DNA of 64,000 bases from Candidatus Thorarchaeota archaeon (GTDB taxonomy: Archaea; Asgardarchaeota; Thorarchaeia; Thorarchaeales; Thorarchaeaceae): NCBI GenBank assembly GCA_004524445.1, contig SDNP01000006.1, forward strand, positions 1 through 64,000, given 5' to 3'. This document shows positions 1 to 64,000 of the stretch, in pieces. Position 1 is the first letter of the stretch. Every line of letters starts with the position of its first letter. The notes below the pieces were generated by a model. That model worked only from the letters and a program-made list of their open reading frames with translations, did not search any database and had not been told where the DNA came from. The translations under genes and the position numbers were made by a program.

Positions 1-1
1 T

Positions 2-3000
2 GCTCGCTTGAACGGTCACCTATGGGTGTGTGGTTTTGACTACGACGAAACAACGAAGGAGTTCTATTACTCCGGTAACCACGAGTCCGATCTTACGACC
101 AACTCTTGGGGATGGATAACGACTCCCTTCAGCGAATTTGACTACTTGTCATTCACTTGGACAATACTATCAGTTCCAGACTACTTGGATGAAGACTATC
201 AAGGTGTACTTCATGTCTGTTCTGCAGGCAACGAGGGCGCTGGCTTCATGACAATTGGTCCTCCTGGTTCAAGTGCTGCAGCTCTTACTGTTGGTGCCTC
301 AACTGAGAGCCAATGGCTTGAGTACCTCTATGGTCCAACTCAACCCTACGAGGGTCCAGCAAGCTTCACCAGCAAGGGTCCTGCCTTCTCAGGATATGTC
401 AAACCAGACGTCATGGCTCCTGGCTCAGCAGGTTACTCTGCTAATCCATGGTATGGACAATACTTCCAGTCTTACTGGATGGATGGACCGTACTGGGGCG
501 CAATGGTGTACAATACTACCCTCTTCGGTGGTACTAGCCAAGCTGCACCCGTTGCAGCTGGTGTTGTTGCTTTGATGCTTGAAGCCCTTGAGGTGACTCT
601 TGGTAATCCATTCGAAGGTGATGCAAAGGCATCATCGCTGAAAGTGACCATACAAGGCACTGCTGATGACTTGGGTCTAGACCCAGCAACACAGGGCTTT
701 GGTAGAGTTAATGCAGAGGCTGCTGTTGACTTTATGTTAGGCAACGGCGGACTAGTTGGCTGGAATATGGACTCGTTCAACAATCTTGCCACGAGACTCG
801 ATCTCCCGTGGGCCAATTGGGGTTCTTTGAACCTTGGAAAGGCTGTTGATAATGAGAACTTCACCCATCCAAGAGATATTGGCGATAGCTCCTTGTACTT
901 CGGCATGATGATGCCTGGACAGACGGCTACAATCAATCACTCATTTTATGGTGACTGGACAGTCAATCATTTGGATGCTTCCTCAGGCTGGACAGAGAAC
1001 GCCTGGTGGATGAAGAAGGCCAAGATGTACACCTTTACAGGTACAACATTCTCATACAACGACACTGTTGTCTATGAGTGGCCAGACAGCCAGATGTACG
1101 GATGGTTCAACCTGCGTGATGAGATTGGTACTAGCGTCTATGACACAGATACAGGTGCCTACAACTATGTGACACTTGGTGTTTCATTTGACGCAGCCGA
1201 AGTTGCAGGTGCAGAACCATGGATGTTCCTATATGATTGGGACGACAGCGATGTTGACACCAATGACGGAATGCCCAACTTGTACAATAAGACAACAATG
1301 GAAGGCGACGAGCTCCATCGATTGACAAACGCCGGTGATCCAAGCAACACCAACATGATGTCTTGGGCATCGACCACGAATATTGATGCTGCACTAGCAG
1401 GAAATCTGACCCTTGTGATCCATGATCCAGTTCATGACACTAACATGACTGCACCTGGTCACGAGTTCACCTGTACAGTCATCTTCTGGGAAGAAGTTGC
1501 AGCTCCTGGTTTCACATTTGGAAAGGACGCTAGCGCTCCAGAAACCTATAACATCACTCTCGACACAACTGGTTGGGAAACTGGTATCCATCAGGGATAC
1601 ATGCAGTTCAGTGATGGCGTTGATACAGTAAAGGTTCCATGGAGTGTCAACATTGTAGCTAATCTCACAGGTGCAGCGACCGAAGTGCACACCATCGTTG
1701 ATGGTTGGGGTGCAAACCTCGAACCATACGACAGTGCAATGTACGGTTGCATGGGCGAGGACCCAGATGACTGGGACTTCCGAAGCTTTGCAATCTACAA
1801 CAAGCATGCGACAGCCAATTACCTTGGCGTACGTGTGATTTGGGAAGACACTGGCAACGATATGATGGTGGAGGTCCTTAATGCTAACACAACTGTCTTG
1901 GGTAGCAACGGCGGAGACACAGCAAAAACAACTGCTGTCATAGCCGAGCTTTCTGATCCAGTTGGGTATCACTACCTGATGTTGCATCCGACCGCACTGA
2001 ATGGTACAACAAGCCTACCAGTGAACTTCACTATCGAGGTCATGTGGTACGAGGAGCTCACAGATGAACCTGTGATCTTTACTTACACCACAGACGACAG
2101 AGATGGCACATTCAATCTTGGAGAAGGCGGCACCGCTTGGGGTGACCACGTGGTTGTCAATGCGACCTATCCAGAATTCGAGTTACCGAATCTGCCCGAA
2201 TATGAGGTCACATCTATCGAGATTGGCTTCCTGTCCGGTGTCTACTACGAGGAAACTGGCGACCTTGTCGTACCTGATTCCGGCTATGACCCATTCTCTG
2301 GAGCCATTGACACCTCTCAATTCGCTTGGGAGTACGTTCCTGGCATCAAGGATGGCGACGACGTCTACGTAGAGGTTGACTTTACGAACGGCGACTGTGA
2401 CGTCATGGCATGGTGGTACAGCATTGATGGCGAGATAGAGGACAACTCAACCTGGACATACGGCAACAACTTGCTAGGTGCTCAGACGGCCACAGGTGCT
2501 CATCCAGAGATTGGCGAATTCACAGCCAACTTCGATGGTGATGTAGCAACGCTGGCTGTTGGTGTCTTTGACTACGACCTACAGACTGGTCAATACACCG
2601 TAATCGTCGATACCCGTGTTGGTGTCTTCGAGGACGCTGTTGGCAGCACTGTGACCTATGATACCTATGACCTCGGTCGTAACGGTACCTTCCAGGTCAA
2701 GATCAGTGCTTGGACTGACACCAATGAGATGTTCATCGTCAACTACGCTGCCATCACATTCCAGAACTACTTCTCACCTGTTCTTTCGAACATTGAGGTA
2801 ACTGGAGCTGGTGCAGTCAAGACAATCACCTGGGACGCCAGTGACCTGAACGCTCAGGACACCCATGTATTCGAGGTCCTCATCTCTGATGATGGTGGAG
2901 AGACCTACCAGCTATTAGCTACTGGTCTCACTGAACTCTCGTATCAATGGGACTCAACTGGCTTCGAGATCAACAATTACACTGCCCTCATACGTGTGAC

Positions 3001-3202
3001 TGACTCATACGGACTCACCGACTCAATCGAGTCTGAGGAGTTTGAGGCAGGTACTGTTGAACCACCTGAACCCACAGAACCAACCGGTCCTACAGACGGC
3101 GGATTATTTGAGGACATTGATCCATTGATTCTAGGTCTTATTGCCGGTGTTGGCGTTGGTGTTGTCGTAGTACTCATTCTCTTCCTCGTGAAGAGACGGT
3201 AG
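2..3202 (+). CDS. Subtilisin-like (S8) serine protease, membrane-anchored, 5' end missing
   Basis: The frame is open to the left edge of the window, so this is the C-terminal part of a larger gene. The catalytic Ser lies in GGTSQAAP (residue 177 of the visible part) and the oxyanion Asn in SAGNEG (about residue 75). The catalytic Asp and His would lie upstream of the window. After the protease domain come about 750 residues rich in Asp, Thr, Gly and aromatics with many N-x-S/T sites, which look like beta-sandwich extracellular domains. A Pro/Glu/Thr-rich linker, one transmembrane helix and a KRR tail follow. The product is therefore probably exported and tethered to the outer face of the membrane. 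The S8 assignment is strong; the substrate is unknown. A hairpin terminator follows the stop codon. Confidence 0.9.
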   Translation, partial: ARLNGHLWVCGFDYDETTKEFYYSGNHESDLTTNSWGWITTPFSEFDYLSFTWTILSVPDYLDEDYQGVLHVCSAGNEGAGFMTIGPPGSSAAALTVGASTESQWLEYLYGPTQPYEGPASFTSKGPAFSGYVKPDVMAPGSAGYSANPWYGQYFQSYWMDGPYWGAMVYNTTLFGGTSQAAPVAAGVVALMLEALEVTLGNPFEGDAKASSLKVTIQGTADDLGLDPATQGFGRVNAEAAVDFMLGNGGLVGWNMDSFNNLATRLDLPWANWGSLNLGKAVDNENFTHPRDIGDSSLYFGMMMPGQTATINHSFYGDWTVNHLDASSGWTENAWWMKKAKMYTFTGTTFSYNDTVVYEWPDSQMYGWFNLRDEIGTSVYDTDTGAYNYVTLGVSFDAAEVAGAEPWMFLYDWDDSDVDTNDGMPNLYNKTTMEGDELHRLTNAGDPSNTNMMSWASTTNIDAALAGNLTLVIHDPVHDTNMTAPGHEFTCTVIFWEEVAAPGFTFGKDASAPETYNITLDTTGWETGIHQGYMQFSDGVDTVKVPWSVNIVANLTGAATEVHTIVDGWGANLEPYDSAMYGCMGEDPDDWDFRSFAIYNKHATANYLGVRVIWEDTGNDMMVEVLNANTTVLGSNGGDTAKTTAVIAELSDPVGYHYLMLHPTALNGTTSLPVNFTIEVMWYEELTDEPVIFTYTTDDRDGTFNLGEGGTAWGDHVVVNATYPEFELPNLPEYEVTSIEIGFLSGVYYEETGDLVVPDSGYDPFSGAIDTSQFAWEYVPGIKDGDDVYVEVDFTNGDCDVMAWWYSIDGEIEDNSTWTYGNNLLGAQTATGAHPEIGEFTANFDGDVATLAVGVFDYDLQTGQYTVIVDTRVGVFEDAVGSTVTYDTYDLGRNGTFQVKISAWTDTNEMFIVNYAAITFQNYFSPVLSNIEVTGAGAVKTITWDASDLNAQDTHVFEVLISDDGGETYQLLATGLTELSYQWDSTGFEINNYTALIRVTDSYGLTDSIESEEFEAGTVEPPEPTEPTGPTDGGLFEDIDPLILGLIAGVGVGVVVVLILFLVKRR

Positions 3203-3217
3203 AACTAGCAGTTTAAT

Positions 3218-3250
3218 GGGGACTTCTGTCCCCTATCCCTTTCTTTTTTT
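3218..3250 (+). terminator. Hairpin plus T-run terminator after the protease gene
   Basis: A perfect 6-bp stem GGGGAC/GTCCCC with loop TTCT begins 15 bases after the protease stop. It is followed by a T-rich run (3239-3250). Confidence 0.75.
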
Positions 3251-3376
3251 GTAAAATATCTGAACTCAATAAGTATCCGATTCTAGATGGTGAAACTGTT
3301 TTAATGGACTAATTTCTGTCTTGTCGATGATTACACTGGAAATGATAGAAGTACCAAATCAGCACGAACTCGGTTT

Positions 3377-3928
3377 CTATATTGCTGATTCTATTTCCCC
3401 AAATCTATCCTCGACGACTACTTCTGATGGGGCTTTTCTAGGCCTTGGACTGGGACTTTCATCGGGCACGCCAATGGGTATCATTGAAACAGGTTTGAAT
3501 CCATCAGGTGCGGATATTGCATTAGCAGCTGCTTCGTCATCAAAGGCCCCTACCCAGCAACCTCCATAGCCCATTGCATGCGCAGTAAGCAGTAGAGTAT
3601 ATGTTAACGCTGCGGTATCCTGATATGCGTAGAGAGACCTGCCCCTCTGTCCATATTTCTCAGCAGATTCACTGGGCACTGCAACAATGACAAGAACTGC
3701 GGGTGCAGTCTTGACGACACTCTGACCATAAGCTGCATCAGCAAGTGTCTTGATTTGGTCCTCACTGGTTGTTTTGACAATTCTCCATGGCTGCAAATTG
3801 CCAGCAGAGGGCGCCCAGAGTCCAGTACGTATTAATTCATCAATCACATCATCTGGAATTTTCTCATCTTTGAATTTTCTAATAGAACGCCGATTCGCGA
3901 TTTGGTCAATACAATTGCCTTCAGTCAT
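3377..3928 (-). CDS. Nitroreductase family FMN-dependent oxidoreductase
   Basis: A 183-residue protein typical in length for the compact nitroreductase family, which uses FMN and NAD(P)H to reduce nitro compounds, quinones or flavins. Supporting motifs are an N-terminal RRSIRKF (FMN phosphate contact), APSAGNLQPW, and a C-terminal GYGGCWVGAF followed by IPIGVPDE. I prefer the ATG at 3928, with GAGAGG about 11 bases upstream, over an in-frame TTG at 3934. The start overlaps the 3' end of the upstream hydroxyacid dehydrogenase by 8 bases, so the two are probably co-translated. The natural substrate cannot be read from the sequence. Confidence 0.9.
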   Translation of the reverse strand: MTEGNCIDQIANRRSIRKFKDEKIPDDVIDELIRTGLWAPSAGNLQPWRIVKTTSEDQIKTLADAAYGQSVVKTAPAVLVIVAVPSESAEKYGQRGRSLYAYQDTAALTYTLLLTAHAMGYGGCWVGAFDDEAAANAISAPDGFKPVSMIPIGVPDESPSPRPRKAPSEVVVEDRFGEIESAI

Positions 3929-4913
3929 TATCAATTACCTCTCTATTTACAAGGTTTGGTGGCTTATCACCCTTTAGTCCAGCGACAAGATTCTCTGCAC
4001 AGATAATTCCCATTTTTGACCTGGTATCAATGCTTGCGCTGCCAATATGCGGAGCGACCACGACATTATTCAGAGATAGAAGTGGGTTGTCTTCTTGAGT
4101 TGGTTCCTCCTCAAAGACATCAAGACCTGCACCCCAAATCTCACCATTTTGAAGGGCCCAAATTAAAGACTCCTCATCAACAACAGCTCCTCTAGATGTG
4201 TTGATGAGAATTGCACTCTTCTTCATTGAGAAGAGCTCATCCTTGCCAATCATTCCCTCCGTCTGTTCATTCAGAGGTACATGCATTGATATGATGTCTG
4301 ATTCGCTGAGCAAATGACCTAGGGGAACACTTCTCCCTCCAAGCTCATCATCAACTTCATCCGTATAGTGGTTTCTTGACCGTGTGTGGTACAATATCTC
4401 CATGTCAAATCCCTTTGCTCGTCGAGCCACTGCAGATCCAATCCTGCCTAGTCCAATAATCCCCAGGGTCTTTCCGTGAATATCTTGCCCAGTCAATAGA
4501 CTCGGACCCCATGCAACTTTCCAGTTTCCCCCGCGAACATAAGAATCGGCCTCAACCAATCTGCGAGCGGTGGCCATGATTAATGCCCATGCCAAGTCTG
4601 CAGTTGTGTCAGTTAGAACTCCGGGGGTATTAGTAACCATAATGCCTCTTTCGGTTGCAGCTTGCACGTCAATATTGTCATATCCTACCGCGTACTGTGA
4701 TACTATCTTTAAGTTTGGTAACTCATCCATAAGCGCAGCATCGATAGGGTCCGAAAGCAGGCTTATTAGACCAGTGCAATTCCTGGCTCTGCTGGCAATT
4801 TCATCTCTGTCTGGAGGGAATTTATTATCCCAAACATCTACCTCAAACTTCTCCCGGACCATTTGGATGCCACTGCCAGGTATTGCTCTGGTAACAAAGA
4901 CGCTGTGCTTCAC
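3921..4913 (-). CDS. D-isomer-specific 2-hydroxyacid dehydrogenase (glyoxylate/hydroxypyruvate reductase-like)
   Basis: A 330-residue NAD(P)H-dependent dehydrogenase that interconverts 2-oxoacids and D-2-hydroxyacids. It has the Rossmann motif GLGRIG, and the family's catalytic triad is visible as Arg in NTSRGAVVD, Glu in DVFEEEP and His in PHIGSA. Length and motif spacing resemble archaeal glyoxylate reductase (GyaR), but phosphoglycerate or other D-hydroxyacids are possible substrates. The start is a GTG placed immediately after an in-frame TGA, with GAGG upstream, so it cannot be extended. First gene of a two-gene operon with the nitroreductase. Confidence 0.9.
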   Translation of the reverse strand: MKHSVFVTRAIPGSGIQMVREKFEVDVWDNKFPPDRDEIASRARNCTGLISLLSDPIDAALMDELPNLKIVSQYAVGYDNIDVQAATERGIMVTNTPGVLTDTTADLAWALIMATARRLVEADSYVRGGNWKVAWGPSLLTGQDIHGKTLGIIGLGRIGSAVARRAKGFDMEILYHTRSRNHYTDEVDDELGGRSVPLGHLLSESDIISMHVPLNEQTEGMIGKDELFSMKKSAILINTSRGAVVDEESLIWALQNGEIWGAGLDVFEEEPTQEDNPLLSLNNVVVAPHIGSASIDTRSKMGIICAENLVAGLKGDKPPNLVNREVIDND

Positions 4914-5075
4914 TCATCATTCCTCTTCTAATGCAACTTACTTGACAGATAATATTGCTCTTTCCATTGCCACAAACATTTATCTGGGTACGATTTATTC
5001 TTTAAGCAACGAAGAATCGAAGGGCTCAATATCGGGTAAGTACTCAATAGCGAGAAAACATGCGGTGAACCGTTT

Positions 5076-5084
5076 GCTTATATT
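5076..5084 (+). promoter_or_regulatory. TATA-like element before the winged-helix gene
   Basis: GCTTATATT lies 50-70 bases upstream of the candidate starts, which fits an archaeal TATA box with a short leader. Assigned by eye only. Confidence 0.4.
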
Positions 5085-5135
5085 GAATCCCAGCAAAAAT
5101 ACTCAGTAAGGCAAATATGGTCCTATTAGTGGGTG

Positions 5136-5417
5136 ATGAAGGTGAAAATGTCTAATTTCGAACTACCACGCAGTGCAGTCATTGTCCTAGATCGTTTAAC
5201 AGATGAAGGGCCAATGACACCAAAAGACCTAAGCAAGAAAGTAGACCTTGCACCGCGAACAGTTTCCTTTGCCCTGAGAAAACTGCTGGGACAGAAATTG
5301 TGCAAGAAGATTCCAAACCTTCGAGATATGCGCCAACCTCTCTACCTTGCTGATGCAGAAAAGGCTAAGGAGCTGCGGATGAAATACGAACATGTATTTC
5401 GGCAGATCCTGATCTAA
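5136..5417 (+). CDS. Small MarR-like winged-helix DNA-binding protein
   Basis: About 90 residues forming a single winged-helix domain. The pattern GPMTPKDLSKKVDLAPRTVS, then ALRKLLGQKL and a short hydrophilic wing ending in PLY, is typical of archaeal one-domain MarR/ArsR-type regulators. There is no sensor domain, so any ligand response would have to come through dimerisation or a partner. Three starts are possible: GTG 5133, ATG 5136 and ATG 5148. GGTGA lies only two bases before ATG 5148, so the exact start is uncertain. It stands alone and is divergent from the dehydrogenase operon, which it might regulate; that is only inferred from position. Confidence 0.75.
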   Translation: MKVKMSNFELPRSAVIVLDRLTDEGPMTPKDLSKKVDLAPRTVSFALRKLLGQKLCKKIPNLRDMRQPLYLADAEKAKELRMKYEHVFRQILI

Positions 5418-5500
5418 GCTCGTCTAGATTATTGATTTGGTCGCCTGAATTAGTTCCTTTTCATGATTCTTGCGACTTCCGGTTTCTTTTCCCAATACTG

Positions 5501-5507
5501 TTTTATT
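5501..5507 (+). promoter_or_regulatory. TATA-like element before the small membrane protein gene
   Basis: TTTTATT lies about 26 bases before GTG 5531 and 35 before ATG 5540, implying a leaderless or near-leaderless transcript. Confidence 0.35.
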
Positions 5508-5539
5508 CTCATACGGGTTAATCCTCAATTGTGGCAATA

Positions 5540-5734
5540 ATGGCTCATGAAGGATTGTCTGCTTTCCTAGCTACCCTCGGCGCGTTGCTCATACTTTCAT
5601 TTTACCTGGGTCCAGGAAAAGAAATTAGGAAAGTTAAGAGAATTGAAGGAAAAATCATGCTTCTTCCCACGGGAGTACTCCTTCTAGTCATCGCTGTGAT
5701 TGTTTTCTCAGGAATTCTGAACAACGCCCCTTAG
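5540..5734 (+). CDS. Small two-helix membrane protein, unknown function
   Basis: A 64-residue protein (67 if the GTG at 5531 is used) with two predicted transmembrane helices. They are joined by a short basic loop of Lys and Arg after GPGKE. No recognised family. It has its own TATA-like element. Its 3' end overlaps the convergent CitG-like gene by 4 bases, a packing typical of real genes in this window. Confidence 0.55.
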   Translation: MAHEGLSAFLATLGALLILSFYLGPGKEIRKVKRIEGKIMLLPTGVLLLVIAVIVFSGILNNAP

Positions 5735-6702
5735 CTACTGAAGACATCCTGAACTAGCTTGCAAAAAATCCCTGCAGATAGGAAATCTGCGGTTGAACCG
5801 GGATTCATTAGATTTCCGTGTCTTCTAAGAATGCTGTCCAGACTATTGATAGCATAAGTGAGTTCTAGTTCCTCTCTCTCAGCAAGTAATGATTGAGCAA
5901 GCTCCTGAATCTTCTTTGCGGTCTCTAAACCAGCTTTCTTAATAATCAGTCCATCTGGTTTTTTTGCTAATAGCCATATGTATGTCTTTACTATTGCCTC
6001 TTCTATATCATCAAGATTACTGGAATGTGTTTCTAATTTTGGCAGAATTTCATTAAGAATCAGATTGAAGTAATTTGACCACTCTTCACATATTGAATCA
6101 ACTTTAGCTGAGGACTTGAAGAGGTCCCCCAGAGCTATTTGGTCTTTTCGAATATTATCAAAAACATTGGGATTATCGATATCGAATCTGCTATGAAATT
6201 CGTTCCACCTAGCAGTCGATTTGTGTTCTTCACCGGAATGATGTATTCTATTCAGTGCGTGATAAACCTGCAGTGTGTCTTCAACAGTGGTTGAGTCAAT
6301 GATTTCCTTTATCCATGATTGAGCTGGCCGTGCGTTGAAGATCTCAGATTCTGATATGGTGGCTGAAATAGCTACCGAGAGAGGGATGTAAAGCAAAATA
6401 GTACCCATGATGGTATTGCTGAAGTTCGGCCCTCCAAATACCTGCTCAGCACTTTGGTGAATCAGTCTTCCGAGATATACCTGGTCAGCGTCTATCTCAT
6501 TGAGTCCTAGTCGCCAGCCTATTGTTGACGAATCGAAGAGGCCTTTATTGAATAATGAGGCGCTTGCTAGAAAATGTCTGTAAGAAGTGTCTGAAAAGCT
6601 CTGCATCCGATTTACATTGCCTGGCTTAGGGGAGCTCACTTCTAGAAGAATGGATAATTGTCCCAAACTACATATTTTCCAAGGAACATAATTGACATCC
6701 AT
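5731..6702 (-). CDS. CitG/MdcB-like triphosphoribosyl-dephospho-CoA synthase family protein
   Basis: A 323-residue all-helical protein with the family signatures EVSSPKPGNVNR near the N-terminus, a following F-D-x-x-Y-x-H-F-L-A-S-A stretch, and GNLMNPGSTADFLSAGIF at the C-terminus. In bacteria the family makes the prosthetic-group precursor of citrate or malonate decarboxylase from ATP and dephospho-CoA. Archaeal members lack those partner enzymes, none is seen here, and their role is not settled. The ATG at 6702 has GAGAGG about 9 bases upstream; an alternative ATG lies at 6726. Family membership is secure; the exact reaction is not. Confidence 0.75.
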   Translation of the reverse strand: MDVNYVPWKICSLGQLSILLEVSSPKPGNVNRMQSFSDTSYRHFLASASLFNKGLFDSSTIGWRLGLNEIDADQVYLGRLIHQSAEQVFGGPNFSNTIMGTILLYIPLSVAISATISESEIFNARPAQSWIKEIIDSTTVEDTLQVYHALNRIHHSGEEHKSTARWNEFHSRFDIDNPNVFDNIRKDQIALGDLFKSSAKVDSICEEWSNYFNLILNEILPKLETHSSNLDDIEEAIVKTYIWLLAKKPDGLIIKKAGLETAKKIQELAQSLLAEREELELTYAINSLDSILRRHGNLMNPGSTADFLSAGIFCKLVQDVFSS

Positions 6703-6783
6703 GGTTTTTTCCTCTCGATATTTCATGAAAGCTATGACTTGGTAATCCTAATTAGGTAGGAAAGAAAATTAGCGGTGAGCACA

Positions 6784-7116
6784 ATGAGTATCTCAGCGCG
6801 TCTTACTTTCTCACAGGTCGGCCTTCTGGTTTCAATATTTGTATATTTGATTGTACGAGGCTTTTTTGTTGTTTTGAACATTGGGTTTCTCTGGACGCAG
6901 GCTGGTGGCTTTCTTAGTATTGCTTTTCCCATAATTCCAACAATGGTTCTTGGGTTTGCTGGGTGTGTGGTTTCATACGGTTATTCTTATCTGGGCCTCT
7001 GGCTAATGGACCAAGAACAATTTCTGCTTGGCGCTATCTCCATGTTTGGTGGTGTTATTTTGGTTCCCGGAGGGTTAGCCGCATATTCTTGGTTTTTCTT
7101 TCCAGTAGCTACTTGA
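6784..7116 (+). CDS. Small integral membrane protein, unknown function
   Basis: A 110-residue hydrophobic protein with three likely transmembrane segments and almost no soluble part. No family recognised. The ATG at 6784 is preceded by GGTGA with 5-base spacing; a GTG at 6775 is the alternative. The 3' end overlaps the convergent sirtuin gene by 8 bases. Confidence 0.55.
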   Translation: MSISARLTFSQVGLLVSIFVYLIVRGFFVVLNIGFLWTQAGGFLSIAFPIIPTMVLGFAGCVVSYGYSYLGLWLMDQEQFLLGAISMFGGVILVPGGLAAYSWFFFPVAT

Positions 7117-7858
7117 CCTGAACAATCTTTGGCAGGATATCTGCCGCTCTTCCCTGAAGAACGATATCTGCGACATCATTTCTGTTTGTCCCCTCCAGAT
7201 TGACCAGAATCACTTTGGCTCCTGAATTCTTGGCTACTTGTGGAAGAAAAGCGGCAGGATAGATGGATAGACTCGTCCCAATCACCAGCATCAAATCACT
7301 ATTTCGACAGATTTCTATTGCTTTGCTCATTGCCTTTTCGGGAAGAGGTTCTCCAAATAAGACCGCATCAGATTTTAAGATGCCTTTACATTTGTCACAC
7401 TTCGGGGGTATGCTGCCCTCTGCGACCCGCTTCTGGATTGATTTACCTACGTACTCTTCCCCGCACTCCATGCAGTATGCTACCAGGTAATTTCCATGCA
7501 ATTCTATAACTTTCTCATTTCCGGCGGATTGATGCAAATTGTCAATATTCTGTGTGATTACTCCAACCAGCTTATCCTGCTGCTCCAATTCTGCCAATGC
7601 AGTGTGAGCCTCATTGGGCTCGGCGGCAAGAATGACTTCTGCGAGCTCTTTTCCCATGGTCCAGAATTTCGATGGGTCTTTCAGAAAGCTCTCATATGTA
7701 GCGTACTCGTTGGGATCATACCGTGTCCATAGACCTCCCTCAGACCGGAAGTCGGGTATTCCCGAATCAACGCTGATTCCAGCACCCGTAAATGCCGCGA
7801 TTCTCTGTGAATCTTGTACAAGTTTTCTTGCCTCTTCGATATCTTCTTCATGTGGCAT
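7109..7858 (-). CDS. Sir2-family NAD-dependent protein deacylase (sirtuin)
   Basis: A 249-residue sirtuin that removes acetyl or other acyl groups from lysines using NAD. Visible motifs are FTGAGISVDSGIPDFRS, TQNIDNLH and the catalytic His in IELHGN. The zinc site is two Cys pairs, CMEC and CDKC, and VIGTSLSIYP follows. The length matches compact archaeal and bacterial CobB/Sir2 proteins. The ATG at 7858 follows GGATGGAG, better than the in-frame ATG at 7888. In archaea a known substrate class is the chromatin protein Alba; whether that holds here is unknown. Confidence 0.93.
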   Translation of the reverse strand: MPHEEDIEEARKLVQDSQRIAAFTGAGISVDSGIPDFRSEGGLWTRYDPNEYATYESFLKDPSKFWTMGKELAEVILAAEPNEAHTALAELEQQDKLVGVITQNIDNLHQSAGNEKVIELHGNYLVAYCMECGEEYVGKSIQKRVAEGSIPPKCDKCKGILKSDAVLFGEPLPEKAMSKAIEICRNSDLMLVIGTSLSIYPAAFLPQVAKNSGAKVILVNLEGTNRNDVADIVLQGRAADILPKIVQVK

Positions 7859-8020
7859 AATACTCCATCCTTGATGTCCAAGATACATTTCATTTTTGGT
7901 CTATATTAAGTGAACGAGATATGCAAGGAAATACGATTGACACATTATGACCAATCCTAAAACAACTGTGTCGAAAGGTTTTTTTAAAATTCTTCAAATT
8001 CACGAACACGAGTCACTGAG

Positions 8021-8080
8021 GGCCACCCAACAGCATCACAATGTGGCCTTTCCGAAAACAAGTTTCGGACACTTCTATAC
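8021..8080 (+). promoter_or_regulatory. Two inverted repeats and a TATA-like box upstream of grpE
   Basis: GGCCAC (8021-8026) and GTGGCC (8043-8048) form one inverted repeat. TCCGAAA (8051-8057) and TTTCGGA (8063-8069) form a second, perfect 7-bp repeat with a 5-base spacer. A TATA-like CTTCTATA follows at about 8072-8079, 45 bases before the grpE start. A stronger A/T run, TTTTTTAAAAT, lies at about 7979-7990. The second repeat sits where a BRE would be, so it could be a repressor operator for the heat-shock operon. It is not the bacterial CIRCE sequence. Confidence 0.5.
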
Positions 8081-8124
8081 GTGCTACAGATTGGTCATTC
8101 ACCTGAAGGTAGCGTGGGAAAGAC

Positions 8125-8733
8125 ATGTCAAAAAATAAGGAAAACAATCAGAATTCAGAAGATATCTCAGTGGATTTTGAGGATGAACCTGAAGTCATAG
8201 AACTGACACCAGAGAATGAAATAGAAACTAGACTTGAATCTGCACTGAAGCGGTCTGAAGATCTATTTGAGAAACTTCGGCGCCTACAGGCAGACTATGA
8301 CAATTATAGAAAAAGAATGACGGAACGGTTCGAAGAGGTAAATAGATTCGCCTCCGAGGGCATTGTTCTGCGTTTACTGGATGTTTACGACAATCTGGAA
8401 CGGGCAATGCATGTAGATTTCAGTGCAAATCCTGATTCAGCTAAAGATGGCGTAAAGGCTATTTACAAACAGCTGGACAAGCTACTGAAGAAAGAAGAAG
8501 TAAGACCAATTGAGTCTATTGGCAAAGAGTTTGACCCCTATTACCAACATGCCGTGAGTTCTACCCATGATCCGGAAAAGCCCGACAATCAAGTGATTGA
8601 AGAACTCCAGAAGGGCTATATGATTAGAGAGAAAGTTCTTCGCCCTGCGCTGGTGGTTGTTAATAGGCATAAGGACTGTTCACAAGATGATGATACAGAG
8701 GAAAGTAATTCACAAGGAGAAGATGGTGAGTAA
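8125..8733 (+). CDS. grpE: GrpE nucleotide-exchange factor
   Basis: A 202-residue GrpE, the nucleotide-exchange factor that releases ADP from DnaK. An acidic disordered N-terminus is followed by a long coiled coil (about residues 35-75, including [11 protein letters not shown]). The beta-domain includes [14 protein letters not shown] and the signature [17 protein letters not shown]. It is the first gene of a grpE-dnaK-dnaJ operon, with dnaK starting 2 bases after its stop. This operon is bacterial in origin and patchily present in archaea, so ancient lateral transfer is likely. Confidence 0.96.
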
Positions 8734-8735
8734 TA

Positions 8736-10631
8736 ATGAGTAAAGTTGTTGGCATAGATTTGGGTACGACAAATAGCGGCATAGCCTACATGGAAGGTGG
8801 GAAACCCACTATTATTCCAAATGCAGAGGGAAAGAGATTGACGCCTTCAGTTGTTGGCATAACCCAGAAAGGGGAAATTGTAGTTGGGGAACTGGCAAAG
8901 CGACAAGCGGTTTCCATGCCCGAACGAACCATACGATCCATTAAGCGAAAGATGGGTCAAGACTACACAGTTAAAATAGACGAAAAGGAATACACCCCTC
9001 AAGAAATTTCTGCCATGATTCTGACCAAATTGAAGAATGATGCGGAGTCATTCCTTGGGGAGGAAATAAAGCAGGCTGTAATTACCGTTCCTGCATATTT
9101 CAATGATAGTCAGCGACAAGCCACAAAGGATGCAGGCAAAATTGCAGGATTAGAAGTTCTTAGAATTGTCAACGAGCCAACAGCATCAACCTTGGCATAT
9201 GGCTTAGAAAAGGGTGAGGAGCTCAAGGTACTGGTGTATGATTTGGGTGGTGGGACTTTCGATGTTTCAATTCTCGACATTGGAGAAGATGTCTATGAGG
9301 TACTATCAACAAGTGGCAATACTCAGCTCGGCGGAGATGACTGGGACCAGCGGATAATCGATTGGGTTGTGAAGCAGTTTGAGAATGAAACTGGAATCGA
9401 TATAACCAAGGATCTATCAGCCATGCAACGGATCCGAGATGCTGCAGAGCAAGCGAAGATTGAGCTCTCGACAGTCAAGGAAACCAACATCAATTTGCCG
9501 TATATCACCGCGGATGAGTCTGGTCCTAAGAATATTGACCTGGACCTAACTCGATCAAAATTCGAGCAGATGACAGAGGACTTGGTGCAATCCACAATCG
9601 GTCCCATTAGACAGGCTCTGAGCGATGCAAAAATGGAGGCCGAAGATGTGGACAAAATCCTGCTTGTCGGGGGTGCGACACGCATGCCAATGGTACAAAA
9701 CACTGTCAGAGCCATCTTTGGTCAGGAGGGAGATAAGAGCATCAATCCTGATGAATGCGTAGCAATAGGTGCCGCCGTTCAGGCAGGGGTTCTATCTGGA
9801 GAAACAAAAGACATTCTTCTGCTAGACGTGACTCCCTTGACCCTCGGAATTGAAACCCTTCATGGGGCGGTCACTCCCCTCATTGAAAGGAATACTACTG
9901 TCCCTACAAAGAAGAGCAAAGTATTCACGACAGCTGCAGATAATCAAACCGCGGTAGAGATTCATGTTGTGCAGGGCGAGAGACCAATGGCAGAGCAAAA
10001 TACCACTTTAGGTAGGTTTCAGCTTGTGGGTATTCCCCCAGCACCGAGAGGGGTGCCTCAAGTAGAGGTTACATTTGATATCAATGCAGATGGCATTGTA
10101 AATGTGACAGCAAAGGACAAGGCAACCGGCAATGAGCAGTCCATTACCATCACTGCTACCACTAATCTAACAGATGAAGATGTTGAGCAGATGGTTAAAG
10201 AAGCAGAGAAATATGCTGAAGAAGATGCCAAAAGAAAAGCCCAGATTGAAATGAAAAATAAAGCTGACGGTATGATATACCAGGGCGAGAAGCTCGTACG
10301 AGACTTGGGCGATAAAATTCCTGACGATCTTAAGAAAGAACTTGAAACCAAATCCAAAGCACTGCAAGATATGCTTGATGCAGAAGACTTTGAGAAAATG
10401 GAGTCAGCAACGGAAGATCTCCAGCAAGTTATCTTCAAGATTTCAGAGAAGGTCTATGGCGGTCAAGGACCTCAACAAGGTGGATTTGACCCAAGCCAAA
10501 TGGGATTTGATCCTTCTCAGATGGGTGCCACAGGTCATTCTGGCACGGCAGGTCAAGGAGGTCAAAGTCAGGGAAAGAAAGAGCCCGATGATGAAGATGT
10601 TGTCGATGTCGACTTTGAAGATTTAGATTAA
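8736..10631 (+). CDS. dnaK: Molecular chaperone DnaK (Hsp70)
   Basis: A full-length 631-residue Hsp70. The ATPase domain shows GIDLGTTNS at the N-terminus, [10 protein letters not shown] near residue 170 and [10 protein letters not shown] near residue 310. The substrate-binding domain follows the conserved linker region [11 protein letters not shown]. The lid is Lys/Glu-rich and the tail is Gly/Gln/Asp-rich. The tail contains a short tandem repeat (GFDPSQM twice) and ends in an acidic DVDFEDLD motif related to the EEVD-like ends of bacterial DnaK. It acts in the cytoplasm with the GrpE and DnaJ encoded on either side. Confidence 0.98.
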
Positions 10632-10651
10632 GCAGCTGATGGGTGAATCTC

Positions 10652-11683
10652 TTGGCTGAAGACGACTACTATGACATTCTTGGAGTTAACAAGAGTGCTT
10701 CACAGGATGAGATAAAGCGTGCGTATAGAAAGCTAGCCAAGAAGTACCACCCAGACCGAAATCCTGACAGTACAGCTGAAGAGCGGTTAAAGAAAATCAA
10801 TGAGGCATATGACGTCTTAAGTGACCCGGAGAAGCGAGCAAATTATGATAGATATGGTGCTGCGGATTTCCAAGGTATAAACATGAACGGATTCGGTTCC
10901 ATTTTTGATGAAATCTTCAAGGGCTTCGGTGGTTTTGGCTCTGGTTTTCAGCAGAGAAGTGGGCCGAAACGTGGGGAAAATCTAAGGATTTCCATAAATC
11001 TATCCTTTGAAGAGGCGTTTTTTGGAGCTGAAAAGGAAATTGCCTTTGAAAGAAGGATTGCTTGTGAAACCTGTAAGGGAAGTGGTGCGGCTCCAGGTAC
11101 ATCTCCAGTTCGCTGCAAGACTTGCGGTGGAAGAGGACAGGTGATGCGGTCAATGGGCGGCTTCATGACTGTGTCACAGACTTGTCCTCATTGTCAGGGT
11201 CTTGGCGAGGTCATCGAAACGCCCTGCAAACACTGCAAAGGCACGGGACTTCAAACGGAGAGATTGGAGGTCAAGATTCCTATTCCCGCTGGTGTGGAGG
11301 ATGGCATGGGGCAACGAATCCGCGGCCATGGAAACGCAGGTCCGAGGGGAGGTCCTCATGGGGATCTTATTGTTATGTTCAATGTTGAGCCTCATGAAAA
11401 ATTTGTACGGCGAGGTCTGCATGTATATCTCGAACAAGACATTCCATTCTCAGTTGCTGTGTTAGGCGGTGAAGTTGAGGTCCCTACGATGCATGGGGCA
11501 TCAAAAATGAAGATAAAAGCCGGTACTGAAGGTGGTACCGTCCTCCGCATGAAGGGAAAGGGAGTTCACGCAGATGATGGCAGAAAGGGCGATCAACTGG
11601 TGCGTGTCAACATCCACATTCCCGAGAAGCTCTCAAAGGCACAGAAAGAATACCTTGGCGAATTTGGAGAGGTATTCGGTTAG
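10652..11683 (+). CDS. dnaJ: Chaperone DnaJ (Hsp40, type I)
   Basis: About 343 residues with the full type I layout. The J domain carries the HPD motif in KKYHPDRNP, and a Gly/Phe-rich segment follows. The zinc domain has four CxxCxGxG repeats ([32 protein letters not shown]), and C-terminal substrate-binding domains come last. It stimulates DnaK ATPase and delivers clients. The TTG at 10652 is the likely start because GGGTGA ends 5 bases before it; a GTG at 10643 would add three residues. Last gene of the operon. The stop overlaps the convergent downstream gene by 4 bases. Confidence 0.97.
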
Positions 11684-12300
11684 AAATCCAGAGGTTTGAC
11701 TATACATCCTCGCATTCTGAGCTCTGGAAATTTGTTAGTATTTGCAGGCTGTACAACCCATGCTGTATCTGCACCACGTCCTGTACCAGCTATCGTAACT
11801 ACATCGGCATCCACGGGAACCAGGCCCGCATCTGCTGCCATCAATGCTATCTCCGCGCAAACCTTAGTGCCCTGACCGAACGTTCGGTATACCACTGCGA
11901 AGAACTCGGCTGTAGTCCATGTACCAAACTGTTTTCGAATGCCTCTGTCAACGCCAGCGAATGCGTGTGTGCAGGTCAGAACCGAAGCTCCATTTTTCTC
12001 AATCTCTTTTCTGATTGACTCCTGCATTTCGTTTTCATTATCCATTACAAACCCGGTCTGGTGCGAAACAACGACGCATTTGTGATTGCTGAATTTCCTT
12101 GAAGCTGCTAAACCTGTATCTCCCTGAGTACTTGCAACAAGAACATGCTCAATTTCTGGATGCTCACTCAAAAACTCTTCAACATAATCGAGCGTTCTTT
12201 CAGTATGCTCAGGAGAGGCTTCTTTGAAGTAATGAGTTGTGAGTTTCATACTGAGTATGTCTTGAGTGGGCGTATTTAGAATTAATGCCTCAGGGTCCAT
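11680..12300 (-). CDS. Pyruvate-kinase C-terminal-domain-like protein
   Basis: About 206 residues with a stand-alone domain like the C-terminal alpha/beta domain of pyruvate kinase. Supporting features are the family opening [20 protein letters not shown], the nucleotide-type loop [21 protein letters not shown], and late [15 protein letters not shown]. Stand-alone versions are common in archaea and lack the catalytic barrel, so they are not pyruvate kinases. The true function is unknown. Starts at 12300 (just after the upstream stop), 12249 (closest to the usual family N-terminus) and 12363 are all possible. It follows the PadR/HAAS pair closely and may share their transcript. Confidence 0.7.
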
Positions 12301-12307
12301 TAGCTGC

Positions 12308-12751
12308 TCAAGAATCCTCTTTCTGCCATCTTCGGATAAGTGATTCTGCAAGGACAAATACAAAGAGAATAATCAGAGCAGGCCAGAAACCTATGCTGGT
12401 GCCTGGAATGGATGAAACAAACCAGGCGGCAATTATAATAACGATTACCGAGATCAGATAACGCAATACAGTCTTGATTATCTCTGACTTTTCAGGTTCA
12501 CGTTCCTCTATCTTGTGCGTTCTTTCGAACTCATCGGCGATTACTTGTGGTTCTCCCAAGTCCTCCAAAACCTCATGAGTGAGATGCATTCTACTTTCAG
12601 CAGGATGTCTGCTTGATTTGTCATTCAGCGACTCGTAGATATGCGCTCTCAAATCCTCTATCAGGTCCTCCGTTTCAAAAGTGTCAGGCAATTGGCTTCT
12701 CACATTTTTCAAATACTCTTCAATCATCCTATCACTCTCACTCTTACTCAT
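12308..12751 (-). CDS. HAAS-domain membrane protein paired with PadR
   Basis: 147 residues. The N-terminal 75 are helical and charged, with the pattern IEEYLKNVRSQLP and EDLIEDLRAHIYE typical of the HAAS/DUF1700 helical domain. Two transmembrane helices follow, separated by a short loop. In bacteria such proteins sit next to PadR regulators and are thought to act as their signalling partners at the membrane. Here the start codon overlaps the PadR stop (ATGA), which supports the same pairing. Confidence 0.75.
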   Translation of the reverse strand: MSKSESDRMIEEYLKNVRSQLPDTFETEDLIEDLRAHIYESLNDKSSRHPAESRMHLTHEVLEDLGEPQVIADEFERTHKIEEREPEKSEIIKTVLRYLISVIVIIIAAWFVSSIPGTSIGFWPALIILFVFVLAESLIRRWQKEDS

Positions 12752-13188
12752 TCTTTCAACGCCTCCAACTTCTCGAAAATATCTTCCAATATCATAGTTA
12801 ATTGACGATATACCCGGTCTCCCTCTCCCGTAAGGACGTAGACTTTCCTGCTGGGCCCAGACTCTGATTTCTCTGTATGAACATTAACTAATCGTTCTTT
12901 CTTCAACCGATGCAAAATCGGATAGAGAGTCCCTTCTTTTACTTCTAGCAATCCATCAGTTCGTTCTTCCAATTTGCGGGCAATGCCATATCCATGTATT
13001 CCTTCTGTGTTTTTCTTGACTATTGCAAGGACTGCATATTGAAGAATTCCTCTTCTCATTTCCACCTTCCACGAGTCTTCGAAATTGGAACTCTTCTTCA
13101 CGGTCACAGTCCTCTTTCCACTTACAAACGATTCAATTCTATTGCTGTCCTTAAGTTTGTCTGTTTCAAATTTGAAATTGATTTTCAT
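12748..13188 (-). CDS. PadR-family transcriptional regulator
   Basis: 146 residues. The core begins around residue 44 with MRRGILQYAVLAIVK and contains HGYGIARKLEE and EGTLYPILHRLKK, the PadR winged-helix signatures. A C-terminal helix for dimerisation follows. Residues 1-43 are a basic extension; translation could instead start at ATG 13059, giving a standard short PadR. Translationally coupled to the HAAS protein. PadR proteins usually repress their own operon or a neighbouring transporter; no operator was identified. Confidence 0.9.
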   Translation of the reverse strand: MKINFKFETDKLKDSNRIESFVSGKRTVTVKKSSNFEDSWKVEMRRGILQYAVLAIVKKNTEGIHGYGIARKLEERTDGLLEVKEGTLYPILHRLKKERLVNVHTEKSESGPSRKVYVLTGEGDRVYRQLTMILEDIFEKLEALKE

Positions 13189-13315
13189 ATCAATAGAAAG
13201 CGGATCAGGAATTATGTCAATTTCTAGCCAGAAGGCATTATTTGATTTGCTTCAATCCGTGACCGACATGATTATCAATTGCTTATGCACAAGTTCTTGC
13301 CAGTAGGAGTTATCA

Positions 13316-14425
13316 ATGCTAGAAGAGAAAATATACCGCGAACGCATTGAAAAAACATTGAATATGATTTCAAGAGGGAAGTTTGACCTTGTAATCCTTA
13401 CTCCATCTCCGAATTTCCAGTATATTGCTGGGTTTAGCTATGAAATGCGCGAGCGTCTTGTTGCACTTATTCTAGAGCCTGATTCTGAACCTCGCCTATT
13501 AGTACCTTTTTTTGAGGCTAGCGAACATGCTGACAACACTTGGATTGAAGAGATAATAACTTGGAATGAGGACGAGAACCCCTACGAGGTTCTAAGGAAG
13601 TCGCTGAATTCTGACAAGCAGTCATACCGGCTATTGCTTGATGATGCTACTCCTATGTCTGTCTACTGGGCACTTCAGCAAGCATTCGGTGATTTCGAGA
13701 GGGTAGATTCCATTTCACCATTTTTCGAGCAAATGCGGATTAGGAAGTCCGAGATAGAGATAGGAAGAATCAAACAGGCTGGGAGAATTATCGATGAAGC
13801 CGTGACAAAGGCATTCAGTGAGATGGAGCTTGGTAAATCAGAGCTATATATGAAGCAGCTCATAGTCAACGAAATACTCGAATTGGGTGGGCAGCCGACC
13901 TTTTTTGCTGTTCAATTTGGTGAGCGAAGTGCAATGCCCCATGCTCGACCCGATAGAGTACAATTGACTAAGAATGAGATTGTTCTCATTGATTGTGGAT
14001 GTTCAATTGACGGATACAATACGGACATGACCAGGGTAGGCATTGCTGGAGAACCATCCGCTGAGATATGCAAGGTCTATGACCTTGTCCTGAATGCAGA
14101 GCAGATGGCCATAGAGAATTTGAAGGCTGGTATGCAGTGTGGTACTGCAGATGGAATTGCACGTAGAATCATCGATGAGAATGGTTATGGTGGATTCTTC
14201 ACACATCGCCTGGGGCACGGCATTGGATTAGAGGTACATGAGCCTCCCTACATAGTTCGCGGAAATAGTCGTGAATTAGAAACGGGTATGACTCATAGCG
14301 TGGAACCAGGAGTCTATCTCGAGGGCAATTTTGGCATCCGCATTGAAGACTTAGTATGCATTAGGGATGACGGTGCAGAGGTACTTACATACTCTCCCCG
14401 AGATTTATTTGAAATTCCTATCTGA
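13316..14425 (+). CDS. M24-family metallopeptidase (Xaa-Pro dipeptidase/aminopeptidase)
   Basis: 369 residues with an N-terminal creatinase-like domain and a C-terminal pita-bread metallopeptidase domain. The five metal ligands are visible: Asp in IDCGCSIDGYN, Asp in TDMTRVG, His in HRLGHGIGLEVHE, Glu in HSVEPGVY and Glu in RIEDLV. It should remove the residue before proline using two divalent metals in the cytoplasm. A GGAG with 7-base spacing supports the ATG. The product is the usual length for PepQ-type enzymes. Divergent from the PadR operon. Confidence 0.93.
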   Translation: MLEEKIYRERIEKTLNMISRGKFDLVILTPSPNFQYIAGFSYEMRERLVALILEPDSEPRLLVPFFEASEHADNTWIEEIITWNEDENPYEVLRKSLNSDKQSYRLLLDDATPMSVYWALQQAFGDFERVDSISPFFEQMRIRKSEIEIGRIKQAGRIIDEAVTKAFSEMELGKSELYMKQLIVNEILELGGQPTFFAVQFGERSAMPHARPDRVQLTKNEIVLIDCGCSIDGYNTDMTRVGIAGEPSAEICKVYDLVLNAEQMAIENLKAGMQCGTADGIARRIIDENGYGGFFTHRLGHGIGLEVHEPPYIVRGNSRELETGMTHSVEPGVYLEGNFGIRIEDLVCIRDDGAEVLTYSPRDLFEIPI

Positions 14426-14428
14426 GCT

Positions 14429-15022
14429 TCACTCATCTGACTCTTCTTGCTTGTCCTTTGACATTATCTCATCAAGTTTCTTCCTATCTTCTTCAGATAG
14501 ATTCTGCATTGCCTCTGCTGACTGTTGGAGCATTTGACCAAATATAATCGAATAGAGCCCCGGGAGGGCTGATACTGTTTCCACCCTCTCTTCGAATTCT
14601 TGTTCTGCTAATTCCTTTGCCTCTCGCAAAGCCTCTTTTGTGACTTCATCCTCTCCCACACCAGGACAGTTCTTATCCGATACGTAAAACTTCTCACCGT
14701 TGAACTCTAGGGGATATGTTCTGCACGATATCGGTCTCGAGTATCTAATCAAGCATCCATTTGAATCTTCATGGTAAAAGAAGCATGCAGTCTGTTGATC
14801 ATCCTTTTCTAGAGGCTTTCTTCTTGTTTCTAGCCGCATTGTATCCTTTTCATTGTCAGGTAAGGATAGGGCCACTCCATTCAATATATTTTGCAGGTGT
14901 CCTTGAGTTGTCCAGCGAGATATATCGCCTATGGTCACATTGACGTATGGGCGAATATGGCATGAACGAGTAGTACATTTTTGTTCAAGACACTTGAAAC
15001 TGTACTTTTTCTTATCACTCAT
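14429..15022 (-). CDS. YkgJ-family cysteine-cluster protein
   Basis: 197 residues. The N-terminal 110 contain spaced cysteines (KCLEQKC, SCHIRP, ACFFY, GCLIRYSRPISCRTYP, NCPG), matching the Zn/Fe-binding YkgJ/UPF0153 family, whose conserved core is CxxRPxxCRxYP-like. The C-terminal part is a long charged helix ending in a Lys/Glu/Asp tail. Function of the family is not established; metal binding is inferred from the cysteines. Convergent with the M24 peptidase gene, with 3 bases between stops. Confidence 0.75.
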   Translation of the reverse strand: MSDKKKYSFKCLEQKCTTRSCHIRPYVNVTIGDISRWTTQGHLQNILNGVALSLPDNEKDTMRLETRRKPLEKDDQQTACFFYHEDSNGCLIRYSRPISCRTYPLEFNGEKFYVSDKNCPGVGEDEVTKEALREAKELAEQEFEERVETVSALPGLYSIIFGQMLQQSAEAMQNLSEEDRKKLDEIMSKDKQEESDE

Positions 15023-15208
15023 TATTCTATTCCCTCACTTGAATCTGCTTTTTTTCCTTGTCGATATTCTATTAATGCTTTCGAAGGCTGATTTGAGATA
15101 ACGGGACTAGATGTTCGTCTGAGGATTTTTTTCATTGACGGCTTTTGGCTGAAAGTTGTAATAACCCGTCTTGAGAACAGGCTTTGGAGTACATCAAATG
15201 GCAACCAT

Positions 15209-15780
15209 GAATGGCATTGCAAAGACATTGAATACGTGCAACAGGAACTAAATACTGACTATGATGGAATGACTTCGGAAGAAGCAAAAGTGCGTTCTGA
15301 GAAGTAGGGTATAGCAATAGATACAGCAAGCTTGCACAAACCTGGATATATAAGAGATGATAGTTTAGATAATGAGCGGGCATCGATGTGGTGTTTACAT
15401 ACTCTGCTTCTGAGCTCTTATCCAATGTCATCCCACGACCTCAAGGAGTTCAACCCAGTGCCGTTTCTGGGAGGATAACGCTCCTCCGTAGAAGACTGTA
15501 CAACCTACAATGAACGATAAAACGAGTTGCAAGAAACAGATGGTACAAGTCCACTTAAGATGTTTCTCAATCCGTTCGCAGATCATATGGTCATCATCTT
15601 TTATGTTGCAATTAACTTCTCTGTGATTACGGCCCTTTTGCTTGATTCCCATGAGAAAGGAGGCTTGATTGATGCAATCGTTATCACAGTAATTGTGATC
15701 TTTAATTTTGTTTTTGGATTTGTTCAGGGGTATAAGTCGGAAAAAGCCCTCGAGGCGTTAGAAGAAATGGTGTTTCCAAA
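15209..15780 (+). pseudogene. Remnant of a P-type cation-transporting ATPase, N-terminal part, interrupted
   Basis: Codons from 15209 read EWHCKDIEYVQQELNTDYDG then MTSEEAKVRSEK, the cation-ATPase N-terminal domain, and end at TAG 15305-15307. In the same frame the sequence resumes at 15521 with NELQETDGTSPLKMFLNPF, then a membrane segment and DAIVITVIVIFNFVFGFVQG and KSEKALEALEEM. These match the next part of a Ca2+-ATPase-like pump. In intact relatives the two blocks are about ten residues apart. Here about 205 unrelated bases lie between them. Homology stops near 15780, and the phosphorylation (DKTGT) and hinge domains are absent. A decayed gene, not functional. Confidence 0.75.
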
Positions 15781-15884
15781 GGGCACTCCGAAAAGTGATG
15801 ATTTTTGGAAAGAGGTTGATTTCTGCGAATCAGTTCCTGATTATCTCATTCAGTTAGGGAACGGTACGAAGATGAGCGATTGGC

Positions 15885-16727
15885 CTAGCTCGGAAGCCTC
15901 TTTTCGAGCCAGTCCTCCATATCTTGGAGCACGCGCTCTTTGCCAATTTCTGTATGGAGCTCGTGGTAGAAGTCCTCATAGGAGAACCATGTCTTATCTG
16001 GAGAACCCAGGCGTTCATAGAATTCTCTGGTCTTTTCCGGGTCGACTAACTTATCATAACCTGCCTGTTGGATGAGCGAGGGTACTGTGATTTTTGGAGC
16101 TAGTCTATTAGCTCGATCTACCCCCCGCAGACACTCGATGCCCATTCGAGGAGTCACTTTGTCAAAGCGCAATGGGTCATTCTCATGATGTTTGACAACC
16201 TCAGGATCATGTGATAAGTATTCCAAATCGAGGTCGGTATCGATATATCGTTTAATATTGAGAATAGAGAGGATTTCACCTGCAATGCGCTTCCCTATTC
16301 CTATATCTAATGTCTGCGAAACAGCCGGACAAGAGAGCATCATTCCATCAATACTCTTTCCGTATTCTGCAGCATAGAGAATAACGATTAGGCCCCCTAA
16401 GGAATGCCCGAATGGAAAAACTAGATGCCTCGAATATTGGTCTCTAACTTGCATCACAACATTCTGCAAATCCTCAATATATTCGCTGAATTTCACAATA
16501 TGCCCTTTCCTACCAGGATAATGACCAAAACCTCTCATGTCCGGGGCAAACACAACAAAACCTCTCTCAGCGAAGTATTCTCCAATATTACGGAGATTCT
16601 GACCATGACTACTTAGTCCATGAACTGCAATGATTACGGCTCGAGCACTCTCATTATTCGTAGTCCAGACAGGCAGATGCATTCTAGTACCATCATATCC
16701 AATATATTGATTCTCATGATATTTCAT
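15885..16727 (-). CDS. Alpha/beta hydrolase, monoacylglycerol lipase/lysophospholipase-like
   Basis: 280 residues of the Hydrolase_4 type. The nucleophile Ser is in FGHSLGG, the acid is probably Asp in GYDKLVD, and the His is in FYHELHTE. The oxyanion region is VHGLSSHG. These enzymes cleave monoacylglycerols or lysophospholipids, and in archaea possibly imported lipids or esters. The ATG at 16727 is preferred to a GTG at 16736. Its 3' end abuts the degraded ATPase region. Confidence 0.9.
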   Translation of the reverse strand: MKYHENQYIGYDGTRMHLPVWTTNNESARAVIIAVHGLSSHGQNLRNIGEYFAERGFVVFAPDMRGFGHYPGRKGHIVKFSEYIEDLQNVVMQVRDQYSRHLVFPFGHSLGGLIVILYAAEYGKSIDGMMLSCPAVSQTLDIGIGKRIAGEILSILNIKRYIDTDLDLEYLSHDPEVVKHHENDPLRFDKVTPRMGIECLRGVDRANRLAPKITVPSLIQQAGYDKLVDPEKTREFYERLGSPDKTWFSYEDFYHELHTEIGKERVLQDMEDWLEKRLPS

Positions 16728-16858
16728 GGTATACACATAGGTACGGGTTAATCTAAGGGAATATTTGTGTTGGGGATATGATTGCCTGAAGTCTTCTAGA
16801 AACTAGGTATACGCTCTGCAATCAGACCTCAGGCCATTCAAATTTGCTATTTAAAGCA

Positions 16859-16891
16859 ACAAAAAAAGAAAACAGACCGGATACCCGGTCT
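16859..16891 (-). terminator. Hairpin plus T-run terminator after the 3-hydroxyacyl-CoA dehydrogenase gene
   Basis: A perfect 7-bp inverted repeat, AGACCGG/CCGGTCT with loop ATAC (16874-16891), starts 8 bases beyond the stop codon. On the minus strand it is followed by a T-rich run (A-rich on plus, 16859-16872). Confidence 0.8.
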
Positions 16892-16898
16892 TATGCTA

Positions 16899-17780
16899 TC
16901 AGAAAGTTAATGGCTCGGGTTTCTCACCTGAGTAATCGTAGAACCCCTTTCCTGCTTTCCTACCGACCCAACCAGCTCTCACCATTTTTCTCAGTAATGC
17001 AGGAGCTCGATATTTGCTGTCCTTGAATTCCTCAACGAAGTAATCAGAGATATACAACAAGGTATCCAAGCCCACGAAATCTGCAAGCGTGAGGGGGCCC
17101 ATTGGCCAATTCAAACCAAGTTTGATTGCCTTGTCCATATCCTCAACTGTCGCAACTCCTTCTTGAATGGCAAAAATAGCCTCATTGATTGCAGGCACCA
17201 GTAACCGATTTACTGCAAATCCAGGTGCTTCATTTACGAGGACGGTTTCCTTACCAAGCTTCTCCGAAACTTGTTCAATGGCATCTACAGTTTCGTCACT
17301 GGTTGCTGCGCCCTTGATAATCTCAACTAGCTTCATCACTGGCACCGGGTTGAAGAAATGCATACCAACAAATCTCTCAGGTGTCTTTGTAACTGAAGCC
17401 ATCTGTGTAATGCTGATGCTTGAAGTATTTGATGCTAGAATAGCATGTTCAGGTGCTTTCTCATCAACTTCCTTCCATGTCTTGAGTTTCAAATCGACAA
17501 TCTCTGGGACTGCCTCAATCACCAAGTCAGCATCCTTCACGGCATCATCCAAAGAAAGCGTCCCTTCTACGCGGCCCACGGTCTCTTCTACTTCTTCTTC
17601 GGTAATCTTTCCCTTCTTCAAACCTCGTTCAAGGTTCTTCCTTATCGTGTCCATGGCCTTGTCGATGAACTTCTGTTCAATGTCACGCATCTTGACTTGA
17701 TACCCTGCTTGAGCACAGACATGAGCGATCCCATTGCCCATCTGACCTGCACCAAGGACTGCTATTTTCTTGATCTCCAT
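16899..17780 (-). CDS. 3-hydroxyacyl-CoA (3-hydroxybutyryl-CoA) dehydrogenase
   Basis: 293 residues, the length of short single-domain 3-hydroxybutyryl-CoA dehydrogenases. It has the NAD-binding motif VLGAGQMGNGIA, SNTSSISI, the catalytic region GMHFFNPVPVMKLVE with its His, and the late APGFAVNRLL and NWPMGPLTLADFVGLD. It oxidises (S)-3-hydroxyacyl-CoA with NAD in the cytoplasm, as part of beta-oxidation or butyrate-type metabolism. The ATG at 17780 has GAGGATGAG just upstream. An open frame continues 24 codons further but lacks family similarity. Single gene with its own terminator. Confidence 0.95.
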   Translation of the reverse strand: MEIKKIAVLGAGQMGNGIAHVCAQAGYQVKMRDIEQKFIDKAMDTIRKNLERGLKKGKITEEEVEETVGRVEGTLSLDDAVKDADLVIEAVPEIVDLKLKTWKEVDEKAPEHAILASNTSSISITQMASVTKTPERFVGMHFFNPVPVMKLVEIIKGAATSDETVDAIEQVSEKLGKETVLVNEAPGFAVNRLLVPAINEAIFAIQEGVATVEDMDKAIKLGLNWPMGPLTLADFVGLDTLLYISDYFVEEFKDSKYRAPALLRKMVRAGWVGRKAGKGFYDYSGEKPEPLTF

Positions 17781-18285
17781 TATTCTCATCCTCACTTCTG
17801 TGTGTGAGTGACAACTGAAGCTGCAGAAGGGTATGTAATATGTTTGACGCATTATACCGTACTTGGATTCCTCGCAGAATTAGTCACAAATTGTGTCTAC
17901 ATTCTGTGACCCTCTGTTGTGGCTCTGCATTATATACCTCTGTGAGCAGGTGCCTTTGTGAATATCGATGCCAATGAGTCAAATCACATCAATAATTTCC
18001 AAGAACACGAAACATACCAAGATGCAGTCAACTCGCGCGCTCGCATTTGCGTATTCTACGACCATACGCTGATTACACCAGTTTCAAGGATGCAGCGTCA
18101 ATGTATTCAGTTAGTGCTCACAAGACTGGTCACTTTGTCCCATTAATAGAATATGGGCTGACCATTCAATATTACTTTGAGATGAATATGATGGATGCCA
18201 GTAAGCAGACAATAAAGGGAAGCTCGCTAGCTGCAATTGGATCAAACGAAGCACATCAGATTATGGTCAATGCTTACCAATTTAA
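17781..18285. other. Intergenic stretch with a plus-strand TATA box and weak open frames
   Basis: A TATA-like ATTATATACC at about 17931-17940 lies roughly 25 bases before a GTG at 17958. That GTG opens a 62-codon frame (to 18146), so a leaderless short transcript is possible. A second, overlapping frame of similar character runs 18047-18304 into the MFS gene. Neither has a recognised domain. They could be two halves of one frameshifted gene or chance frames. Confidence 0.3.
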
Positions 18286-19743
18286 ATGGAGGCTTCTGAA
18301 GTGAGTAGGATTGCGAGTTTCTTTGGCTTAGATAAGGCGAATGCAGATGTCATGAGTCTCGCTAAGACATTGACAATGTTGTTACCGACATTCGCGGCCA
18401 TCAGTACGCTCTCTACAACCTTTCAGATGATTTTCATCGCAGAAGCAATGGGTGGTGGGTCGTATATTCAAGGCTTAACCCTAGTTGGGATTCTGGTTGT
18501 CATTCAAATGGTTGTTCAGACGGTATTAGATTATCCAACTGGTGCAATAGGAGATTGGGTAGGACAAAGATATGTGATAGCATCCTCATTGATTTGCTTT
18601 GCCATATCTTATTACTTCATATCCCTGGTGACCACTTCAACCTCCTTCTCTTTTCTCGTTCTCATCTACGTTATGCTAGGTTTCGGAAATTCTCAAGCCA
18701 GTGGAGCCTTCGACTCTTGGTTCGATAACAACTATCGCGTGGCGGTCCCTGGGGATGATGGCCGGAGACAATATGGGGTATTTATGGGCAAGGTGCAAAT
18801 GATGTACCAACTGGTCGCTACACTTGCCCTAATTCCCGGGAGTCTTGCCGCCACAGTATTGAGTAGGCCATGGGTGTTTCATATCCAAGCTGTGTCATTT
18901 CTCATAATGGCAATAATCGTACTGAGATTACTCAAGGACTTACCTAGTGTACGTGCCAAGGATAATGGACAAGCATCGCTATCGGAATACAAAGAAGTTC
19001 TCATTTCTGGAGTTCGTTTCCTCTTCAGTGATAATTACATAACACTGGTAATTATCGGGGGAGCTGTTCTTATGGCGGGAGGCATGGTCTGGAGCAATCT
19101 TATCTTATTTCCTATGTACTATAGCTATCTCAACACAGATGTTGCAGTGTCCAGCTTTCGGACTCTCCTATTCTTTCTCGGAATTCTTACTGGTGAACGT
19201 GCGGCTGCATGGTCTAAGAATTTCGAACCAAAAAAGTGGATTCCCCGATTTGCGATTCTTCAGAGTCTAGGCTTCATCTTTTATATGAGTTTTGCGGCAA
19301 TCACATTCTTCTTACCACCCGTAGATGGCAACGAAATGATGACGCTACTGCTTCCTGCAACTAATATTGTTCTACTTCAGTTACCAGTTGCATCTATCAT
19401 TCCTCTGGCGTTGATGACACTCACATTTACTACATGTGGTTTCTTCTCAGGGTTCTATTACATCCTTAGACAAAGAGAACTTCTGGATGTGATTCCTAAC
19501 AAGATACGTAATAGCTTGTACTCTCTGTCTCCTACAATTACGGTAATGATAGCTATCCCCCAGATTGCGTTCTTCGGGTGGCTAATTCCGGTCGGTGGGC
19601 TATCGATCACTCTAGCTCTCTCAGCTTTCATCTCTCTGGTCGGAGTTGTCATGATAAAGAGGGGTCTAGACTATCCTAAGCCTAGTGCTGATATCGAAAC
19701 AGAAGGGGAAAAATCCGAATTAGAGGCAGTTCTGGAAGCTTGA
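18286..19743 (+). CDS. Major facilitator superfamily (MFS) transporter
   Basis: 485 residues with about 12 hydrophobic helices. The loop between helices 2 and 3 reads DYPTGAIGDWVGQRY, a form of the MFS GxxxDRxGRR motif. A cytoplasmic loop splits the two halves near residue 225 and the tail is acidic. The substrate is unknown. A second, broken copy of the same family's C-terminus lies at 47767-48059. A hairpin terminator overlaps the stop. Confidence 0.85.
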   Translation: MEASEVSRIASFFGLDKANADVMSLAKTLTMLLPTFAAISTLSTTFQMIFIAEAMGGGSYIQGLTLVGILVVIQMVVQTVLDYPTGAIGDWVGQRYVIASSLICFAISYYFISLVTTSTSFSFLVLIYVMLGFGNSQASGAFDSWFDNNYRVAVPGDDGRRQYGVFMGKVQMMYQLVATLALIPGSLAATVLSRPWVFHIQAVSFLIMAIIVLRLLKDLPSVRAKDNGQASLSEYKEVLISGVRFLFSDNYITLVIIGGAVLMAGGMVWSNLILFPMYYSYLNTDVAVSSFRTLLFFLGILTGERAAAWSKNFEPKKWIPRFAILQSLGFIFYMSFAAITFFLPPVDGNEMMTLLLPATNIVLLQLPVASIIPLALMTLTFTTCGFFSGFYYILRQRELLDVIPNKIRNSLYSLSPTITVMIAIPQIAFFGWLIPVGGLSITLALSAFISLVGVVMIKRGLDYPKPSADIETEGEKSELEAVLEA

Positions 19744-19773
19744 CACGGCTTCTTCGAGCTGCCTCCTTTTTTT
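19725..19773 (+). terminator. Hairpin plus T-run terminator spanning the MFS stop codon
   Basis: The outer stem GGCAG/CTGCC (19725-19729, 19759-19763) encloses the inner stem GAAGC/GCTTC (19735-19739, 19748-19752). A run of seven Ts follows. Confidence 0.65.
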
Positions 19774-19813
19774 GCTTCGCACAGAGCTTCCAGCTTATAG
19801 TGAGTTTGCAGTA

Positions 19814-19826
19814 CGCAAATTTATTA
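19814..19826 (+). promoter_or_regulatory. BRE/TATA-like element before the zinc-ribbon gene
   Basis: CGCAAATTTATTA fits BRE plus TATA. It predicts transcription from about 19847, which favours the ATG at 19861 over the one at 19843. Confidence 0.45.
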
Positions 19827-19860
19827 CTACAAACTTCTCTGCATGCCATGTTGTGATAAA

Positions 19861-20577
19861 ATGGCACGTCGTCCTTCATTTCTGAATGTTAGATATTCTG
19901 GGACCGATCTGAACAAGATGGACTATGAGAAACGTATCATGAAAGAGAATGATGTCAAATTCGATGATGAAGATGGCTCAATCGAACTGACAGATGTACG
20001 TCTAGTCTGGATTAAGAAACCATCACGATGGGGTGGCTTGAAAAAAGCCGGCGGAATTGCAGGAGCAATTGCAGGAGCTGTTGCAGCAGACGCAATAGGC
20101 AGTTCCATTGGTGGAGGTGCTGGGCGGGCAATCAGGCGAGCCGGTCGTGGATTGGCATATGCATCAATTGGTGCTGCAATATCTTCTTGGAGCAGGGACT
20201 CCTACATAAACAAAGACAAGAATGGTAACGCAGAAACAGTAGCGCTTCCTATTCTTGCAGTCAGTCAGGCTGCACAAAGCGGGAACAAGCTTGTCCTGCA
20301 ATTGAAGTCTGGCGGCAATATACAATTCCGTTTCAAGCAGAAGAAAGTAATTCCTTCAGTGATTGCAAATATAACTTCAGCCATGGACGAAGGAAAATGT
20401 CCATACTGTGGTGCAGGCACAGGCGGAGCAAACAAATGCTCCAACTGTGGTGCGGTATTAGAGGGCGGTGGCGGAGGCTCACCGTCGTCCGGTGGCGATG
20501 GTGCTTTCTGCACAAAATGTGGCCATCCAATTGAGTCTGGAGATCGTTTCTGCGGAAAATGTGGAAATCCTGTATGA
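19861..20577 (+). CDS. Glycine-zipper and double zinc-ribbon protein, unknown function
   Basis: 238 residues. The N-terminal part looks like a small beta domain (about 15-60). It is followed by a Gly/Ala-rich stretch (AGGIAGAIAGAVAADAIG) that could be a membrane-active glycine zipper, then a second beta-rich region. Two zinc ribbons close the protein: CPYCGAG...CSNCG and CTKCG...FCGKCGNPV, joined by a Gly/Ser linker. Such zinc ribbons are common in Asgard and other archaeal membrane or adaptor proteins. The beta parts may form a split PH-like domain; that is a guess from the pattern. Followed by a terminator hairpin. Confidence 0.65.
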   Translation: MARRPSFLNVRYSGTDLNKMDYEKRIMKENDVKFDDEDGSIELTDVRLVWIKKPSRWGGLKKAGGIAGAIAGAVAADAIGSSIGGGAGRAIRRAGRGLAYASIGAAISSWSRDSYINKDKNGNAETVALPILAVSQAAQSGNKLVLQLKSGGNIQFRFKQKKVIPSVIANITSAMDEGKCPYCGAGTGGANKCSNCGAVLEGGGGGSPSSGGDGAFCTKCGHPIESGDRFCGKCGNPV

Positions 20578-20590
20578 TACACTAGAGGGT

Positions 20591-20629
20591 GCTCTGGCTG
20601 GATAATAACCAGAGCCATCCTAGATTTTT
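20591..20629 (+). terminator. Hairpin plus T-run terminator after the zinc-ribbon gene
   Basis: A perfect 7-bp inverted repeat GCTCTGG (20591-20597)/CCAGAGC (20609-20615), with a short T-run at 20624-20629. It lies between two convergent genes. Confidence 0.6.
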
Positions 20630-20637
20630 CTCGATAG

Positions 20638-21387
20638 CTATTTGAAAAGAGTTTCATCCATTGGACGATTTATGTCATTTGCCGTTTCATTCCCGTCATC
20701 AAAAGAGAAGCCACTGATGACAGCAACTGGAATCCCCTCGCCTGCTTGACCCGTCACGAGCTCAGCCGCTGCTCCTAGTTCGTCCACTTGACACACTGTT
20801 GAACTCTGGAGTACTCGATTATGGAGATCTTTCTTTCCTTTATTGTATTTGAAAGCATTAATCCCAGAACAACCGACTGCAATGTTTGTTGCACCCAACC
20901 TCCAAGGCCTACCCTCTGTGTCAGTTATGATTACTGCTATCCTTTTCCCTGAGAGATTTTCCAGTATTGCACGTATACGCATGGCGCTTGCGTCGCTGTC
21001 AGACGGGAGCAAAACAAATGAATCCGGTGGTGCGTTTGAATGATCCACACCACTGAAATTGCATATCCTGCCCGAAGCAGTAACGGTAATCAATGCCCTA
21101 TCTTTTCTGAGAACCTCAGTACTCTCTTTCAGAGCTAGAGCTACCTGATGGGGGTCGAAGTCGTTTTTCTCTGCGATTCTCTTTGCTTCATCAGAGATGG
21201 ATATATCTTTTCTATTAACAATCCGTCCCTCTGCCTTTGATACTATGGTGTGAGCTATAACAACGATGTCCCCATTGGAGAGGTTCAGATTATTTGATTG
21301 AATTGTTTGATAGATGATTTCCCCCAAGTTATCTCCTGCTCGAATTAGAGGAATCCCCTCAAGAGGTTCTATTCTGACTGAGTTCAT
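20638..21387 (-). CDS. cofE: Coenzyme F420-0:L-glutamate ligase (CofE)
   Basis: 249 residues, the usual length of archaeal CofE. It adds glutamates to F420-0 using GTP. Supporting segments are the N-terminal EGIPLIRAGDNLGEII, IVVIAHTIVSKAEGR, the core ITDTEGRPWRLGATNIAVGC, and the C-terminal DELGAAAELVTGQAGEGIPV. The ATG at 21387 begins the conserved part. No Shine-Dalgarno is visible, and a TATA-like TCTAAAAA lies about 27 bases upstream, suggesting a leaderless mRNA. No other F420 gene is present in the window. The gene implies F420 use by this organism. Confidence 0.88.
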   Translation of the reverse strand: MNSVRIEPLEGIPLIRAGDNLGEIIYQTIQSNNLNLSNGDIVVIAHTIVSKAEGRIVNRKDISISDEAKRIAEKNDFDPHQVALALKESTEVLRKDRALITVTASGRICNFSGVDHSNAPPDSFVLLPSDSDASAMRIRAILENLSGKRIAVIITDTEGRPWRLGATNIAVGCSGINAFKYNKGKKDLHNRVLQSSTVCQVDELGAAAELVTGQAGEGIPVAVISGFSFDDGNETANDINRPMDETLFK

Positions 21388-21635
21388 GATTTCAATAATC
21401 ACATGCCGCCTTTTTAGAATGTGCCATGGCGTCATACAACTGTTCACGGTGTTTATAATCGCACACCAGCCACTATTCACCACGAAGCCGGCTAGCTACG
21501 GGAAAACATTATAGGATAGCAGAAAAACGACTAAAAGGCAGAAACCCCTGATTTGCATATTCAGGGCAAATATTATCAATCCTCATAATAGTGGGGCATT
21601 CAGCCGGGAATAGAGTGCACAATGGAGTGACCTAA

Positions 21636-23591
21636 TTGAGTCCATCAACTGACAAAACAACCAAAGCATCATCAGGCGACATAAAACAAGGAACCATCGC
21701 CAAGTTCATGCGCAAGAGAACGCAGCTAGTGGGCTTTGAAACTGGTCTTAACAAACATACTCAGTATGCCATTGAATTCCTCGATAATGCAATTGATGCC
21801 TTGGAGAGTTGGTGGTGGCGGACTAAACGGAAGCCCAGAATTCCCGACCAATTAGATCCGGAGCTTGTTGAAGAGATAAAGGAGAATTTAGTTGGGAAGA
21901 TTTCAGATACCATCAGCGAAAGCAAGGAGTTGGAGAAAAAAGTTCGCGCTGGGAAGGAGGTTGAGATTCCTCCTCGGCAGGATGAATCGTTAGATGACAA
22001 AGTCGACCGCTTCAAGAAATTCATAAAACCATTTAGAAAACTCATCCGAAAACGCGAGCCTCTGGTCGTAATGCAACTCAAAGAGATTCAGATGCCAGAC
22101 CTTGTGCCAATCGATGACGAAGATGGCTTCAAAGTCTATGAATTCACGGTTTTTGATTCTGGTATTGGAATGGTGCCATCAGACTTGGAGAAATTCGGAA
22201 TCTATCTTGCATCAAGCAAGTCCGAGAAATTGAGACAGACTAGAGGTAGTCAAGGATTTGGAGCACCATCTGCATTCAGTGATGCTCAGAATACTACAGG
22301 CAAGCCCATATTCACGATAACGAAGCGATATACAGCAGACAAGGCCACCGCAGCAGATTTCTACACAACTACTGCAAATACAAAGGACTATGTCGCTGGG
22401 CCAAAGCAAATGAAACTACCTTTCAAACAAGGCACCTACATTCGGCTACACTATCTTAACATCCAGTATAGGCGAGGCTATGCAGACATTTATGCAGAGA
22501 TGGCATCTTTACTGAATGCACATGTAACCATTGTATTCATTGATCCTTACGGTGAGGTCCATATCTATCCCCGTAGAGTAAAGCAATTCCCTGATGAACC
22601 AAAATATGCGCAACCTCATCCGGCAAGTATAAGAATTGGCGAATTCCAGGATTTGCTCAGAGAAACTGACCAGACATATGTCAAGGGGTTTCTAACGAAA
22701 GCTTTCGTGAGACTGAGCGGTAACAAGGCAGAGTCCATTATCAAGGCAACAAATGAAGAGCTTAAGAGTCGTGGATTACCCAAGATTGGTGGTCGCACAA
22801 AAACTAACAAACTGACAAAAGACCACGTTGAGCTTTTGTATCGTGCATTTTCTGCTGAAGATTATTACGCACCTCCCACTGATACAGTCGTTCCTGTTGG
22901 AGAAGAGGTTTTTGAGCAGACCATACAAATGGCATATGAGCCCGATTTCACTGCGTCGGTCACTCGAAAGCCTACCTCCGGCAAGGGTCTATCATTCGCC
23001 GTTGAGGTGTGTATTGCATATGGTGGCGAAATAAAACCGGCGACATCTGCCCCCATGGTACTTTGGAGATTTGTAAATCGAGTTCCAAAATTGCGTGACA
23101 ACAGCGATTGTGCCACTTGGAAGGCAACAGCCATGGTCAACTGGAAGAACTACAAGCTTGATACATTTGACAATGGCATTCCAAAGGGGTCTGTTATGGT
23201 GTTTATCCATGTCTGCGGAGCTTATGTCCATGTTATGTTCAAAGGTCAGAGTAAGCAAGCACTGGCCGAAGATGAAGTCCTGCTGAAAGAAATTAAACTT
23301 GCACTGGAAGAAGCAGGCCGGAAGTTCAGGCGATTCATAACAAAGAAAGAACGCGCAAGGAGAAAGGCGAAGCGGGCCGGCATACTTGCGATGTATGCGG
23401 ACCAATTTGCAGAGAGTCTAACAACAATCGCAAATGGCGGACTTGGCAAGAAAAAGTATGACGCTGAGCAGGTCGCAAGTAAGATTCGTGATGCGATCAC
23501 AGGTTTCGAAACAGAAGACGACCAAAAAGAAACAGAAACAGATACTGAGGGTAGTGACCTCGTTGCTGATGTTCCGTTAGATGATGAATAG
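21636..23591 (+). CDS. top6B: DNA topoisomerase VI subunit B, with a large insertion in the ATPase domain
   Basis: 651 residues, versus roughly 530 for typical archaeal subunits. It is the GHKL ATPase half of the type IIB topoisomerase that passes one duplex through another. The N-box is EFLDNAIDA (47-55), the G1 box VFDSGIGM (172-179) and the ATP-lid glycines GSQGFGAPSAF (204-214). The N-box and G1 box are normally about 35-40 residues apart. Here about 118 separate them, giving an extra charged helical segment of roughly 80 residues (about 60-145). The transducer domain and an acidic C-terminal tail follow. The start is a TTG preceded by GGAGTGACC. Subunit A follows after 29 bases. Confidence 0.93.
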   Translation: MSPSTDKTTKASSGDIKQGTIAKFMRKRTQLVGFETGLNKHTQYAIEFLDNAIDALESWWWRTKRKPRIPDQLDPELVEEIKENLVGKISDTISESKELEKKVRAGKEVEIPPRQDESLDDKVDRFKKFIKPFRKLIRKREPLVVMQLKEIQMPDLVPIDDEDGFKVYEFTVFDSGIGMVPSDLEKFGIYLASSKSEKLRQTRGSQGFGAPSAFSDAQNTTGKPIFTITKRYTADKATAADFYTTTANTKDYVAGPKQMKLPFKQGTYIRLHYLNIQYRRGYADIYAEMASLLNAHVTIVFIDPYGEVHIYPRRVKQFPDEPKYAQPHPASIRIGEFQDLLRETDQTYVKGFLTKAFVRLSGNKAESIIKATNEELKSRGLPKIGGRTKTNKLTKDHVELLYRAFSAEDYYAPPTDTVVPVGEEVFEQTIQMAYEPDFTASVTRKPTSGKGLSFAVEVCIAYGGEIKPATSAPMVLWRFVNRVPKLRDNSDCATWKATAMVNWKNYKLDTFDNGIPKGSVMVFIHVCGAYVHVMFKGQSKQALAEDEVLLKEIKLALEEAGRKFRRFITKKERARRKAKRAGILAMYADQFAESLTTIANGGLGKKKYDAEQVASKIRDAITGFETEDDQKETETDTEGSDLVADVPLDDE

Positions 23592-23620
23592 ATGCATGAT
23601 GTTTCGGGGAAGTGTAGATC

Positions 23621-25951
23621 TTGGCTAGAAAGAAATCAACCAAGACGAAGAGTGTGCAGACAACGCTGGGCGAGCATGAAGAGCCCGCGAAAGACAAAGA
23701 CATCAAGAAGAAGGAAGATGCCGGCAAAAAAACAACTCGGAGAAGGAAGAAGATGCCCCACAAGAAGAAATCGACACAAAATAAGAAGAGCAAGAAGGTC
23801 AAAGATGCAGGCCTTTCACAACTTAAAGAGATACCCGGAGTGGGCCCAACGCTTGCATCAAGATTAGCTGAATCCGGATATTCATCCATAGAGACAATCT
23901 CCAAGACCAAACCAACAACTCTTGCAAAGAAGGTTGAAGGACTTGGGAAAAAGGGGGCCTCTGATCTTGTGGATAAGGCGAAGACAATCTCCAGGAAAAT
24001 GAGCAAACCCAAAGAACTCGGTTTCAAGAATCTGCCTGGCGTTGGAGAAACACTGGAAACTAGGCTATATGTTGCTGGATATGATTCAATCGAAAAGATC
24101 TCTCAAGCCTCCGCAGCTAAATTAGCGAGAGAGATTGAAGGGCTAGGTAAGAAGGGCGCCTCAGAATTACTATCTGAAGCCAAGAAATATGTAACGCAGC
24201 AACAGGCGAAGAAGAAGAAGAAGAAGAAGAAACTGCCGAAGGACCTGAATCTGCGAAAGCTTTCGGGAGTTGGAAAGAAACTTGAGAGTCGGCTTTTTGA
24301 AGCTGGATATGATTCAATCGAGAAGGTCGCCAAAGCATCGCCTTCAAAATTATCCTCTGAAGTAGAAGGGCTAGGTGAGAAAGGCGCCCAGGATTTGGTG
24401 GCTGATGCCAAGAAGAAAGCTCCCACCAAACCCAAAGCACCCACGAAACAGAAGAAGAAAGATATTCCAAGTGTGAAGCTCACTAGTATTCCAGGTATTG
24501 GCTCCAAAACCGCCGCCAGTCTGAAAAATGCAGGTTATGATTCACTGCAACAAATTGCTGACTCAGATCCTAAAGATATAGCAAAAGAAGTTGATGGGGT
24601 CGGAAAGAAAGGGGCCAAAAAATTAGTAGAAGTTGTAGCAGATATAATTCCTGAGCTCGAAAGCATAGCAGAACCAATTGCTACTAAAGCCAGACCTGCA
24701 AAGCGTCGTAAGTCTGGACGTAGGGCTATGAAACGATTCAAGGTAAAGCGTACAAAATCAGGTCTGCCAGTTCCTAAGAAGGTTAAACAAGTAACCAAGG
24801 AAATGAGGGCACACTGGAAAGAGATAGACAAGCGAGAAGAGGAGGGAGAACTCATTGATGAAGATTTGCCAGATACAATGGAAGTTGTTGCTCTTACGGG
24901 TGATGAAACCAAAGAAGAACTGGCCAATGTGGCAATTGAGGTTCTCAATGAAGCGCTGACAACAGGAAGACCTGCATTTGAAATTCCAAGCAGGTCCAGT
25001 GATAATATAGTATGGGACGAATTTAGAGACCTTCTTTTACTGGGCACCAAGACCATCTCCAGACCATATCATTCACTAGGCTCCGTTGTTGATGCGACGA
25101 GGACAGCACGACTGATGGAAATAGTCTACCGTCTTCTTGATGAAAATCTTCACGCAACAAAACGAGAGGTATTCTATAGTGATGTGAATCTCTTCAGAGA
25201 TCAACGATATAGTGACAAGCTCATTGAAGATGTGGCTTCTATGCTTCATACCACTCGGGATAGTATTCATGTAGTTGCATCTGCGAGAGGGTCTGCTTTG
25301 GGTCGTGTTACTATACGCGACGGAGGCGACTTGATAGACCTAACCAGAATGGGGACGGGGGGATGGTCAATCACACCATTTCTGGACCAAGTTGAAATAG
25401 TTGAAAGCGACGCAGAATTCATAATCGTATCAGAAAAAGACGCTGCTGTAATGCGTCTTGCAGAGGCGAAATACTGGAACCGACAACCATGTATTGTCAT
25501 AACTGGAAAGGGTTCCGGTGACATTGCGACCCGTGCGTTCCTGAAGATGCTGGTGAGAGAACTTGAAATCCCCGCATTTGCACTCATGGATTCGGATCCG
25601 TATGGACACTATATTTACTCAGTTTTCTTAAGAGGCTCTAAGCGTCTTAGCTATGAGTCTCCATTCATCGCCACTCCGGAGCTTAAGCTACTTGGTGTAT
25701 TGAGCAGAGACCTTGACCGTTTTGAAATTCCGAAGAGCGTTCGAATCCCAATGGAAGATTCTGACATTAAGAGGGTCAAAGAAATGCTGAAGGAACCCTT
25801 TGTCCAGAAGAACAAGGAATGGGTCAAGGACTTGGAGCTAATGTTAAAAATCAAGGAGAAAGCAGAGATTCAAGCCTTCGCCAGCCATTCGTTCAAGTAC
25901 CTTACGGACGAGTATCTGCCCACAAAGCTAGAAACTGGTGATTGGATCTAA
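23621..25951 (+). CDS. top6A: DNA topoisomerase VI subunit A fused to four helix-hairpin-helix repeats
   Basis: 776 residues, about twice the usual 360-390. Residues 1-64 are Lys-rich. Four similar repeats of about 56 residues follow (65-123, 135-190, 210-265, 286-341). Each has a P/S-G-V/I-G hairpin, a GY-S/D-S-I/L segment and a G-hydrophobic-G-x-K-G-A turn, separated by Lys-rich linkers. The Spo11/Top6A core begins near 420. Its catalytic Tyr is Y519 in REVFYSDVNLF, and the Toprim acids are E605 (SEKDAAV) and D657/D659 (DSDPYG). The repeats resemble the N-terminal domain of the RadA in this window and should bind DNA without sequence specificity. The likely start is a TTG. Operon with subunit B. 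Confidence 0.95.
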   Translation: MARKKSTKTKSVQTTLGEHEEPAKDKDIKKKEDAGKKTTRRRKKMPHKKKSTQNKKSKKVKDAGLSQLKEIPGVGPTLASRLAESGYSSIETISKTKPTTLAKKVEGLGKKGASDLVDKAKTISRKMSKPKELGFKNLPGVGETLETRLYVAGYDSIEKISQASAAKLAREIEGLGKKGASELLSEAKKYVTQQQAKKKKKKKKLPKDLNLRKLSGVGKKLESRLFEAGYDSIEKVAKASPSKLSSEVEGLGEKGAQDLVADAKKKAPTKPKAPTKQKKKDIPSVKLTSIPGIGSKTAASLKNAGYDSLQQIADSDPKDIAKEVDGVGKKGAKKLVEVVADIIPELESIAEPIATKARPAKRRKSGRRAMKRFKVKRTKSGLPVPKKVKQVTKEMRAHWKEIDKREEEGELIDEDLPDTMEVVALTGDETKEELANVAIEVLNEALTTGRPAFEIPSRSSDNIVWDEFRDLLLLGTKTISRPYHSLGSVVDATRTARLMEIVYRLLDENLHATKREVFYSDVNLFRDQRYSDKLIEDVASMLHTTRDSIHVVASARGSALGRVTIRDGGDLIDLTRMGTGGWSITPFLDQVEIVESDAEFIIVSEKDAAVMRLAEAKYWNRQPCIVITGKGSGDIATRAFLKMLVRELEIPAFALMDSDPYGHYIYSVFLRGSKRLSYESPFIATPELKLLGVLSRDLDRFEIPKSVRIPMEDSDIKRVKEMLKEPFVQKNKEWVKDLELMLKIKEKAEIQAFASHSFKYLTDEYLPTKLETGDWI

Positions 25952-26098
25952 CTGCTGAAAAAATCCGGCAGAATGCAGTCCACCTATAAAGGCAACATCC
26001 AAATTCGGTTACTGCGGTTTTCAATTACCATACTGCAACATCCTTAAGTAGTCCAGCACATCTACACTATAGTGAATTTCTAATGAGTGTAGGGTGTC

Positions 26099-27052
26099 AT
26101 GCCCACAAGCTGGTGGAACAAAATGATTGAGTCATGCGTTGGCATCCCCGTGATTGATGCACATGCCCATTTTATGACAAGAAGCACTGTTCAATCGATA
26201 GTTGAGAATTCACAATCAATCAGTAAGATTCGCGAAAGAGTGTCATCTCATACTGACATGAAGGAGTTTCAAATGCCTGGCAAAGACTGGGATATTGGTG
26301 AGGCATGGATCAAAGAGCTCAACAAATATGGGATAACTGCGATTGGGATGATGGTGGGGGAGGAGTCATGGGAAGAATTCAATCAGGTTCGTAAGAGGTA
26401 TCCCGGCAGATTTATGGGAAATGCAAATATCAATCCTGCTAAGGATAATGCTATTGAGCTTGTGAAACGTGCCGGCCGAGATAACTTCCAAGCGATAAAG
26501 CTCTATCCAACGTCATGGGACTTCCATGCATATGATGAAATTGTATACCCCATTTACGAAGAAGCCCTAAAACAAGGTCTTCTTGTTATGCTTCACTTCG
26601 GTATCACAATTGGATCAACAGCAAATCTCAGATATGGAAATCCGCTTGATATACAGAAACCTGCTCATGATTTTCCAGATCTCAATTTTATGATTGCTCA
26701 CTTTGGTGCAGGATTCTTCCGAGAGGTTCTGCTGCTAATGTATCAAACAGAAAACGTGTTCATGGATACTAGCGGTAGTAACTCTTGGATGAAGTATCTT
26801 CCATACGATTTGTCACTTACGAAAATATTTGAGAAGGCACTGAAAGCTGGAGGACCGAATCGTATTGTATTTGGAACGGACTCGTCTTTCTTTCCAAGAG
26901 GTTTTAGAATAAACATTCTTGAAGATCAATACGCTGCTGTTAGTTCTATTTGTCCTCAATTCTGTTATTCGCCGGATGATGTGGACAAAATTTTCAGAAC
27001 CAATATCTTAAGACTCAACAAATTTGAACCAGCTTCTGAGATATCAAAATAA
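26099..27052 (+). CDS. Amidohydrolase-2 family metal-dependent hydrolase
   Basis: 317 residues forming a TIM-barrel hydrolase. The metal-binding motif DAHAH is near residue 21, and further ligands are probably the His in VMLHFGI, the His in MIAHFGAGF and the Asp in FGTDSSF. AIKLYPTSW is typical of this family, which includes decarboxylases and lactone or amide hydrolases. The precise reaction is unknown. Single gene with its own leader; convergent with the next gene. Confidence 0.85.
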   Translation: MPTSWWNKMIESCVGIPVIDAHAHFMTRSTVQSIVENSQSISKIRERVSSHTDMKEFQMPGKDWDIGEAWIKELNKYGITAIGMMVGEESWEEFNQVRKRYPGRFMGNANINPAKDNAIELVKRAGRDNFQAIKLYPTSWDFHAYDEIVYPIYEEALKQGLLVMLHFGITIGSTANLRYGNPLDIQKPAHDFPDLNFMIAHFGAGFFREVLLLMYQTENVFMDTSGSNSWMKYLPYDLSLTKIFEKALKAGGPNRIVFGTDSSFFPRGFRINILEDQYAAVSSICPQFCYSPDDVDKIFRTNILRLNKFEPASEISK

Positions 27053-27071
27053 AAGCAAAAGGAGTCTCAAG

Positions 27072-28280
27072 TCAGGCTTTCCTGATTTTCTTTTCGAGAC
27101 CTCGGAGTTTCTTGCTATTCCCACCTTCCTTGTACTTCTCAGCAGCCTCTTGATATGTAGCTAATGCCTCTCGAGTTCTGTCTTGCTTGGCCAACTCATC
27201 TGCTTTATCCTCCAAATCCTCTCCCCAATCAACATAACATTCACGAGCTTTCTCAGCTGACTTCGCACGCATCTTCTTGTCTGTCGTCAACATGTAGATT
27301 TCTCTAGCTTTCTTATATTGTACTATCGCCCATTCATACTGCCCTGCTTTCTTATGGTCTTCTGCTTGGTCGAAATGAAATTCGGCCATCTTTTCATATG
27401 CTTCATCGATTTTCTTGATGGACTCTTTGATCATCTTTTCATTGGATGCTTGTTCAGCGAGCTTCTTCGCTTTTTCAAACTGCTCGATTGCGAATTCATG
27501 TTCATTTTCATCCACTTTCTGCTCGCCAAATTCAGTACGTGCTTTTGCCATCGCTTCGTAGACATAGAATGGATAGTCGAAATCATCGTCAGATAAAGCA
27601 AAGCCGCAGTTTGGACATGAGGGGGTGTCGAGTTCCTTCATCTCGTCAGGGGCCTTGATCTCTTCTGGCTTGCCCACTACTCGTTCAACAAAGTCTGGAC
27701 TTGTTTCGCCTCGGCCTTTGGGAAAGAGGTGCTCAACAGCCTTTTCTTTTTCTATGGATCTGATCGGCTTGGCCGGCTTGATTTCGGGAGGTGTTACCTC
27801 TTTGAAAGGCATTCCCTCCTTGACATCATCCGCCTCTATCTCTGGAATTTCCCAAGACATACCTGACTCGGGTTCAGTCTGGCCGCTCTGCGCCACATCC
27901 GCTTCTTGAGCATTTCTACTGGGTCTATCAGTTTGTTCTTCCTCATCGGACATACCCTCTCTATGCCCTTCTGTTTCTTTCTTCCATACCAAGTCATCAG
28001 GAGGCAATTCTTCTTCGATATCCTCTTCCTGCAAGGGCTCTAGTGCTGATTTTTCAAGATTTGGCATATCGGCATCATTTTCGTCTTCTTCTGAAGTAAT
28101 GTCAATGCGTGTAAAGCCCTTTTCCTCTGCCTTCTGCTTTGCATGAGCAAGTTCTCTTTTCATGATATCCTCAGGAGTTTCATTGTTGGGTGCAGTTAGT
28201 CTAGCTCCACAATTCATACAAAATGTGGATCCTTTTCCAACTCTTTTTCCGCACTCGGGACACTCAGTTGTTTTGTCCAT
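27072..28280 (-). CDS. Zinc-ribbon protein with a long acidic linker and TPR-like helical repeats
   Basis: 402 residues. An N-terminal zinc ribbon (CPECG...FCMNCGARL) is followed by about 180 acidic, Pro-containing residues that look disordered. A second half-ribbon follows (CPNCGFALSDDD). The C-terminal 160 residues are helical repeats of the form AIEQFEKAKKLAEQA, WAIVQYKKAREIY and ALATYQEAAEKYK, that is TPR-like. This architecture suggests a soluble adaptor or scaffold. No enzyme motif. The gene behind it on the same strand is a PAP2-like membrane protein. Confidence 0.7.
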   Translation of the reverse strand: MDKTTECPECGKRVGKGSTFCMNCGARLTAPNNETPEDIMKRELAHAKQKAEEKGFTRIDITSEEDENDADMPNLEKSALEPLQEEDIEEELPPDDLVWKKETEGHREGMSDEEEQTDRPSRNAQEADVAQSGQTEPESGMSWEIPEIEADDVKEGMPFKEVTPPEIKPAKPIRSIEKEKAVEHLFPKGRGETSPDFVERVVGKPEEIKAPDEMKELDTPSCPNCGFALSDDDFDYPFYVYEAMAKARTEFGEQKVDENEHEFAIEQFEKAKKLAEQASNEKMIKESIKKIDEAYEKMAEFHFDQAEDHKKAGQYEWAIVQYKKAREIYMLTTDKKMRAKSAEKARECYVDWGEDLEDKADELAKQDRTREALATYQEAAEKYKEGGNSKKLRGLEKKIRKA

Positions 28281-28405
28281 GTTGAGAACATCTCTTTCAT
28301 TTGAACGGCAGGGGGTAACCCGACTCAGCTTATCACAGTCCTAATCTCTGAGCTTTGCTATATGAACAAAGCTCGTATCATCTATTTCTAGAGAATTTAG
28401 ACCAC

Positions 28406-29047
28406 TCAATATACCACCATTGGAAGAAAGTAATAAGTAAGGATGGTGATTGCGGTTGCCAAAAGAACTCCGCTGATGGACTCTCTTAGCGTATGTTGTC
28501 TCAAAATAGTCCGTGACCAGATAACCAAAATCCACACAACTAGAACGGGGGAGGCTAAGAGACCGTATTCGATAATAAGTGCAGTTCCAGGGCCTCCAAC
28601 TCCAGCACCATGAACTGATACTTTGGAAATCCGATTGACCAGCATTACCCCCACTGTTACCGTAATATATGCTGCAGAGAGATATTGCATGATGTCTGCA
28701 TTCAGAACAGAATAGATCGAGAATGCAATCAAATAGAAGAATATGGCAAATGCAAAGAACTTAGTCCTAACTTCCTGTTGAGAAACATCTAGGTCTACAT
28801 TGCCCCTGTATGCCTCGATGATGATTGGCATCACGGGAAGAATAACCATGAATATCAGGCAAACTAGGATTGATGCGGAGGAAGTCAATACCGGCCCAAG
28901 TCTATTTGAAGAAGCAATTGACATAATGGTACCAACAACCAGATTGATGATAGGGGCAGGAGTGACTCGCGAGATGGCACGTGCCAGAGTCACTCTTCTT
29001 CCCGATATATCAAGTGATTCGTCACCATATTTCACTAGAAACCACAT
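28406..29047 (-). CDS. PAP2-like integral membrane phosphatase family protein
   Basis: 213 residues with about six transmembrane helices. The sequence KVSVHGAGVGGPGTAL followed about 40 residues later by SRTILRQHTLRESISGVLLA resembles the second and third parts of the PAP2 lipid-phosphatase signature (the S-x-H region and S-R-x5-H). The first part of the signature is not clear. If active, it would hydrolyse a lipid phosphate or pyrophosphate at the membrane. Divergent from the Roadblock gene. Confidence 0.55.
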   Translation of the reverse strand: MWFLVKYGDESLDISGRRVTLARAISRVTPAPIINLVVGTIMSIASSNRLGPVLTSSASILVCLIFMVILPVMPIIIEAYRGNVDLDVSQQEVRTKFFAFAIFFYLIAFSIYSVLNADIMQYLSAAYITVTVGVMLVNRISKVSVHGAGVGGPGTALIIEYGLLASPVLVVWILVIWSRTILRQHTLRESISGVLLATAITILTYYFLPMVVY

Positions 29048-29208
29048 TCCTTTTCGATGCCAATATGGCAGTAGGGGTTTAATCTATCTCTTTTTTCAGC
29101 ATATCTGGGCGGGGTAATCATCGCCAAAAGGCTTTTGTTGAGTCCAAGCTTTTCATAGTAACACGGAGCTCAGAGAAACTCCTATGGATGTGCTACCACA
29201 TGCCTGCA

Positions 29209-29508
29209 ATGCCCAAACGTGAAGTCTTTGAACGGATTATTCAGAATATAACGAACAAATTTCCAGATATCTATGCAGCACTATTCATCAGCCCTGAGGG
29301 ATTTCCCATAAATACATGGGGAGTGTCTCTGGAGCGAGCAGAAGAGATTTCTGCTCTATTGAGTTCATTGATTGGAAAAACGAAGGAAATAATCCGTCAG
29401 GTGAAAGAGGGTGGCGAGCTTCAGTTCATTCAGATACAAACCAACGTCGGCGGAATTAGGATTGCTCCCCAAGAGGAATTCATTCTTGTCACGTTAACAA
29501 AGTCATAG
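29209..29508 (+). CDS. Roadblock/LC7-domain protein
   Basis: 99 residues, a single Roadblock/LC7 domain. It has an opening helix (EVFERIIQNITNKFPDIYAALFIS), a beta-hairpin with EGFPIN, a long central helix RAEEISALLSSLIGKTKEIIRQ, and a final strand ending EEFILVTLT. These small dimeric platforms bind Ras-like GTPases (MglB and Ragulator types), and Asgard genomes carry many copies. Two Ras-like GTPases lie 5-7 kb away. The start at ATG 29209 begins the domain; earlier in-frame ATGs exist. Upstream of radA, separated by a 195-base gap. Confidence 0.8.
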   Translation: MPKREVFERIIQNITNKFPDIYAALFISPEGFPINTWGVSLERAEEISALLSSLIGKTKEIIRQVKEGGELQFIQIQTNVGGIRIAPQEEFILVTLTKS

Positions 29509-29614
29509 TATCAGACTCTCTTCATGTAACTGGATAGAGAATGCAGAGCATGCTTTTCCTTGGCGAAATAGGTAATGCATATCAATTTCTAACTCGGAGT
29601 GCCCGTTAGTGCCA

Positions 29615-29622
29615 TTTTTATA
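29615..29622 (+). promoter_or_regulatory. TATA-like box of radA
   Basis: TTTTTATA preceded by GCCA, about 85 bases upstream of the radA ATG. A GGAGGT lies 7 bases before that ATG. Confidence 0.45.
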
Positions 29623-29703
29623 CCCAGTGTTACGACTACAATAAGACGGGATGCTTGGGTATACATTACTGATATCCGCGAGCACTCGAGGGAGGTCAAT
29701 TAG

Positions 29704-30729
29704 ATGTCACCAAAAAAAGATGAGAACGACGAGGAAGATGTCGATTACGAGGAATTTGAGGAAGAAGATGAGGAAATAGATGATGAATTACCTGATTACG
29801 AGCTCACAGATCTTCCCGGTGTTGGTCCTGCAATAGGAAAACGATTGGTAGAGGCTGGATTCAAGAGTGTGGAGGCGATTGCAGTTGCTTCACCCGGTGA
29901 ACTAGCAGCTGCTGGCTCAATAGGCGAAACTACTGCAACGAAGATTATCAAGGCCGCCCGTGAGATGCTTGACATCGGGTTTGAAACAGCAGACTTGTTA
30001 CTCGAGCGCAGACAGACTGCAGGGAGAATTACAACTGGCTGTAAAGCTCTGGATGATCTTTTTGGCGGTGGTATTGAAACACAAGCGATTACTGAAATGT
30101 ATGGTTCATTCCGGTCCGGAAAAACACAAATGGCTCATCAACTAGCGGTAAATATTCAGTTGCCTCCGGGGGAGGGCGGTCTCTCAGCAACGGCGATTTA
30201 TGTAGACACAGAAGGAACTTTCAGACCTGAGAGGCTTGTTGACATGGCAGAGCATCTAGGTCTTGATACGGAGGCAGTTTTGAAGAATGTGGTTTGGGCA
30301 CGAGCCTACAATTCCGACCATCAAATCCTTTTATGTGATCAAGCAATGGAGATGGCTCCTGAAACGAACGCAAAACTTTTGGTTGTAGACTCTGTGACCA
30401 GTCATTTTCGGGCAGAGTACACGGGAAGAGGAACCTTAGCTGCAAGGCAGCAAAAACTCAACAAACATCTACATCATCTCCAGCGCGGTGCAGAGGTAAA
30501 TAATATGGCAGTGTACATTACTAATCAGGTAATGGCCCGACCAGATGCATTTTTCGGTGATCCAACTACCCCTGTCGGCGGCCACGTTCTAGCTCATGTT
30601 CCCCAAACTCGATGCTATCTACGAAAATCAAAAGGGGAACGAAGAATATGTCGTCTTGTGGATTCTCCACATCTACCAGAGGGTGAAGCAGTATTCACCA
30701 TTACTAAGGAAGGAATCCAGGACGTATAA
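29704..30729 (+). CDS. radA: DNA repair and recombination recombinase RadA
   Basis: 341 residues, archaeal Rad51/RadA. An unusually acidic N-terminal tail (1-32) is followed by a helix-hairpin-helix domain (about 34-92, [20 protein letters not shown]). The RecA core has Walker A GSFRSGKT (134-141) and a Walker B-type strand in [29 protein letters not shown] and the C-terminal PVGGHVLAH follow. It forms filaments on single-stranded DNA and exchanges strands. A strong GGAGGT with 7-base spacing marks the ATG. Its hairpin-helix domain resembles the four repeats in topoisomerase VI A in this window. Confidence 0.97.
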
Positions 30730-30737
30730 GCAGCGAA

Positions 30738-30755
30738 GCCCCCCACCAAAGGGGC
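30738..30755. terminator. GC-rich hairpin between convergent radA and reductase genes
   Basis: GCCCC (30738-30742) pairs with GGGGC (30751-30755). It could end transcription from either side, but no long T-run follows on the plus strand. Confidence 0.35.
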
Positions 30756-30763
30756 ATTCTCTC

Positions 30764-32158
30764 CTATTTGAACACGGCCTGTTCGAGAATAAAGTGTACA
30801 GATTCATTCCACTTGTCCAGTTGAGCTGGCGAATTAGGATATTGTGAATATGCAAAGTCCATTTTCTTCATTAAACTCGCAGCTCGTTGAAGTTTTCTCA
30901 AAAGGGTGATATTACCAATTCCTCTCTTGACCCTCCTCATTTTGTCCGTGATGCCCAGTGAAAAGCCCTCTCCACGATTTGCTCCCATCAAGTCTTCAGC
31001 TTCCAGCAATCGCTTTTCAAATCCATAATTCATCTCTTCATCAGTTACATCAGTAAGCAATCGCTTGAAAATTTCTAATGACGCGAGTCTTCTTCCAAAA
31101 TTCGACAGAAACCTTGAGTTGAAATGCCACAAACCATAAGCTGTAAGATTCTTTCTGGCGATGGCTTCTTTTGCGACTTCTCCCAATATTATCCCCGCTC
31201 TCATTCCTGCACCTATGCCTCCTCCATGTATTGGATTTACCATCAATGCGGCATCACCAAGAAAGGCTATGCCATCTGAAACTAGGCTTTTCAATGGTCT
31301 GCGAACAGGCACTGCGCCTCCGCCTCCATCAAGGATTTTGCTGTCACTAAATAGGGGGTACTCCTCTTTGAATGATAGGAATAAGTTCTTGGGAGATCCT
31401 TGTCCCTGGCCACCCGTCACACCTACTCCTGCATTCACACTCGTGTGTCCTTTTGGAAAGATCCAAGAGTATCCATTGGGTGAATAATCTCCGCCAAGAA
31501 AGACACGTGCAACCTCGGACTCCTCAAGCGGCTTGTTGAGACTCAGTATTTCTCTATAGCATAATGCAATATCTCTTTTGTCGATATTCTGTTCTACAAG
31601 TGGGTTATCGATTTTTTTCCGGACAACTCCAGGGAATCCGCTGGCATCAATGACCAGCTTTGAGTAGATATTGATTTCTTCACCAGAAGACGCATCCTTG
31701 CTGTAGACGCCCACTACTCGGTCCCCCCTCATTATGGGGCCACCTACATGTGATTGTGGATGAAACACAACACCCGCGTTTTTTGCCTCTTGAAGGAGGC
31801 GCTGTCCGAACATATAACGATTGACTGTCCAGCCATCGAAGTCAGACCACCCTCTGACATTTAGCACGTTCTCAATATTTGGTGGGTAAACGTCTGCTCC
31901 CGAAATTATGCTGGATATCTCATCGCCACTCGGGTAATCGATTCCTGTTGCATCAAAATGAGATTTGCTGATTTCATCCCCGCATACCTTTTTCCCAATA
32001 TCCGATTCATCCTTTCTGTCCAGCAAGAGAGTCCGTAGGCCCATCTCTGCACACCTTCGTGCAGCAACACAACCGGCGGAACCCGCTCCAACTACGGTAA
32101 CATCAGGACGTATCAAAGTATTTCTAATCTGAAATATTCTACACTCATATAAATCCAA
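30764..32158 (-). CDS. Geranylgeranyl-reductase-family FAD-dependent oxidoreductase
   Basis: 464 residues. The FAD-binding Rossmann motif VVGAGSAGCVAARRCAEMGL, the KKVCGDEI segment (the conserved Cys typical of GGR enzymes) and FLGDAALMVNPIHGGGIGAGMRAG identify the family. It reduces double bonds of geranylgeranyl chains in archaeal membrane lipids or related isoprenoids. The length is somewhat above the usual 390-410. Its promoter region is shared with purA, transcribed divergently. Which isoprenoid is the substrate is not determined. Confidence 0.88.
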   Translation of the reverse strand: MDLYECRIFQIRNTLIRPDVTVVGAGSAGCVAARRCAEMGLRTLLLDRKDESDIGKKVCGDEISKSHFDATGIDYPSGDEISSIISGADVYPPNIENVLNVRGWSDFDGWTVNRYMFGQRLLQEAKNAGVVFHPQSHVGGPIMRGDRVVGVYSKDASSGEEINIYSKLVIDASGFPGVVRKKIDNPLVEQNIDKRDIALCYREILSLNKPLEESEVARVFLGGDYSPNGYSWIFPKGHTSVNAGVGVTGGQGQGSPKNLFLSFKEEYPLFSDSKILDGGGGAVPVRRPLKSLVSDGIAFLGDAALMVNPIHGGGIGAGMRAGIILGEVAKEAIARKNLTAYGLWHFNSRFLSNFGRRLASLEIFKRLLTDVTDEEMNYGFEKRLLEAEDLMGANRGEGFSLGITDKMRRVKRGIGNITLLRKLQRAASLMKKMDFAYSQYPNSPAQLDKWNESVHFILEQAVFK

Positions 32159-32261
32159 GCCTAATATCTATCTATATTTGGGTGCCCAGTTCTCAGCCTC
32201 AAGGTCCAATCAGTTTGTCATAACAATTATCAGTAACGCGCGACAGGTAGGCGAGAAGATT

Positions 32262-33572
32262 ATGAATCTCGTTGTTGTTGGCCTTCAGTGGGGTGACGAA
32301 GGAAAGGGAAAGCTTGTTGATGTACTTTCCCAATATTTCGATATCGTTGTTCGTTTTCAAGGAGGGAGCAATGCCGGACATACCGTAAAAACTGGTGATG
32401 AAACTTTCAAACTCCGGATTTTGCCCACAGGTGCTGTTCGGGGAAAGACAGTTGTGATTGGTAACGGTGTCGTTATAGATCCAAAGGTTCTAGCCGAAGA
32501 AACGCATATCCTTCGTCAGAGAGGGAAGGATTTCGAACTGCGAATTTCTGATAGAGCACATATAATAACACCCTACCAAATCGCACTCGACAGACTCCGA
32601 GAGAAACAGAAAGGAAATCAAAAAGTGGGCACCACTAAGCGTGGCATTGGACCAACCTATTCTGATAAGCATGCTCGACTTGGTGTACGAGTTTGTGACT
32701 TCTACCAGAATACTCGGAATAGACAATGGGAACTAATGGAATCCAAGTCGATTGATAGACTGAAGTACCTTCACAACGAAGAGCCAACCCCGGAAATGAT
32801 GAGCGCCTTCTCTGATTATAAGGTGCTGATGGAAGGAATGTCTGAGTATGTCTGCAGCTGCTCTGAATACCTTCTGGATGCAATTGAAGATGGCAAGAGG
32901 ATTTTATTTGAAGGCGCACAGGGTGCATTGTTAGATATCGATCACGGGACTTATCCTTTCGTTACGAGTTCAAATTGCATATCCTCTGCAGCAGCGACGG
33001 GTTCTGGAGTTCCTCCATCCAAAATCAGGGACGTCTTAGGGGTAACAAAGACATACACTACAAGAGTGGGAACCGGGCCCTTTCCAACTGAATTGCAGGA
33101 CGATATCGGACGCAAATTGCAGAAACGGGGAAACGAATATGGTACCGTAACAGGCCGTCCAAGACGATGTGGTTGGCTAGACTTGGTCGCGCTTCGATAT
33201 ACCGTACGTCTGAATGGCGCACAGTATATTGCCGTCACAAAGGCAGATGTATTGTCAGGAATCGAAGAGCTAGATGTCTGTGTGGCATATGAAATTGATG
33301 GATCTGAAACCTACACACTTCCGTCTTGCAACGATTCGTATGATCGTCTTTCGCCTGTCTATAAAACCCTTAGGGGCTGGCCCGAGCCTAAAGGGGGAGA
33401 TTGGAGTGAAATGATTGATGATGGATATGAGAATTTGCCGGGAGAACTAAGGCAATATCTCGAGCAAGCAGCTAGTTATTGCGGTACTGAAGTTGGGATT
33501 GTATCATTGGGACCAGATAGAGATGATACAATCATGACGACGGCTTTTGAAAAGGCGGTCAAACATGTCTGA
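32262..33572 (+). CDS. purA: Adenylosuccinate synthetase (PurA)
   Basis: 436 residues, full length. It condenses IMP and aspartate using GTP in AMP synthesis. Diagnostic motifs are GLQWGDEGKGKLVDVLS at the start, GGSNAGHTV, GVVIDPKVL, GTTKRGIGPTYSDKHAR, FEGAQGALLDIDHGTYPFVTSS and GRPRRCGWLDLVALRY. The ATG at 32262 begins directly at the conserved core with GGCGA upstream; an open frame 28 codons longer is probably untranslated leader. Its 3' end overlaps the convergent membrane-protein gene by 14 bases. Confidence 0.97.
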   Translation: MNLVVVGLQWGDEGKGKLVDVLSQYFDIVVRFQGGSNAGHTVKTGDETFKLRILPTGAVRGKTVVIGNGVVIDPKVLAEETHILRQRGKDFELRISDRAHIITPYQIALDRLREKQKGNQKVGTTKRGIGPTYSDKHARLGVRVCDFYQNTRNRQWELMESKSIDRLKYLHNEEPTPEMMSAFSDYKVLMEGMSEYVCSCSEYLLDAIEDGKRILFEGAQGALLDIDHGTYPFVTSSNCISSAAATGSGVPPSKIRDVLGVTKTYTTRVGTGPFPTELQDDIGRKLQKRGNEYGTVTGRPRRCGWLDLVALRYTVRLNGAQYIAVTKADVLSGIEELDVCVAYEIDGSETYTLPSCNDSYDRLSPVYKTLRGWPEPKGGDWSEMIDDGYENLPGELRQYLEQAASYCGTEVGIVSLGPDRDDTIMTTAFEKAVKHV

Positions 33573-34095
33573 ACTCAATAGCCACTACAGATATGATGAC
33601 TATCCCTATTATGAAAATGAAAATGGGCGGCATCCAATTCAGGAATAGCTCGAAATAGGATAGAATGGTTGATGGGTCAAAAGGATTTGCAGCAAGATAG
33701 CTGCCCACCAATAGAAAGCCATAAACCCCAAAGATGAGATAAAGAATTGGTCCTCCACTGATCACTAAAATGAGAATAATAACAGCTAACCGGCTCTTTG
33801 TAGGATCCAAGAGCGGGATGCCTATGGTTTTCGAGTCCTCGATTTGAAAATAGTAGCTTATTAGCAGAGTTGGCATTCGAACTCGCACAAGCTCTAGTAT
33901 TTGAATTGCCAGTTGGATTGATAATAATGCAGTTGAATGCATTAACATGAATGCTAGGACAAGCCGATTTAGAAAAGGCAGATCGGATGTAAAGAGCTGG
34001 AAACTTTCAATTATTCCAACCAATACAAAGAAGTTCAACGACAATAATACTATGTGTCCAATTACTCCCTTTGCTATTTGCTCATGAGATGGCAT
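33559..34095 (-). CDS. Integral membrane protein encoded next to a small GTPase
   Basis: 178 residues with about four to five hydrophobic helices and a polar loop near residues 80-100 (SYYFQIEDSK). No known family recognised. It starts 20 bases after the stop of the GTPase gene, so the two are probably one operon. That makes it a candidate membrane partner of the GTPase. The ATG at 34095 follows TGGGGAAG; a GTG lies 12 bases further upstream. Confidence 0.6.
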   Translation of the reverse strand: MPSHEQIAKGVIGHIVLLSLNFFVLVGIIESFQLFTSDLPFLNRLVLAFMLMHSTALLSIQLAIQILELVRVRMPTLLISYYFQIEDSKTIGIPLLDPTKSRLAVIILILVISGGPILYLIFGVYGFLLVGSYLAANPFDPSTILSYFELFLNWMPPIFIFIIGIVIISVVAIEFRHV

Positions 34096-34115
34096 CTGCT
34101 TCCCCACTGATGCTT

Positions 34116-34715
34116 CTAACTGATGTCTCCTGTTGGTGGGCCCTCAATTGCGTGGTCTAAAGAACCCATTTTTCGTTGCTTCTTGATGGCTCTTGCAACA
34201 AGTTCAGAAAATAGTGAGTCTATGTTCTCACCCGTCTTTGCTGAGGTCTCATAGTGAAGAACATCAAGCCATTTTCTAATCATTTCTCCTGATTCAGGTG
34301 GTACAAGTCTGTCTGCTCTGTCAATCTTATTCGCAACAATGGCCACAACGGCATTTGGACATACTGTAATGAATTTCGTGAACCACTCCCCTATATCTAG
34401 AAATGTTTGGGGACGCGTAACATCATACACAATCATTGCCATAGATGCTCCTGCCATGTAGCGTCTTCGCAACTCATTGTATGTGGGTTGACCTGCAAGA
34501 TCCCAAAGAACTACACGTGCTTTCACTGGCTCTGACTCAGGCATATTGACCTCAACAGTCTTTAGCGCGAAAGTTGTTCCTATTGTCATGATATAGCGGT
34601 CGCTGAAACTTCCCTCAGTGTATCTCTTGATACAGCTTGTTTTGCCCACAGCTCCATCACCTAAAGCTACGAGCTTGAACATATGGGATATTTCGTCAGT
34701 CGACACTATGATCAT
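34116..34715 (-). CDS. Ras/Rab-like small GTPase
   Basis: 199 residues. All five G motifs are present: P-loop GDGAVGKT (19-26), switch-I Thr in IGTTF (45-49), WDLAGQ (71-76), NKID (129-132) and TSAK (157-160). This is a eukaryote-like Ras-superfamily GTPase of the kind expanded in Asgard archaea. The Gln after the G3 glycine is conserved, so GTP hydrolysis should be normal. There is no C-terminal Cys, so prenylation is not expected; membrane contact would need a partner such as the adjacent membrane protein. Translation may start at M12 (34682) instead. Confidence 0.93.
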   Translation of the reverse strand: MIIVSTDEISHMFKLVALGDGAVGKTSCIKRYTEGSFSDRYIMTIGTTFALKTVEVNMPESEPVKARVVLWDLAGQPTYNELRRRYMAGASMAMIVYDVTRPQTFLDIGEWFTKFITVCPNAVVAIVANKIDRADRLVPPESGEMIRKWLDVLHYETSAKTGENIDSLFSELVARAIKKQRKMGSLDHAIEGPPTGDIS

Positions 34716-34959
34716 TCCTAGTGTTGATTTATTTCCGAGCTTGTTCCGTTCTCATTTAATGCTTCTGGGAAAGTTACTCGCAGTTAATTTAGATTTTTTT
34801 TCGCTTTTGAGGGTACTTGTAATGTACTCCCCTCGTATAGCCAACTCACCCGTTTGCATAAGGCATCAAAATGTATGTTTTTTCTGGGGGAATTACACAA
34901 CATACCTTTTTTTATTCCAGATGTCAATGTGGACAACGGATAGCAAAAGGTGTCACACC

Positions 34960-35631
34960 ATGGCTGAAGAATTCCTGAATCGGCTTGATCAGATAGAAGA
35001 GAAAATCGAGGGACTTGGAGAAACCCTCAAGAGAATGATCACCATCCTTAGTTCAACAACTGACATAAAAAGCGATGTTCGGGCAGCAAAGGATGATATT
35101 CTGGAAGCAATCTCAACCTCTCAGACAACTGCGGAAGGCTTTGCTGGCATTTCACAAGATGAAGTTCGTAGTATTGTCACTGAGGAATTAGAAAGCTTCT
35201 CCAAACGATTGGATGAAAGATTCCAAACGATTTCTGATAAAATGGTCTCTTCATTTGAAGAGATGATTGCATCAGTTCCTCAACAAGCCCCAAAAACAAC
35301 GGCAGCTGTTCAAGCAAGCCCTCAGGGGGAGGCGACTGTGCCATCAACCAGTTCTATTCCTGGTGACCGCTCTATTAAGGTGGCTGATGAGCTTCAAAGA
35401 ATTCTTGATTCTCTCAAGATGGGCTGTGTTGCTGGTGATGTGCTGGACACGATGACCGAGGCCAAGGAAAATATCATGAAGATTGTTCCATCGGATCCAA
35501 TCATGGTGAAAATTGACAAATGGGCTGCTATAGTCAAGTCCTATAATTTGCGGCATGAACTACAAGCTCGTGACATCTTGAAAATCAAGAATGAACTAAG
35601 GGAAGAAATACCAAAATATGGCCTTAGCTAA
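34960..35631 (+). CDS. Coiled-coil protein of unknown function in the GTPase neighbourhood
   Basis: 223 residues. The N-terminal 120 are heptad-rich and charged (LNRLDQIEEKIEGLGETLKR and later ELESFSKRLDERFQTI), predicting a coiled coil. A Pro/Ser/Thr/Ala/Gln-rich linker (about 118-145) leads to a C-terminal helical domain with VADELQRILDSLKMG and KIDKWAAIVKSYNL. The ATG at 34960 has AGGTG 8 bases before it and a T-rich TATA-like run at 34906-34917. An open frame extends further upstream but overlaps the GTPase gene antisense. It overlaps the convergent CBS gene by 4 bases. Function unknown; an effector of the nearby GTPases is only a suggestion. Confidence 0.7.
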   Translation: MAEEFLNRLDQIEEKIEGLGETLKRMITILSSTTDIKSDVRAAKDDILEAISTSQTTAEGFAGISQDEVRSIVTEELESFSKRLDERFQTISDKMVSSFEEMIASVPQQAPKTTAAVQASPQGEATVPSTSSIPGDRSIKVADELQRILDSLKMGCVAGDVLDTMTEAKENIMKIVPSDPIMVKIDKWAAIVKSYNLRHELQARDILKIKNELREEIPKYGLS

Positions 35632-36032
35632 TCCTCTTCTGTGGCTTTTGCTACCAGTTTGAATGTTGCCAAGACTCTGATGATGTCAGATGCGGCAACA
35701 ATTCCAATGATATCATCTCCATCAATCACTGGCAAATGGTGCTTTCCTGTACTATTCATCAACGATATCACCTGTCCAACATCAGAATCCGGTAATACAG
35801 TTACAACAGGACTATGCATAACATCCGCGACTGTTAGTGAACGGTATGTTTCCTCTGAAAGAAGCTGGGCAGATACAATGTCCTGTCTTGTTACCATCCC
35901 TGATAAGACATCATTGCTCGTGATAATCAGGGAACCAATAGCCTCCGCAGCCATCAACTTGGCTGCATCTTCCACTAGTACGTCCTCTTCAGCTGTTACG
36001 ATCATTTCAGTCATGAAGTCTTTTGCCAGCAT
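35628..36032 (-). CDS. Two-CBS-domain protein
   Basis: 134 residues consisting only of a tandem CBS pair (Bateman module), each with the pattern D-hydrophobic-V-x-D-A...G...V-hydrophobic...G-hydrophobic-V-T/A-x-x-D. Such modules bind AMP, ATP or related adenosyl ligands and usually regulate a partner protein. No effector domain is attached. It lies on the same strand as and 42 bases after the second GTPase gene, so it may be co-transcribed with it. Confidence 0.88.
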   Translation of the reverse strand: MLAKDFMTEMIVTAEEDVLVEDAAKLMAAEAIGSLIITSNDVLSGMVTRQDIVSAQLLSEETYRSLTVADVMHSPVVTVLPDSDVGQVISLMNSTGKHHLPVIDGDDIIGIVAASDIIRVLATFKLVAKATEED

Positions 36033-36074
36033 CTGATTGTCCCCTCGTAGGATTAGGTAGCACTATTCGAAGGT

Positions 36075-36644
36075 TTACATACTCGGTTGCGATTTCTCTT
36101 CAAGATGTTTTCTCATGAGGTCTTCTGCAAGCTTTGAGAATACATCAGTCACTTTCTCACCAGTCTTGGCAGAAGTTTCATAGTATGTAGCTTGAAACCA
36201 ATCTCTCAACATATACCCTGGCTCAACAGGAACCATTCTCTCATCTTCGAGATCTACTTTGTTCGCGCAAATTATGGTGATTGCTTCTGGACAGATTTCT
36301 CGAAATGACTCAAACCAGGTATTCATGGCCATGAAGGTTTCAGGTCGGGTTACATCGTAGACAATGATGGCTCCTGCGGCTCCTTTCATGTACTGCCGAC
36401 GGAGCTCACGGTATGTTGCTTGCCCTCCCATATCCCAAACGACAAGGCGTATCTGCCTCATCTCACCATCAATCTCAGCTTCAACGTCTTTGGAGGCAAA
36501 AGTGGTCCCGATTGTTTGCTTGTATTCCTCTTCAAAGGTATTCTGAGTGTATCTTCTCAAAATCGAGGTTTTTCCTACTGCAGCCTCCCCCAATAAAACA
36601 ACTCTAAACTTGAATCCGTCAAAATCACCGGTCTCTTCTGTCAT
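36075..36644 (-). CDS. Ras/Rab-like small GTPase, second copy
   Basis: 189 residues with P-loop GEAAVGKT (19-26), IGTTF (45-49), WDMGGQ (70-75), NKVD (128-131) and TSAK (157-160). The G3 motif has Gly-Gly-Gln, closer to Arf-like than Ras-like proteins, while the rest is Rab/Ras-like. It shares long stretches with the GTPase at 34116-34715 (AVGKTS, ELRRxYM, YDVTRPxTF, ETSAKTGE), so the two are paralogues by local duplication or from one Asgard clade. No C-terminal lipidation Cys. Probably followed in the same transcript by the CBS gene. Confidence 0.93.
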   Translation of the reverse strand: MTEETGDFDGFKFRVVLLGEAAVGKTSILRRYTQNTFEEEYKQTIGTTFASKDVEAEIDGEMRQIRLVVWDMGGQATYRELRRQYMKGAAGAIIVYDVTRPETFMAMNTWFESFREICPEAITIICANKVDLEDERMVPVEPGYMLRDWFQATYYETSAKTGEKVTDVFSKLAEDLMRKHLEEKSQPSM

Positions 36645-36767
36645 TTTTCTTCACCAGTGTTCACGAATGGTATATCCATGGGAAGCACCTCTACTGCACA
36701 ATAGCGGTTCACTTCCAGATTCTCTATATTCTTTTATTTCTTCCGTGAAGCAATACCCTTAGTTGCA

Positions 36768-38438
36768 TTAGAGGTCCCAGATGCCTTTTGAAGCTAGTTC
36801 CATCTCAAATCCAATAACCGGTTTTGATAAGTTGAAGTTCTTGAGCACAAGCGGGCCGATCTGACCAAAATAGCCAACAGATTTACCAGCAACTTCAATG
36901 CTCGCATATCTCCCATCGATGAAGGCTGTATCTGTGCTCCGTGTGAACGAAAATTCTTCCTCTAGGCCCAGATTTCTGAGGAGAAAACCTAGCTCATTCA
37001 TCAGAATTGTGAGATTCACTTCACTATCAATGATAACCCCTGCCACTGATGGTACTTGCTTTGTTCGTGTCTCCTTTTCTTTGTCAGGAATGACGATATC
37101 TCCAATCTCGAATATTTTTTGAGGGTAATCGGTATGCTGATTCTGAGAAACAAAGTCCAGCAGGATGGGGAGCAATGAATTCCTAAGAACTGAATAATCC
37201 CTGCTCTTTGGATTAAGCGTACGTACGAGCGCTCTATCCCTGAGCATTTTTTCGTTTAAGATCTCGGGCGAACTGAGAATATAGGACAGTATTTCTTGGT
37301 ATCCTGCTCCGATAAGTAGATCCCTAATCTTGTCCTTCAATCGTGTTGTGGAAAGCAGCTTACCTCTTGTCATCGTTTCTGGCATAGTGGGTTGGATTTT
37401 ATCGAATCCGTACCCAATAGCCACATCCTCAATAACATCTACAACATGCAAAACATCCACTCTATACGGCGGAATTTCCACCTCCACGGTTCCCTTGCCA
37501 ATCGCCTTTCCTCCATACCCCATCTTTCTTAGACATTCTAATACTTGTCTTGTTGTAAGGTCCAGACCTATGAGGCCATGAATTTCTCCAAGACCGAGAT
37601 GCATTTTCGTGGGCTCTAGACTTGGTGTGATAACACGTTTGCCATCGGGATAGTGTACCTCTACTGATTCGATGGTTCCTCCGCGTTCAACCAACGAAGT
37701 GAGCATAATATTGAGAGCTTGGTTGACTGTTGGCAGGTGTGTACCTGTCACTTCTACAAAGATATTCTCTGTTTCTTCTGTTATTCTCCCCAAATCATTG
37801 CTGTTGATGATTGGGGGGAGACTGAGTATCTTATTCTCGTCATCAACCAATAGTGGCCATTTCTTGAACTTCTCAATGATATATCCGAATTCTTGTCCTT
37901 TCTCATGTTTTCGGAGAATCTCCGGAGCCGTCATCGTTTCTTGATTACCCAGTGGGACGAACTCGATCTTTTCTGGTTTTTCTGCATAATACTTGACTGG
38001 AAACTCCAAGTCATCATGGACATAGAGGCCGATTGAGGCATTGCGTCTGTTTCTTCCATGTGTTGAGGTTAATGCCTCCTGTAATCTCATATACTCTTTG
38101 ATCAGTTCACTATGGCTCTGAATACCCTTGACAATTCCACATGAGATATATCTCCTAATTCTTGCGAGCCCTCTCTTTACAATGATTTTCTTCCCCGAGG
38201 CAGCCACAGCATAGCGATGTGGTTCTGTATTGATTCCAATAAATGACTTGATGACTCGGGCTATCCCCTCCGCAGAAAGCATGTCTTGTCTGTCGGGGTT
38301 GATTTCGATCTGGATTTGATTTCCTTTCACATCCTCAACTTCTGCCTTTAGGAGGAAGAGGGTTTCCTCAAGTTCTGACAAACTCATCTTTGTTCCGATC
38401 AATTCAAGCAAGTCATCTATTTTGCATTCCACTATCAT
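36768..38438 (-). CDS. pheT: Phenylalanine--tRNA ligase beta subunit, archaeal type
   Basis: 556 residues, the archaeal/eukaryotic form that lacks the bacterial N-terminal tRNA-binding extension. Visible are the B1-like N-terminal domain, QIQIEINPDRQDMLSAEGIARVIKSF, the B5 region (RQVLECLRKMGYGG) and the catalytic-like core with DVIEDVAIGYGFDKI. Together with PheS it forms the heterotetramer that charges tRNA-Phe; this subunit binds tRNA and carries editing. It starts 8 bases after the pheS stop. Confidence 0.96.
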   Translation of the reverse strand: MIVECKIDDLLELIGTKMSLSELEETLFLLKAEVEDVKGNQIQIEINPDRQDMLSAEGIARVIKSFIGINTEPHRYAVAASGKKIIVKRGLARIRRYISCGIVKGIQSHSELIKEYMRLQEALTSTHGRNRRNASIGLYVHDDLEFPVKYYAEKPEKIEFVPLGNQETMTAPEILRKHEKGQEFGYIIEKFKKWPLLVDDENKILSLPPIINSNDLGRITEETENIFVEVTGTHLPTVNQALNIMLTSLVERGGTIESVEVHYPDGKRVITPSLEPTKMHLGLGEIHGLIGLDLTTRQVLECLRKMGYGGKAIGKGTVEVEIPPYRVDVLHVVDVIEDVAIGYGFDKIQPTMPETMTRGKLLSTTRLKDKIRDLLIGAGYQEILSYILSSPEILNEKMLRDRALVRTLNPKSRDYSVLRNSLLPILLDFVSQNQHTDYPQKIFEIGDIVIPDKEKETRTKQVPSVAGVIIDSEVNLTILMNELGFLLRNLGLEEEFSFTRSTDTAFIDGRYASIEVAGKSVGYFGQIGPLVLKNFNLSKPVIGFEMELASKGIWDL

Positions 38439-38445
38439 TGCGTGA

Positions 38446-39948
38446 TCACCTCAAGAAGTAATTCCTTCTTATCCAGCTCAAATCCCTGCTGTACAGTTCT
38501 CTGATATCACTAATTCCCATGGATGCCATATACAATCGACCCGACCCTATTCCCCATGCGAGGACGCTATCCTTTATTCCCAAGGGGGCTGTAACTTCGG
38601 GTCTGAAGATGCCCCCCGGTGCCACTTCTATCCAGCCAAGTTCCTCATGCTTAGCGAAGCATTCGATGCTCGGTTCGGTAAATGGGAATTGCCCTGGTTT
38701 GAACTTCATTTTCTCTATGCCAACGCTCTCGACAATTTCAGTGATGTAACCCATTAAATCCTTCAGCGTCAAGTTAGCATCCATGATTATTCCTTCGCAC
38801 TGATTGAATTCCATAGCATGACTTGCGCTGAGCTTTTCCGACCTGAAATTTCTGTCAATAATGAACATCTTTTGAGGCGAGAGCCGGTTATCGTGAAGAA
38901 ACCTCATCGAAACGGGGGTGGTATGAGACCTAAGACAGAGTCTTGTTGATACCTCCTTGCTGAATGAGGATTGATATCCCATAGACCCTGTATTGCCCCC
39001 GTCCTCATGAACACTCTTCACTGCTCTGTAATACTTGTTATCAACTATATCTCCATGAGAATACGGCTTATTGACTCTGAACTGGTCCTGAATTTCTCTG
39101 GATACGTGATCTTGCGGTACGAAGAGGGCATCGTTGTTCCAGAATTCAGTTTCCACATATGGGCCAAACCACTCTTCAAATCCTAAACCAATCAGTATTT
39201 CTTTCAGCCAGTCATTGAATTCGGCATACGGGTGTTTTCGACCAAGAAATACTGGGGCTGGGTGTGCCTCTACGTTGAATGGCTTAAATTCAACTTCTTC
39301 CCAGGTACCTTCCATAATCATATCCGGAGTGAGATGAATTACTCCTCCGCCTTTCTCAGAGATTAGGCTTCTTACCATTTCACTGTCAATAATCTCGGCT
39401 TCAAACCTTTTTCTGGTTGACTCTTCTATGAGTGTGCGTGAAAGGGCTTCTTGTTTTGCCTGTTCTAAATCTTCGGGAACATCACCATTCTTGGACAGAT
39501 GGGAAAGGAGTGCCTCTATTTCTGAATCCGCATTCTTTGTGACGGTTTCAAGCACAGTATCCCCATTTTCTTTTCCAATCTTTAGCCAGCCCTTCTTTCT
39601 AGCCCAATTGATTGCAATCCCTTTTTCGCGTGCTGTAAGCCCACCTCTTTCCACCGCATCATCTAAGGTTGCTCTGTCCTGTAACTCCTTAACTGCATTA
39701 AAGAGTCTGATTTCTGGGAGACCATGACTTTCATACTCAAAGCCTTCATCGGTCAGATGATAGGATGGTATTTCTTCAATTTCTAATGAAACCAATTTTC
39801 TTTGGTCAAGCGAATTCAGGATTGAAATTACTCGTTCCTTCTTGTCCCCTGTTCGCTTAGATAACTCCTCCGCACTGACTTTCCCGGAGGTAGCGTGCAT
39901 TTCCTCCAAGACTCGCTGTTCTCCTTCTGTTAGTTGCTGTTTAGCCAT
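38446..39948 (-). CDS. pheS: Phenylalanine--tRNA ligase alpha subunit
   Basis: 500 residues, typical of archaeal PheS. The N-terminus holds tandem winged-helix domains (for example VSAEELSKRTGDKKERVISIL). The catalytic class II domain includes HPYAEFNDWLKEILIGLGFEEW (motif 1 region) and RLCLRSHTTPVSMRFL (motif 2 region). It ends with FRPEVTAPLGI and an arginine-containing motif 3 near GSGRLYMASMGI. It activates phenylalanine and transfers it to tRNA. First gene of the pheS-pheT operon; a TATA-like ATTATACAT lies about 50 bases upstream on the minus strand. Confidence 0.97.
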   Translation of the reverse strand: MAKQQLTEGEQRVLEEMHATSGKVSAEELSKRTGDKKERVISILNSLDQRKLVSLEIEEIPSYHLTDEGFEYESHGLPEIRLFNAVKELQDRATLDDAVERGGLTAREKGIAINWARKKGWLKIGKENGDTVLETVTKNADSEIEALLSHLSKNGDVPEDLEQAKQEALSRTLIEESTRKRFEAEIIDSEMVRSLISEKGGGVIHLTPDMIMEGTWEEVEFKPFNVEAHPAPVFLGRKHPYAEFNDWLKEILIGLGFEEWFGPYVETEFWNNDALFVPQDHVSREIQDQFRVNKPYSHGDIVDNKYYRAVKSVHEDGGNTGSMGYQSSFSKEVSTRLCLRSHTTPVSMRFLHDNRLSPQKMFIIDRNFRSEKLSASHAMEFNQCEGIIMDANLTLKDLMGYITEIVESVGIEKMKFKPGQFPFTEPSIECFAKHEELGWIEVAPGGIFRPEVTAPLGIKDSVLAWGIGSGRLYMASMGISDIRELYSRDLSWIRRNYFLR

Positions 39949-40293
39949 GTGTCTTCAGAACTCCCACTAGTATTGATTTAGTGATGAAAGATATGGTATG
40001 TATAATGGTGCTTGTATGCAAGAATGAGGCCCCTAACGGGCATAATAAAATTGGCGGCACATACCTTCTTCACCTATTATAATAAATCTTGATTTAGACC
40101 TACCTTTTTAATCTGTCGAACAATGTCATGATTATCCGAAAGATGGCCTGGGGATTTAGAACGCAAAGTAATCCAGGGTCGATGTCATAATGTTAAAAAG
40201 CGGAGTGAGAGGCTCATCATCTAGGTAGTTGCCACGGGTGCCTAGTTCTTGGTATTAGTCATAAGCAACTAGAACAATTACGGATGAATAGAT
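39949..40293. other. Divergent intergenic region between pheS and the release-factor gene
   Basis: 345 bases holding promoters for both sides. A minus-strand TATA-like element lies near 39998-40005. A plus-strand AATGTTAAAAAGC lies near 40188-40200, about 100 bases before the aRF1 ATG. CTAGGTA (40221-40227) and TGCCTAG (40239-40245) can form a small hairpin. No tRNA or open frame of note. Confidence 0.4.
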
Positions 40294-41373
40294 ATGTCAC
40301 TTGCTCGACAGAAACTGAAGAGGAAGATTGAGCAGTTGAAAGAATATCAGGGTCGACACAGCTCCTTCACTACTCTTTATGTTCCCCCAACAAAGAGCCT
40401 GACCGATGTCATCAGCTTTGTCAGGGATGAGCTTGCTGGCGCAGAGAACATAAAAAGCAAAACGAATCGGAAGAATGTTTCTGATAATCTGACTGCGATT
40501 CTTAGTGAGTTAACAAGAATCGGGCAAATGCCGGACAACGGGCTTGCTTTCTTCTTTGGGATTGAAGAAGAAGGAGGTACAGATGAGGAGATTAGAGAGA
40601 TTGTTGTTCCTCCGATGCCAATCTCACAATTCAACTATGTATGTGGCAGGGAATTTGATACAAGCGAACTGGAAGCCATGACGGTCCCAAAGAGCCTTGT
40701 TGTGATAGTTCTCATAGAGGGCGGAAAGGTAACGATAGGTTATCTCCGCGGAAAAAGCATCGAGCTAGTGCGCGACGAAGATTTTTACATCATTGGCAAG
40801 ACACGAGCTGGTGGGCAGAGTGCAAAACGGTACCAGCGTATTCGTGATGAGAAAATCCACGAATTCTACAAGTATGTAGCAAACATGCTTGAGGAACTTC
40901 TTGTCGAGAATATTGATAATGTTGATGCTATTGTTCTGGGCGGAAACACAATCCGGGCACAGGAATTTCTTGAGAAGGGTGGCCTAGACTATCGATTGAA
41001 GGAGAAGATTGCGGATAACATCATATCTGTTGGGATGGTTGATGAATCAGGTCTCTATCAAGCTGTGAAAGAGGCATCTCGAATAATGCGAGAAACCGAG
41101 ATTTACGAAGAACGACACGCCTGGGACGAGTTCATGGAATCACTGATGAAGGGTGATAGAACGGCAACTTATGGCGAGGAAGAGGTTCTAAGGGCTCTGC
41201 GCAACGGGCGAGTGGAAACTCTAATGATTACAGAAGACAAAACAGAGTTAATCGACGAAATATATGATGAATTGGAGAAGTTCGGGACCGATTTGATGAT
41301 ATTTACACCCCAGACCGAATCAGGTGCTCAGCTGCAGAACTTTGGAGGCATCGCAGCCAATCTGCGATGGTAA
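40294..41373 (+). CDS. prf1: Peptide chain release factor aRF1, shortened C-terminal domain
   Basis: 359 residues. The stop-codon recognition motifs NIKS (52-55) and YxCxxxF (115-121) and the hydrolysis motif GGQ (173-175) are intact, so it should release peptides at all three stop codons. Archaeal aRF1 proteins are usually about 410-420 residues. Here domain 3 passes directly from VETLMITEDKTELIDEIYDE to the terminal FGGIAANLRW. The cysteine-rich minidomain normally inserted in domain 3 is missing. The start at ATG 40294 gives the standard N-terminus. Convergent with the following gene, 4 bases apart. Confidence 0.94.
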   Translation: MSLARQKLKRKIEQLKEYQGRHSSFTTLYVPPTKSLTDVISFVRDELAGAENIKSKTNRKNVSDNLTAILSELTRIGQMPDNGLAFFFGIEEEGGTDEEIREIVVPPMPISQFNYVCGREFDTSELEAMTVPKSLVVIVLIEGGKVTIGYLRGKSIELVRDEDFYIIGKTRAGGQSAKRYQRIRDEKIHEFYKYVANMLEELLVENIDNVDAIVLGGNTIRAQEFLEKGGLDYRLKEKIADNIISVGMVDESGLYQAVKEASRIMRETEIYEERHAWDEFMESLMKGDRTATYGEEEVLRALRNGRVETLMITEDKTELIDEIYDELEKFGTDLMIFTPQTESGAQLQNFGGIAANLRW

Positions 41374-41377
41374 TGCC

Positions 41378-41788
41378 TCATTTTGGCGGTTCCGGCAGAT
41401 CCGTAAGCGTTTCGATATCTATTATCCAGTTGTTTAGTGTTTCAGATATTTCATTCATGTATTTCATCAGCTGGTCATGAAATTTAGTCAAGTGCTCTTG
41501 AGGAAGTTTTGATGATTTCTTCTTGAAATCACTCACACGTTTAGGCAGCCCAGCCTTCCATTTCTTGAGACTCAGTGTTACTTTCCTGTCTTTGAGAACT
41601 TTTCTTGCAACTCGAGATTCCAGCCTAAGTTCGAGCAATTCTTTTGTGGTGGTTTGGATGCTGATTGCTGCCACAACCAGCTCTTTCACATCTGCCTTGG
41701 TATCTTTGTTCCTGGTTCTATAGTATATTTCTTTGAGATCCCTCTTCGCAGAGAGTACATCACTCAGGAAAGTTCTCAGCTCTTTCAT
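41378..41788 (-). CDS. Helical protein of unknown function
   Basis: 136 residues, almost entirely charged alpha-helix with many Lys, Leu and Glu and no cysteine. No family recognised. It lies 18 bases downstream of the Cas4-like nuclease gene on the same strand, so it is probably the third gene of that small operon (42746 to 41378). Confidence 0.55.
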   Translation of the reverse strand: MKELRTFLSDVLSAKRDLKEIYYRTRNKDTKADVKELVVAAISIQTTTKELLELRLESRVARKVLKDRKVTLSLKKWKAGLPKRVSDFKKKSSKLPQEHLTKFHDQLMKYMNEISETLNNWIIDIETLTDLPEPPK

Positions 41789-41806
41789 ACCTCTTCACTA
41801 TCCCTA

Positions 41807-42490
41807 TCAGTCATTACTCTTTTGCTTTGCTTTCGACCACCTACAGAGCTGCTTTGATGCATATGGACATGTGCTGCATTTATGGGGATTTGGCGAAGCT
41901 TTAGGCTCTCTTCCCTCGAACCAATACGGATCCAACTTTTCAAGATTCATCATGGTTTGCTTGGGCGAGAAGCTATCTTCGAAAACTGCACTTTTGTCAC
42001 AACTCAGGCAAAATGCCATTGACCTATTGTGCTGACATTTCATTGCATCTGCCTGGCGACAATATATTACAACAACCTTCGTTGTGCCACAACTCACACC
42101 TGAATCCATCAATGCAAGTGCATACAGCGATGTTTGAAAGACGTCATAATGATGAGCTCTACTCGGAAGATGAGCTGAGGGAAATTTCCTCTCAAAAACG
42201 ACATCCAGAATGGCTGAATCTTCCCAATGCAGAATTGCCATATCGAACCTTCCTTTGAATCGCTTGGAAATCGAATAGACACTCTCCTCTGTAAAGACGA
42301 AATAGTCACCCGCTCTCGTTTCTAATGGCTTCTTCGTAATGAATTGCTTCAAAGACGTTTGGGTGACTGATGACTGTTTAACGAGCTTGGTTAGCTTGCT
42401 GGGTCTGCCATGAATCAACCCGTGGATGGCAACTAATGATAGCACCAAGAATATCAGGAACATGAGAGAGTGGGAAATTGCATCAAGCAT
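41807..42490 (-). CDS. Membrane-anchored Cas4/Dna2-like PD-(D/E)XK nuclease, C-terminal part
   Basis: 227 residues. A transmembrane helix (about 8-26) is followed by a Cas4-like core: Asp83 in GRFD, the E-x-K pair in FERKF (E100, K102), a Q-motif in DVFQTSLYAL (Q119), and three C-terminal cysteines (C205, C208, C216) placed like the Fe-S ligands of Cas4. The first cysteine and the N-terminal His of the family are not in this protein. They appear in the 84-residue protein just upstream. It starts one base after that stop (TGAGATG), so the two are probably translationally coupled halves of one membrane nuclease. No cas genes or repeats are nearby. Confidence 0.65.
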   Translation of the reverse strand: MLDAISHSLMFLIFLVLSLVAIHGLIHGRPSKLTKLVKQSSVTQTSLKQFITKKPLETRAGDYFVFTEESVYSISKRFKGRFDMAILHWEDSAILDVVFERKFPSAHLPSRAHHYDVFQTSLYALALMDSGVSCGTTKVVVIYCRQADAMKCQHNRSMAFCLSCDKSAVFEDSFSPKQTMMNLEKLDPYWFEGREPKASPNPHKCSTCPYASKQLCRWSKAKQKSND

Positions 42491-42491
42491 C

Positions 42492-42746
42492 TCAGAACAC
42501 TATCCAGAAGAATGCGACTAGAATCGCTATGAAAAGAAACAACCACCGAATAGAATTCCCTCTATCAGGTGAGAAGGATGAGCTATTCGTTGCATTTTCA
42601 TGTAATAAAGTACCCGTCACTCCTGATGCCAATTGAGCTGACCCATATTTCCTTCTCAAATGCAGACGATATTCACAAATGAGTTGAACCTTGAGTTCAG
42701 AAACGGTTCGATACTCATCTGGATAATTCATAGATGAGCTTCTCAT
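42492..42746 (-). CDS. Small membrane protein carrying the N-terminal Cas4-like segment
   Basis: 84 residues. VSELKVQLICEYRLHLRRKYG followed by GVTGTLLHE resembles the N-terminus of Cas4/RecB-like nucleases: Cys24 (first Fe-S ligand) and His49 of the G-x-x-x-H motif. A Ser-rich spacer leads to a C-terminal transmembrane helix (66-84). The next gene begins with another transmembrane helix and continues the nuclease fold. Read together they form a nuclease with a membrane hairpin in the middle. A sequencing error, a programmed frameshift or a true gene split could each explain the break. Confidence 0.6.
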   Translation of the reverse strand: MRSSSMNYPDEYRTVSELKVQLICEYRLHLRRKYGSAQLASGVTGTLLHENATNSSSFSPDRGNSIRWLFLFIAILVAFFWIVF

Positions 42747-42794
42747 GGGCTTTCCACTGAAGTTGTACCAGTCTCACACTCAAAAACTGCACAC

Positions 42795-43973
42795 TTATTC
42801 CTTGATGAAAAATATTAACGGAATACTTGACAGAACAAAAATCAGTGGTACAATCAAAGCATTCTGTAAGCCAACACCCGGAATGTCTGCAACATACCCT
42901 GTTATGAGTGGACCAATTGTCCCACCAAAGAAAGCAAAAATTGCGGAGATTCCAAAGAGTCTTCCTTCCATGCCGTCTGGAATGACTTTGGCATATACAG
43001 CTCTAGATATGCTCAAGTTTCCCCCTAGTGCGAATCCCGCTATCGAGGCCACTATTGGATTGGGCAGTATTCCCCCACCGAATAGGACGGCTGCAATCCC
43101 TACACTCCAAAGCGCTAAATTCAGCCCGAGGACCTTCACAAGCCCGATTCGGTCCCCCAATTTGCCATGGAAAAAGGCCCCCAACAATGCACCAGGCAAT
43201 GCCATAGCTAAGAAAAGAGTGGCATTAGTGGCGGCTATTTGTAAAATATCTACCGCAATCAATGAGGCAAAGGTTACAATAGTGGAAACTGCATCGCCCC
43301 AGAGTATTGAGGCAATCAGGAACACTGCAACGGATCTATTACTACGAATCTCATTCAGAGTTCTTGATATTCCAGCGACGAGATTCCTCTCAAGCTTCTG
43401 TTCTCTACTAGTATCTTCTAGATAAACTGCGGGGATAATTGAAAACGTCATCAGGAAGACGGCGATGAAGAGAAGTGCACTTGCTCTCCCTACTACTGTT
43501 TCTATTATCACTGATCCGCCTGCTCCTAATGCGCCTCCAAGGTATCCAAGTAAAATACCAAATCCCGATGTTTCTCCTAGTTTAAATTCCTCAGCTTCAG
43601 CCGCTAGAAACGAATTTGCTCCGATCCACCCTGTTTGTATAGCGGTTGACATCACTCCAAATGCAAGAATTATACGGAAAAGTGAGTTGGAAATGCCCAT
43701 GGTCACAATAGCAATCGATGCAACTAGTGAGGAGAAAAACAAAATCCCGCGTCTGAGTCTAGTGCTATCTTCACTGAAATCAATGAAATTTCCCACAACT
43801 GGAGTCCAAAAAGCTGCCACCACTCCCGTTATTAGTGGCAACCCCCCAACCAGAAGATTCGTGCCACCTTGAGAAATAATGATGAGAGGGAGATACATAG
43901 AATTGACCGCAAAGGCAACTGGTGTCGTTGCGAAGTCATAGAATGCCCAGGCGACTTTCTGCTGCCTCTTCAT
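42795..43973 (-). CDS. MFS transporter of the Atg22-like/UMF1 type
   Basis: 392 residues with 11-12 transmembrane helices. It opens with VAWAFYDFATTP, the WxxYDxA signature of the Atg22-like branch, and has a GNFIDFSEDSTRLRRG loop and a central charged loop near residue 190. Eukaryotic relatives export amino acids from the vacuole, but the substrate of archaeal forms is unknown. Divergent from the membrane protein at 44084. Confidence 0.85.
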   Translation of the reverse strand: MKRQQKVAWAFYDFATTPVAFAVNSMYLPLIIISQGGTNLLVGGLPLITGVVAAFWTPVVGNFIDFSEDSTRLRRGILFFSSLVASIAIVTMGISNSLFRIILAFGVMSTAIQTGWIGANSFLAAEAEEFKLGETSGFGILLGYLGGALGAGGSVIIETVVGRASALLFIAVFLMTFSIIPAVYLEDTSREQKLERNLVAGISRTLNEIRSNRSVAVFLIASILWGDAVSTIVTFASLIAVDILQIAATNATLFLAMALPGALLGAFFHGKLGDRIGLVKVLGLNLALWSVGIAAVLFGGGILPNPIVASIAGFALGGNLSISRAVYAKVIPDGMEGRLFGISAIFAFFGGTIGPLITGYVADIPGVGLQNALIVPLIFVLSSIPLIFFIKE

Positions 43974-44083
43974 TGCTTGCTCGTATTCGATTTCATTAAT
44001 GGTCCATAAAAGAAGTACGATTCATTTCTGCTTGCAGTGTTCCAGCCCGATGAGTCTGCAAGCCATCCTCAAAAAATCCTTTT

Positions 44084-45067
44084 ATGCTTGGCTGGAAACT
44101 GGATACTCGTACAGGAGTTGACAATGTGTCGAGAAGCAGGGCTGTTTTTATTGCAGTACTGACCATCTTGGCGCTAAGTTATGCATGGCATAGTACGCTA
44201 GGAATCCGTACATCAGCCGGCAGTGGAAATCTTGCTCCTGGTGATTACAGGGTTGACTACTTATTTTCTGCTGAACCCAATAGTCAAATTTCTGGAGAAA
44301 TCATCGCAAATGATTCTGTTCAAATCTATATTTTGCATTCAAATCATTACACTGCCCCGGAGAATATCTCCGAGCTCCAGTGTCAGGTTTGCGTACGGTC
44401 GAGTTATTACCTGATAGAATTTACTGCAGAAGAATCCGGCGATTGGGTTTTGGTTCTCGAAAATAGGGATGAGGACTATATTCACTACAATTTCACGTGG
44501 TCAAGTATACCAGTAGATGAACAACCTTTTATTGCGTTCGGCGTTACAGTCTTTCCCCTATTCACACTGGCTGTCGCTGCGTCATTCATTGTGGTTTCAT
44601 ATGAAGGATCTAATCGAGAAGAGATAGCACAAGAGAATTCCGGATTCAGAGCAGCCATAATAGGATCCATCATTGTGGTGTTAACATTCATTGCACCCCT
44701 TCTTGTGCTTATCTCTCCCTATTCGACAAATATCCAGTCTCCTCTCTGGGATTTGCGATTAAGTGACGGACTAGAATTTCGTTTTTGGGATTATACAAAT
44801 CCGTTTTCGTGGGTTTCGATTGTGCTTATGTATGGAATTGCGTTCTTCTTTCCGCATGTGGTGACTTTGTATTACCAAGGACGTACTTCTGCGATGAATG
44901 TATTCATTATGGGACTGATTTCAACATCCCTGCTGATTGTTTCCTTTATTATGAGTTTCATCACATCTGCACCCGTCTTCATTATACCTATTCCAATTAG
45001 CGTCTTAGTGGGTTTGCTTCTAGTTCAATTCTACAAATTGCCACAGACAGATGATCAAATCTTCTAG
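44084..45067 (+). CDS. Membrane protein with one extracytoplasmic domain, unknown function
   Basis: 327 residues. A first transmembrane helix (about 20-37) leads to an outer domain of about 120 residues with N-x-S/T sites and a Cys-x-x-Cys (CQVC). Five further helices follow. No family recognised. The start at ATG 44084 is close to a TATA-like TTTTATG, so a later GTG start (MSRSRAVFI) is possible. The next gene on this strand is a peptide-binding protein, 126 bases away. Confidence 0.6.
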   Translation: MLGWKLDTRTGVDNVSRSRAVFIAVLTILALSYAWHSTLGIRTSAGSGNLAPGDYRVDYLFSAEPNSQISGEIIANDSVQIYILHSNHYTAPENISELQCQVCVRSSYYLIEFTAEESGDWVLVLENRDEDYIHYNFTWSSIPVDEQPFIAFGVTVFPLFTLAVAASFIVVSYEGSNREEIAQENSGFRAAIIGSIIVVLTFIAPLLVLISPYSTNIQSPLWDLRLSDGLEFRFWDYTNPFSWVSIVLMYGIAFFFPHVVTLYYQGRTSAMNVFIMGLISTSLLIVSFIMSFITSAPVFIIPIPISVLVGLLLVQFYKLPQTDDQIF

Positions 45068-45193
45068 TAAAATGATAGTTAGGTTGGGAGCGAACTAGGT
45101 TCATTGGATGTGCATGCGAGCACATAAGAAAGCTTTACTAATCAATTATTCATCTTAGCTGATGTAACGGTCAGTGAGGGAATGTGACATCGA

Positions 45194-47017
45194 ATGCAAT
45201 CGTCCAGAAGAAAACGGTATCTTGCGTTTGCGTCAATGCTGCTAATCATAGTTTCAGCCATATTGCCAACTCTTGTATTGTCACAAGAACTCGAAGCGAA
45301 TCGGAAGGTGGGACCTTATCTCGATAAGATTGTCTACAGCGTGATTCAGGAGGAGGAAGAACAGATTCTAGCGCTGCAAAATGATGAAGTTGATCTGGTC
45401 GGTGATATGATTAGCCCAGAATCTCTCAACTTGCTCAGTGAGTCAGAATACATTGAAGTTGCTGAGGTGTTGAGGAATGGTTATGGCTATCTCACTATAA
45501 ACTGCTATAAATATCCATTCAATATTACTGCCTTCCGACGAGCTTTTGCCTTTGCCCTCGACAAAGAGGCAATTTCTGATGACGCATGGGATGGGCTGTC
45601 CTATCCCCAAGATAGCGTCGTTCCACAGGTGAATCCGTTTTCAATCGAGGGTCAAATGTCCTATAACTACTACGAGGATCGTGCTGATATTGGAAATCAG
45701 TTCCTTGAAGATGCTGGTTTTCTAGATATAGATGCAGATGCGTTCAGAGAAGCTCCCGACGGAAGTAATCTAAGCGTAATCATTGAAGTTGCCGTTTCGT
45801 CTGACATAGCAATTGCTGTTGGTGAATATGCGGAAGATGCACTTCATTCTTTGAGCATTGATGCAGAATGTGTACCCACTGACTTCTACGAGTATTTCGT
45901 CCCGTGGTTGCCATGGTCTGACAATTATGATATTGTCTTCAGAGGACAGGATTTTGACAACTATGATGTGGATTGGCTGGCTTACGAATTCTGGTCAGAA
46001 AATGCATATGGGGACTATTACAACCTGCCAAGATTTCAGAATGCATCTTATGATGCTTGGAGAAGCCAATTGATTAATGGCACCACATATGATGAAGTCT
46101 ATGAAGCCGCCACTGAAATGCAGAAGATACTCTTGTATGAATGCCCTATTATCGTCTGTTATGAAAACATCTTCCTCTCGGCTTATCGAACGGACAAGCA
46201 TGAAGGCTTTGTGAATGACTTCAGCGAAGGTATTCCCTGTTTTTGGACCAATTACCGCGTACATATGAGAACAGGTCCCAATGAGCATTCCGGTGGTACT
46301 CTGCGTTGGAGTAACCCTCTTGATGTTAACTCATTCAATTTCATGGTCACCTCATCAAAATACTCTATGAATGTTCTTGAGATGCTTTATGATAGCCTGA
46401 TAAGAGTGGATAAGAACGGCAGGGACATATTATGGCTGGCTGGCTCCTACCAAATTGAAACCCATGATGACGATTCAGCAATACCCGACGGGCATAGCAG
46501 ATTTACATTCGATATCATTAAAGGGGCGACGTGGAGTGATGGCACTGTCTTGACAGCCTCGGATGTTGCGTTTTCGCTGAACTACTACCGCGACTCACCG
46601 GGAAATCCGTATGGCTTTGACTTGTCGCATATGACCGCTGCATATTCGCCTAGTACCTATTCGCTAGTAGTTGAGTTTAACACTGAATCGTACTGGCATC
46701 TGCATTCTGTTGCATACAAGCCAGTGCTTCCAATGCATATCTTTGAAGAGATTGGTCTTGAGGGTTGGAATACTTGGTCTCCGCGACCGCCAGATGATGA
46801 GATGGTTCTATCTGGCCCATTTAACGTATCTGATTACGTTGCAGGGGAATTTGTTGAGCTATCAAGGAAAACAGACTACTTCTATTCGAAAGAGGACCCA
46901 CGGGTCCAACCCTCAAGTCCTTTTGATATGCATTTCATTATGTCGAGTGTTCTGGCGCTGGCCGTTGGTGTCGGTGCCATTGGACTATATGAACTCAAAC
47001 GTCGCAGAGAATACTGA
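45194..47017 (+). CDS. Family 5 solute-binding protein with circularly permuted lobes, membrane-anchored
   Basis: 607 residues: signal peptide (1-30), then sequence of the peptide-binding protein (SBP_bac_5) type, then a C-terminal transmembrane helix (about 580-600) with KRRR. The order is reversed from the usual family. Residues about 38-360 match the second half (PYLDKIVYSV, LQNDEVDLV, FRRAFAFALDKEAI). Residues about 366-570 match the first half (GGTLRWSNPLDVNSFN, FTFDIIKGATWSDGTVLTASDVAFS). The second segment ends in VELSRKTDYFYSKEDPRV, exactly where the first begins in a normal protein. The ligand is probably an oligopeptide or similar. No permease genes are adjacent. Confidence 0.8.
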   Translation: MQSSRRKRYLAFASMLLIIVSAILPTLVLSQELEANRKVGPYLDKIVYSVIQEEEEQILALQNDEVDLVGDMISPESLNLLSESEYIEVAEVLRNGYGYLTINCYKYPFNITAFRRAFAFALDKEAISDDAWDGLSYPQDSVVPQVNPFSIEGQMSYNYYEDRADIGNQFLEDAGFLDIDADAFREAPDGSNLSVIIEVAVSSDIAIAVGEYAEDALHSLSIDAECVPTDFYEYFVPWLPWSDNYDIVFRGQDFDNYDVDWLAYEFWSENAYGDYYNLPRFQNASYDAWRSQLINGTTYDEVYEAATEMQKILLYECPIIVCYENIFLSAYRTDKHEGFVNDFSEGIPCFWTNYRVHMRTGPNEHSGGTLRWSNPLDVNSFNFMVTSSKYSMNVLEMLYDSLIRVDKNGRDILWLAGSYQIETHDDDSAIPDGHSRFTFDIIKGATWSDGTVLTASDVAFSLNYYRDSPGNPYGFDLSHMTAAYSPSTYSLVVEFNTESYWHLHSVAYKPVLPMHIFEEIGLEGWNTWSPRPPDDEMVLSGPFNVSDYVAGEFVELSRKTDYFYSKEDPRVQPSSPFDMHFIMSSVLALAVGVGAIGLYELKRRREY

Positions 47018-47153
47018 ATCTATTCTCCCTTATCGCTTACAATGACAACTTGGAGAGCAGAGTTTTGCCCCAAACACAAATATGAGCAAGTTTTCCATTC
47101 TCTTTTCAGGTTTCCGAGGTAGTTTCCCTCCAAGCATATCTAAACGAGAGAAC

Positions 47154-47162
47154 TTTATTTAT
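47154..47162 (+). promoter_or_regulatory. TATA-like box before the AbrB-like gene
   Basis: TTTATTTAT with an upstream CGAGAGA, about 75 bases before the ATG at 47236. Confidence 0.4.
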
Positions 47163-47235
47163 GAGATGCCTTACATATCAAACGCTGAAAATGCCTTGAG
47201 TATCAAGGTCATGGGGACTTCAAGCAGGTGATCAA

Positions 47236-47661
47236 ATGTCACAAAAGGAAAATTACGATGGCGCAACGGCAGGAAAGGTATTAGTTTTTGATGAAAGTGA
47301 AACGGTCAGTTTCCCTAAAAAGTTCAAAGAGGCCATGGGAACAGGTAAAGGCTTGATGGTACTCGTACATAAAGATCGTCTCATCAAGATTTTTCCGCTT
47401 GAGTCTGATAAGGTAAGCTATCTCAGTCTTGAAATCGGGAAGCTCACCAATGACTTCCTTACTAAGCTATCTCAAATATTCAAGAAATCAGGACTTGTGG
47501 ACCTGCTGTTTTCAACTGGCGTCTGTCTTAGAGGGACTCGATGTTTTTACGAATGCTATTTTGACCCAGAACAACTTGGAGTGACGGAAGATGAGCTGAA
47601 TTCCTCGTTGTCAGAACTAGCTGGAGTCAAGAAAGTCATCATGGAGAGCGTCAAGAAATAA
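47236..47661 (+). CDS. AbrB-like domain protein with a C-terminal regulatory-type domain
   Basis: 141 residues. Residues about 14-58 have the swapped-hairpin AbrB pattern (VSFPKKFKEAMGTGKGLMVLVHKDRLIKIFPL), suggesting DNA binding as a dimer. The C-terminal 75 residues (LSQIFKKSGLVDLLFSTGVC to ELAGVKKVIMESVKK) have an alpha/beta pattern like small ACT-type ligand domains. Two cysteines in RGTRCFYECYF are unexplained. Probably a transcription regulator; both domain calls are by pattern only. Confidence 0.55.
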   Translation: MSQKENYDGATAGKVLVFDESETVSFPKKFKEAMGTGKGLMVLVHKDRLIKIFPLESDKVSYLSLEIGKLTNDFLTKLSQIFKKSGLVDLLFSTGVCLRGTRCFYECYFDPEQLGVTEDELNSSLSELAGVKKVIMESVKK

Positions 47662-47766
47662 GTCCAATATAGTCCTCCAAATTGGCATATCATGATGAAC
47701 ACTGGAATTTGATTAGATAGTCCAGTTCAAAGGGGTATTGCTAACCACTCCCTTTAGTCTGATTTC

Positions 47767-48059
47767 TCACCCCTTCGCAATTTCCTCAGAAGAAGAGAAG
47801 CAGTCTGATTCAGTGAGACCCCTTCGAAGAAATACAACTCCCACAGATGACACGCCTCCCAATAGAACAAGGGCAGTTGGAATTCCCACAAAGGAGATTA
47901 CCCATCCAAACAGAGTTATTTGAGGCATCGCTAGAAGAAGTATCACTGTCGGTAGTAAGGAATATACACTGTTTCTGTTCCTATTGGGGATATCATTTCA
48001 TTTGTCTTGGGGCGATTCTACACAAGGAAGAGTCCACCAATGGCAATAATCCGAATATT
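47767..48059 (-). pseudogene. C-terminal fragment of an MFS transporter related to the one at 18286
   Basis: On the minus strand, DIPNRNRNSVYSLLP, ending near residue pattern AMPQITLFGWVISF and VGVVFLRRGL, aligns with the C-terminus of the transporter at 18286-19743 (VIPNKIRNSLYSLSP, IAIPQIAFFGWLIP, VGVVMIKRGL). It ends at a TGA (47767-47769). Upstream the reading frame is broken by a TAG and by a frameshift near 48000, and similarity fades near 48060. A dead paralogue of which only the last two helices are recognisable. Confidence 0.7.
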
Positions 48060-48148
48060 ATCTGATCGCTGTTTGGAAATTGACATTCGCATAGAATGGA
48101 TTATATCACCGAAATGCAGGACGGTTTCTTGGGACATAGGTGCTTGCG

Positions 48149-48817
48149 ATGCAGGATTTGTATCAGTTCATAATCGACTTGATTCTGCTGGGATACCTAG
48201 GTCTATTCGTTGCCTGCTTCATCAGCAATATGGTCCCGTTTGTTTCGCCTTCAAATATGGTCCTCGCAGGTGTTGCTTCACTTTTGCTGCCAGCTTTGGG
48301 TTGGGTCCAGATTGGAATCATTGTGGCTATCGCAGCCACTCTTGCGAAGTTCATTCATTACTATGTAATTCGGACCTCAAGAGTTGTAATCTCTGAGGAA
48401 CGGCTTGAATCGATTGACCGAGAGAGAGAACGAGTAGAAAAGTGGGGCGGGCTGGCACTATTCATTGCTGCCGCATCTCCCATTCCGGATGACGCCATCA
48501 TCATATACACCGCCCTCACAAATTATAGCATTCCGAAATTCAACGTGAGTTATTTTGTGGGCAAGGCTTCTGTAACAGTAGCTGGAGCACTAATTGGGTA
48601 TACCGTCGGTGGGCTATTTGAGTCGGCTCCTATCGTGATAGCCTCTATTGCCTTTGCAGCACTTTTAACAGGCCTTCTTTTCAATAGGAGAAGAGGGGAC
48701 GAAGAATCGGAAATCGTAGAAGATGCCATGGAAGAGCACTTTCTTGATAATGAGGATGATGACTCCTCCAAGGAGGATGAAATTCAACCCGATGATACTC
48801 CAAGTGGTCCTTCGTAA
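48149..48817 (+). CDS. DedA/VTT-like membrane protein with an acidic tail
   Basis: 222 residues. Several transmembrane helices include FISNMVPFVSPSNMVLAG and AASPIPDDAIIIYTALTNYSIPKFNVSYFVGK, the two halves of the VTT/DedA pattern. Proteins of this type act as lipid scramblases or transporters for carrier lipids. The last 45 residues are highly acidic and cytoplasmic. ATG 48149 has AGGTG about 7 bases before it. The CpXC-type gene follows 48 bases after the stop. Confidence 0.75.
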   Translation: MQDLYQFIIDLILLGYLGLFVACFISNMVPFVSPSNMVLAGVASLLLPALGWVQIGIIVAIAATLAKFIHYYVIRTSRVVISEERLESIDRERERVEKWGGLALFIAAASPIPDDAIIIYTALTNYSIPKFNVSYFVGKASVTVAGALIGYTVGGLFESAPIVIASIAFAALLTGLLFNRRRGDEESEIVEDAMEEHFLDNEDDDSSKEDEIQPDDTPSGPS

Positions 48818-48865
48818 GTCTTAAGTGGTTCAGATGGAGGAGCTTCTTGTCAAGGTGAAAATCCT

Positions 48866-49261
48866 ATGCCCGGGACTAGCACGACTGAAGTAGATTGCGT
48901 AAAATGCCAGACCACGTATGAGGCTGATGTAATAGAGCACATCGACCTCTCAGAAGAACGCGACATGATTCGGGCACTAAGAACGGGCAAAGTGAATCGA
49001 GTCCAATGTCCAAAATGCAGAAAGGTCATGTATTTGGACCGAAGTGTGGTTATTAACTTTGAGCCAGACAACTTGATTGTGGTGTACGATCCAAATGCAA
49101 CATCACCACGCGCGAAGAGTCAATTTGAGGAAGAATTCAGGAATGTCACCTCATTTGATGAAAACCTCTCCGAAGTTGCTGAAGACACTGACTTCAGAGT
49201 AATTTCTGATTTGGATGAACTCAAGCAGTTGCTGAAGGAGTACAAGAAAACCTATCTATAG
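48866..49261 (+). CDS. CpXC-domain protein
   Basis: 131 residues. Two Cys pairs (CVKC at 11-14 and CPKC about 36 residues later) with the intervening EADVIEHIDLSEERDMIRALRTGKVN fit the CpXC zinc-binding domain. The C-terminal half is acidic and helical. The function of the family is unknown. The 3' end overlaps the convergent inositol-phosphate synthase gene by 6 bases. Confidence 0.7.
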   Translation: MPGTSTTEVDCVKCQTTYEADVIEHIDLSEERDMIRALRTGKVNRVQCPKCRKVMYLDRSVVINFEPDNLIVVYDPNATSPRAKSQFEEEFRNVTSFDENLSEVAEDTDFRVISDLDELKQLLKEYKKTYL

Positions 49262-50323
49262 TTCTCTTTTTCCAAGCAAGAACTCCTCTACCCATCGTTC
49301 GGCTCTGTACATCTTGGTTGGTTTGGGTGGCATCTTGAAACCATATGCTGAAATCGATTCAAGTGCTCCTCCGATTCCTCTATTCAGCGCTAATTTTGTA
49401 CCTCTGATAGCGTCGAAAAGTATGGGACCCGCATTAGGGCCATCTGTCACTTCCATCCTAATGTCTATCTTGATGGGTGCTCCACCAAATTGACGACCAT
49501 GAATATAGAAGTATGAGTCACGAGAGTTGTCCATAAACGGAACAAAATCTGATGAACCAGCCACAATTGGTGCATCATACGGAACGTCTTGACCCACTGC
49601 GGAGCTTTTTACTCCCCGTTTTCGCATGCGGCCTCGATAGTGTGAGTCTAGAGACTCAGCACCTCCTCCTACGTCTAGCTGGTAGCTTTCATCGATCTTG
49701 ACGCCTCTTGATACGAGTAACTGCATCAGGTTCCTATGAAGTACCGTTGAGCCAAGCTGGTCCTGAATGTCGTCTCCAACAAGAGGTATGCGTTTGTCTT
49801 TGAATTTCCTGTCCCATTCCGGATCTGAGGCTATGGATATCGGTGTACCGTTGATGAATGCACAACCAGCATCGAGTGCTGCCTGAGCATAGAATTTCGT
49901 CGCCTTTTCTGCAGAGCCAGGTATAAGACAAATCACCATGTCCGCTCTGCTGTCGCGCAATACATCGACTACATCTGCTTCTTTAGCATCAGAAACATTT
50001 GCGAGCGCCTTGAGGTTCTTGTCTACTCCGTCTAGCTCTCTTCCTCGATGAACTTTGACGCCCGTTTTCTCTATCTTGGCAAATTTCATGACATTATTTG
50101 GCTCTGCGAAAATAGCTTCTGCCAGGTCTGCCCCTACTTTTCCTTCAACCACATCAACAGCCGCAACAAAATCAATGTCTCTCACATGGTATCCCGCAAA
50201 GTCTGGATGATCCAATCCAATAATCTCGTCACTTGCTCTTGCGTCCCTATAATACTCTACACCTTGCACCAATGCGCTGGCACAATTACCGATGCCAACT
50301 AATGCTACTTTTATGTCACTCAT
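49256..50323 (-). CDS. ino1: Inositol-1-phosphate (myo-inositol-3-phosphate) synthase
   Basis: 355 residues, archaeal length. It converts glucose-6-phosphate to inositol phosphate with NAD. Motifs are VALVGIGNCASALVQGVEYY (NAD-binding), VICLIPGSAEKATKFYAQAALDAGCAFINGTP, GDDIQDQLGSTVLHRNL and the C-terminal MEVTDGPNAGPILFDAIRG. Inositol phosphate feeds archaeal phosphoinositol lipids or compatible solutes. The ATG at 50323 begins the conserved core after GGATG; an in-frame start at 50374 would add 17 residues. Confidence 0.95.
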   Translation of the reverse strand: MSDIKVALVGIGNCASALVQGVEYYRDARASDEIIGLDHPDFAGYHVRDIDFVAAVDVVEGKVGADLAEAIFAEPNNVMKFAKIEKTGVKVHRGRELDGVDKNLKALANVSDAKEADVVDVLRDSRADMVICLIPGSAEKATKFYAQAALDAGCAFINGTPISIASDPEWDRKFKDKRIPLVGDDIQDQLGSTVLHRNLMQLLVSRGVKIDESYQLDVGGGAESLDSHYRGRMRKRGVKSSAVGQDVPYDAPIVAGSSDFVPFMDNSRDSYFYIHGRQFGGAPIKIDIRMEVTDGPNAGPILFDAIRGTKLALNRGIGGALESISAYGFKMPPKPTKMYRAERWVEEFLLGKREL

Positions 50324-50426
50324 ATCGAAAACATCCAACTTGCCTTTCCTAAGCCATTGAGAATATTTTACCATTATAAACTTTTATGGACATAGAATAG
50401 TATGAGCTCAATGCTCTTGTGGCAGT

Positions 50427-50436
50427 AAATTTAATT
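50427..50436 (+). promoter_or_regulatory. TATA-like box of the putative structured RNA
   Basis: AAATTTAATT is centred about 26 bases before 50457, where the RNA's closing stem begins. This is the normal archaeal TATA-to-start distance. Confidence 0.5.
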
Positions 50437-50456
50437 GCCTTGGCGCGAAATAATAT

Positions 50457-50690
50457 GGTGGACGACAGATTGACATTCGTGCTCCAAGTTGTAATCCCCA
50501 GGCGGTGGGATTGCTCTACTGTCAATCGGCACCTATAGGAATGTCCAGATCATTGGAGGTTCCTGCCGAAGAGGATGGTGTTCACATTGACGGGCGAGGA
50601 GCTGTTCATGTTCATCAAAAGGGGTGGACCTCAGCCTTTCGGGCGTGAGAAAAAAAAATTGGGTGGTGTCGATCGTCGTCCACCTTTTCT
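50457..50690 (+). ncRNA. Putative structured non-coding RNA of about 230 bases, unassigned
   Basis: GGTGGACGAC (50457-50466) is a perfect complement of GTCGTCCACC (50675-50684), a 10-bp closing stem. It can be extended by GATTGACA/TGTCGATC with one wobble. Inside are several hairpins: GATTGACA/TGTCAATC (50468-50475, 50520-50527) enclosing AATCCC/GGGATT, then AGGAA/TTCCT with TCCA/TGGA (50537-50564), and CTCAGCC/GGGCGTGAG (50630-50649). TTTTCTT follows the closing stem and a TATA-like box precedes it. I could not match it to tRNA, 5S, SRP RNA or RNase P RNA: the SRP GGAAGG-type and RNase P ACAGAA-type cores were not seen. An 80-codon open frame crossing its end has no support. Confidence 0.55.
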
Positions 50691-50930
50691 TCCGATTCTC
50701 CATCTATTAGAAGTTCTAAAAGAATACATGCGATTTTTCCTAAATCGAATTGTCGAGCAATCAAGATCATGTTCATTCTTTTTTACAAGTAAAATCGCCG
50801 TTCAACTAGCATAGCATTCTTATGGCAATAGAAAACGACATTTGCATACAGCAGATTCAGGCTGCTCTTAGGATTCAAAAGAACCCTCATCAAAAGCACC
50901 CAATAATCTCCATGCCAAGAAGTGATCAAG

Positions 50931-51332
50931 ATGAAAACAGACTACGACCCGATTGAGATGGAGATTGCGGAACTAAAACCAAGAATGAAGCGTCTCAAGG
51001 TGACATTCAAGGTACTCGAAAAAAGCAATCCTCGAGAAGTCACAATAAAGCGCGATGATTCCAATCACCAGATCGCTGATGCGGTTGTTGCAGATGAAAC
51101 AGGCTCTGTTGTTATGCCTCTCTGGGACAAAATGATAGATGAGATAGAGGTAGGTCGCACCTACACACTGAGTAACGGATATACTGGCACGTTTCGAGGG
51201 AGTCTTCGGCTCAACATTGGCAAGTACGGGAAAATCACGGATGCAGAAGAAGAGATTGACGGAGTTAATCTAGAAAATGATGTATCAGAATTAGCAGAAA
51301 AACCACATTACTACCGTGGAAAGGGTACATAA
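50931..51332 (+). CDS. Single OB-fold single-strand DNA-binding protein (SOSS-B/RPA-like)
   Basis: 133 residues. An opening helix-strand (IAELKPRMKRLKVTFKVLEK) leads to the OB-fold hallmark IADAVVADETGSVVMPLWDK, then VGRTYTLSNGYTGTFRGSLRLNIGKYGKI. These are the strands of the single-OB SSB/RPA family found in many archaea and in human SOSS-B. It should bind single-stranded DNA in repair and replication. The tail is short and acidic then basic. ATG 50931 is preferred over a GTG 9 bases earlier. It lies downstream of the putative RNA gene and convergent with the iron-sulfur protein gene. Confidence 0.85.
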   Translation: MKTDYDPIEMEIAELKPRMKRLKVTFKVLEKSNPREVTIKRDDSNHQIADAVVADETGSVVMPLWDKMIDEIEVGRTYTLSNGYTGTFRGSLRLNIGKYGKITDAEEEIDGVNLENDVSELAEKPHYYRGKGT

Positions 51333-51342
51333 TATGAAATCC

Positions 51343-52506
51343 CTACTCAAGGGCTCTCGCGAGCAAATCAACAACATCTACTACATCGATGTTACTCCCA
51401 ATGAGCTCTGTACCCGCTTTGAGATTGTGTTCACAAAATGGACAAGCTGAAACAATCTTCTCGGCACCAGTGTCTTCCGCATCTCTTACTCGTGCAGAAC
51501 CTATCTTCTTGGCAGTATCCGAATCAAAAGAACGTAATCCTCCACCAGCTCCACAGCATATGGCAGTATTCCTATTCGTTTCCATCTCAACAAGCTCAAT
51601 GCCTGGAATTGATTCCAGAACATGTCGCGGGCTGTCGTATATTCCCATCTCTCGACCTATATGACACGGGTCGTGATATGTTAACCTTGTTGGACTGCTC
51701 AGAGGTTTGGGTTCTATCTTGCCATTTCGAATCAGTTCATCAGCATACTCAACAATATGGAGCACCTCCGGTAACTCAATGCCAAATCGCTCTGGATAGT
51801 CCATTCTAAGAGTCTTTAGACAACCCGCACAGGACACAACTACCTTCTTGGCACCGGTGGAGCGAATAGCATCTTCTAGCCTCTTTGCCATAGTTTCAGC
51901 TTCATTTACCTTTCCAGTTCTCAACATAACTGAGCCGCAACAGGGTTCATCGCGCAGGACTGCAAACTCACCGGGCGCAGCATTTAGAATTTTGGCTGCG
52001 TCAATGGCTATTTTAGGGATACGCATACCTGCTGTACAGCCAACATAGTAGAGGACATCAGCCTGTTCTGCAACATCAAAACCTAAGGCTTGCAACCATT
52101 CCATCTTTTCCAGATTATCATCTGAGTAGGGGTTGCCCACTCGAGTGATTCTCTCGGCGATGGAATCCCGGACCTCGTTTGGAATCTCATTTAGGACCTC
52201 ACGTACTTGCTCCAGTGCCTGAGCCGGATGGAATTCAGCGGGGCAAATCTGGTTACAATTTCCACATAAGGTACATTGGTAGAGTGAACTGGCATTCTCC
52301 TCGGTTTTCTCAAGAGTACCGTCTAGGAGGGCTAATGCAACCTGTATCTTCCCTCTCATGAAGGAGGTTTCAAAGCCACTAGTATGCTTCCATACGGGGC
52401 AAATTCCGTCGAAGCCCTTTGCTGCATAGACGGCATCTCTGCAGATTCCACAGCGTCGACATTGGAGGAGTTCTTCTCTGAGAAATTCTAGGTCTATATC
52501 AGCCAT
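51343..52506 (-). CDS. CCG-domain iron-sulfur protein (GlcF/HdrD-like)
   Basis: 387 residues. Two [4Fe-4S] motifs in the N-terminal third (CRRCGICRDAV...GICP and CTLCGNCNQICP) are followed by two CCG domains (CC at EPCCGSVM and at AICCGAGGG, with partner cysteines in SCAGC and ACPFC). This is the electron-accepting partner of GlcD-type flavoproteins, or the HdrD-type heterodisulfide site. Its genomic partner here is a pair of FAD-linked oxidases directly upstream in the operon. ATG 52506 is the likely start; in-frame codons further upstream lack similarity. Confidence 0.9.
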   Translation of the reverse strand: MADIDLEFLREELLQCRRCGICRDAVYAAKGFDGICPVWKHTSGFETSFMRGKIQVALALLDGTLEKTEENASSLYQCTLCGNCNQICPAEFHPAQALEQVREVLNEIPNEVRDSIAERITRVGNPYSDDNLEKMEWLQALGFDVAEQADVLYYVGCTAGMRIPKIAIDAAKILNAAPGEFAVLRDEPCCGSVMLRTGKVNEAETMAKRLEDAIRSTGAKKVVVSCAGCLKTLRMDYPERFGIELPEVLHIVEYADELIRNGKIEPKPLSSPTRLTYHDPCHIGREMGIYDSPRHVLESIPGIELVEMETNRNTAICCGAGGGLRSFDSDTAKKIGSARVRDAEDTGAEKIVSACPFCEHNLKAGTELIGSNIDVVDVVDLLARALE

Positions 52507-52606
52507 GTCAGATTCCTTCATGCACGCAGAGGTAATGTCGGCGTGAGATTTTTGGTTTATGGACTTTTTCATCCACCTTGTTCCCTAGTTCTTTCGTCCT
52601 ACCCAT

Positions 52607-54013
52607 TCATACGCCCCCCAATACGCCAGGGTTCATAATGCCATTAGGATCAATGGTTTCCTTTATTATGCGAATCAATTTGAGATAATCTTCCATCCCC
52701 TCTACTCCCTCAACCCAATATGATGCCAACTTGAAGGGCACAGCTCCTGTCTTGAAGATTCGCTGTGCTAGATCTCGGTGGGCGGTGACTACCTTTTCTT
52801 CCTCTTCTTGGTCTACTGGGTCCCAGTAGAGGTGTGGATACATGTTAACAGAAGTATGCCCCGTAGCAAAGCCTGCTGTGTGTCCAAGGAAACCATATTG
52901 ATCCATCACAGCCCATATCTCCTCAACAGATCTGTGCCAGTTTGACGGGGTCTGATGATGGTATAACGTCCGCCACCAGAAGCCGTGAGCATAACAAGAA
53001 CGTGCAAAGGACCACATCCGATCCTCCCATTCACCCTGAGGGAGTTCAGAAATCCCTATCACATGCCCATCGAGGGATTTGCATATCTCCTGAGTCGTTT
53101 GCACATCGCTATCCAGCAGCTCTTGCCTCACACGACCAATGATAAGAGAAATAGTGTATGGAGGCCATTCATGTTCAGGTATGCCATATTCCTGACCTAG
53201 CATATCCATGAAGAATTGTAGAATACGCCCTTCGTAGAGGGACATGAACAATGTTTTGACATCATTGTGTTTCAGTTGCCCAACAAATTTCTGCGCATCT
53301 TCTCGTTTTGTGAATCCATATGTCTGATAATATAGGTGCCTCATCTTCTTGTAGGTCTTAACAGAAACCGCTGTGATAATACCCAAGCTGCCAAGCGATC
53401 CGATAAAGAGACCAGTTATATCAGGACCGAAGGCATACCTCAAGAATGGTCCTGGTGCATGAGGATTAGCTTCACTTCCAGTTTGAATAACCTCGCCATT
53501 CGGTAAGACCACTTCGAGCCCTACAACCATCTCAGCAATGGAACCATAGGCACTCGATCCCGGCCCGGCTCCGTTGACCGCCACATTTCCCGCAATAGTA
53601 CAGCTCAATGCAGACTCAGGATAGACTGGTAACCAGAGGCCTCTCTCACCAAGAGCTTTGTCGAGCATGCCAAATGTTACTCCTGCACCAACACGGACAG
53701 TTCTAAGGTCTTCAAAGATTTCAATCTCACGAAGGCGAAGCATGTCGATCACCAGTCCATGCTCTTTGGGTAATGCCTCTGCTTGGAGACTTGATCCGCC
53801 TGATCTTGGAGTCACAAGAATGGCATGTTTGTTTGCCAGTTTCAGGATTTCGGCGACTTCTGTGGCATTAGCAGGTCTTACGACAGCTCCTGGTCTTATT
53901 GAGTTAACTCCCATGGATGCGGTTGAAGAATATGCTAGCAAAACATCATTTCTGGTTGAAACGTATTCTTCTCCAACGATTTCGATTAGGTTCCCGATGA
54001 CCTCATCATCCAT
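52607..54013 (-). CDS. FAD-linked oxidase (GlcD/D-lactate dehydrogenase family), copy 1
   Basis: 468 residues, VAO/GlcD family. FAD-binding segments are VRPANATEVAEILKLANKH, TPRSGGSSLQ, LRTVRVGAGVTFGMLD and CTIAGNVAVNGAGPGS. The C-terminal substrate domain ends with the conserved IKETIDPNGIMNPG. It oxidises a 2-hydroxyacid such as glycolate or D-lactate and passes electrons to the iron-sulfur protein encoded next. It is highly similar along its whole length to the gene just upstream, so the pair arose by tandem duplication. Confidence 0.92.
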   Translation of the reverse strand: MDDEVIGNLIEIVGEEYVSTRNDVLLAYSSTASMGVNSIRPGAVVRPANATEVAEILKLANKHAILVTPRSGGSSLQAEALPKEHGLVIDMLRLREIEIFEDLRTVRVGAGVTFGMLDKALGERGLWLPVYPESALSCTIAGNVAVNGAGPGSSAYGSIAEMVVGLEVVLPNGEVIQTGSEANPHAPGPFLRYAFGPDITGLFIGSLGSLGIITAVSVKTYKKMRHLYYQTYGFTKREDAQKFVGQLKHNDVKTLFMSLYEGRILQFFMDMLGQEYGIPEHEWPPYTISLIIGRVRQELLDSDVQTTQEICKSLDGHVIGISELPQGEWEDRMWSFARSCYAHGFWWRTLYHHQTPSNWHRSVEEIWAVMDQYGFLGHTAGFATGHTSVNMYPHLYWDPVDQEEEEKVVTAHRDLAQRIFKTGAVPFKLASYWVEGVEGMEDYLKLIRIIKETIDPNGIMNPGVLGGV

Positions 54014-54037
54014 TCATAACGACCTCAGATGTTTGAA

Positions 54038-55447
54038 TCAAATACCCCCGAGTACACCTGGATGCATGATGTTATCTGGATCAAGAGATGACTTGAGTAC
54101 CTTGATAAATCGCATATAGCTTTCCATCTCCTCAACACCATCAACCCAGTATGGTGCCAACTTGAACGGCACTGCACCAGTCTTGAACAGCCGCTTGGAC
54201 AACTCAGCGTGGGCATCTCTAACTCGTTGTTCTTCGTCGGGATCTTCAGGGTCGAAGTAGAGATGTGGATAGAAATTATACGAACTGTGACCGCTCTGAA
54301 AACCGGCTGTATGACCGAGCAATCCGTGTTTGTCCATGACCTTCCAAATCTCCTGCACCGACATGTGCCAATTTGCAGGGGTTTGATGATGATACAAGAT
54401 TCGCCACCACCAGCCATGAGCATAGGACGACCTCGCAAATGTACGCATCCTGTCTTCCCATTCACCCTTTGGCAATTCGGGTATACCTATCACATTCCCG
54501 CCCAAGTCATCACAGATTTTGGCAGTGAGATTGACATCACTCTGAAGTTGGTCCTCTCTCAACCTGCCCAAGGTGAGAGAAACCGTAAACTCCGGCCACT
54601 CGCGTTTGGGTATACCATACTCATCTCCAAGCATATCAAGAAAGAAGCCTAGGATTCTCCCCTCATATATGGAAACAAACAATCCTTGAATTCCCTGTTG
54701 CTTGAGCTCTACCAAGAACTTCTCTGCCTGCTCTTGCTTATTGAATCCGTATGTTCCATAATGGAAATTATGGATGCGTTTGAAGACCTTGAGAGATACG
54801 GCAGTGATTATGCCCAGGCTTCCCAATGAACCGATGAACAAGCCCGTTATGTCTGGTCCGAAAGCATATCGAAGAAAGGGGCCGGGTGCATGGGGGTTTG
54901 CCTCGGTTCCTGTTTGGACTATAGTTCCATCAGGAAGTACAACCTCCAGACCAAGAACCATCTCCGCAATCGATCCGAATGCACTCGAACCAGGTCCTGC
55001 ACCGTTAACAGCAACATTGCCCGCAACAGTACAAACTAGCGAAGACTCTGGATATATTGGAATCCAGAGGTCCTTTTTGCCTAGGTGCTTGTCTAAAGAT
55101 CCAAAGGTAACACCGGCTCCAACTCGTATGCTCCTCAAATCATCGAAAATCTTGACCTTGTTGAGTCGAAGAAGCTCCACTACCAGTCCCCCTTCACTAG
55201 GTATAACTTCTCCTTGAAGACTGGAACCTCCAGATCGTGGGGTGATGGGAATCTTATACTTCCTCGCCACCTTCACAATCTCAGATACCTCTTCCGTGCT
55301 TTCTGGCCGTACAACAGCATCGGGCCGTGTGGCATCGTACCCAATGGAGGCAGAAGCAGAATACGTCAGCAGTACATCTTCTCTTGTTGAAATGTAGTCG
55401 CTGCCAACAATTTCTGTGAGTCTCTTGATGGCTTCTTCATTCAACAA
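54038..55447 (-). CDS. FAD-linked oxidase (GlcD/D-lactate dehydrogenase family), copy 2
   Basis: 469 residues with the same layout as its downstream twin: TPRSGGSSLQ, IRVGAGVTFGSLD, CTVAGNVAVNGAGPGSSAFG and the C-terminal LKSSLDPDNIMHPGVLG. The two share most motifs, including PHAPGPFLRYAFGPDITGLF, but differ in the substrate half, so they may have different substrates or form a heteromer. It starts 15 bases after the SCP2-like gene stop, in the same operon. Confidence 0.92.
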   Translation of the reverse strand: MLNEEAIKRLTEIVGSDYISTREDVLLTYSASASIGYDATRPDAVVRPESTEEVSEIVKVARKYKIPITPRSGGSSLQGEVIPSEGGLVVELLRLNKVKIFDDLRSIRVGAGVTFGSLDKHLGKKDLWIPIYPESSLVCTVAGNVAVNGAGPGSSAFGSIAEMVLGLEVVLPDGTIVQTGTEANPHAPGPFLRYAFGPDITGLFIGSLGSLGIITAVSLKVFKRIHNFHYGTYGFNKQEQAEKFLVELKQQGIQGLFVSIYEGRILGFFLDMLGDEYGIPKREWPEFTVSLTLGRLREDQLQSDVNLTAKICDDLGGNVIGIPELPKGEWEDRMRTFARSSYAHGWWWRILYHHQTPANWHMSVQEIWKVMDKHGLLGHTAGFQSGHSSYNFYPHLYFDPEDPDEEQRVRDAHAELSKRLFKTGAVPFKLAPYWVDGVEEMESYMRFIKVLKSSLDPDNIMHPGVLGGI

Positions 55448-55462
55448 AACATTCCTCGGCGT

Positions 55463-55792
55463 CTAGAATATGTGTCTGATTTTCATGAGGTCGGACGCAG
55501 ATCCTTTGACCTTAAGCTTGCGCCTTAGCAGCGCTGATGCGGCGCTCATCTCTTCGAGAAAGAGCTTCCTGATTGTTTCTTCATCACTTTGGATTTTCAT
55601 GTCCGGATCTTCGACGGGCCCATCTTCAACTTCTATTGTGTTATCCGCAACAACGAAATGGTATTCTCCACCGTCCTTCAAGCTCAGAAGCGCAGTTCTC
55701 TCCCATCCTTCGATGGCCTCTTTTGTCTTCTCTCTTTCCAAACCTATTGCAATCCTTTCGCGCATTAAATCAAGTAGGGGTTTATCATTCAT
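55463..55792 (-). CDS. SCP2-like lipid-binding-domain protein
   Basis: 109 residues. The pattern VVADNTIEVEDGPVEDPDMKI followed by EETIRKLFLEEMSAASALLRRKLKVKGSASDLMKI is that of the SCP2 sterol-transfer fold (D-hydrophobic-x-I...F-x-G-K/R-hydrophobic-x-x-x-G). It may hold an acyl or lipid-like ligand for the oxidases of the operon. ATG 55792 has GGGTG upstream, and a TATA box sits 40-50 bases before it, making this the first gene of the operon. Confidence 0.75.
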   Translation of the reverse strand: MNDKPLLDLMRERIAIGLEREKTKEAIEGWERTALLSLKDGGEYHFVVADNTIEVEDGPVEDPDMKIQSDEETIRKLFLEEMSAASALLRRKLKVKGSASDLMKIRHIF

Positions 55793-55830
55793 GTTTAGCA
55801 CACCCGTATACCACGATGCCGCCCTGAACC

Positions 55831-55840
55831 GGATTTTATA
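55831..55840 (-). promoter_or_regulatory. TATA box of the oxidase operon
   Basis: On the minus strand TATAAAATCC preceded by GGG. About 40-48 bases upstream of the first start codon. Confidence 0.55.
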
Positions 55841-55849
55841 CCCTTCCCT

Positions 55850-56513
55850 AGTGGAGCAAAGCCAATCGGCAAAACATGAGCTGGATTCCTTTACTGGTCT
55901 ATTTGTCGAGTGCATTCAACTATAATTTGAAGGAATCCCTGATTGCACAAAATCAAATCTATTCCTTTCTAAATACCACAAGTTCGAGCAATATGAGCAC
56001 TAGTGAAAAAAAATCACTGTTGTGGAGAACACATCCCAAAGTGGTGTATTGGAGGAGATCATTCTTACTCCTATTTGCCCTATAATGAACAATGAAATCC
56101 TTGATAGGAATGTAACCCAAAAGAACGAAGTCCGCTGTTTCAAAGAATGCAAGAATGACCTCAATACTAGATGTGGTAGTTCATTATTCGAAGCGAGTAA
56201 TACTCATTTCTAAATCCTAGATGTCTAAAGGCTCCATGTGAACGGAGACAAACTGACTCATTGATTCTATAGACACAAAAACACAACCCCCCTTCCGATA
56301 TCGTTGGTTTGTCTACGTTCTTTTCCCGAATTGCCAGGTTTCATAATACTTTCAAGCATGAGCTGAAATATTTCTTACTGCAGTTGTTCATAGGTCCGTT
56401 CTATGGTTGGATATAACTACACTGCAGAATTGAACGGGCAGGAAATATATGTGCTAGACCCATCCTCATCTACGTTTCAGGGGTTTTGAGTTCGAAAAGA
56501 ATGAGGGATTTAA
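55850..56513. other. Long intergenic region with no supported gene
   Basis: Only short open frames without recognisable motifs. A small CTCC/GGAG hairpin lies near 56230-56250. A TATA-like AAATATATG near 56442-56450 could have served the pseudogene that follows. The stretch is A/T-rich and looks non-coding. Confidence 0.4.
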
Positions 56514-57035
56514 ATGAATAAGAAAATGGCCATTTTAGTTCTTGTGATTATCATAATCGCCATCTTAGCTGGATCTTGGTTCTTGCTGGTTGTAATTCCT
56601 GGAATTAGCATTGGTAGGTGAATAGTTATTGATGGAAATACAGAACTTGATGAAATGGGGTTTTCAGGTAATGGAACTGCTGATAACCCTTACATAATCT
56701 CAGATTTCACCATTCGCTCGGATATATTGGCTGATCTTGAATGCATCTCGATTTAGGGGACAACCAGATACATAATAATTAGATGTTGCTCTCTAGCAAC
56801 AAGTCGTGATGCGGCAGGTATCGATTTGGAAAATGTAGCCAATGTTGTCATTGAGGAATATGCTATATCCGGAGCGGATACTGGGGTAGTAATCTTCGAT
56901 TCGGATAATCTTATAGTAACAAATAACCAAATCTCTGATTGAGAAATGGGCGTCTTTCTCGCTCGATGTACTAACTATGTAGTTGCCAATAATACCTATT
57001 CAAACAATTTTGATGATGAAATTATTCAAGACTGA
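56514..57035 (+). pseudogene. NosD-like beta-helix membrane protein, interrupted by in-frame stops
   Basis: One continuous frame from ATG 56514 encodes an N-terminal transmembrane helix (about 6-29). IVIDGNTEL, GNGTADNPYIIS and beta-helix (PbH1/NosD-like) repeats such as GIDLENVANVVIEEYAISG and NLIVTNNQIS follow. The frame is interrupted at TGA 56619-56621, TAG 56754-56756 and TGA 56940-56942, and ends at TGA 57033-57035. No frameshift is needed anywhere. The simplest reading is a recently dead gene. Its intact relatives would be exported surface proteins with parallel beta-helix domains. Confidence 0.75.
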
Positions 57036-57253
57036 AACGTACAACACGAGTGTTGGGACTTGGTTCCAATGCCATATCTTTTCTTTATATATTGCGAAAG
57101 TCGATTATAAATCAGAAATCCGTAATCAAATTTTCTTGAGAGGGGTTTCTAATTAGGTCAGGAAGTTTATAGGACTTGTATCAAGCTACACCTCTCCACA
57201 GGAATGCAGACTTGACACATGGATTCCGTATGATGGAATAGTTTCCCTCCGAT

Positions 57254-57289
57254 GAAAAGAAAAAAATGAACCCTGCAATTAAATGCAGG
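57254..57289 (-). terminator. Hairpin plus T-run terminator after rubrerythrin
   Basis: A perfect 6-bp inverted repeat CCTGCA/TGCAGG around ATTAAA (57272-57289). On the minus strand it is followed by a T-rich tract (57254-57267). Confidence 0.75.
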
Positions 57290-57303
57290 ATACAGAAATC
57301 ATG

Positions 57304-57888
57304 TTAGAATTTGGCCGAATGGATCATGAAATGAGCCTTTGGATGGTCGCAAGCAGGGCATTTCTCAGGAGGATATTTTCCTGTATGTCGGTAGCCGCAG
57401 TTTTGACAAATCCATTCAGTATCTTCATCCCTAGCAAAGACTCTATCTTTCTCGATATTATCCGCCAGTGCAGTAAAACGTTCATGATGCCAGGTTTCTG
57501 CTTTGGCGATATTCCGCCAGGCTGTCGCAATCTTGGTAAAGCCTTCTTCATCTGCAATATCTGCAAAGCCCGGGTACATTGTGGTAAACTCGTGATGTTC
57601 ACCATCTGCGGCAGCTCTTAGATTCTCAACAGTATTGCTGAGAGGACCTGTCGGGAACTCGTAGCCAATCTCTACCCCGTGCCAATCCCCTGCTTCTTGG
57701 AGGAATTTGAAGAAACGCTTTGCGTGTTCCTTTTCGTGATTTGCAGTTTCTTCAAAGGCATTAGCAACTTGTACAAAACCTTCTTTTTTGGCAATCTTGG
57801 CAGAGTAGGTATACCTGTTGCGTGCCTGCGATTCGCCAGCAAATGACGTTAGCAAGTTCTTTTCTGTTTGAGATCCTTTTATGTCCAT
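57304..57888 (-). CDS. rbr: Rubrerythrin
   Basis: 194 residues, classic two-domain rubrerythrin. The N-terminal ferritin-like diiron domain carries two ExxH-type sites (in ANAFEETANHEKEHAKRF and AETWHHERF, with Glu in FAGESQARNRY). The C-terminal rubredoxin-like zinc/iron ribbon is CQNCGYRH...CPACDHPKAHF. It reduces hydrogen peroxide in anaerobes. ATG 57888 with GGAG upstream is the start; the longer open frame adds 36 unrelated residues. Single gene with its own terminator. Confidence 0.95.
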   Translation of the reverse strand: MDIKGSQTEKNLLTSFAGESQARNRYTYSAKIAKKEGFVQVANAFEETANHEKEHAKRFFKFLQEAGDWHGVEIGYEFPTGPLSNTVENLRAAADGEHHEFTTMYPGFADIADEEGFTKIATAWRNIAKAETWHHERFTALADNIEKDRVFARDEDTEWICQNCGYRHTGKYPPEKCPACDHPKAHFMIHSAKF

Positions 57889-58093
57889 TTTTGAGTCTCC
57901 ATTTCTTGTAATGACATATCTAATTTGGATAGCGAATGGTTTGAAAAAAACTACGGTTTTAAACATGCCCATTGAGGGCGGGGCTCGGCTCTGCACCTGA
58001 GAGGCATTCGATAATAGTTGCTATTCGTGGATGTCAGGTTTGAACCAGTGCAGATGGCTCAGATAGTGTTCCAGTCTTTGAGGTTGAGCGAAA

Positions 58094-58309
58094 CTAAATT
58101 TTGCCGAACTCCTTTCTCAATCCATATTCTGCCATTGCCACTGGTTCCACAATATCAAGCAGCGATTCTATCATATGGCCGCATAGCTCACCTTCATTTG
58201 GAATATACTGAACCCTTGTCTTGGCAAATCGTACATTAATGCCAATTTGTTCCGAGTCGTCTTCGATATCATCATACCACGAATTCCCGTGTCTCTTTCT
58301 ACTACCGTT
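58094..58309 (-). other. Coding-like open frame without a start codon, possible gene remnant
   Basis: On the minus strand an open stretch of 72 codons after a TGA (58310-58312) reads through IGINVRFAKTRVQYIPNEGE, then HMIESLLDIVEPVAMAEYGL, to a TAG at 58094. Its composition looks protein-like but there is no ATG or GTG before the middle of the frame and no family was recognised. The remainder of 57889-58508 holds the rubrerythrin and hydrogenase promoters and nothing else I can support. Confidence 0.3.
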
Positions 58310-58467
58310 TCAACCAATTCTCCACTGCCCTGTCATTTAGTTACATGATTGTTATGCTCATTTGTAAGGCTCAGACTTTTTGTCAAATACTTCGATAATT
58401 AGATTTCAAGTTCCAAAATTGCACAGAATGACGACCGCCATTTGACAATCATTTTATGCGACCAAGT

Positions 58468-58475
58468 CTTATAGC
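58468..58475 (+). promoter_or_regulatory. TATA-like box of the hydrogenase operon
   Basis: CTTATAGC about 36 bases before the TTG start of the small-subunit gene, implying a leader of roughly ten bases. Confidence 0.4.
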
Positions 58476-58508
58476 TAATGAACGAATGAAAATGGCAGGC
58501 AGAAGGCA

Positions 58509-58928
58509 TTGAGTATAACAAGACAAAGCAGGTTAAAATCGCCATGGTTATTTCACCTTAATACTGGGTCATGCAATGGATGTGATATTGAGATTGTGGC
58601 GGCATTAACACCAATGTACGATTTAGAGCAACTGGGTTGTGTATTGGTAGGATCACCGCGACATGCTGACGTTTTACTTGTTACAGGACCAATGACTCGC
58701 CAAATGGTGAGGAGGGCTATAACGATTTATGAACAGATTCCTCAACCTAAGGCTGTTGTCGCGATTGGTGCATGTGCATTGTCTACAGGCCCGTTTTTCG
58801 GCAGTGACATGGTTGAAGGACCCGTAGATAGACTCTTGCCAGTTGATGCATATGTTCCGGGATGCCCTCCTAAGCCTGAAGCAATTATTGACGGTGTGTT
58901 GAAAGCATTGAAGAAGAAATATGGATAG
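58509..58928 (+). CDS. Group 4-type [NiFe] hydrogenase small subunit (MbhJ/EchC/NuoB-like)
   Basis: 139 residues, the compact NuoB-like form. It carries one proximal [4Fe-4S] cluster through C22 and C25 (GSCNGC), C89 (GACALSTG) and C119 (PGCPP). It relays electrons between the ferredoxin-type subunit and the NiFe site. It starts at a TTG preceded by AGAAGG. First gene of a four-gene core operon with very short spacing to the next. Confidence 0.92.
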   Translation: MSITRQSRLKSPWLFHLNTGSCNGCDIEIVAALTPMYDLEQLGCVLVGSPRHADVLLVTGPMTRQMVRRAITIYEQIPQPKAVVAIGACALSTGPFFGSDMVEGPVDRLLPVDAYVPGCPPKPEAIIDGVLKALKKKYG

Positions 58929-58937
58929 GAATGAGTA

Positions 58938-60065
58938 ATGACGACTGCAAATCAAAACACAGAAACTAAGCGGGTTAGGATTCCTGTTGGACCTGTCCAT
59001 CCTGCCCTAAAAGAACCGGTTCAGTTTAATATTGTCTTAGATAAAGACCACCTTGGCGAAGTAGACATTCGTGTTGGTTTTGCTCACCGAGGCATAGAGG
59101 CATTGGCTGAAACCCGGAATCTAATGCAGAACATATTTCTTGCAGAAAGAATATGTGGTATCTGCTCAAATTGCCATGCGATTTCATATGTCCATGGTGT
59201 TGAGGAGATAGGTGGGATTGAAGTACCCGAACGTGCCAAGTACTTGCGTGTACTCATTTCCGAAATGGAACGTATTCAGAGCCATGTCCTATGGCTTGGG
59301 ATTACAGCTTATGAGATGGGCTTTGAAACTTTGTTCATGTATGCCTTCAAGCACCGAGAGAAAGTGAATAATCTCTTTGAAGAGATTACTGGGAACAGGA
59401 TCCATTATGGAATGAATACTATTGGAGGAGTTCGATATGACATTGACAAAGAGATTTCGGATAGAATCATTTCATTCCTTGGAGAAATGGAGAAATCAGC
59501 ACGCTATATGCAAGATGTTTTTTCGGATAGAACGGCTGTGAAGCGTCTTAAGGGTGTGGGAGTGCTGAGCACTAGTGTTGCTAAAGAACTCAGCTTGGTG
59601 GGACCAACTGCAAGAGCTTCGGGTGTGTCCATTGACGTTCGTAAAGATGACCCATATGCTGCATTTGGAAGCCTACAAGACAGTTTCAGCATAATAACTG
59701 CGAGTGAAGGAGATAGCCTTGCTCGGGTTCATGTGAGGAATTTAGAATTATTCGAATCAGCTAATCTCATTAGGACAGTCCTAGACGAATTACCAAGTGG
59801 TTCCATAGTTGCTGATGGAAGTGCCCAGAAACGCATGCGAAGCATTCCTGCAGGTGAGGCTGTTTCTCGTGTAGAAGCACCAAGAGGCGAACTAATCCAC
59901 TATGTGAAAACAGATGGAAAGCAAGGAATAGAAAGATTGAAAGTCAGGTCGCCAACACTTGCTAATATCCTCAGCATAAAACCAATGCTTAAGGGCAGCG
60001 AGATGGCTGACATCCCTGTGATTGTATCTTCGATTGACCCCTGCATTAGCTGTACTGATAGGTAA
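58938..60065 (+). CDS. Group 4-type [NiFe] hydrogenase large subunit (MbhL/EchE/NuoD-like)
   Basis: 375 residues. Both nickel-binding CxxC pairs are intact: RICGIC (C73, C76) and the C-terminal DPCISCTDR (C369, C372). This makes it a true hydrogenase rather than a complex I NuoD, which lacks them. The protein ends right at the second motif, so no C-terminal peptide would need proteolytic removal during maturation. It holds the H2-active site at the cytoplasmic face. Confidence 0.95.
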   Translation: MTTANQNTETKRVRIPVGPVHPALKEPVQFNIVLDKDHLGEVDIRVGFAHRGIEALAETRNLMQNIFLAERICGICSNCHAISYVHGVEEIGGIEVPERAKYLRVLISEMERIQSHVLWLGITAYEMGFETLFMYAFKHREKVNNLFEEITGNRIHYGMNTIGGVRYDIDKEISDRIISFLGEMEKSARYMQDVFSDRTAVKRLKGVGVLSTSVAKELSLVGPTARASGVSIDVRKDDPYAAFGSLQDSFSIITASEGDSLARVHVRNLELFESANLIRTVLDELPSGSIVADGSAQKRMRSIPAGEAVSRVEAPRGELIHYVKTDGKQGIERLKVRSPTLANILSIKPMLKGSEMADIPVIVSSIDPCISCTDR

Positions 60066-60082
60066 ACGGAGATGTTTAACAG

Positions 60083-61036
60083 ATGGTTGAAGGAGTTATA
60101 GCCATAATCATCACTGTTCTGCTGATTCCAGCTGTTATTGTTCTCGGATTGCTTTTCGAGGGTATGGATAGAAAACTCCATGCCCGTATGCAAGAAAGAA
60201 TCGGTCCTCCTCTTCTTCAACCCATCTACGATTTCATAAAGCTCTTTGGGAAAGAACAACTGGTACCTGAAGAATCAGCATCATTAATCTTTAGCATTAC
60301 GCCAGTCATTGCCGCTATTTGTCCCATTATAAGCTCGGTTGTGACTCTATCCGCGGTGATTTTCCGCGTCACCTTCATGGGAGATATCATTCTCATTTTG
60401 TATCTTATTAATATGCCATCAATCATGTATGCAATTGGGGGCGCATCTTCTGGAAATCCCTATGGCGCAATAGGTTTTTCCCGCTCACTAACAATGATGC
60501 TGTCATACGAATTGATACTAATCATGTCTTTGGTGCTCACGGTTTTTAAAACTGACTTCACATTGGCGAGCTATACAATTATTCAGGTTCAAGAATCCCT
60601 AAATACTGCAATGGTATGTGCATATCCAAGTATGCTATTTGCTGCTGCATCCTTTTTGGTATGTATTCCTGCAGCTGTTGCAGTTGTCCCTTTTGACATT
60701 CCTGAGGCAAAAACCGAGATTGCACATGGGCCGCTCATCGAGTACACAGGGTCACATCTTGCCTTGATGAAGCTCAGCAAGACCATGCTGGCTTTCAACT
60801 TAACCGTCCTATCCACAATAATATTCTTCAATCATCCGTTGGTCTTTTCTTGGGGTGGTGTATATGTTTCAGTTCTCATTCGACTTCTCATCGCATTCGT
60901 TGTTATGTTCTTCACTATTACGTTACCCCGTACAATCTTCGCACGGTCAAAACCATATCAAGCATTCAAGTTCTATTGGCATATGCCCTTTATACTCATA
61001 TTAGTTTCAATCTTTTTCGTCATGATTGGAATGTAG
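60083..61036 (+). CDS. Hydrogenase membrane subunit (MbhM/EchB/NuoH-like)
   Basis: 317 residues with about eight transmembrane helices. LHARMQERIGPPLLQPIYDFIKLFGKE near residue 35 is the NuoH signature that docks the soluble arm. VPFDIPEAKTEIAHGPLIEYTG carries the conserved acidic residues of the ion-channel entrance. It anchors the hydrogenase and couples electron flow to ion movement. Its stop is directly followed by the ferredoxin gene. Confidence 0.94.
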   Translation: MVEGVIAIIITVLLIPAVIVLGLLFEGMDRKLHARMQERIGPPLLQPIYDFIKLFGKEQLVPEESASLIFSITPVIAAICPIISSVVTLSAVIFRVTFMGDIILILYLINMPSIMYAIGGASSGNPYGAIGFSRSLTMMLSYELILIMSLVLTVFKTDFTLASYTIIQVQESLNTAMVCAYPSMLFAAASFLVCIPAAVAVVPFDIPEAKTEIAHGPLIEYTGSHLALMKLSKTMLAFNLTVLSTIIFFNHPLVFSWGGVYVSVLIRLLIAFVVMFFTITLPRTIFARSKPYQAFKFYWHMPFILILVSIFFVMIGM

Positions 61037-61384
61037 GTGATGATCCTGAAAATATTACAAATGCTACGTGATTCGATAAATTCGCTCTTGCGCAAGCCTC
61101 TTACAATTCCGTGGGATGCAACCCCTGAAGAGAGAGAACCAGAACCAAAACGTCTTCGTGGGAGGATTGTATACGATATTGATACCTGCATAGGGTGTCT
61201 TTTGTGCACGAAAATGTGTCCATCAGGTGCCATTCTTGTGAAAGAGGACAAGAAGGTAAGGTTTAAGATAGACCGCTGCTTATTTTGCGGTCAGTGTCGG
61301 GATGTTTGCCCAGTTGATGCGATAGAAATGTCATCAAAGTTTGTGTTGACAACACACGATCGAGAAAACCTCTATGTCGAATGA
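61037..61384 (+). CDS. Hydrogenase ferredoxin-like subunit (MbhN/EchF/NuoI-like)
   Basis: 115 residues with two [4Fe-4S] motifs, CIGCLLCTKMCP and CLFCGQCRDVCP, in the spacing of NuoI-type subunits. It accepts electrons from, or gives them to, soluble ferredoxin. Short N- and C-terminal extensions. Start GTG or ATG (61040) within three bases of the upstream stop. Confidence 0.92.
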   Translation: MMILKILQMLRDSINSLLRKPLTIPWDATPEEREPEPKRLRGRIVYDIDTCIGCLLCTKMCPSGAILVKEDKKVRFKIDRCLFCGQCRDVCPVDAIEMSSKFVLTTHDRENLYVE

Positions 61385-61420
61385 ATTTGATATCAACTAA
61401 CCAAATAGTGAGGTCTATAA

Positions 61421-61891
61421 TTGAGTCAAGAAACTATAATATTGGTTTTAGAAAACCTTGTATATCACTCAACCGAACACGCTTTTCTGAGCGACCTTTT
61501 GGAGGAAAAATACGGATTCACGAAAGTTGAAGATGATACACAAGAAGTTTCCAAAGAACAAAAGCCTGTAAAGAAGTCATCCAAACTCGAAGCTGATGAC
61601 AAAACGATAAGAACAGATGTGATAAGGTACTCAAAACATGAAAAGCTGGCAGGTGACTACCTTGACGCAAACATACGGGTTAGTATTCTTGGAGATGTTA
61701 CCTCAACTCACACAATCCTCCAAATCAATTCCGACGAAAAGCAATCTACCTATTCGACTGTGTACCAGACGGTCAGAATTAGTAGCGAAAGTGGCTATGC
61801 AATTGAGAAAATGATTGACAGGCTGGTTGTCGATTTGGGACTTGTTATTGACAAAAAGAAATGGTCATTTCATCGTGTTAAAGATCTATAG
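61421..61891 (+). CDS. Unknown protein following the hydrogenase core
   Basis: 156 residues. Soluble, with an acidic/Lys-rich middle (about 35-65) between an N-terminal helix and a C-terminal beta-rich region (VRISSESGYAIEKMIDRLVVDLGLVI). No motif recognised. The likely start is a TTG. It is 36 bases after the ferredoxin gene on the same strand, so it may be an accessory or assembly factor of the complex. Confidence 0.55.
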   Translation: MSQETIILVLENLVYHSTEHAFLSDLLEEKYGFTKVEDDTQEVSKEQKPVKKSSKLEADDKTIRTDVIRYSKHEKLAGDYLDANIRVSILGDVTSTHTILQINSDEKQSTYSTVYQTVRISSESGYAIEKMIDRLVVDLGLVIDKKKWSFHRVKDL

Positions 61892-62296
61892 ACTGCAAGG
61901 ATGTCTACAAAGATTCATCACTAATCATGCACTGATGGAGCGTTTCGAAATCATCTACATATACCGTTTTCAATGAAACCGCATGAAGGCTATGCATGGA
62001 GCGGCTGTAAAGAATCTGGATATTAACTGATTATATGCTATGGATTGTCAGCGGATTCCATGCATTCTCGTTTACACTCATGAATGTTTAATGCATTCCA
62101 TGGCATCATAGAGCCCGCCTTTTGTTGTTTTCTTATAGGTTCTCAACTCATTCATGTGAAAGTGTGCACAAATTATAGCTAGGCGGCACCTAAGCATTAG
62201 ATGCAATGCCATGGACCACCCTGAAAGAATCAAGTGCCAATAATCAATCGATTCTGTTCGAGTTTCTAATACTGCATATCTTTGAAAGCCATTTGC
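61892..62296. other. Intergenic region between the convergent hydrogenase and antiporter modules
   Basis: About 400 bases with no gene, clear hairpin or tRNA. The word GCATTCCATGG and near-variants (GGATTCCATGCATTC, GCAATGCCATGGA) recur, without evident function. Confidence 0.35.
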
Positions 62297-63769
62297 TTAA
62301 ATTATGAACGCCAGGAACAAATGAGGTATTAGCCCAAACACAATAATGATGCAGGCTGTAATAATCGCAGGAATCCACATTTCCTTAGGGGTTTCTCTCA
62401 CATCTTTCAGCGCGTCTTTCAATGTACCTGTAAAAATCGTATGAAAGGACCTGATAAGAAATACAAATGCAAACAACGAGGTTATCATGAGCACCAAGAC
62501 AACGCTTGCTGCTAGCATAATGCCTACATTAGTAAGAAGATGCTGATAGATCGCCTCAAAGAGGAACCATTTTGTGAAGAAACCACTCAGGGGAGCAATG
62601 CCAGCTAATGACAGGATCGATATCAGGTATGCTGCTGAAGTGAGTTTCATCCTTTTTCCCAATCCTCCGAGAGATGGCATATCCATAGTACCTGTTGAAA
62701 TAAGTACGGATCCCAAGGTTAGAAGTATGCCCAGTTTCATAATTGAAACATTCATCAGATAAAGCTGTCCGACTGCATAGCTGAATGGGGTCAGTACACC
62801 AAAGATTATCATAATATAACCAAATTCCTCGATGGTGGCATAGGCGACCATTCTCATGAAATTCTTTTGAGCATATGCCATCGATGCACCGAATATGAGA
62901 GAGAATGCTCCAACGCTTGTCACCAGAATGGGCAAAACTACAGATGGCGAAACGGTATACAAAGTCTGGATCAGCCTGTGCAATGCGATGAACAAGGCTA
63001 TAGGCTCGGCCGCAAAGAAACAATTTACAGCAGGTTTTGAGGCGGGGAATGCATCGGGTAACCAGCCATGAAATGGAGCAATCCCGATATCCGCTCCAAG
63101 ACCAGCAATAAAGCATATGGCAACGATTACTACAACTGTGGGGCTATCTGCAAGTGGACCAGGATTTGCCAGAATCTCATCAATATTTGAGGCCTGTGTT
63201 GTTATGTAGATTAACATCGTGCCTAGAATAACGAACAGAGCGCTAATAGCTGTGATAATGAGATACTTGAATGATGCCTCCACTGCTTCCTTTCCTTTGG
63301 CATGCAATACCATTACTACCGACACTGCAATCACTAGCTCGATGAAAAGAGCCACTGCAAAAATATCGTAGACAAGCATCAATCCCAACATGCAAATTAA
63401 GAACATCAAAACGAAAAAATTGTAGACTTCTGGTTTCAGCCGCCCTCCTTTTTCCGCCTTGATATTGTAAATGGAAGTCAGAAAGAAAATCAGGGCCGTT
63501 GCAATTGAGGGTGCTATATTAGTTGATTCTAATCGCATAGATAACAAAGAGAATTCATAGACCGCTCCAGTAAATAGAATCGGAGCATGATAGATAAGAA
63601 GAAGCAAGGTCAAACCTGTTCCCAATAGAAGAGAAGGTTTCTCGATCTGCTTGAAGGTTTCTTGAAGACGAGATAACCTAGCAATTCCTACACCAAACAC
63701 TGCTATCCCCGCTGGTATGCCAAGGATAATCAAGGGAACAGGTGAAGTCACAGTAAAAGTTGCCTCCAT
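62297..63769 (-). CDS. Proton/cation antiporter-like membrane subunit (NuoN/MrpD/MbhH type)
   Basis: 490 residues, about 14 transmembrane helices. Conserved features of the family are present: the helix-5 Glu in FIELVIAVSVVMV, the Lys of SFKYLIIT, GADIGIAPFHGWLPDAFPASKPAVN, and MVAYATIEEFGYIMI. This subunit pumps ions in group 4 hydrogenases, Mrp antiporters and complex I. It lies convergent with the hydrogenase core and is the last gene of a module that continues beyond the window. The start overlaps the upstream NuoK-like gene by 22 bases. Confidence 0.93.
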   Translation of the reverse strand: MEATFTVTSPVPLIILGIPAGIAVFGVGIARLSRLQETFKQIEKPSLLLGTGLTLLLLIYHAPILFTGAVYEFSLLSMRLESTNIAPSIATALIFFLTSIYNIKAEKGGRLKPEVYNFFVLMFLICMLGLMLVYDIFAVALFIELVIAVSVVMVLHAKGKEAVEASFKYLIITAISALFVILGTMLIYITTQASNIDEILANPGPLADSPTVVVIVAICFIAGLGADIGIAPFHGWLPDAFPASKPAVNCFFAAEPIALFIALHRLIQTLYTVSPSVVLPILVTSVGAFSLIFGASMAYAQKNFMRMVAYATIEEFGYIMIIFGVLTPFSYAVGQLYLMNVSIMKLGILLTLGSVLISTGTMDMPSLGGLGKRMKLTSAAYLISILSLAGIAPLSGFFTKWFLFEAIYQHLLTNVGIMLAASVVLVLMITSLFAFVFLIRSFHTIFTGTLKDALKDVRETPKEMWIPAIITACIIIVFGLIPHLFLAFII

Positions 63770-64000
63770 TCTGAAATAGATAACACGCCATATTCACGAT
63801 ATCCATGATATATGATAAACACCCCTACGAGATTCACCAAATTGACGACAAGAAGCAGAGGTGGGATTATTAATAATGGAGCTTGTTCGAAGAAGGGGAA
63901 TAATGCCGTTTCAGCTATGTTGAGCCCTACAAGAACCTTGAATGGATCATCGCGAGTTAGAATAAACACGAAGTCAATAGAGAGTACAAGGATGATAGGT
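63748..64000 (-). CDS. NuoK/MrpC-like small membrane subunit, 5' end beyond the window
   Basis: The frame is open to the right edge, so the N-terminus is missing. The visible 83 residues have two to three hydrophobic helices with KVLVGLNIAETALFPFF, matching the NuoK/MrpC/MbhG pattern (L-hydrophobic-G-L/hydrophobic-x-hydrophobic-x-x-x-A), and end in YREYGVLSISEWRQLL. Its overlap with the MrpD-like gene implies co-translation. Confidence 0.7.
   Translation of the reverse strand, partial: PIILVLSIDFVFILTRDDPFKVLVGLNIAETALFPFFEQAPLLIIPPLLLVVNLVNLVGVFIIYHGYREYGVLSISEWRQLLL

Follow-up and report, generated by a model that had tools for sequence, protein, structure and literature searches.

The A subunit (Top6A) of DNA topoisomerase VI (topo VI) in the Thorarchaea carries, throughout the class, an N-terminal extension built around an array of helix-hairpin-helix (HhH) domains, and this extension is probably a cis-acting DNA-tethering arm, with DNA binding that we infer, on a family of slow and distributive enzymes. 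The gene from the source genome lies in the window (the whole stretch of 64,000 nucleotides that was analysed), where the following features were located:

21636 to 23591, forward strand: Top6B (GHKL ATPase and transducer), the partner subunit, 651 aa (Topo-VIb_trans, E 1.4e-42; PRK04184, E 1.8e-102)
23621 to 25951, forward strand: Top6A (A subunit of DNA topoisomerase VI) carrying the N-terminal HhH array; 776 aa, TTG start codon
23654 to 23680, forward strand: short motif VQTTLGEHE, residues 12-20, conserved in Thorarchaeal N-termini
23681 to 23800, forward strand: lysine-rich segment, predicted to be disordered, about residues 21-60 (pLDDT 27-38)
23819 to 23974, forward strand: HhH domain 1, residues 67-118 (Pfam, profile, AlphaFold2)
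24026 to 24172, forward strand: HhH domain 2, residues 136-184 (Pfam, profile, AlphaFold2)
24251 to 24403, forward strand: HhH domain 3, residues 211-261 (Pfam, profile, AlphaFold2)
24476 to 24631, forward strand: HhH domain 4, residues 286-337 (Pfam, profile, AlphaFold2)
24752 to 24820, forward strand: Thorarchaea-specific linker with the motif SGLPVP...VxxLxxEMKxxW (alignment and consensus), absent from outgroup Top6As
24881 to 25948, forward strand: conserved Top6A core (invariant columns and alignment to solved topo VI A subunits)
25175 to 25177, forward strand: Tyr519, in the winged helix of the core
25433 to 25435, forward strand: Toprim Glu605 of the core
25589 to 25591, forward strand: Toprim Asp657 of the core
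25595 to 25597, forward strand: Toprim Asp659 of the core
29704 to 30729, forward strand: RadA recombinase with a single HhH domain of its own, a conserved neighbour of the top6B/top6A pair in Thorarchaea

The fused protein belongs to a Thorarchaeon, which supports an Asgard origin, and is the A subunit of the organism's canonical type IIB topoisomerase (topo VI). The open reading frame contains both parts of the Top6A core, the TP6A_N winged helix with its tyrosine (Pfam, E 1.1e-19) and the Spo11/Top6A Toprim domain with its glutamate and DxD (TOP6A-Spo11_Toprim, E 5.7e-55), and the catalytic part retrieves topo VI A in a Foldseek search (E 9e-20). Tyr519, Glu605, Asp657 and Asp659 do not vary in an alignment of 32 Asgard Top6As and match the motifs of the M. 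mazei and S. shibatae Top6A in an alignment to the solved structures. The position of the frame, its identity as Top6A and the four catalytic residues, all of which had been put forward in a preliminary description based on the sequence alone, are confirmed by these results. The gene starts 30 bases past the end of the gene for Top6B, and the same adjacency of top6B and top6A is seen in Thorarchaeal genomes.

Relative to ordinary Top6A, residues 1-420 (~420 aa) are an N-terminal addition. Pfam HHH_5 matches this extension in four stretches (E 2.1e-44, above the curated cut-off), and the boundaries of the units were set with a profile built from the four HhH units and iterated over orthologs (domain E 1e-20 to 1e-23). 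In the AlphaFold2 model each unit has five helices (pLDDT ~90-95) and two Gly-x-Gly hairpins, giving eight hairpins over the four domains, while the linkers between units are of low confidence and the packing of the array on the core is not predicted (pTM 0.35). The units superpose on the RadA N-domain at 0.8-0.9 A over 53-55 residues with 35-36% identity (Foldseek), with further matches to the NusA C-terminal repeats and, among the top hits, to topoisomerase V bound to DNA; RuvA is matched weakly by both profile and Foldseek. The array modelled without the core gave an unchanged Foldseek list with weaker E-values. Across the Thorarchaeal HhH domains the GxG is kept in 95/98 first hairpins and 95/98 second hairpins. 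The preliminary description had proposed four RadA-like HhH repeats and suggested a profile search of the N-terminal 400 residues and a structure prediction, and these searches and models, together with the ortholog-iterated profile, bear the proposal out; the P-G-V-G and G-x-K-G-A motifs that it had picked out are present, refined here to the first and second hairpin of one two-hairpin domain.

Top6A was surveyed in 47 genomes of the Thorarchaeal class and 228 genomes of the Asgard phylum. All 39 Thorarchaeal genomes in which the N-terminus is assembled, representing all 13 genera, carry the array, and HhH domains were found in none of the 10 non-Thorarchaeal Asgard Top6As examined. Among the matches listed, the open frames of the non-Thorarchaeal Asgard proteins span about 357-476 aa, and the length survey that had been proposed thus finds the long form confined to the Thorarchaea among the copies listed, in agreement with the earlier statement that ordinary Top6A has no such array. 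The fusion is therefore a feature of the whole class and not peculiar to the source genome, a point that the preliminary description had missed, as it had the N-terminal motif and the distribution of type IIA topoisomerases considered below. An apparent short form in one genome (G035; a 451-aa open reading frame with an assembled upstream region) was traced to a scaffold gap of N. The fused Top6A was not found in viral contigs, and plasmid matches cover the core alone and do not include the array. It had also been asked whether the fusion is standard and already described: it is standard across the Thorarchaeia, and no description of the fusion was found in the open-access literature searched, which covered Top6A and topo VI in connection with HhH domains, N-terminal extensions, paralogs, Asgard archaea and Thorarchaeota.

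The identity of the Top6A core is 73-88% within the Thorarchaeal class and 55-69% to most other Asgard families, and only 26-31% between the fused protein and the second Top6A-like protein of its host. Given these identities and the core tree, in which the Thorarchaeal sequences form one clade (support 100/99), the fused protein is, by sequence comparison, an ortholog and not a paralog of the ordinary Asgard Top6A. This orthology rules out a paralog dedicated to a different function, and the two other Top6A-like proteins of the host lack HhH domains. Support for the deep branches in the core tree is weak, and, within the Asgard genomes surveyed, the simplest reading of the single Thorarchaeal clade is that the array was gained once, in the ancestor of the class.

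Additional type IIB-like genes were encountered during the survey. A second Top6A/Top6B-like pair (L069; 8296-9444 and 9350-10867, both on the reverse strand, contig C34 of genome G000; 382 and 505 aa) has an A subunit that retains an intact DxD, lacks HhH domains and shares ~28% identity with the canonical A subunit; the pair is present in most Thorarchaeal genomes. A third pair (L070; 3311-4459 and 4459-5994, both on the reverse strand, contig C52 of G000) has an A subunit that keeps the catalytic tyrosine motif and in which D-x-S (DMSPWS/DLSPWS) replaces the DxD of the Toprim domain. The D-x-S is invariant in orthologs from eight more Thorarchaeal genomes (L144-L151; 68-74% identity), and the pair would represent a conserved type IIB-like enzyme whose metal site is altered. 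In a separate Asgard lineage, family f27, Top6A bears a different accessory domain on the same subunit, a ubiquitin-like domain at the N-terminus (L081, 4365-5750, reverse strand, G224; L082, 3462-4874, forward strand, G222) with Pfam matches to Rad60-SLD (4e-7) and ubiquitin (3e-6), both above cut-off.

The number of HhH units per Top6A varies from two in most genera to four in the source genome and genus g8, five in genus g11 and seven in genus g12. Units in the expanded arrays are nearest their own neighbours by identity and in the tree: r1 and r2 of g8 are 92-96% identical to each other, r2-r4 of g11 are 79-87% identical among themselves and r1-r3 of the source protein are 54-56% identical among themselves. 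This proximity indicates that the expanded arrays arose through independent, lineage-specific tandem duplications, while r1 and r2 of the two-unit proteins tend to cluster with r1 and r2 of other genera. A copy of the array from the neighbouring radA is unsupported, as most array units have a nearer relative than the RadA unit in a 52-column alignment of low resolution. For eight close Thorarchaeal pairs, where computable, dN/dS is 0.04-0.16 for the HhH domains, 0.09-0.49 for the linkers and 0.01-0.04 for the core, and the HhH domains are, on this measure, under purifying selection. Since orthologs from 39 genomes share the array and its dN/dS is well below 1, the array is neither a chance resemblance nor an artefact of assembly or a mis-joined frame. 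The production of a repeat-less isoform from an internal start was also considered and appears unlikely from the sequence, as internal Met codons in the linkers of the 14 genes inspected lack a consistent ribosome-binding site.

Upstream of the array, a motif with the class consensus [VI]-Q-x-[T/S]-L-[GDE]-[ED]-[LVI]-[VI] is conserved. Its Q-x-[T/S]-L occurs at about residues 11-19 in 36/36 complete N-termini (35 genomes), with no further occurrence in 12,229 residues of the extensions, and it is invariant while the flanking residues drift. For a stricter pattern, Q-x-T-L-G-[DE]-L-V, 12 of the 13 matches in the 47 Thorarchaeal genomes fall in Top6A. The archaeal PIP consensus is QSTLDSFF (consensus peptide KTTQSTLDSFFK; PMC4929162), and PIP-like sites occur in the host FEN1 tail (QSSLADFL) and PolB (QSSLEDFM), both of which keep a phenylalanine. 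The Thorarchaeal motif has the Gln and hydrophobic residue of a PIP box at positions 1 and 4 and lacks the aromatic pair at positions 7-8, which is [LVI][VI] in most proteins and His-Glu in the source protein (QTTLGEHE), ruling out a bona fide PIP motif. It is a putative docking motif, for which PCNA is the leading guess as partner.

A search for PF00521 (the GyrA/ParC/Top2 core) returned no match in 46/47 Thorarchaeal genomes, with the controls detected. Given this lack of a type IIA topoisomerase, topo VI is the type II enzyme of Thorarchaeal cells. The lone type IIA subunit (L127, contig C269 of genome G028) comes from a genome with 7% estimated contamination and may represent contamination or a recent transfer. 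Other gyrase-less Asgards may manage with a plain Top6A, the type IIA survey having covered the Thorarchaeal class.

The extension of the source protein is strongly basic, with a net charge of +50 over 420 aa compared with -11 for the core, and the charge resides mostly outside the HhH domains (+45 over 216 linker and tail residues; +5 over 204 HhH residues). The extension is likewise strongly basic in almost all genera, mostly through the linkers, with the exception of g12, in which the seven-domain arrays are net acidic (-18 over 356 aa) and several hairpin tips retain lysines (GVGKKGAKQ). HhH domains mostly bind the duplex backbone non-specifically. The DNA clamping, processivity and crossing or junction recognition proposed for the array in the preliminary description are plausible.

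Purified topo VI from M. mazei acts distributively and favours crossings, and its rate falls ~50-fold short of what the cell requires (PMC5922973); processivity of topo VI is limited and occurs on braids only (PMC8837201). It has been postulated that a factor for processivity or localisation is missing (PMC5922973, PMC8837201). In the proposed mechanism, the class ancestor would have added to Top6A a flexible N-terminal arm composed of the docking-like Q-x-T-L motif, the lysine-rich disordered tail, the RadA-type HhH array and the SGLPVP linker leading into the core. The hairpins and lysines would grip duplex DNA non-specifically, and the A2B2 enzyme would bear two such arms, which would concentrate DNA locally, help the enzyme to stay bound from one strand passage to the next and perhaps retain a second duplex near the gate. 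A slow, distributive topo VI would in this manner become able to act as the sole type II topoisomerase of the cell. Counted in favour of a tethering arm are the domain content, the RadA-like fold, the Foldseek match to DNA-bound topoisomerase V, the retention of GxG and the basic extension, along with the dN/dS values, the array in 39/39 genomes of a single Thorarchaeal clade and in none of the outgroup orthologs, the lack of type IIA enzymes in 46/47 and the slowness of topo VI. Counted against it are the weakly basic array of the source protein (+5/204 aa), the acidic arrays of g12 (-18/356 aa), the likeness to the NusA acidic repeats, a model that does not place the array with respect to the DNA gate (pTM 0.35) and the chance that other gyrase-less Asgards get by with plain Top6A.

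The main rival is that the array serves for protein docking and brings topo VI to complexes of chromatin, transcription or repair, with DNA binding secondary. The acidic-repeat domains of NusA have the same fold as the HhH units and bind protein, and their presence among the fold and profile matches, the acidity of the g12 arrays and the HhH domains on other proteins of the same genome, where a DNA-binding role is not obvious, all lend themselves to this explanation. These other proteins include a ribosomal protein L32e with four N-terminal HhH domains (L071, 3713-5062, forward strand, contig C24 of G000; HHH_5, 1.9e-46; Ribosomal_L32e, 3.6e-35) and, at L072, L073 and L074 (contigs C1, C63 and C48 of G000), HEAT-repeat-like proteins with one HhH domain each and an MFS-like membrane transporter with one at its C-terminus (HHH_5, 1.5e-11), and HhH units look unusually mobile in the Thorarchaeal lineage. 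However, a basic charge is found in most arrays and almost every tail, the GxG hairpins are kept almost universally and the RadA N-domain is the closest solved fold, and a docking platform is considered unlikely.

Comparably unlikely is that Q-x-T-L, as a degenerate PIP motif, anchors topo VI to the PCNA clamp and creates a decatenase coupled to the replisome, with the HhH/Lys arm serving as a tether. The invariance of the motif in drifting surroundings, its likeness to the first half of QSTLDSFF and to the host FEN1 and PolB sites, and the co-purification of P. abyssi topo VI subunits with NucS, PCNA and RFC (PMC4929162) speak for such docking, but Leu/Val or, in the source protein, His-Glu replace the aromatic pair that the host sites retain in part as phenylalanine. 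A wider version, in which Q-x-T-L would bind PCNA or a different replication factor and the HhH/Lys arm would keep hold of the sister duplexes, yielding a processive sole type II enzyme, is doubtful to a slightly greater degree.

It is distinctly improbable that the array reads DNA crossings or four-way junctions, in the manner of RuvA or RadA, and couples topo VI to recombination. The gene order from 21636 to 30729 (top6B-top6A-(amidohydrolase)-zinc-ribbon/TPR-membrane protein-Roadblock-radA), kept across most Thorarchaea, and the weak RuvA matches are consistent with junction reading, as is the crossing preference that topo VI already has through Top6B (PMC5922973). Gene order alone is a weak argument, though, and a copy number of 2-7 is unlike a shape-specific reader, as is the non-specific backbone binding usual for HhH domains. 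Near-neutral accretion of domains without a marked effect on topo VI, in a lineage that has spread HhH units onto several other proteins and in which linkers evolve fast and array length drifts, is very improbable given the purifying selection on the HhH domains, an array never lost in 39 genomes and the invariant N-terminal motif.

The tethering arm can be set beside several known systems. Archaeal Top6A (M. mazei 2q2e/9o8p, S. shibatae 2zbk) has the catalytic core, the Tyr/Toprim residues and the gene pair with Top6B in common with the Thorarchaeal form, which adds the Q-x-T-L motif, the Lys-rich tail, 2-7 HhH domains and the SGLPVP linker. Topoisomerase V of Methanopyrus kandleri (type IC; 8df7, 4gfj) likewise has a tandem HhH array with sequence and fold matches, but the match is confined to the HhH part, the type IC catalytic domain is lacking from the fused protein, and the catalytic cores are unrelated, the arrays having been acquired independently. 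Topoisomerase V is a type I enzyme that works without Top6B or ATP. The preliminary description overstated the case in naming it as the only topoisomerase well known for stacked HhH domains, as an archaeal DNA topoisomerase I (NCBIfam PRK14973), a type IA enzyme unlike the Thorarchaeal topo VI, also has HhH repeats (model positions 672-801 match residues 134-268). RadA/Rad51 shares the HHH_5-type fold (0.8-0.9 A, ~54 aa, 35-36%) and bears one such domain on a recombinase; for most array units, the host copy is not the closest relative.

Plant RHL1 and BIN4 are separate eukaryotic polypeptides that are not known to carry HhH arrays. Both are reported to bind plant topo VI, possibly as obligate partners (discussed in PMC5922973), whereas the Thorarchaeal addition is in cis. 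The Ig-like domain at the C-terminus of Top6B in gyrase-encoding archaea is a lineage-specific accessory domain on topo VI (PMC9348778), located on subunit B and tied to the presence of gyrase, while in the Thorarchaea subunit A is extended and type IIA enzymes are lacking. The individual parts have precedents; what appears to be new is how they are combined, the conservation of this arrangement across the class, its variable length and the N-terminal motif. The evolution of accessory domains on topo VI extends beyond the Top6B C-terminus, and the natural variants with two, four, five and seven domains, along with relatives with none, provide a series for testing tethering against processivity and decatenation preference. 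The Thorarchaea appear to have built the postulated processivity factor of topo VI in cis, with no type IIA enzyme as a fallback.
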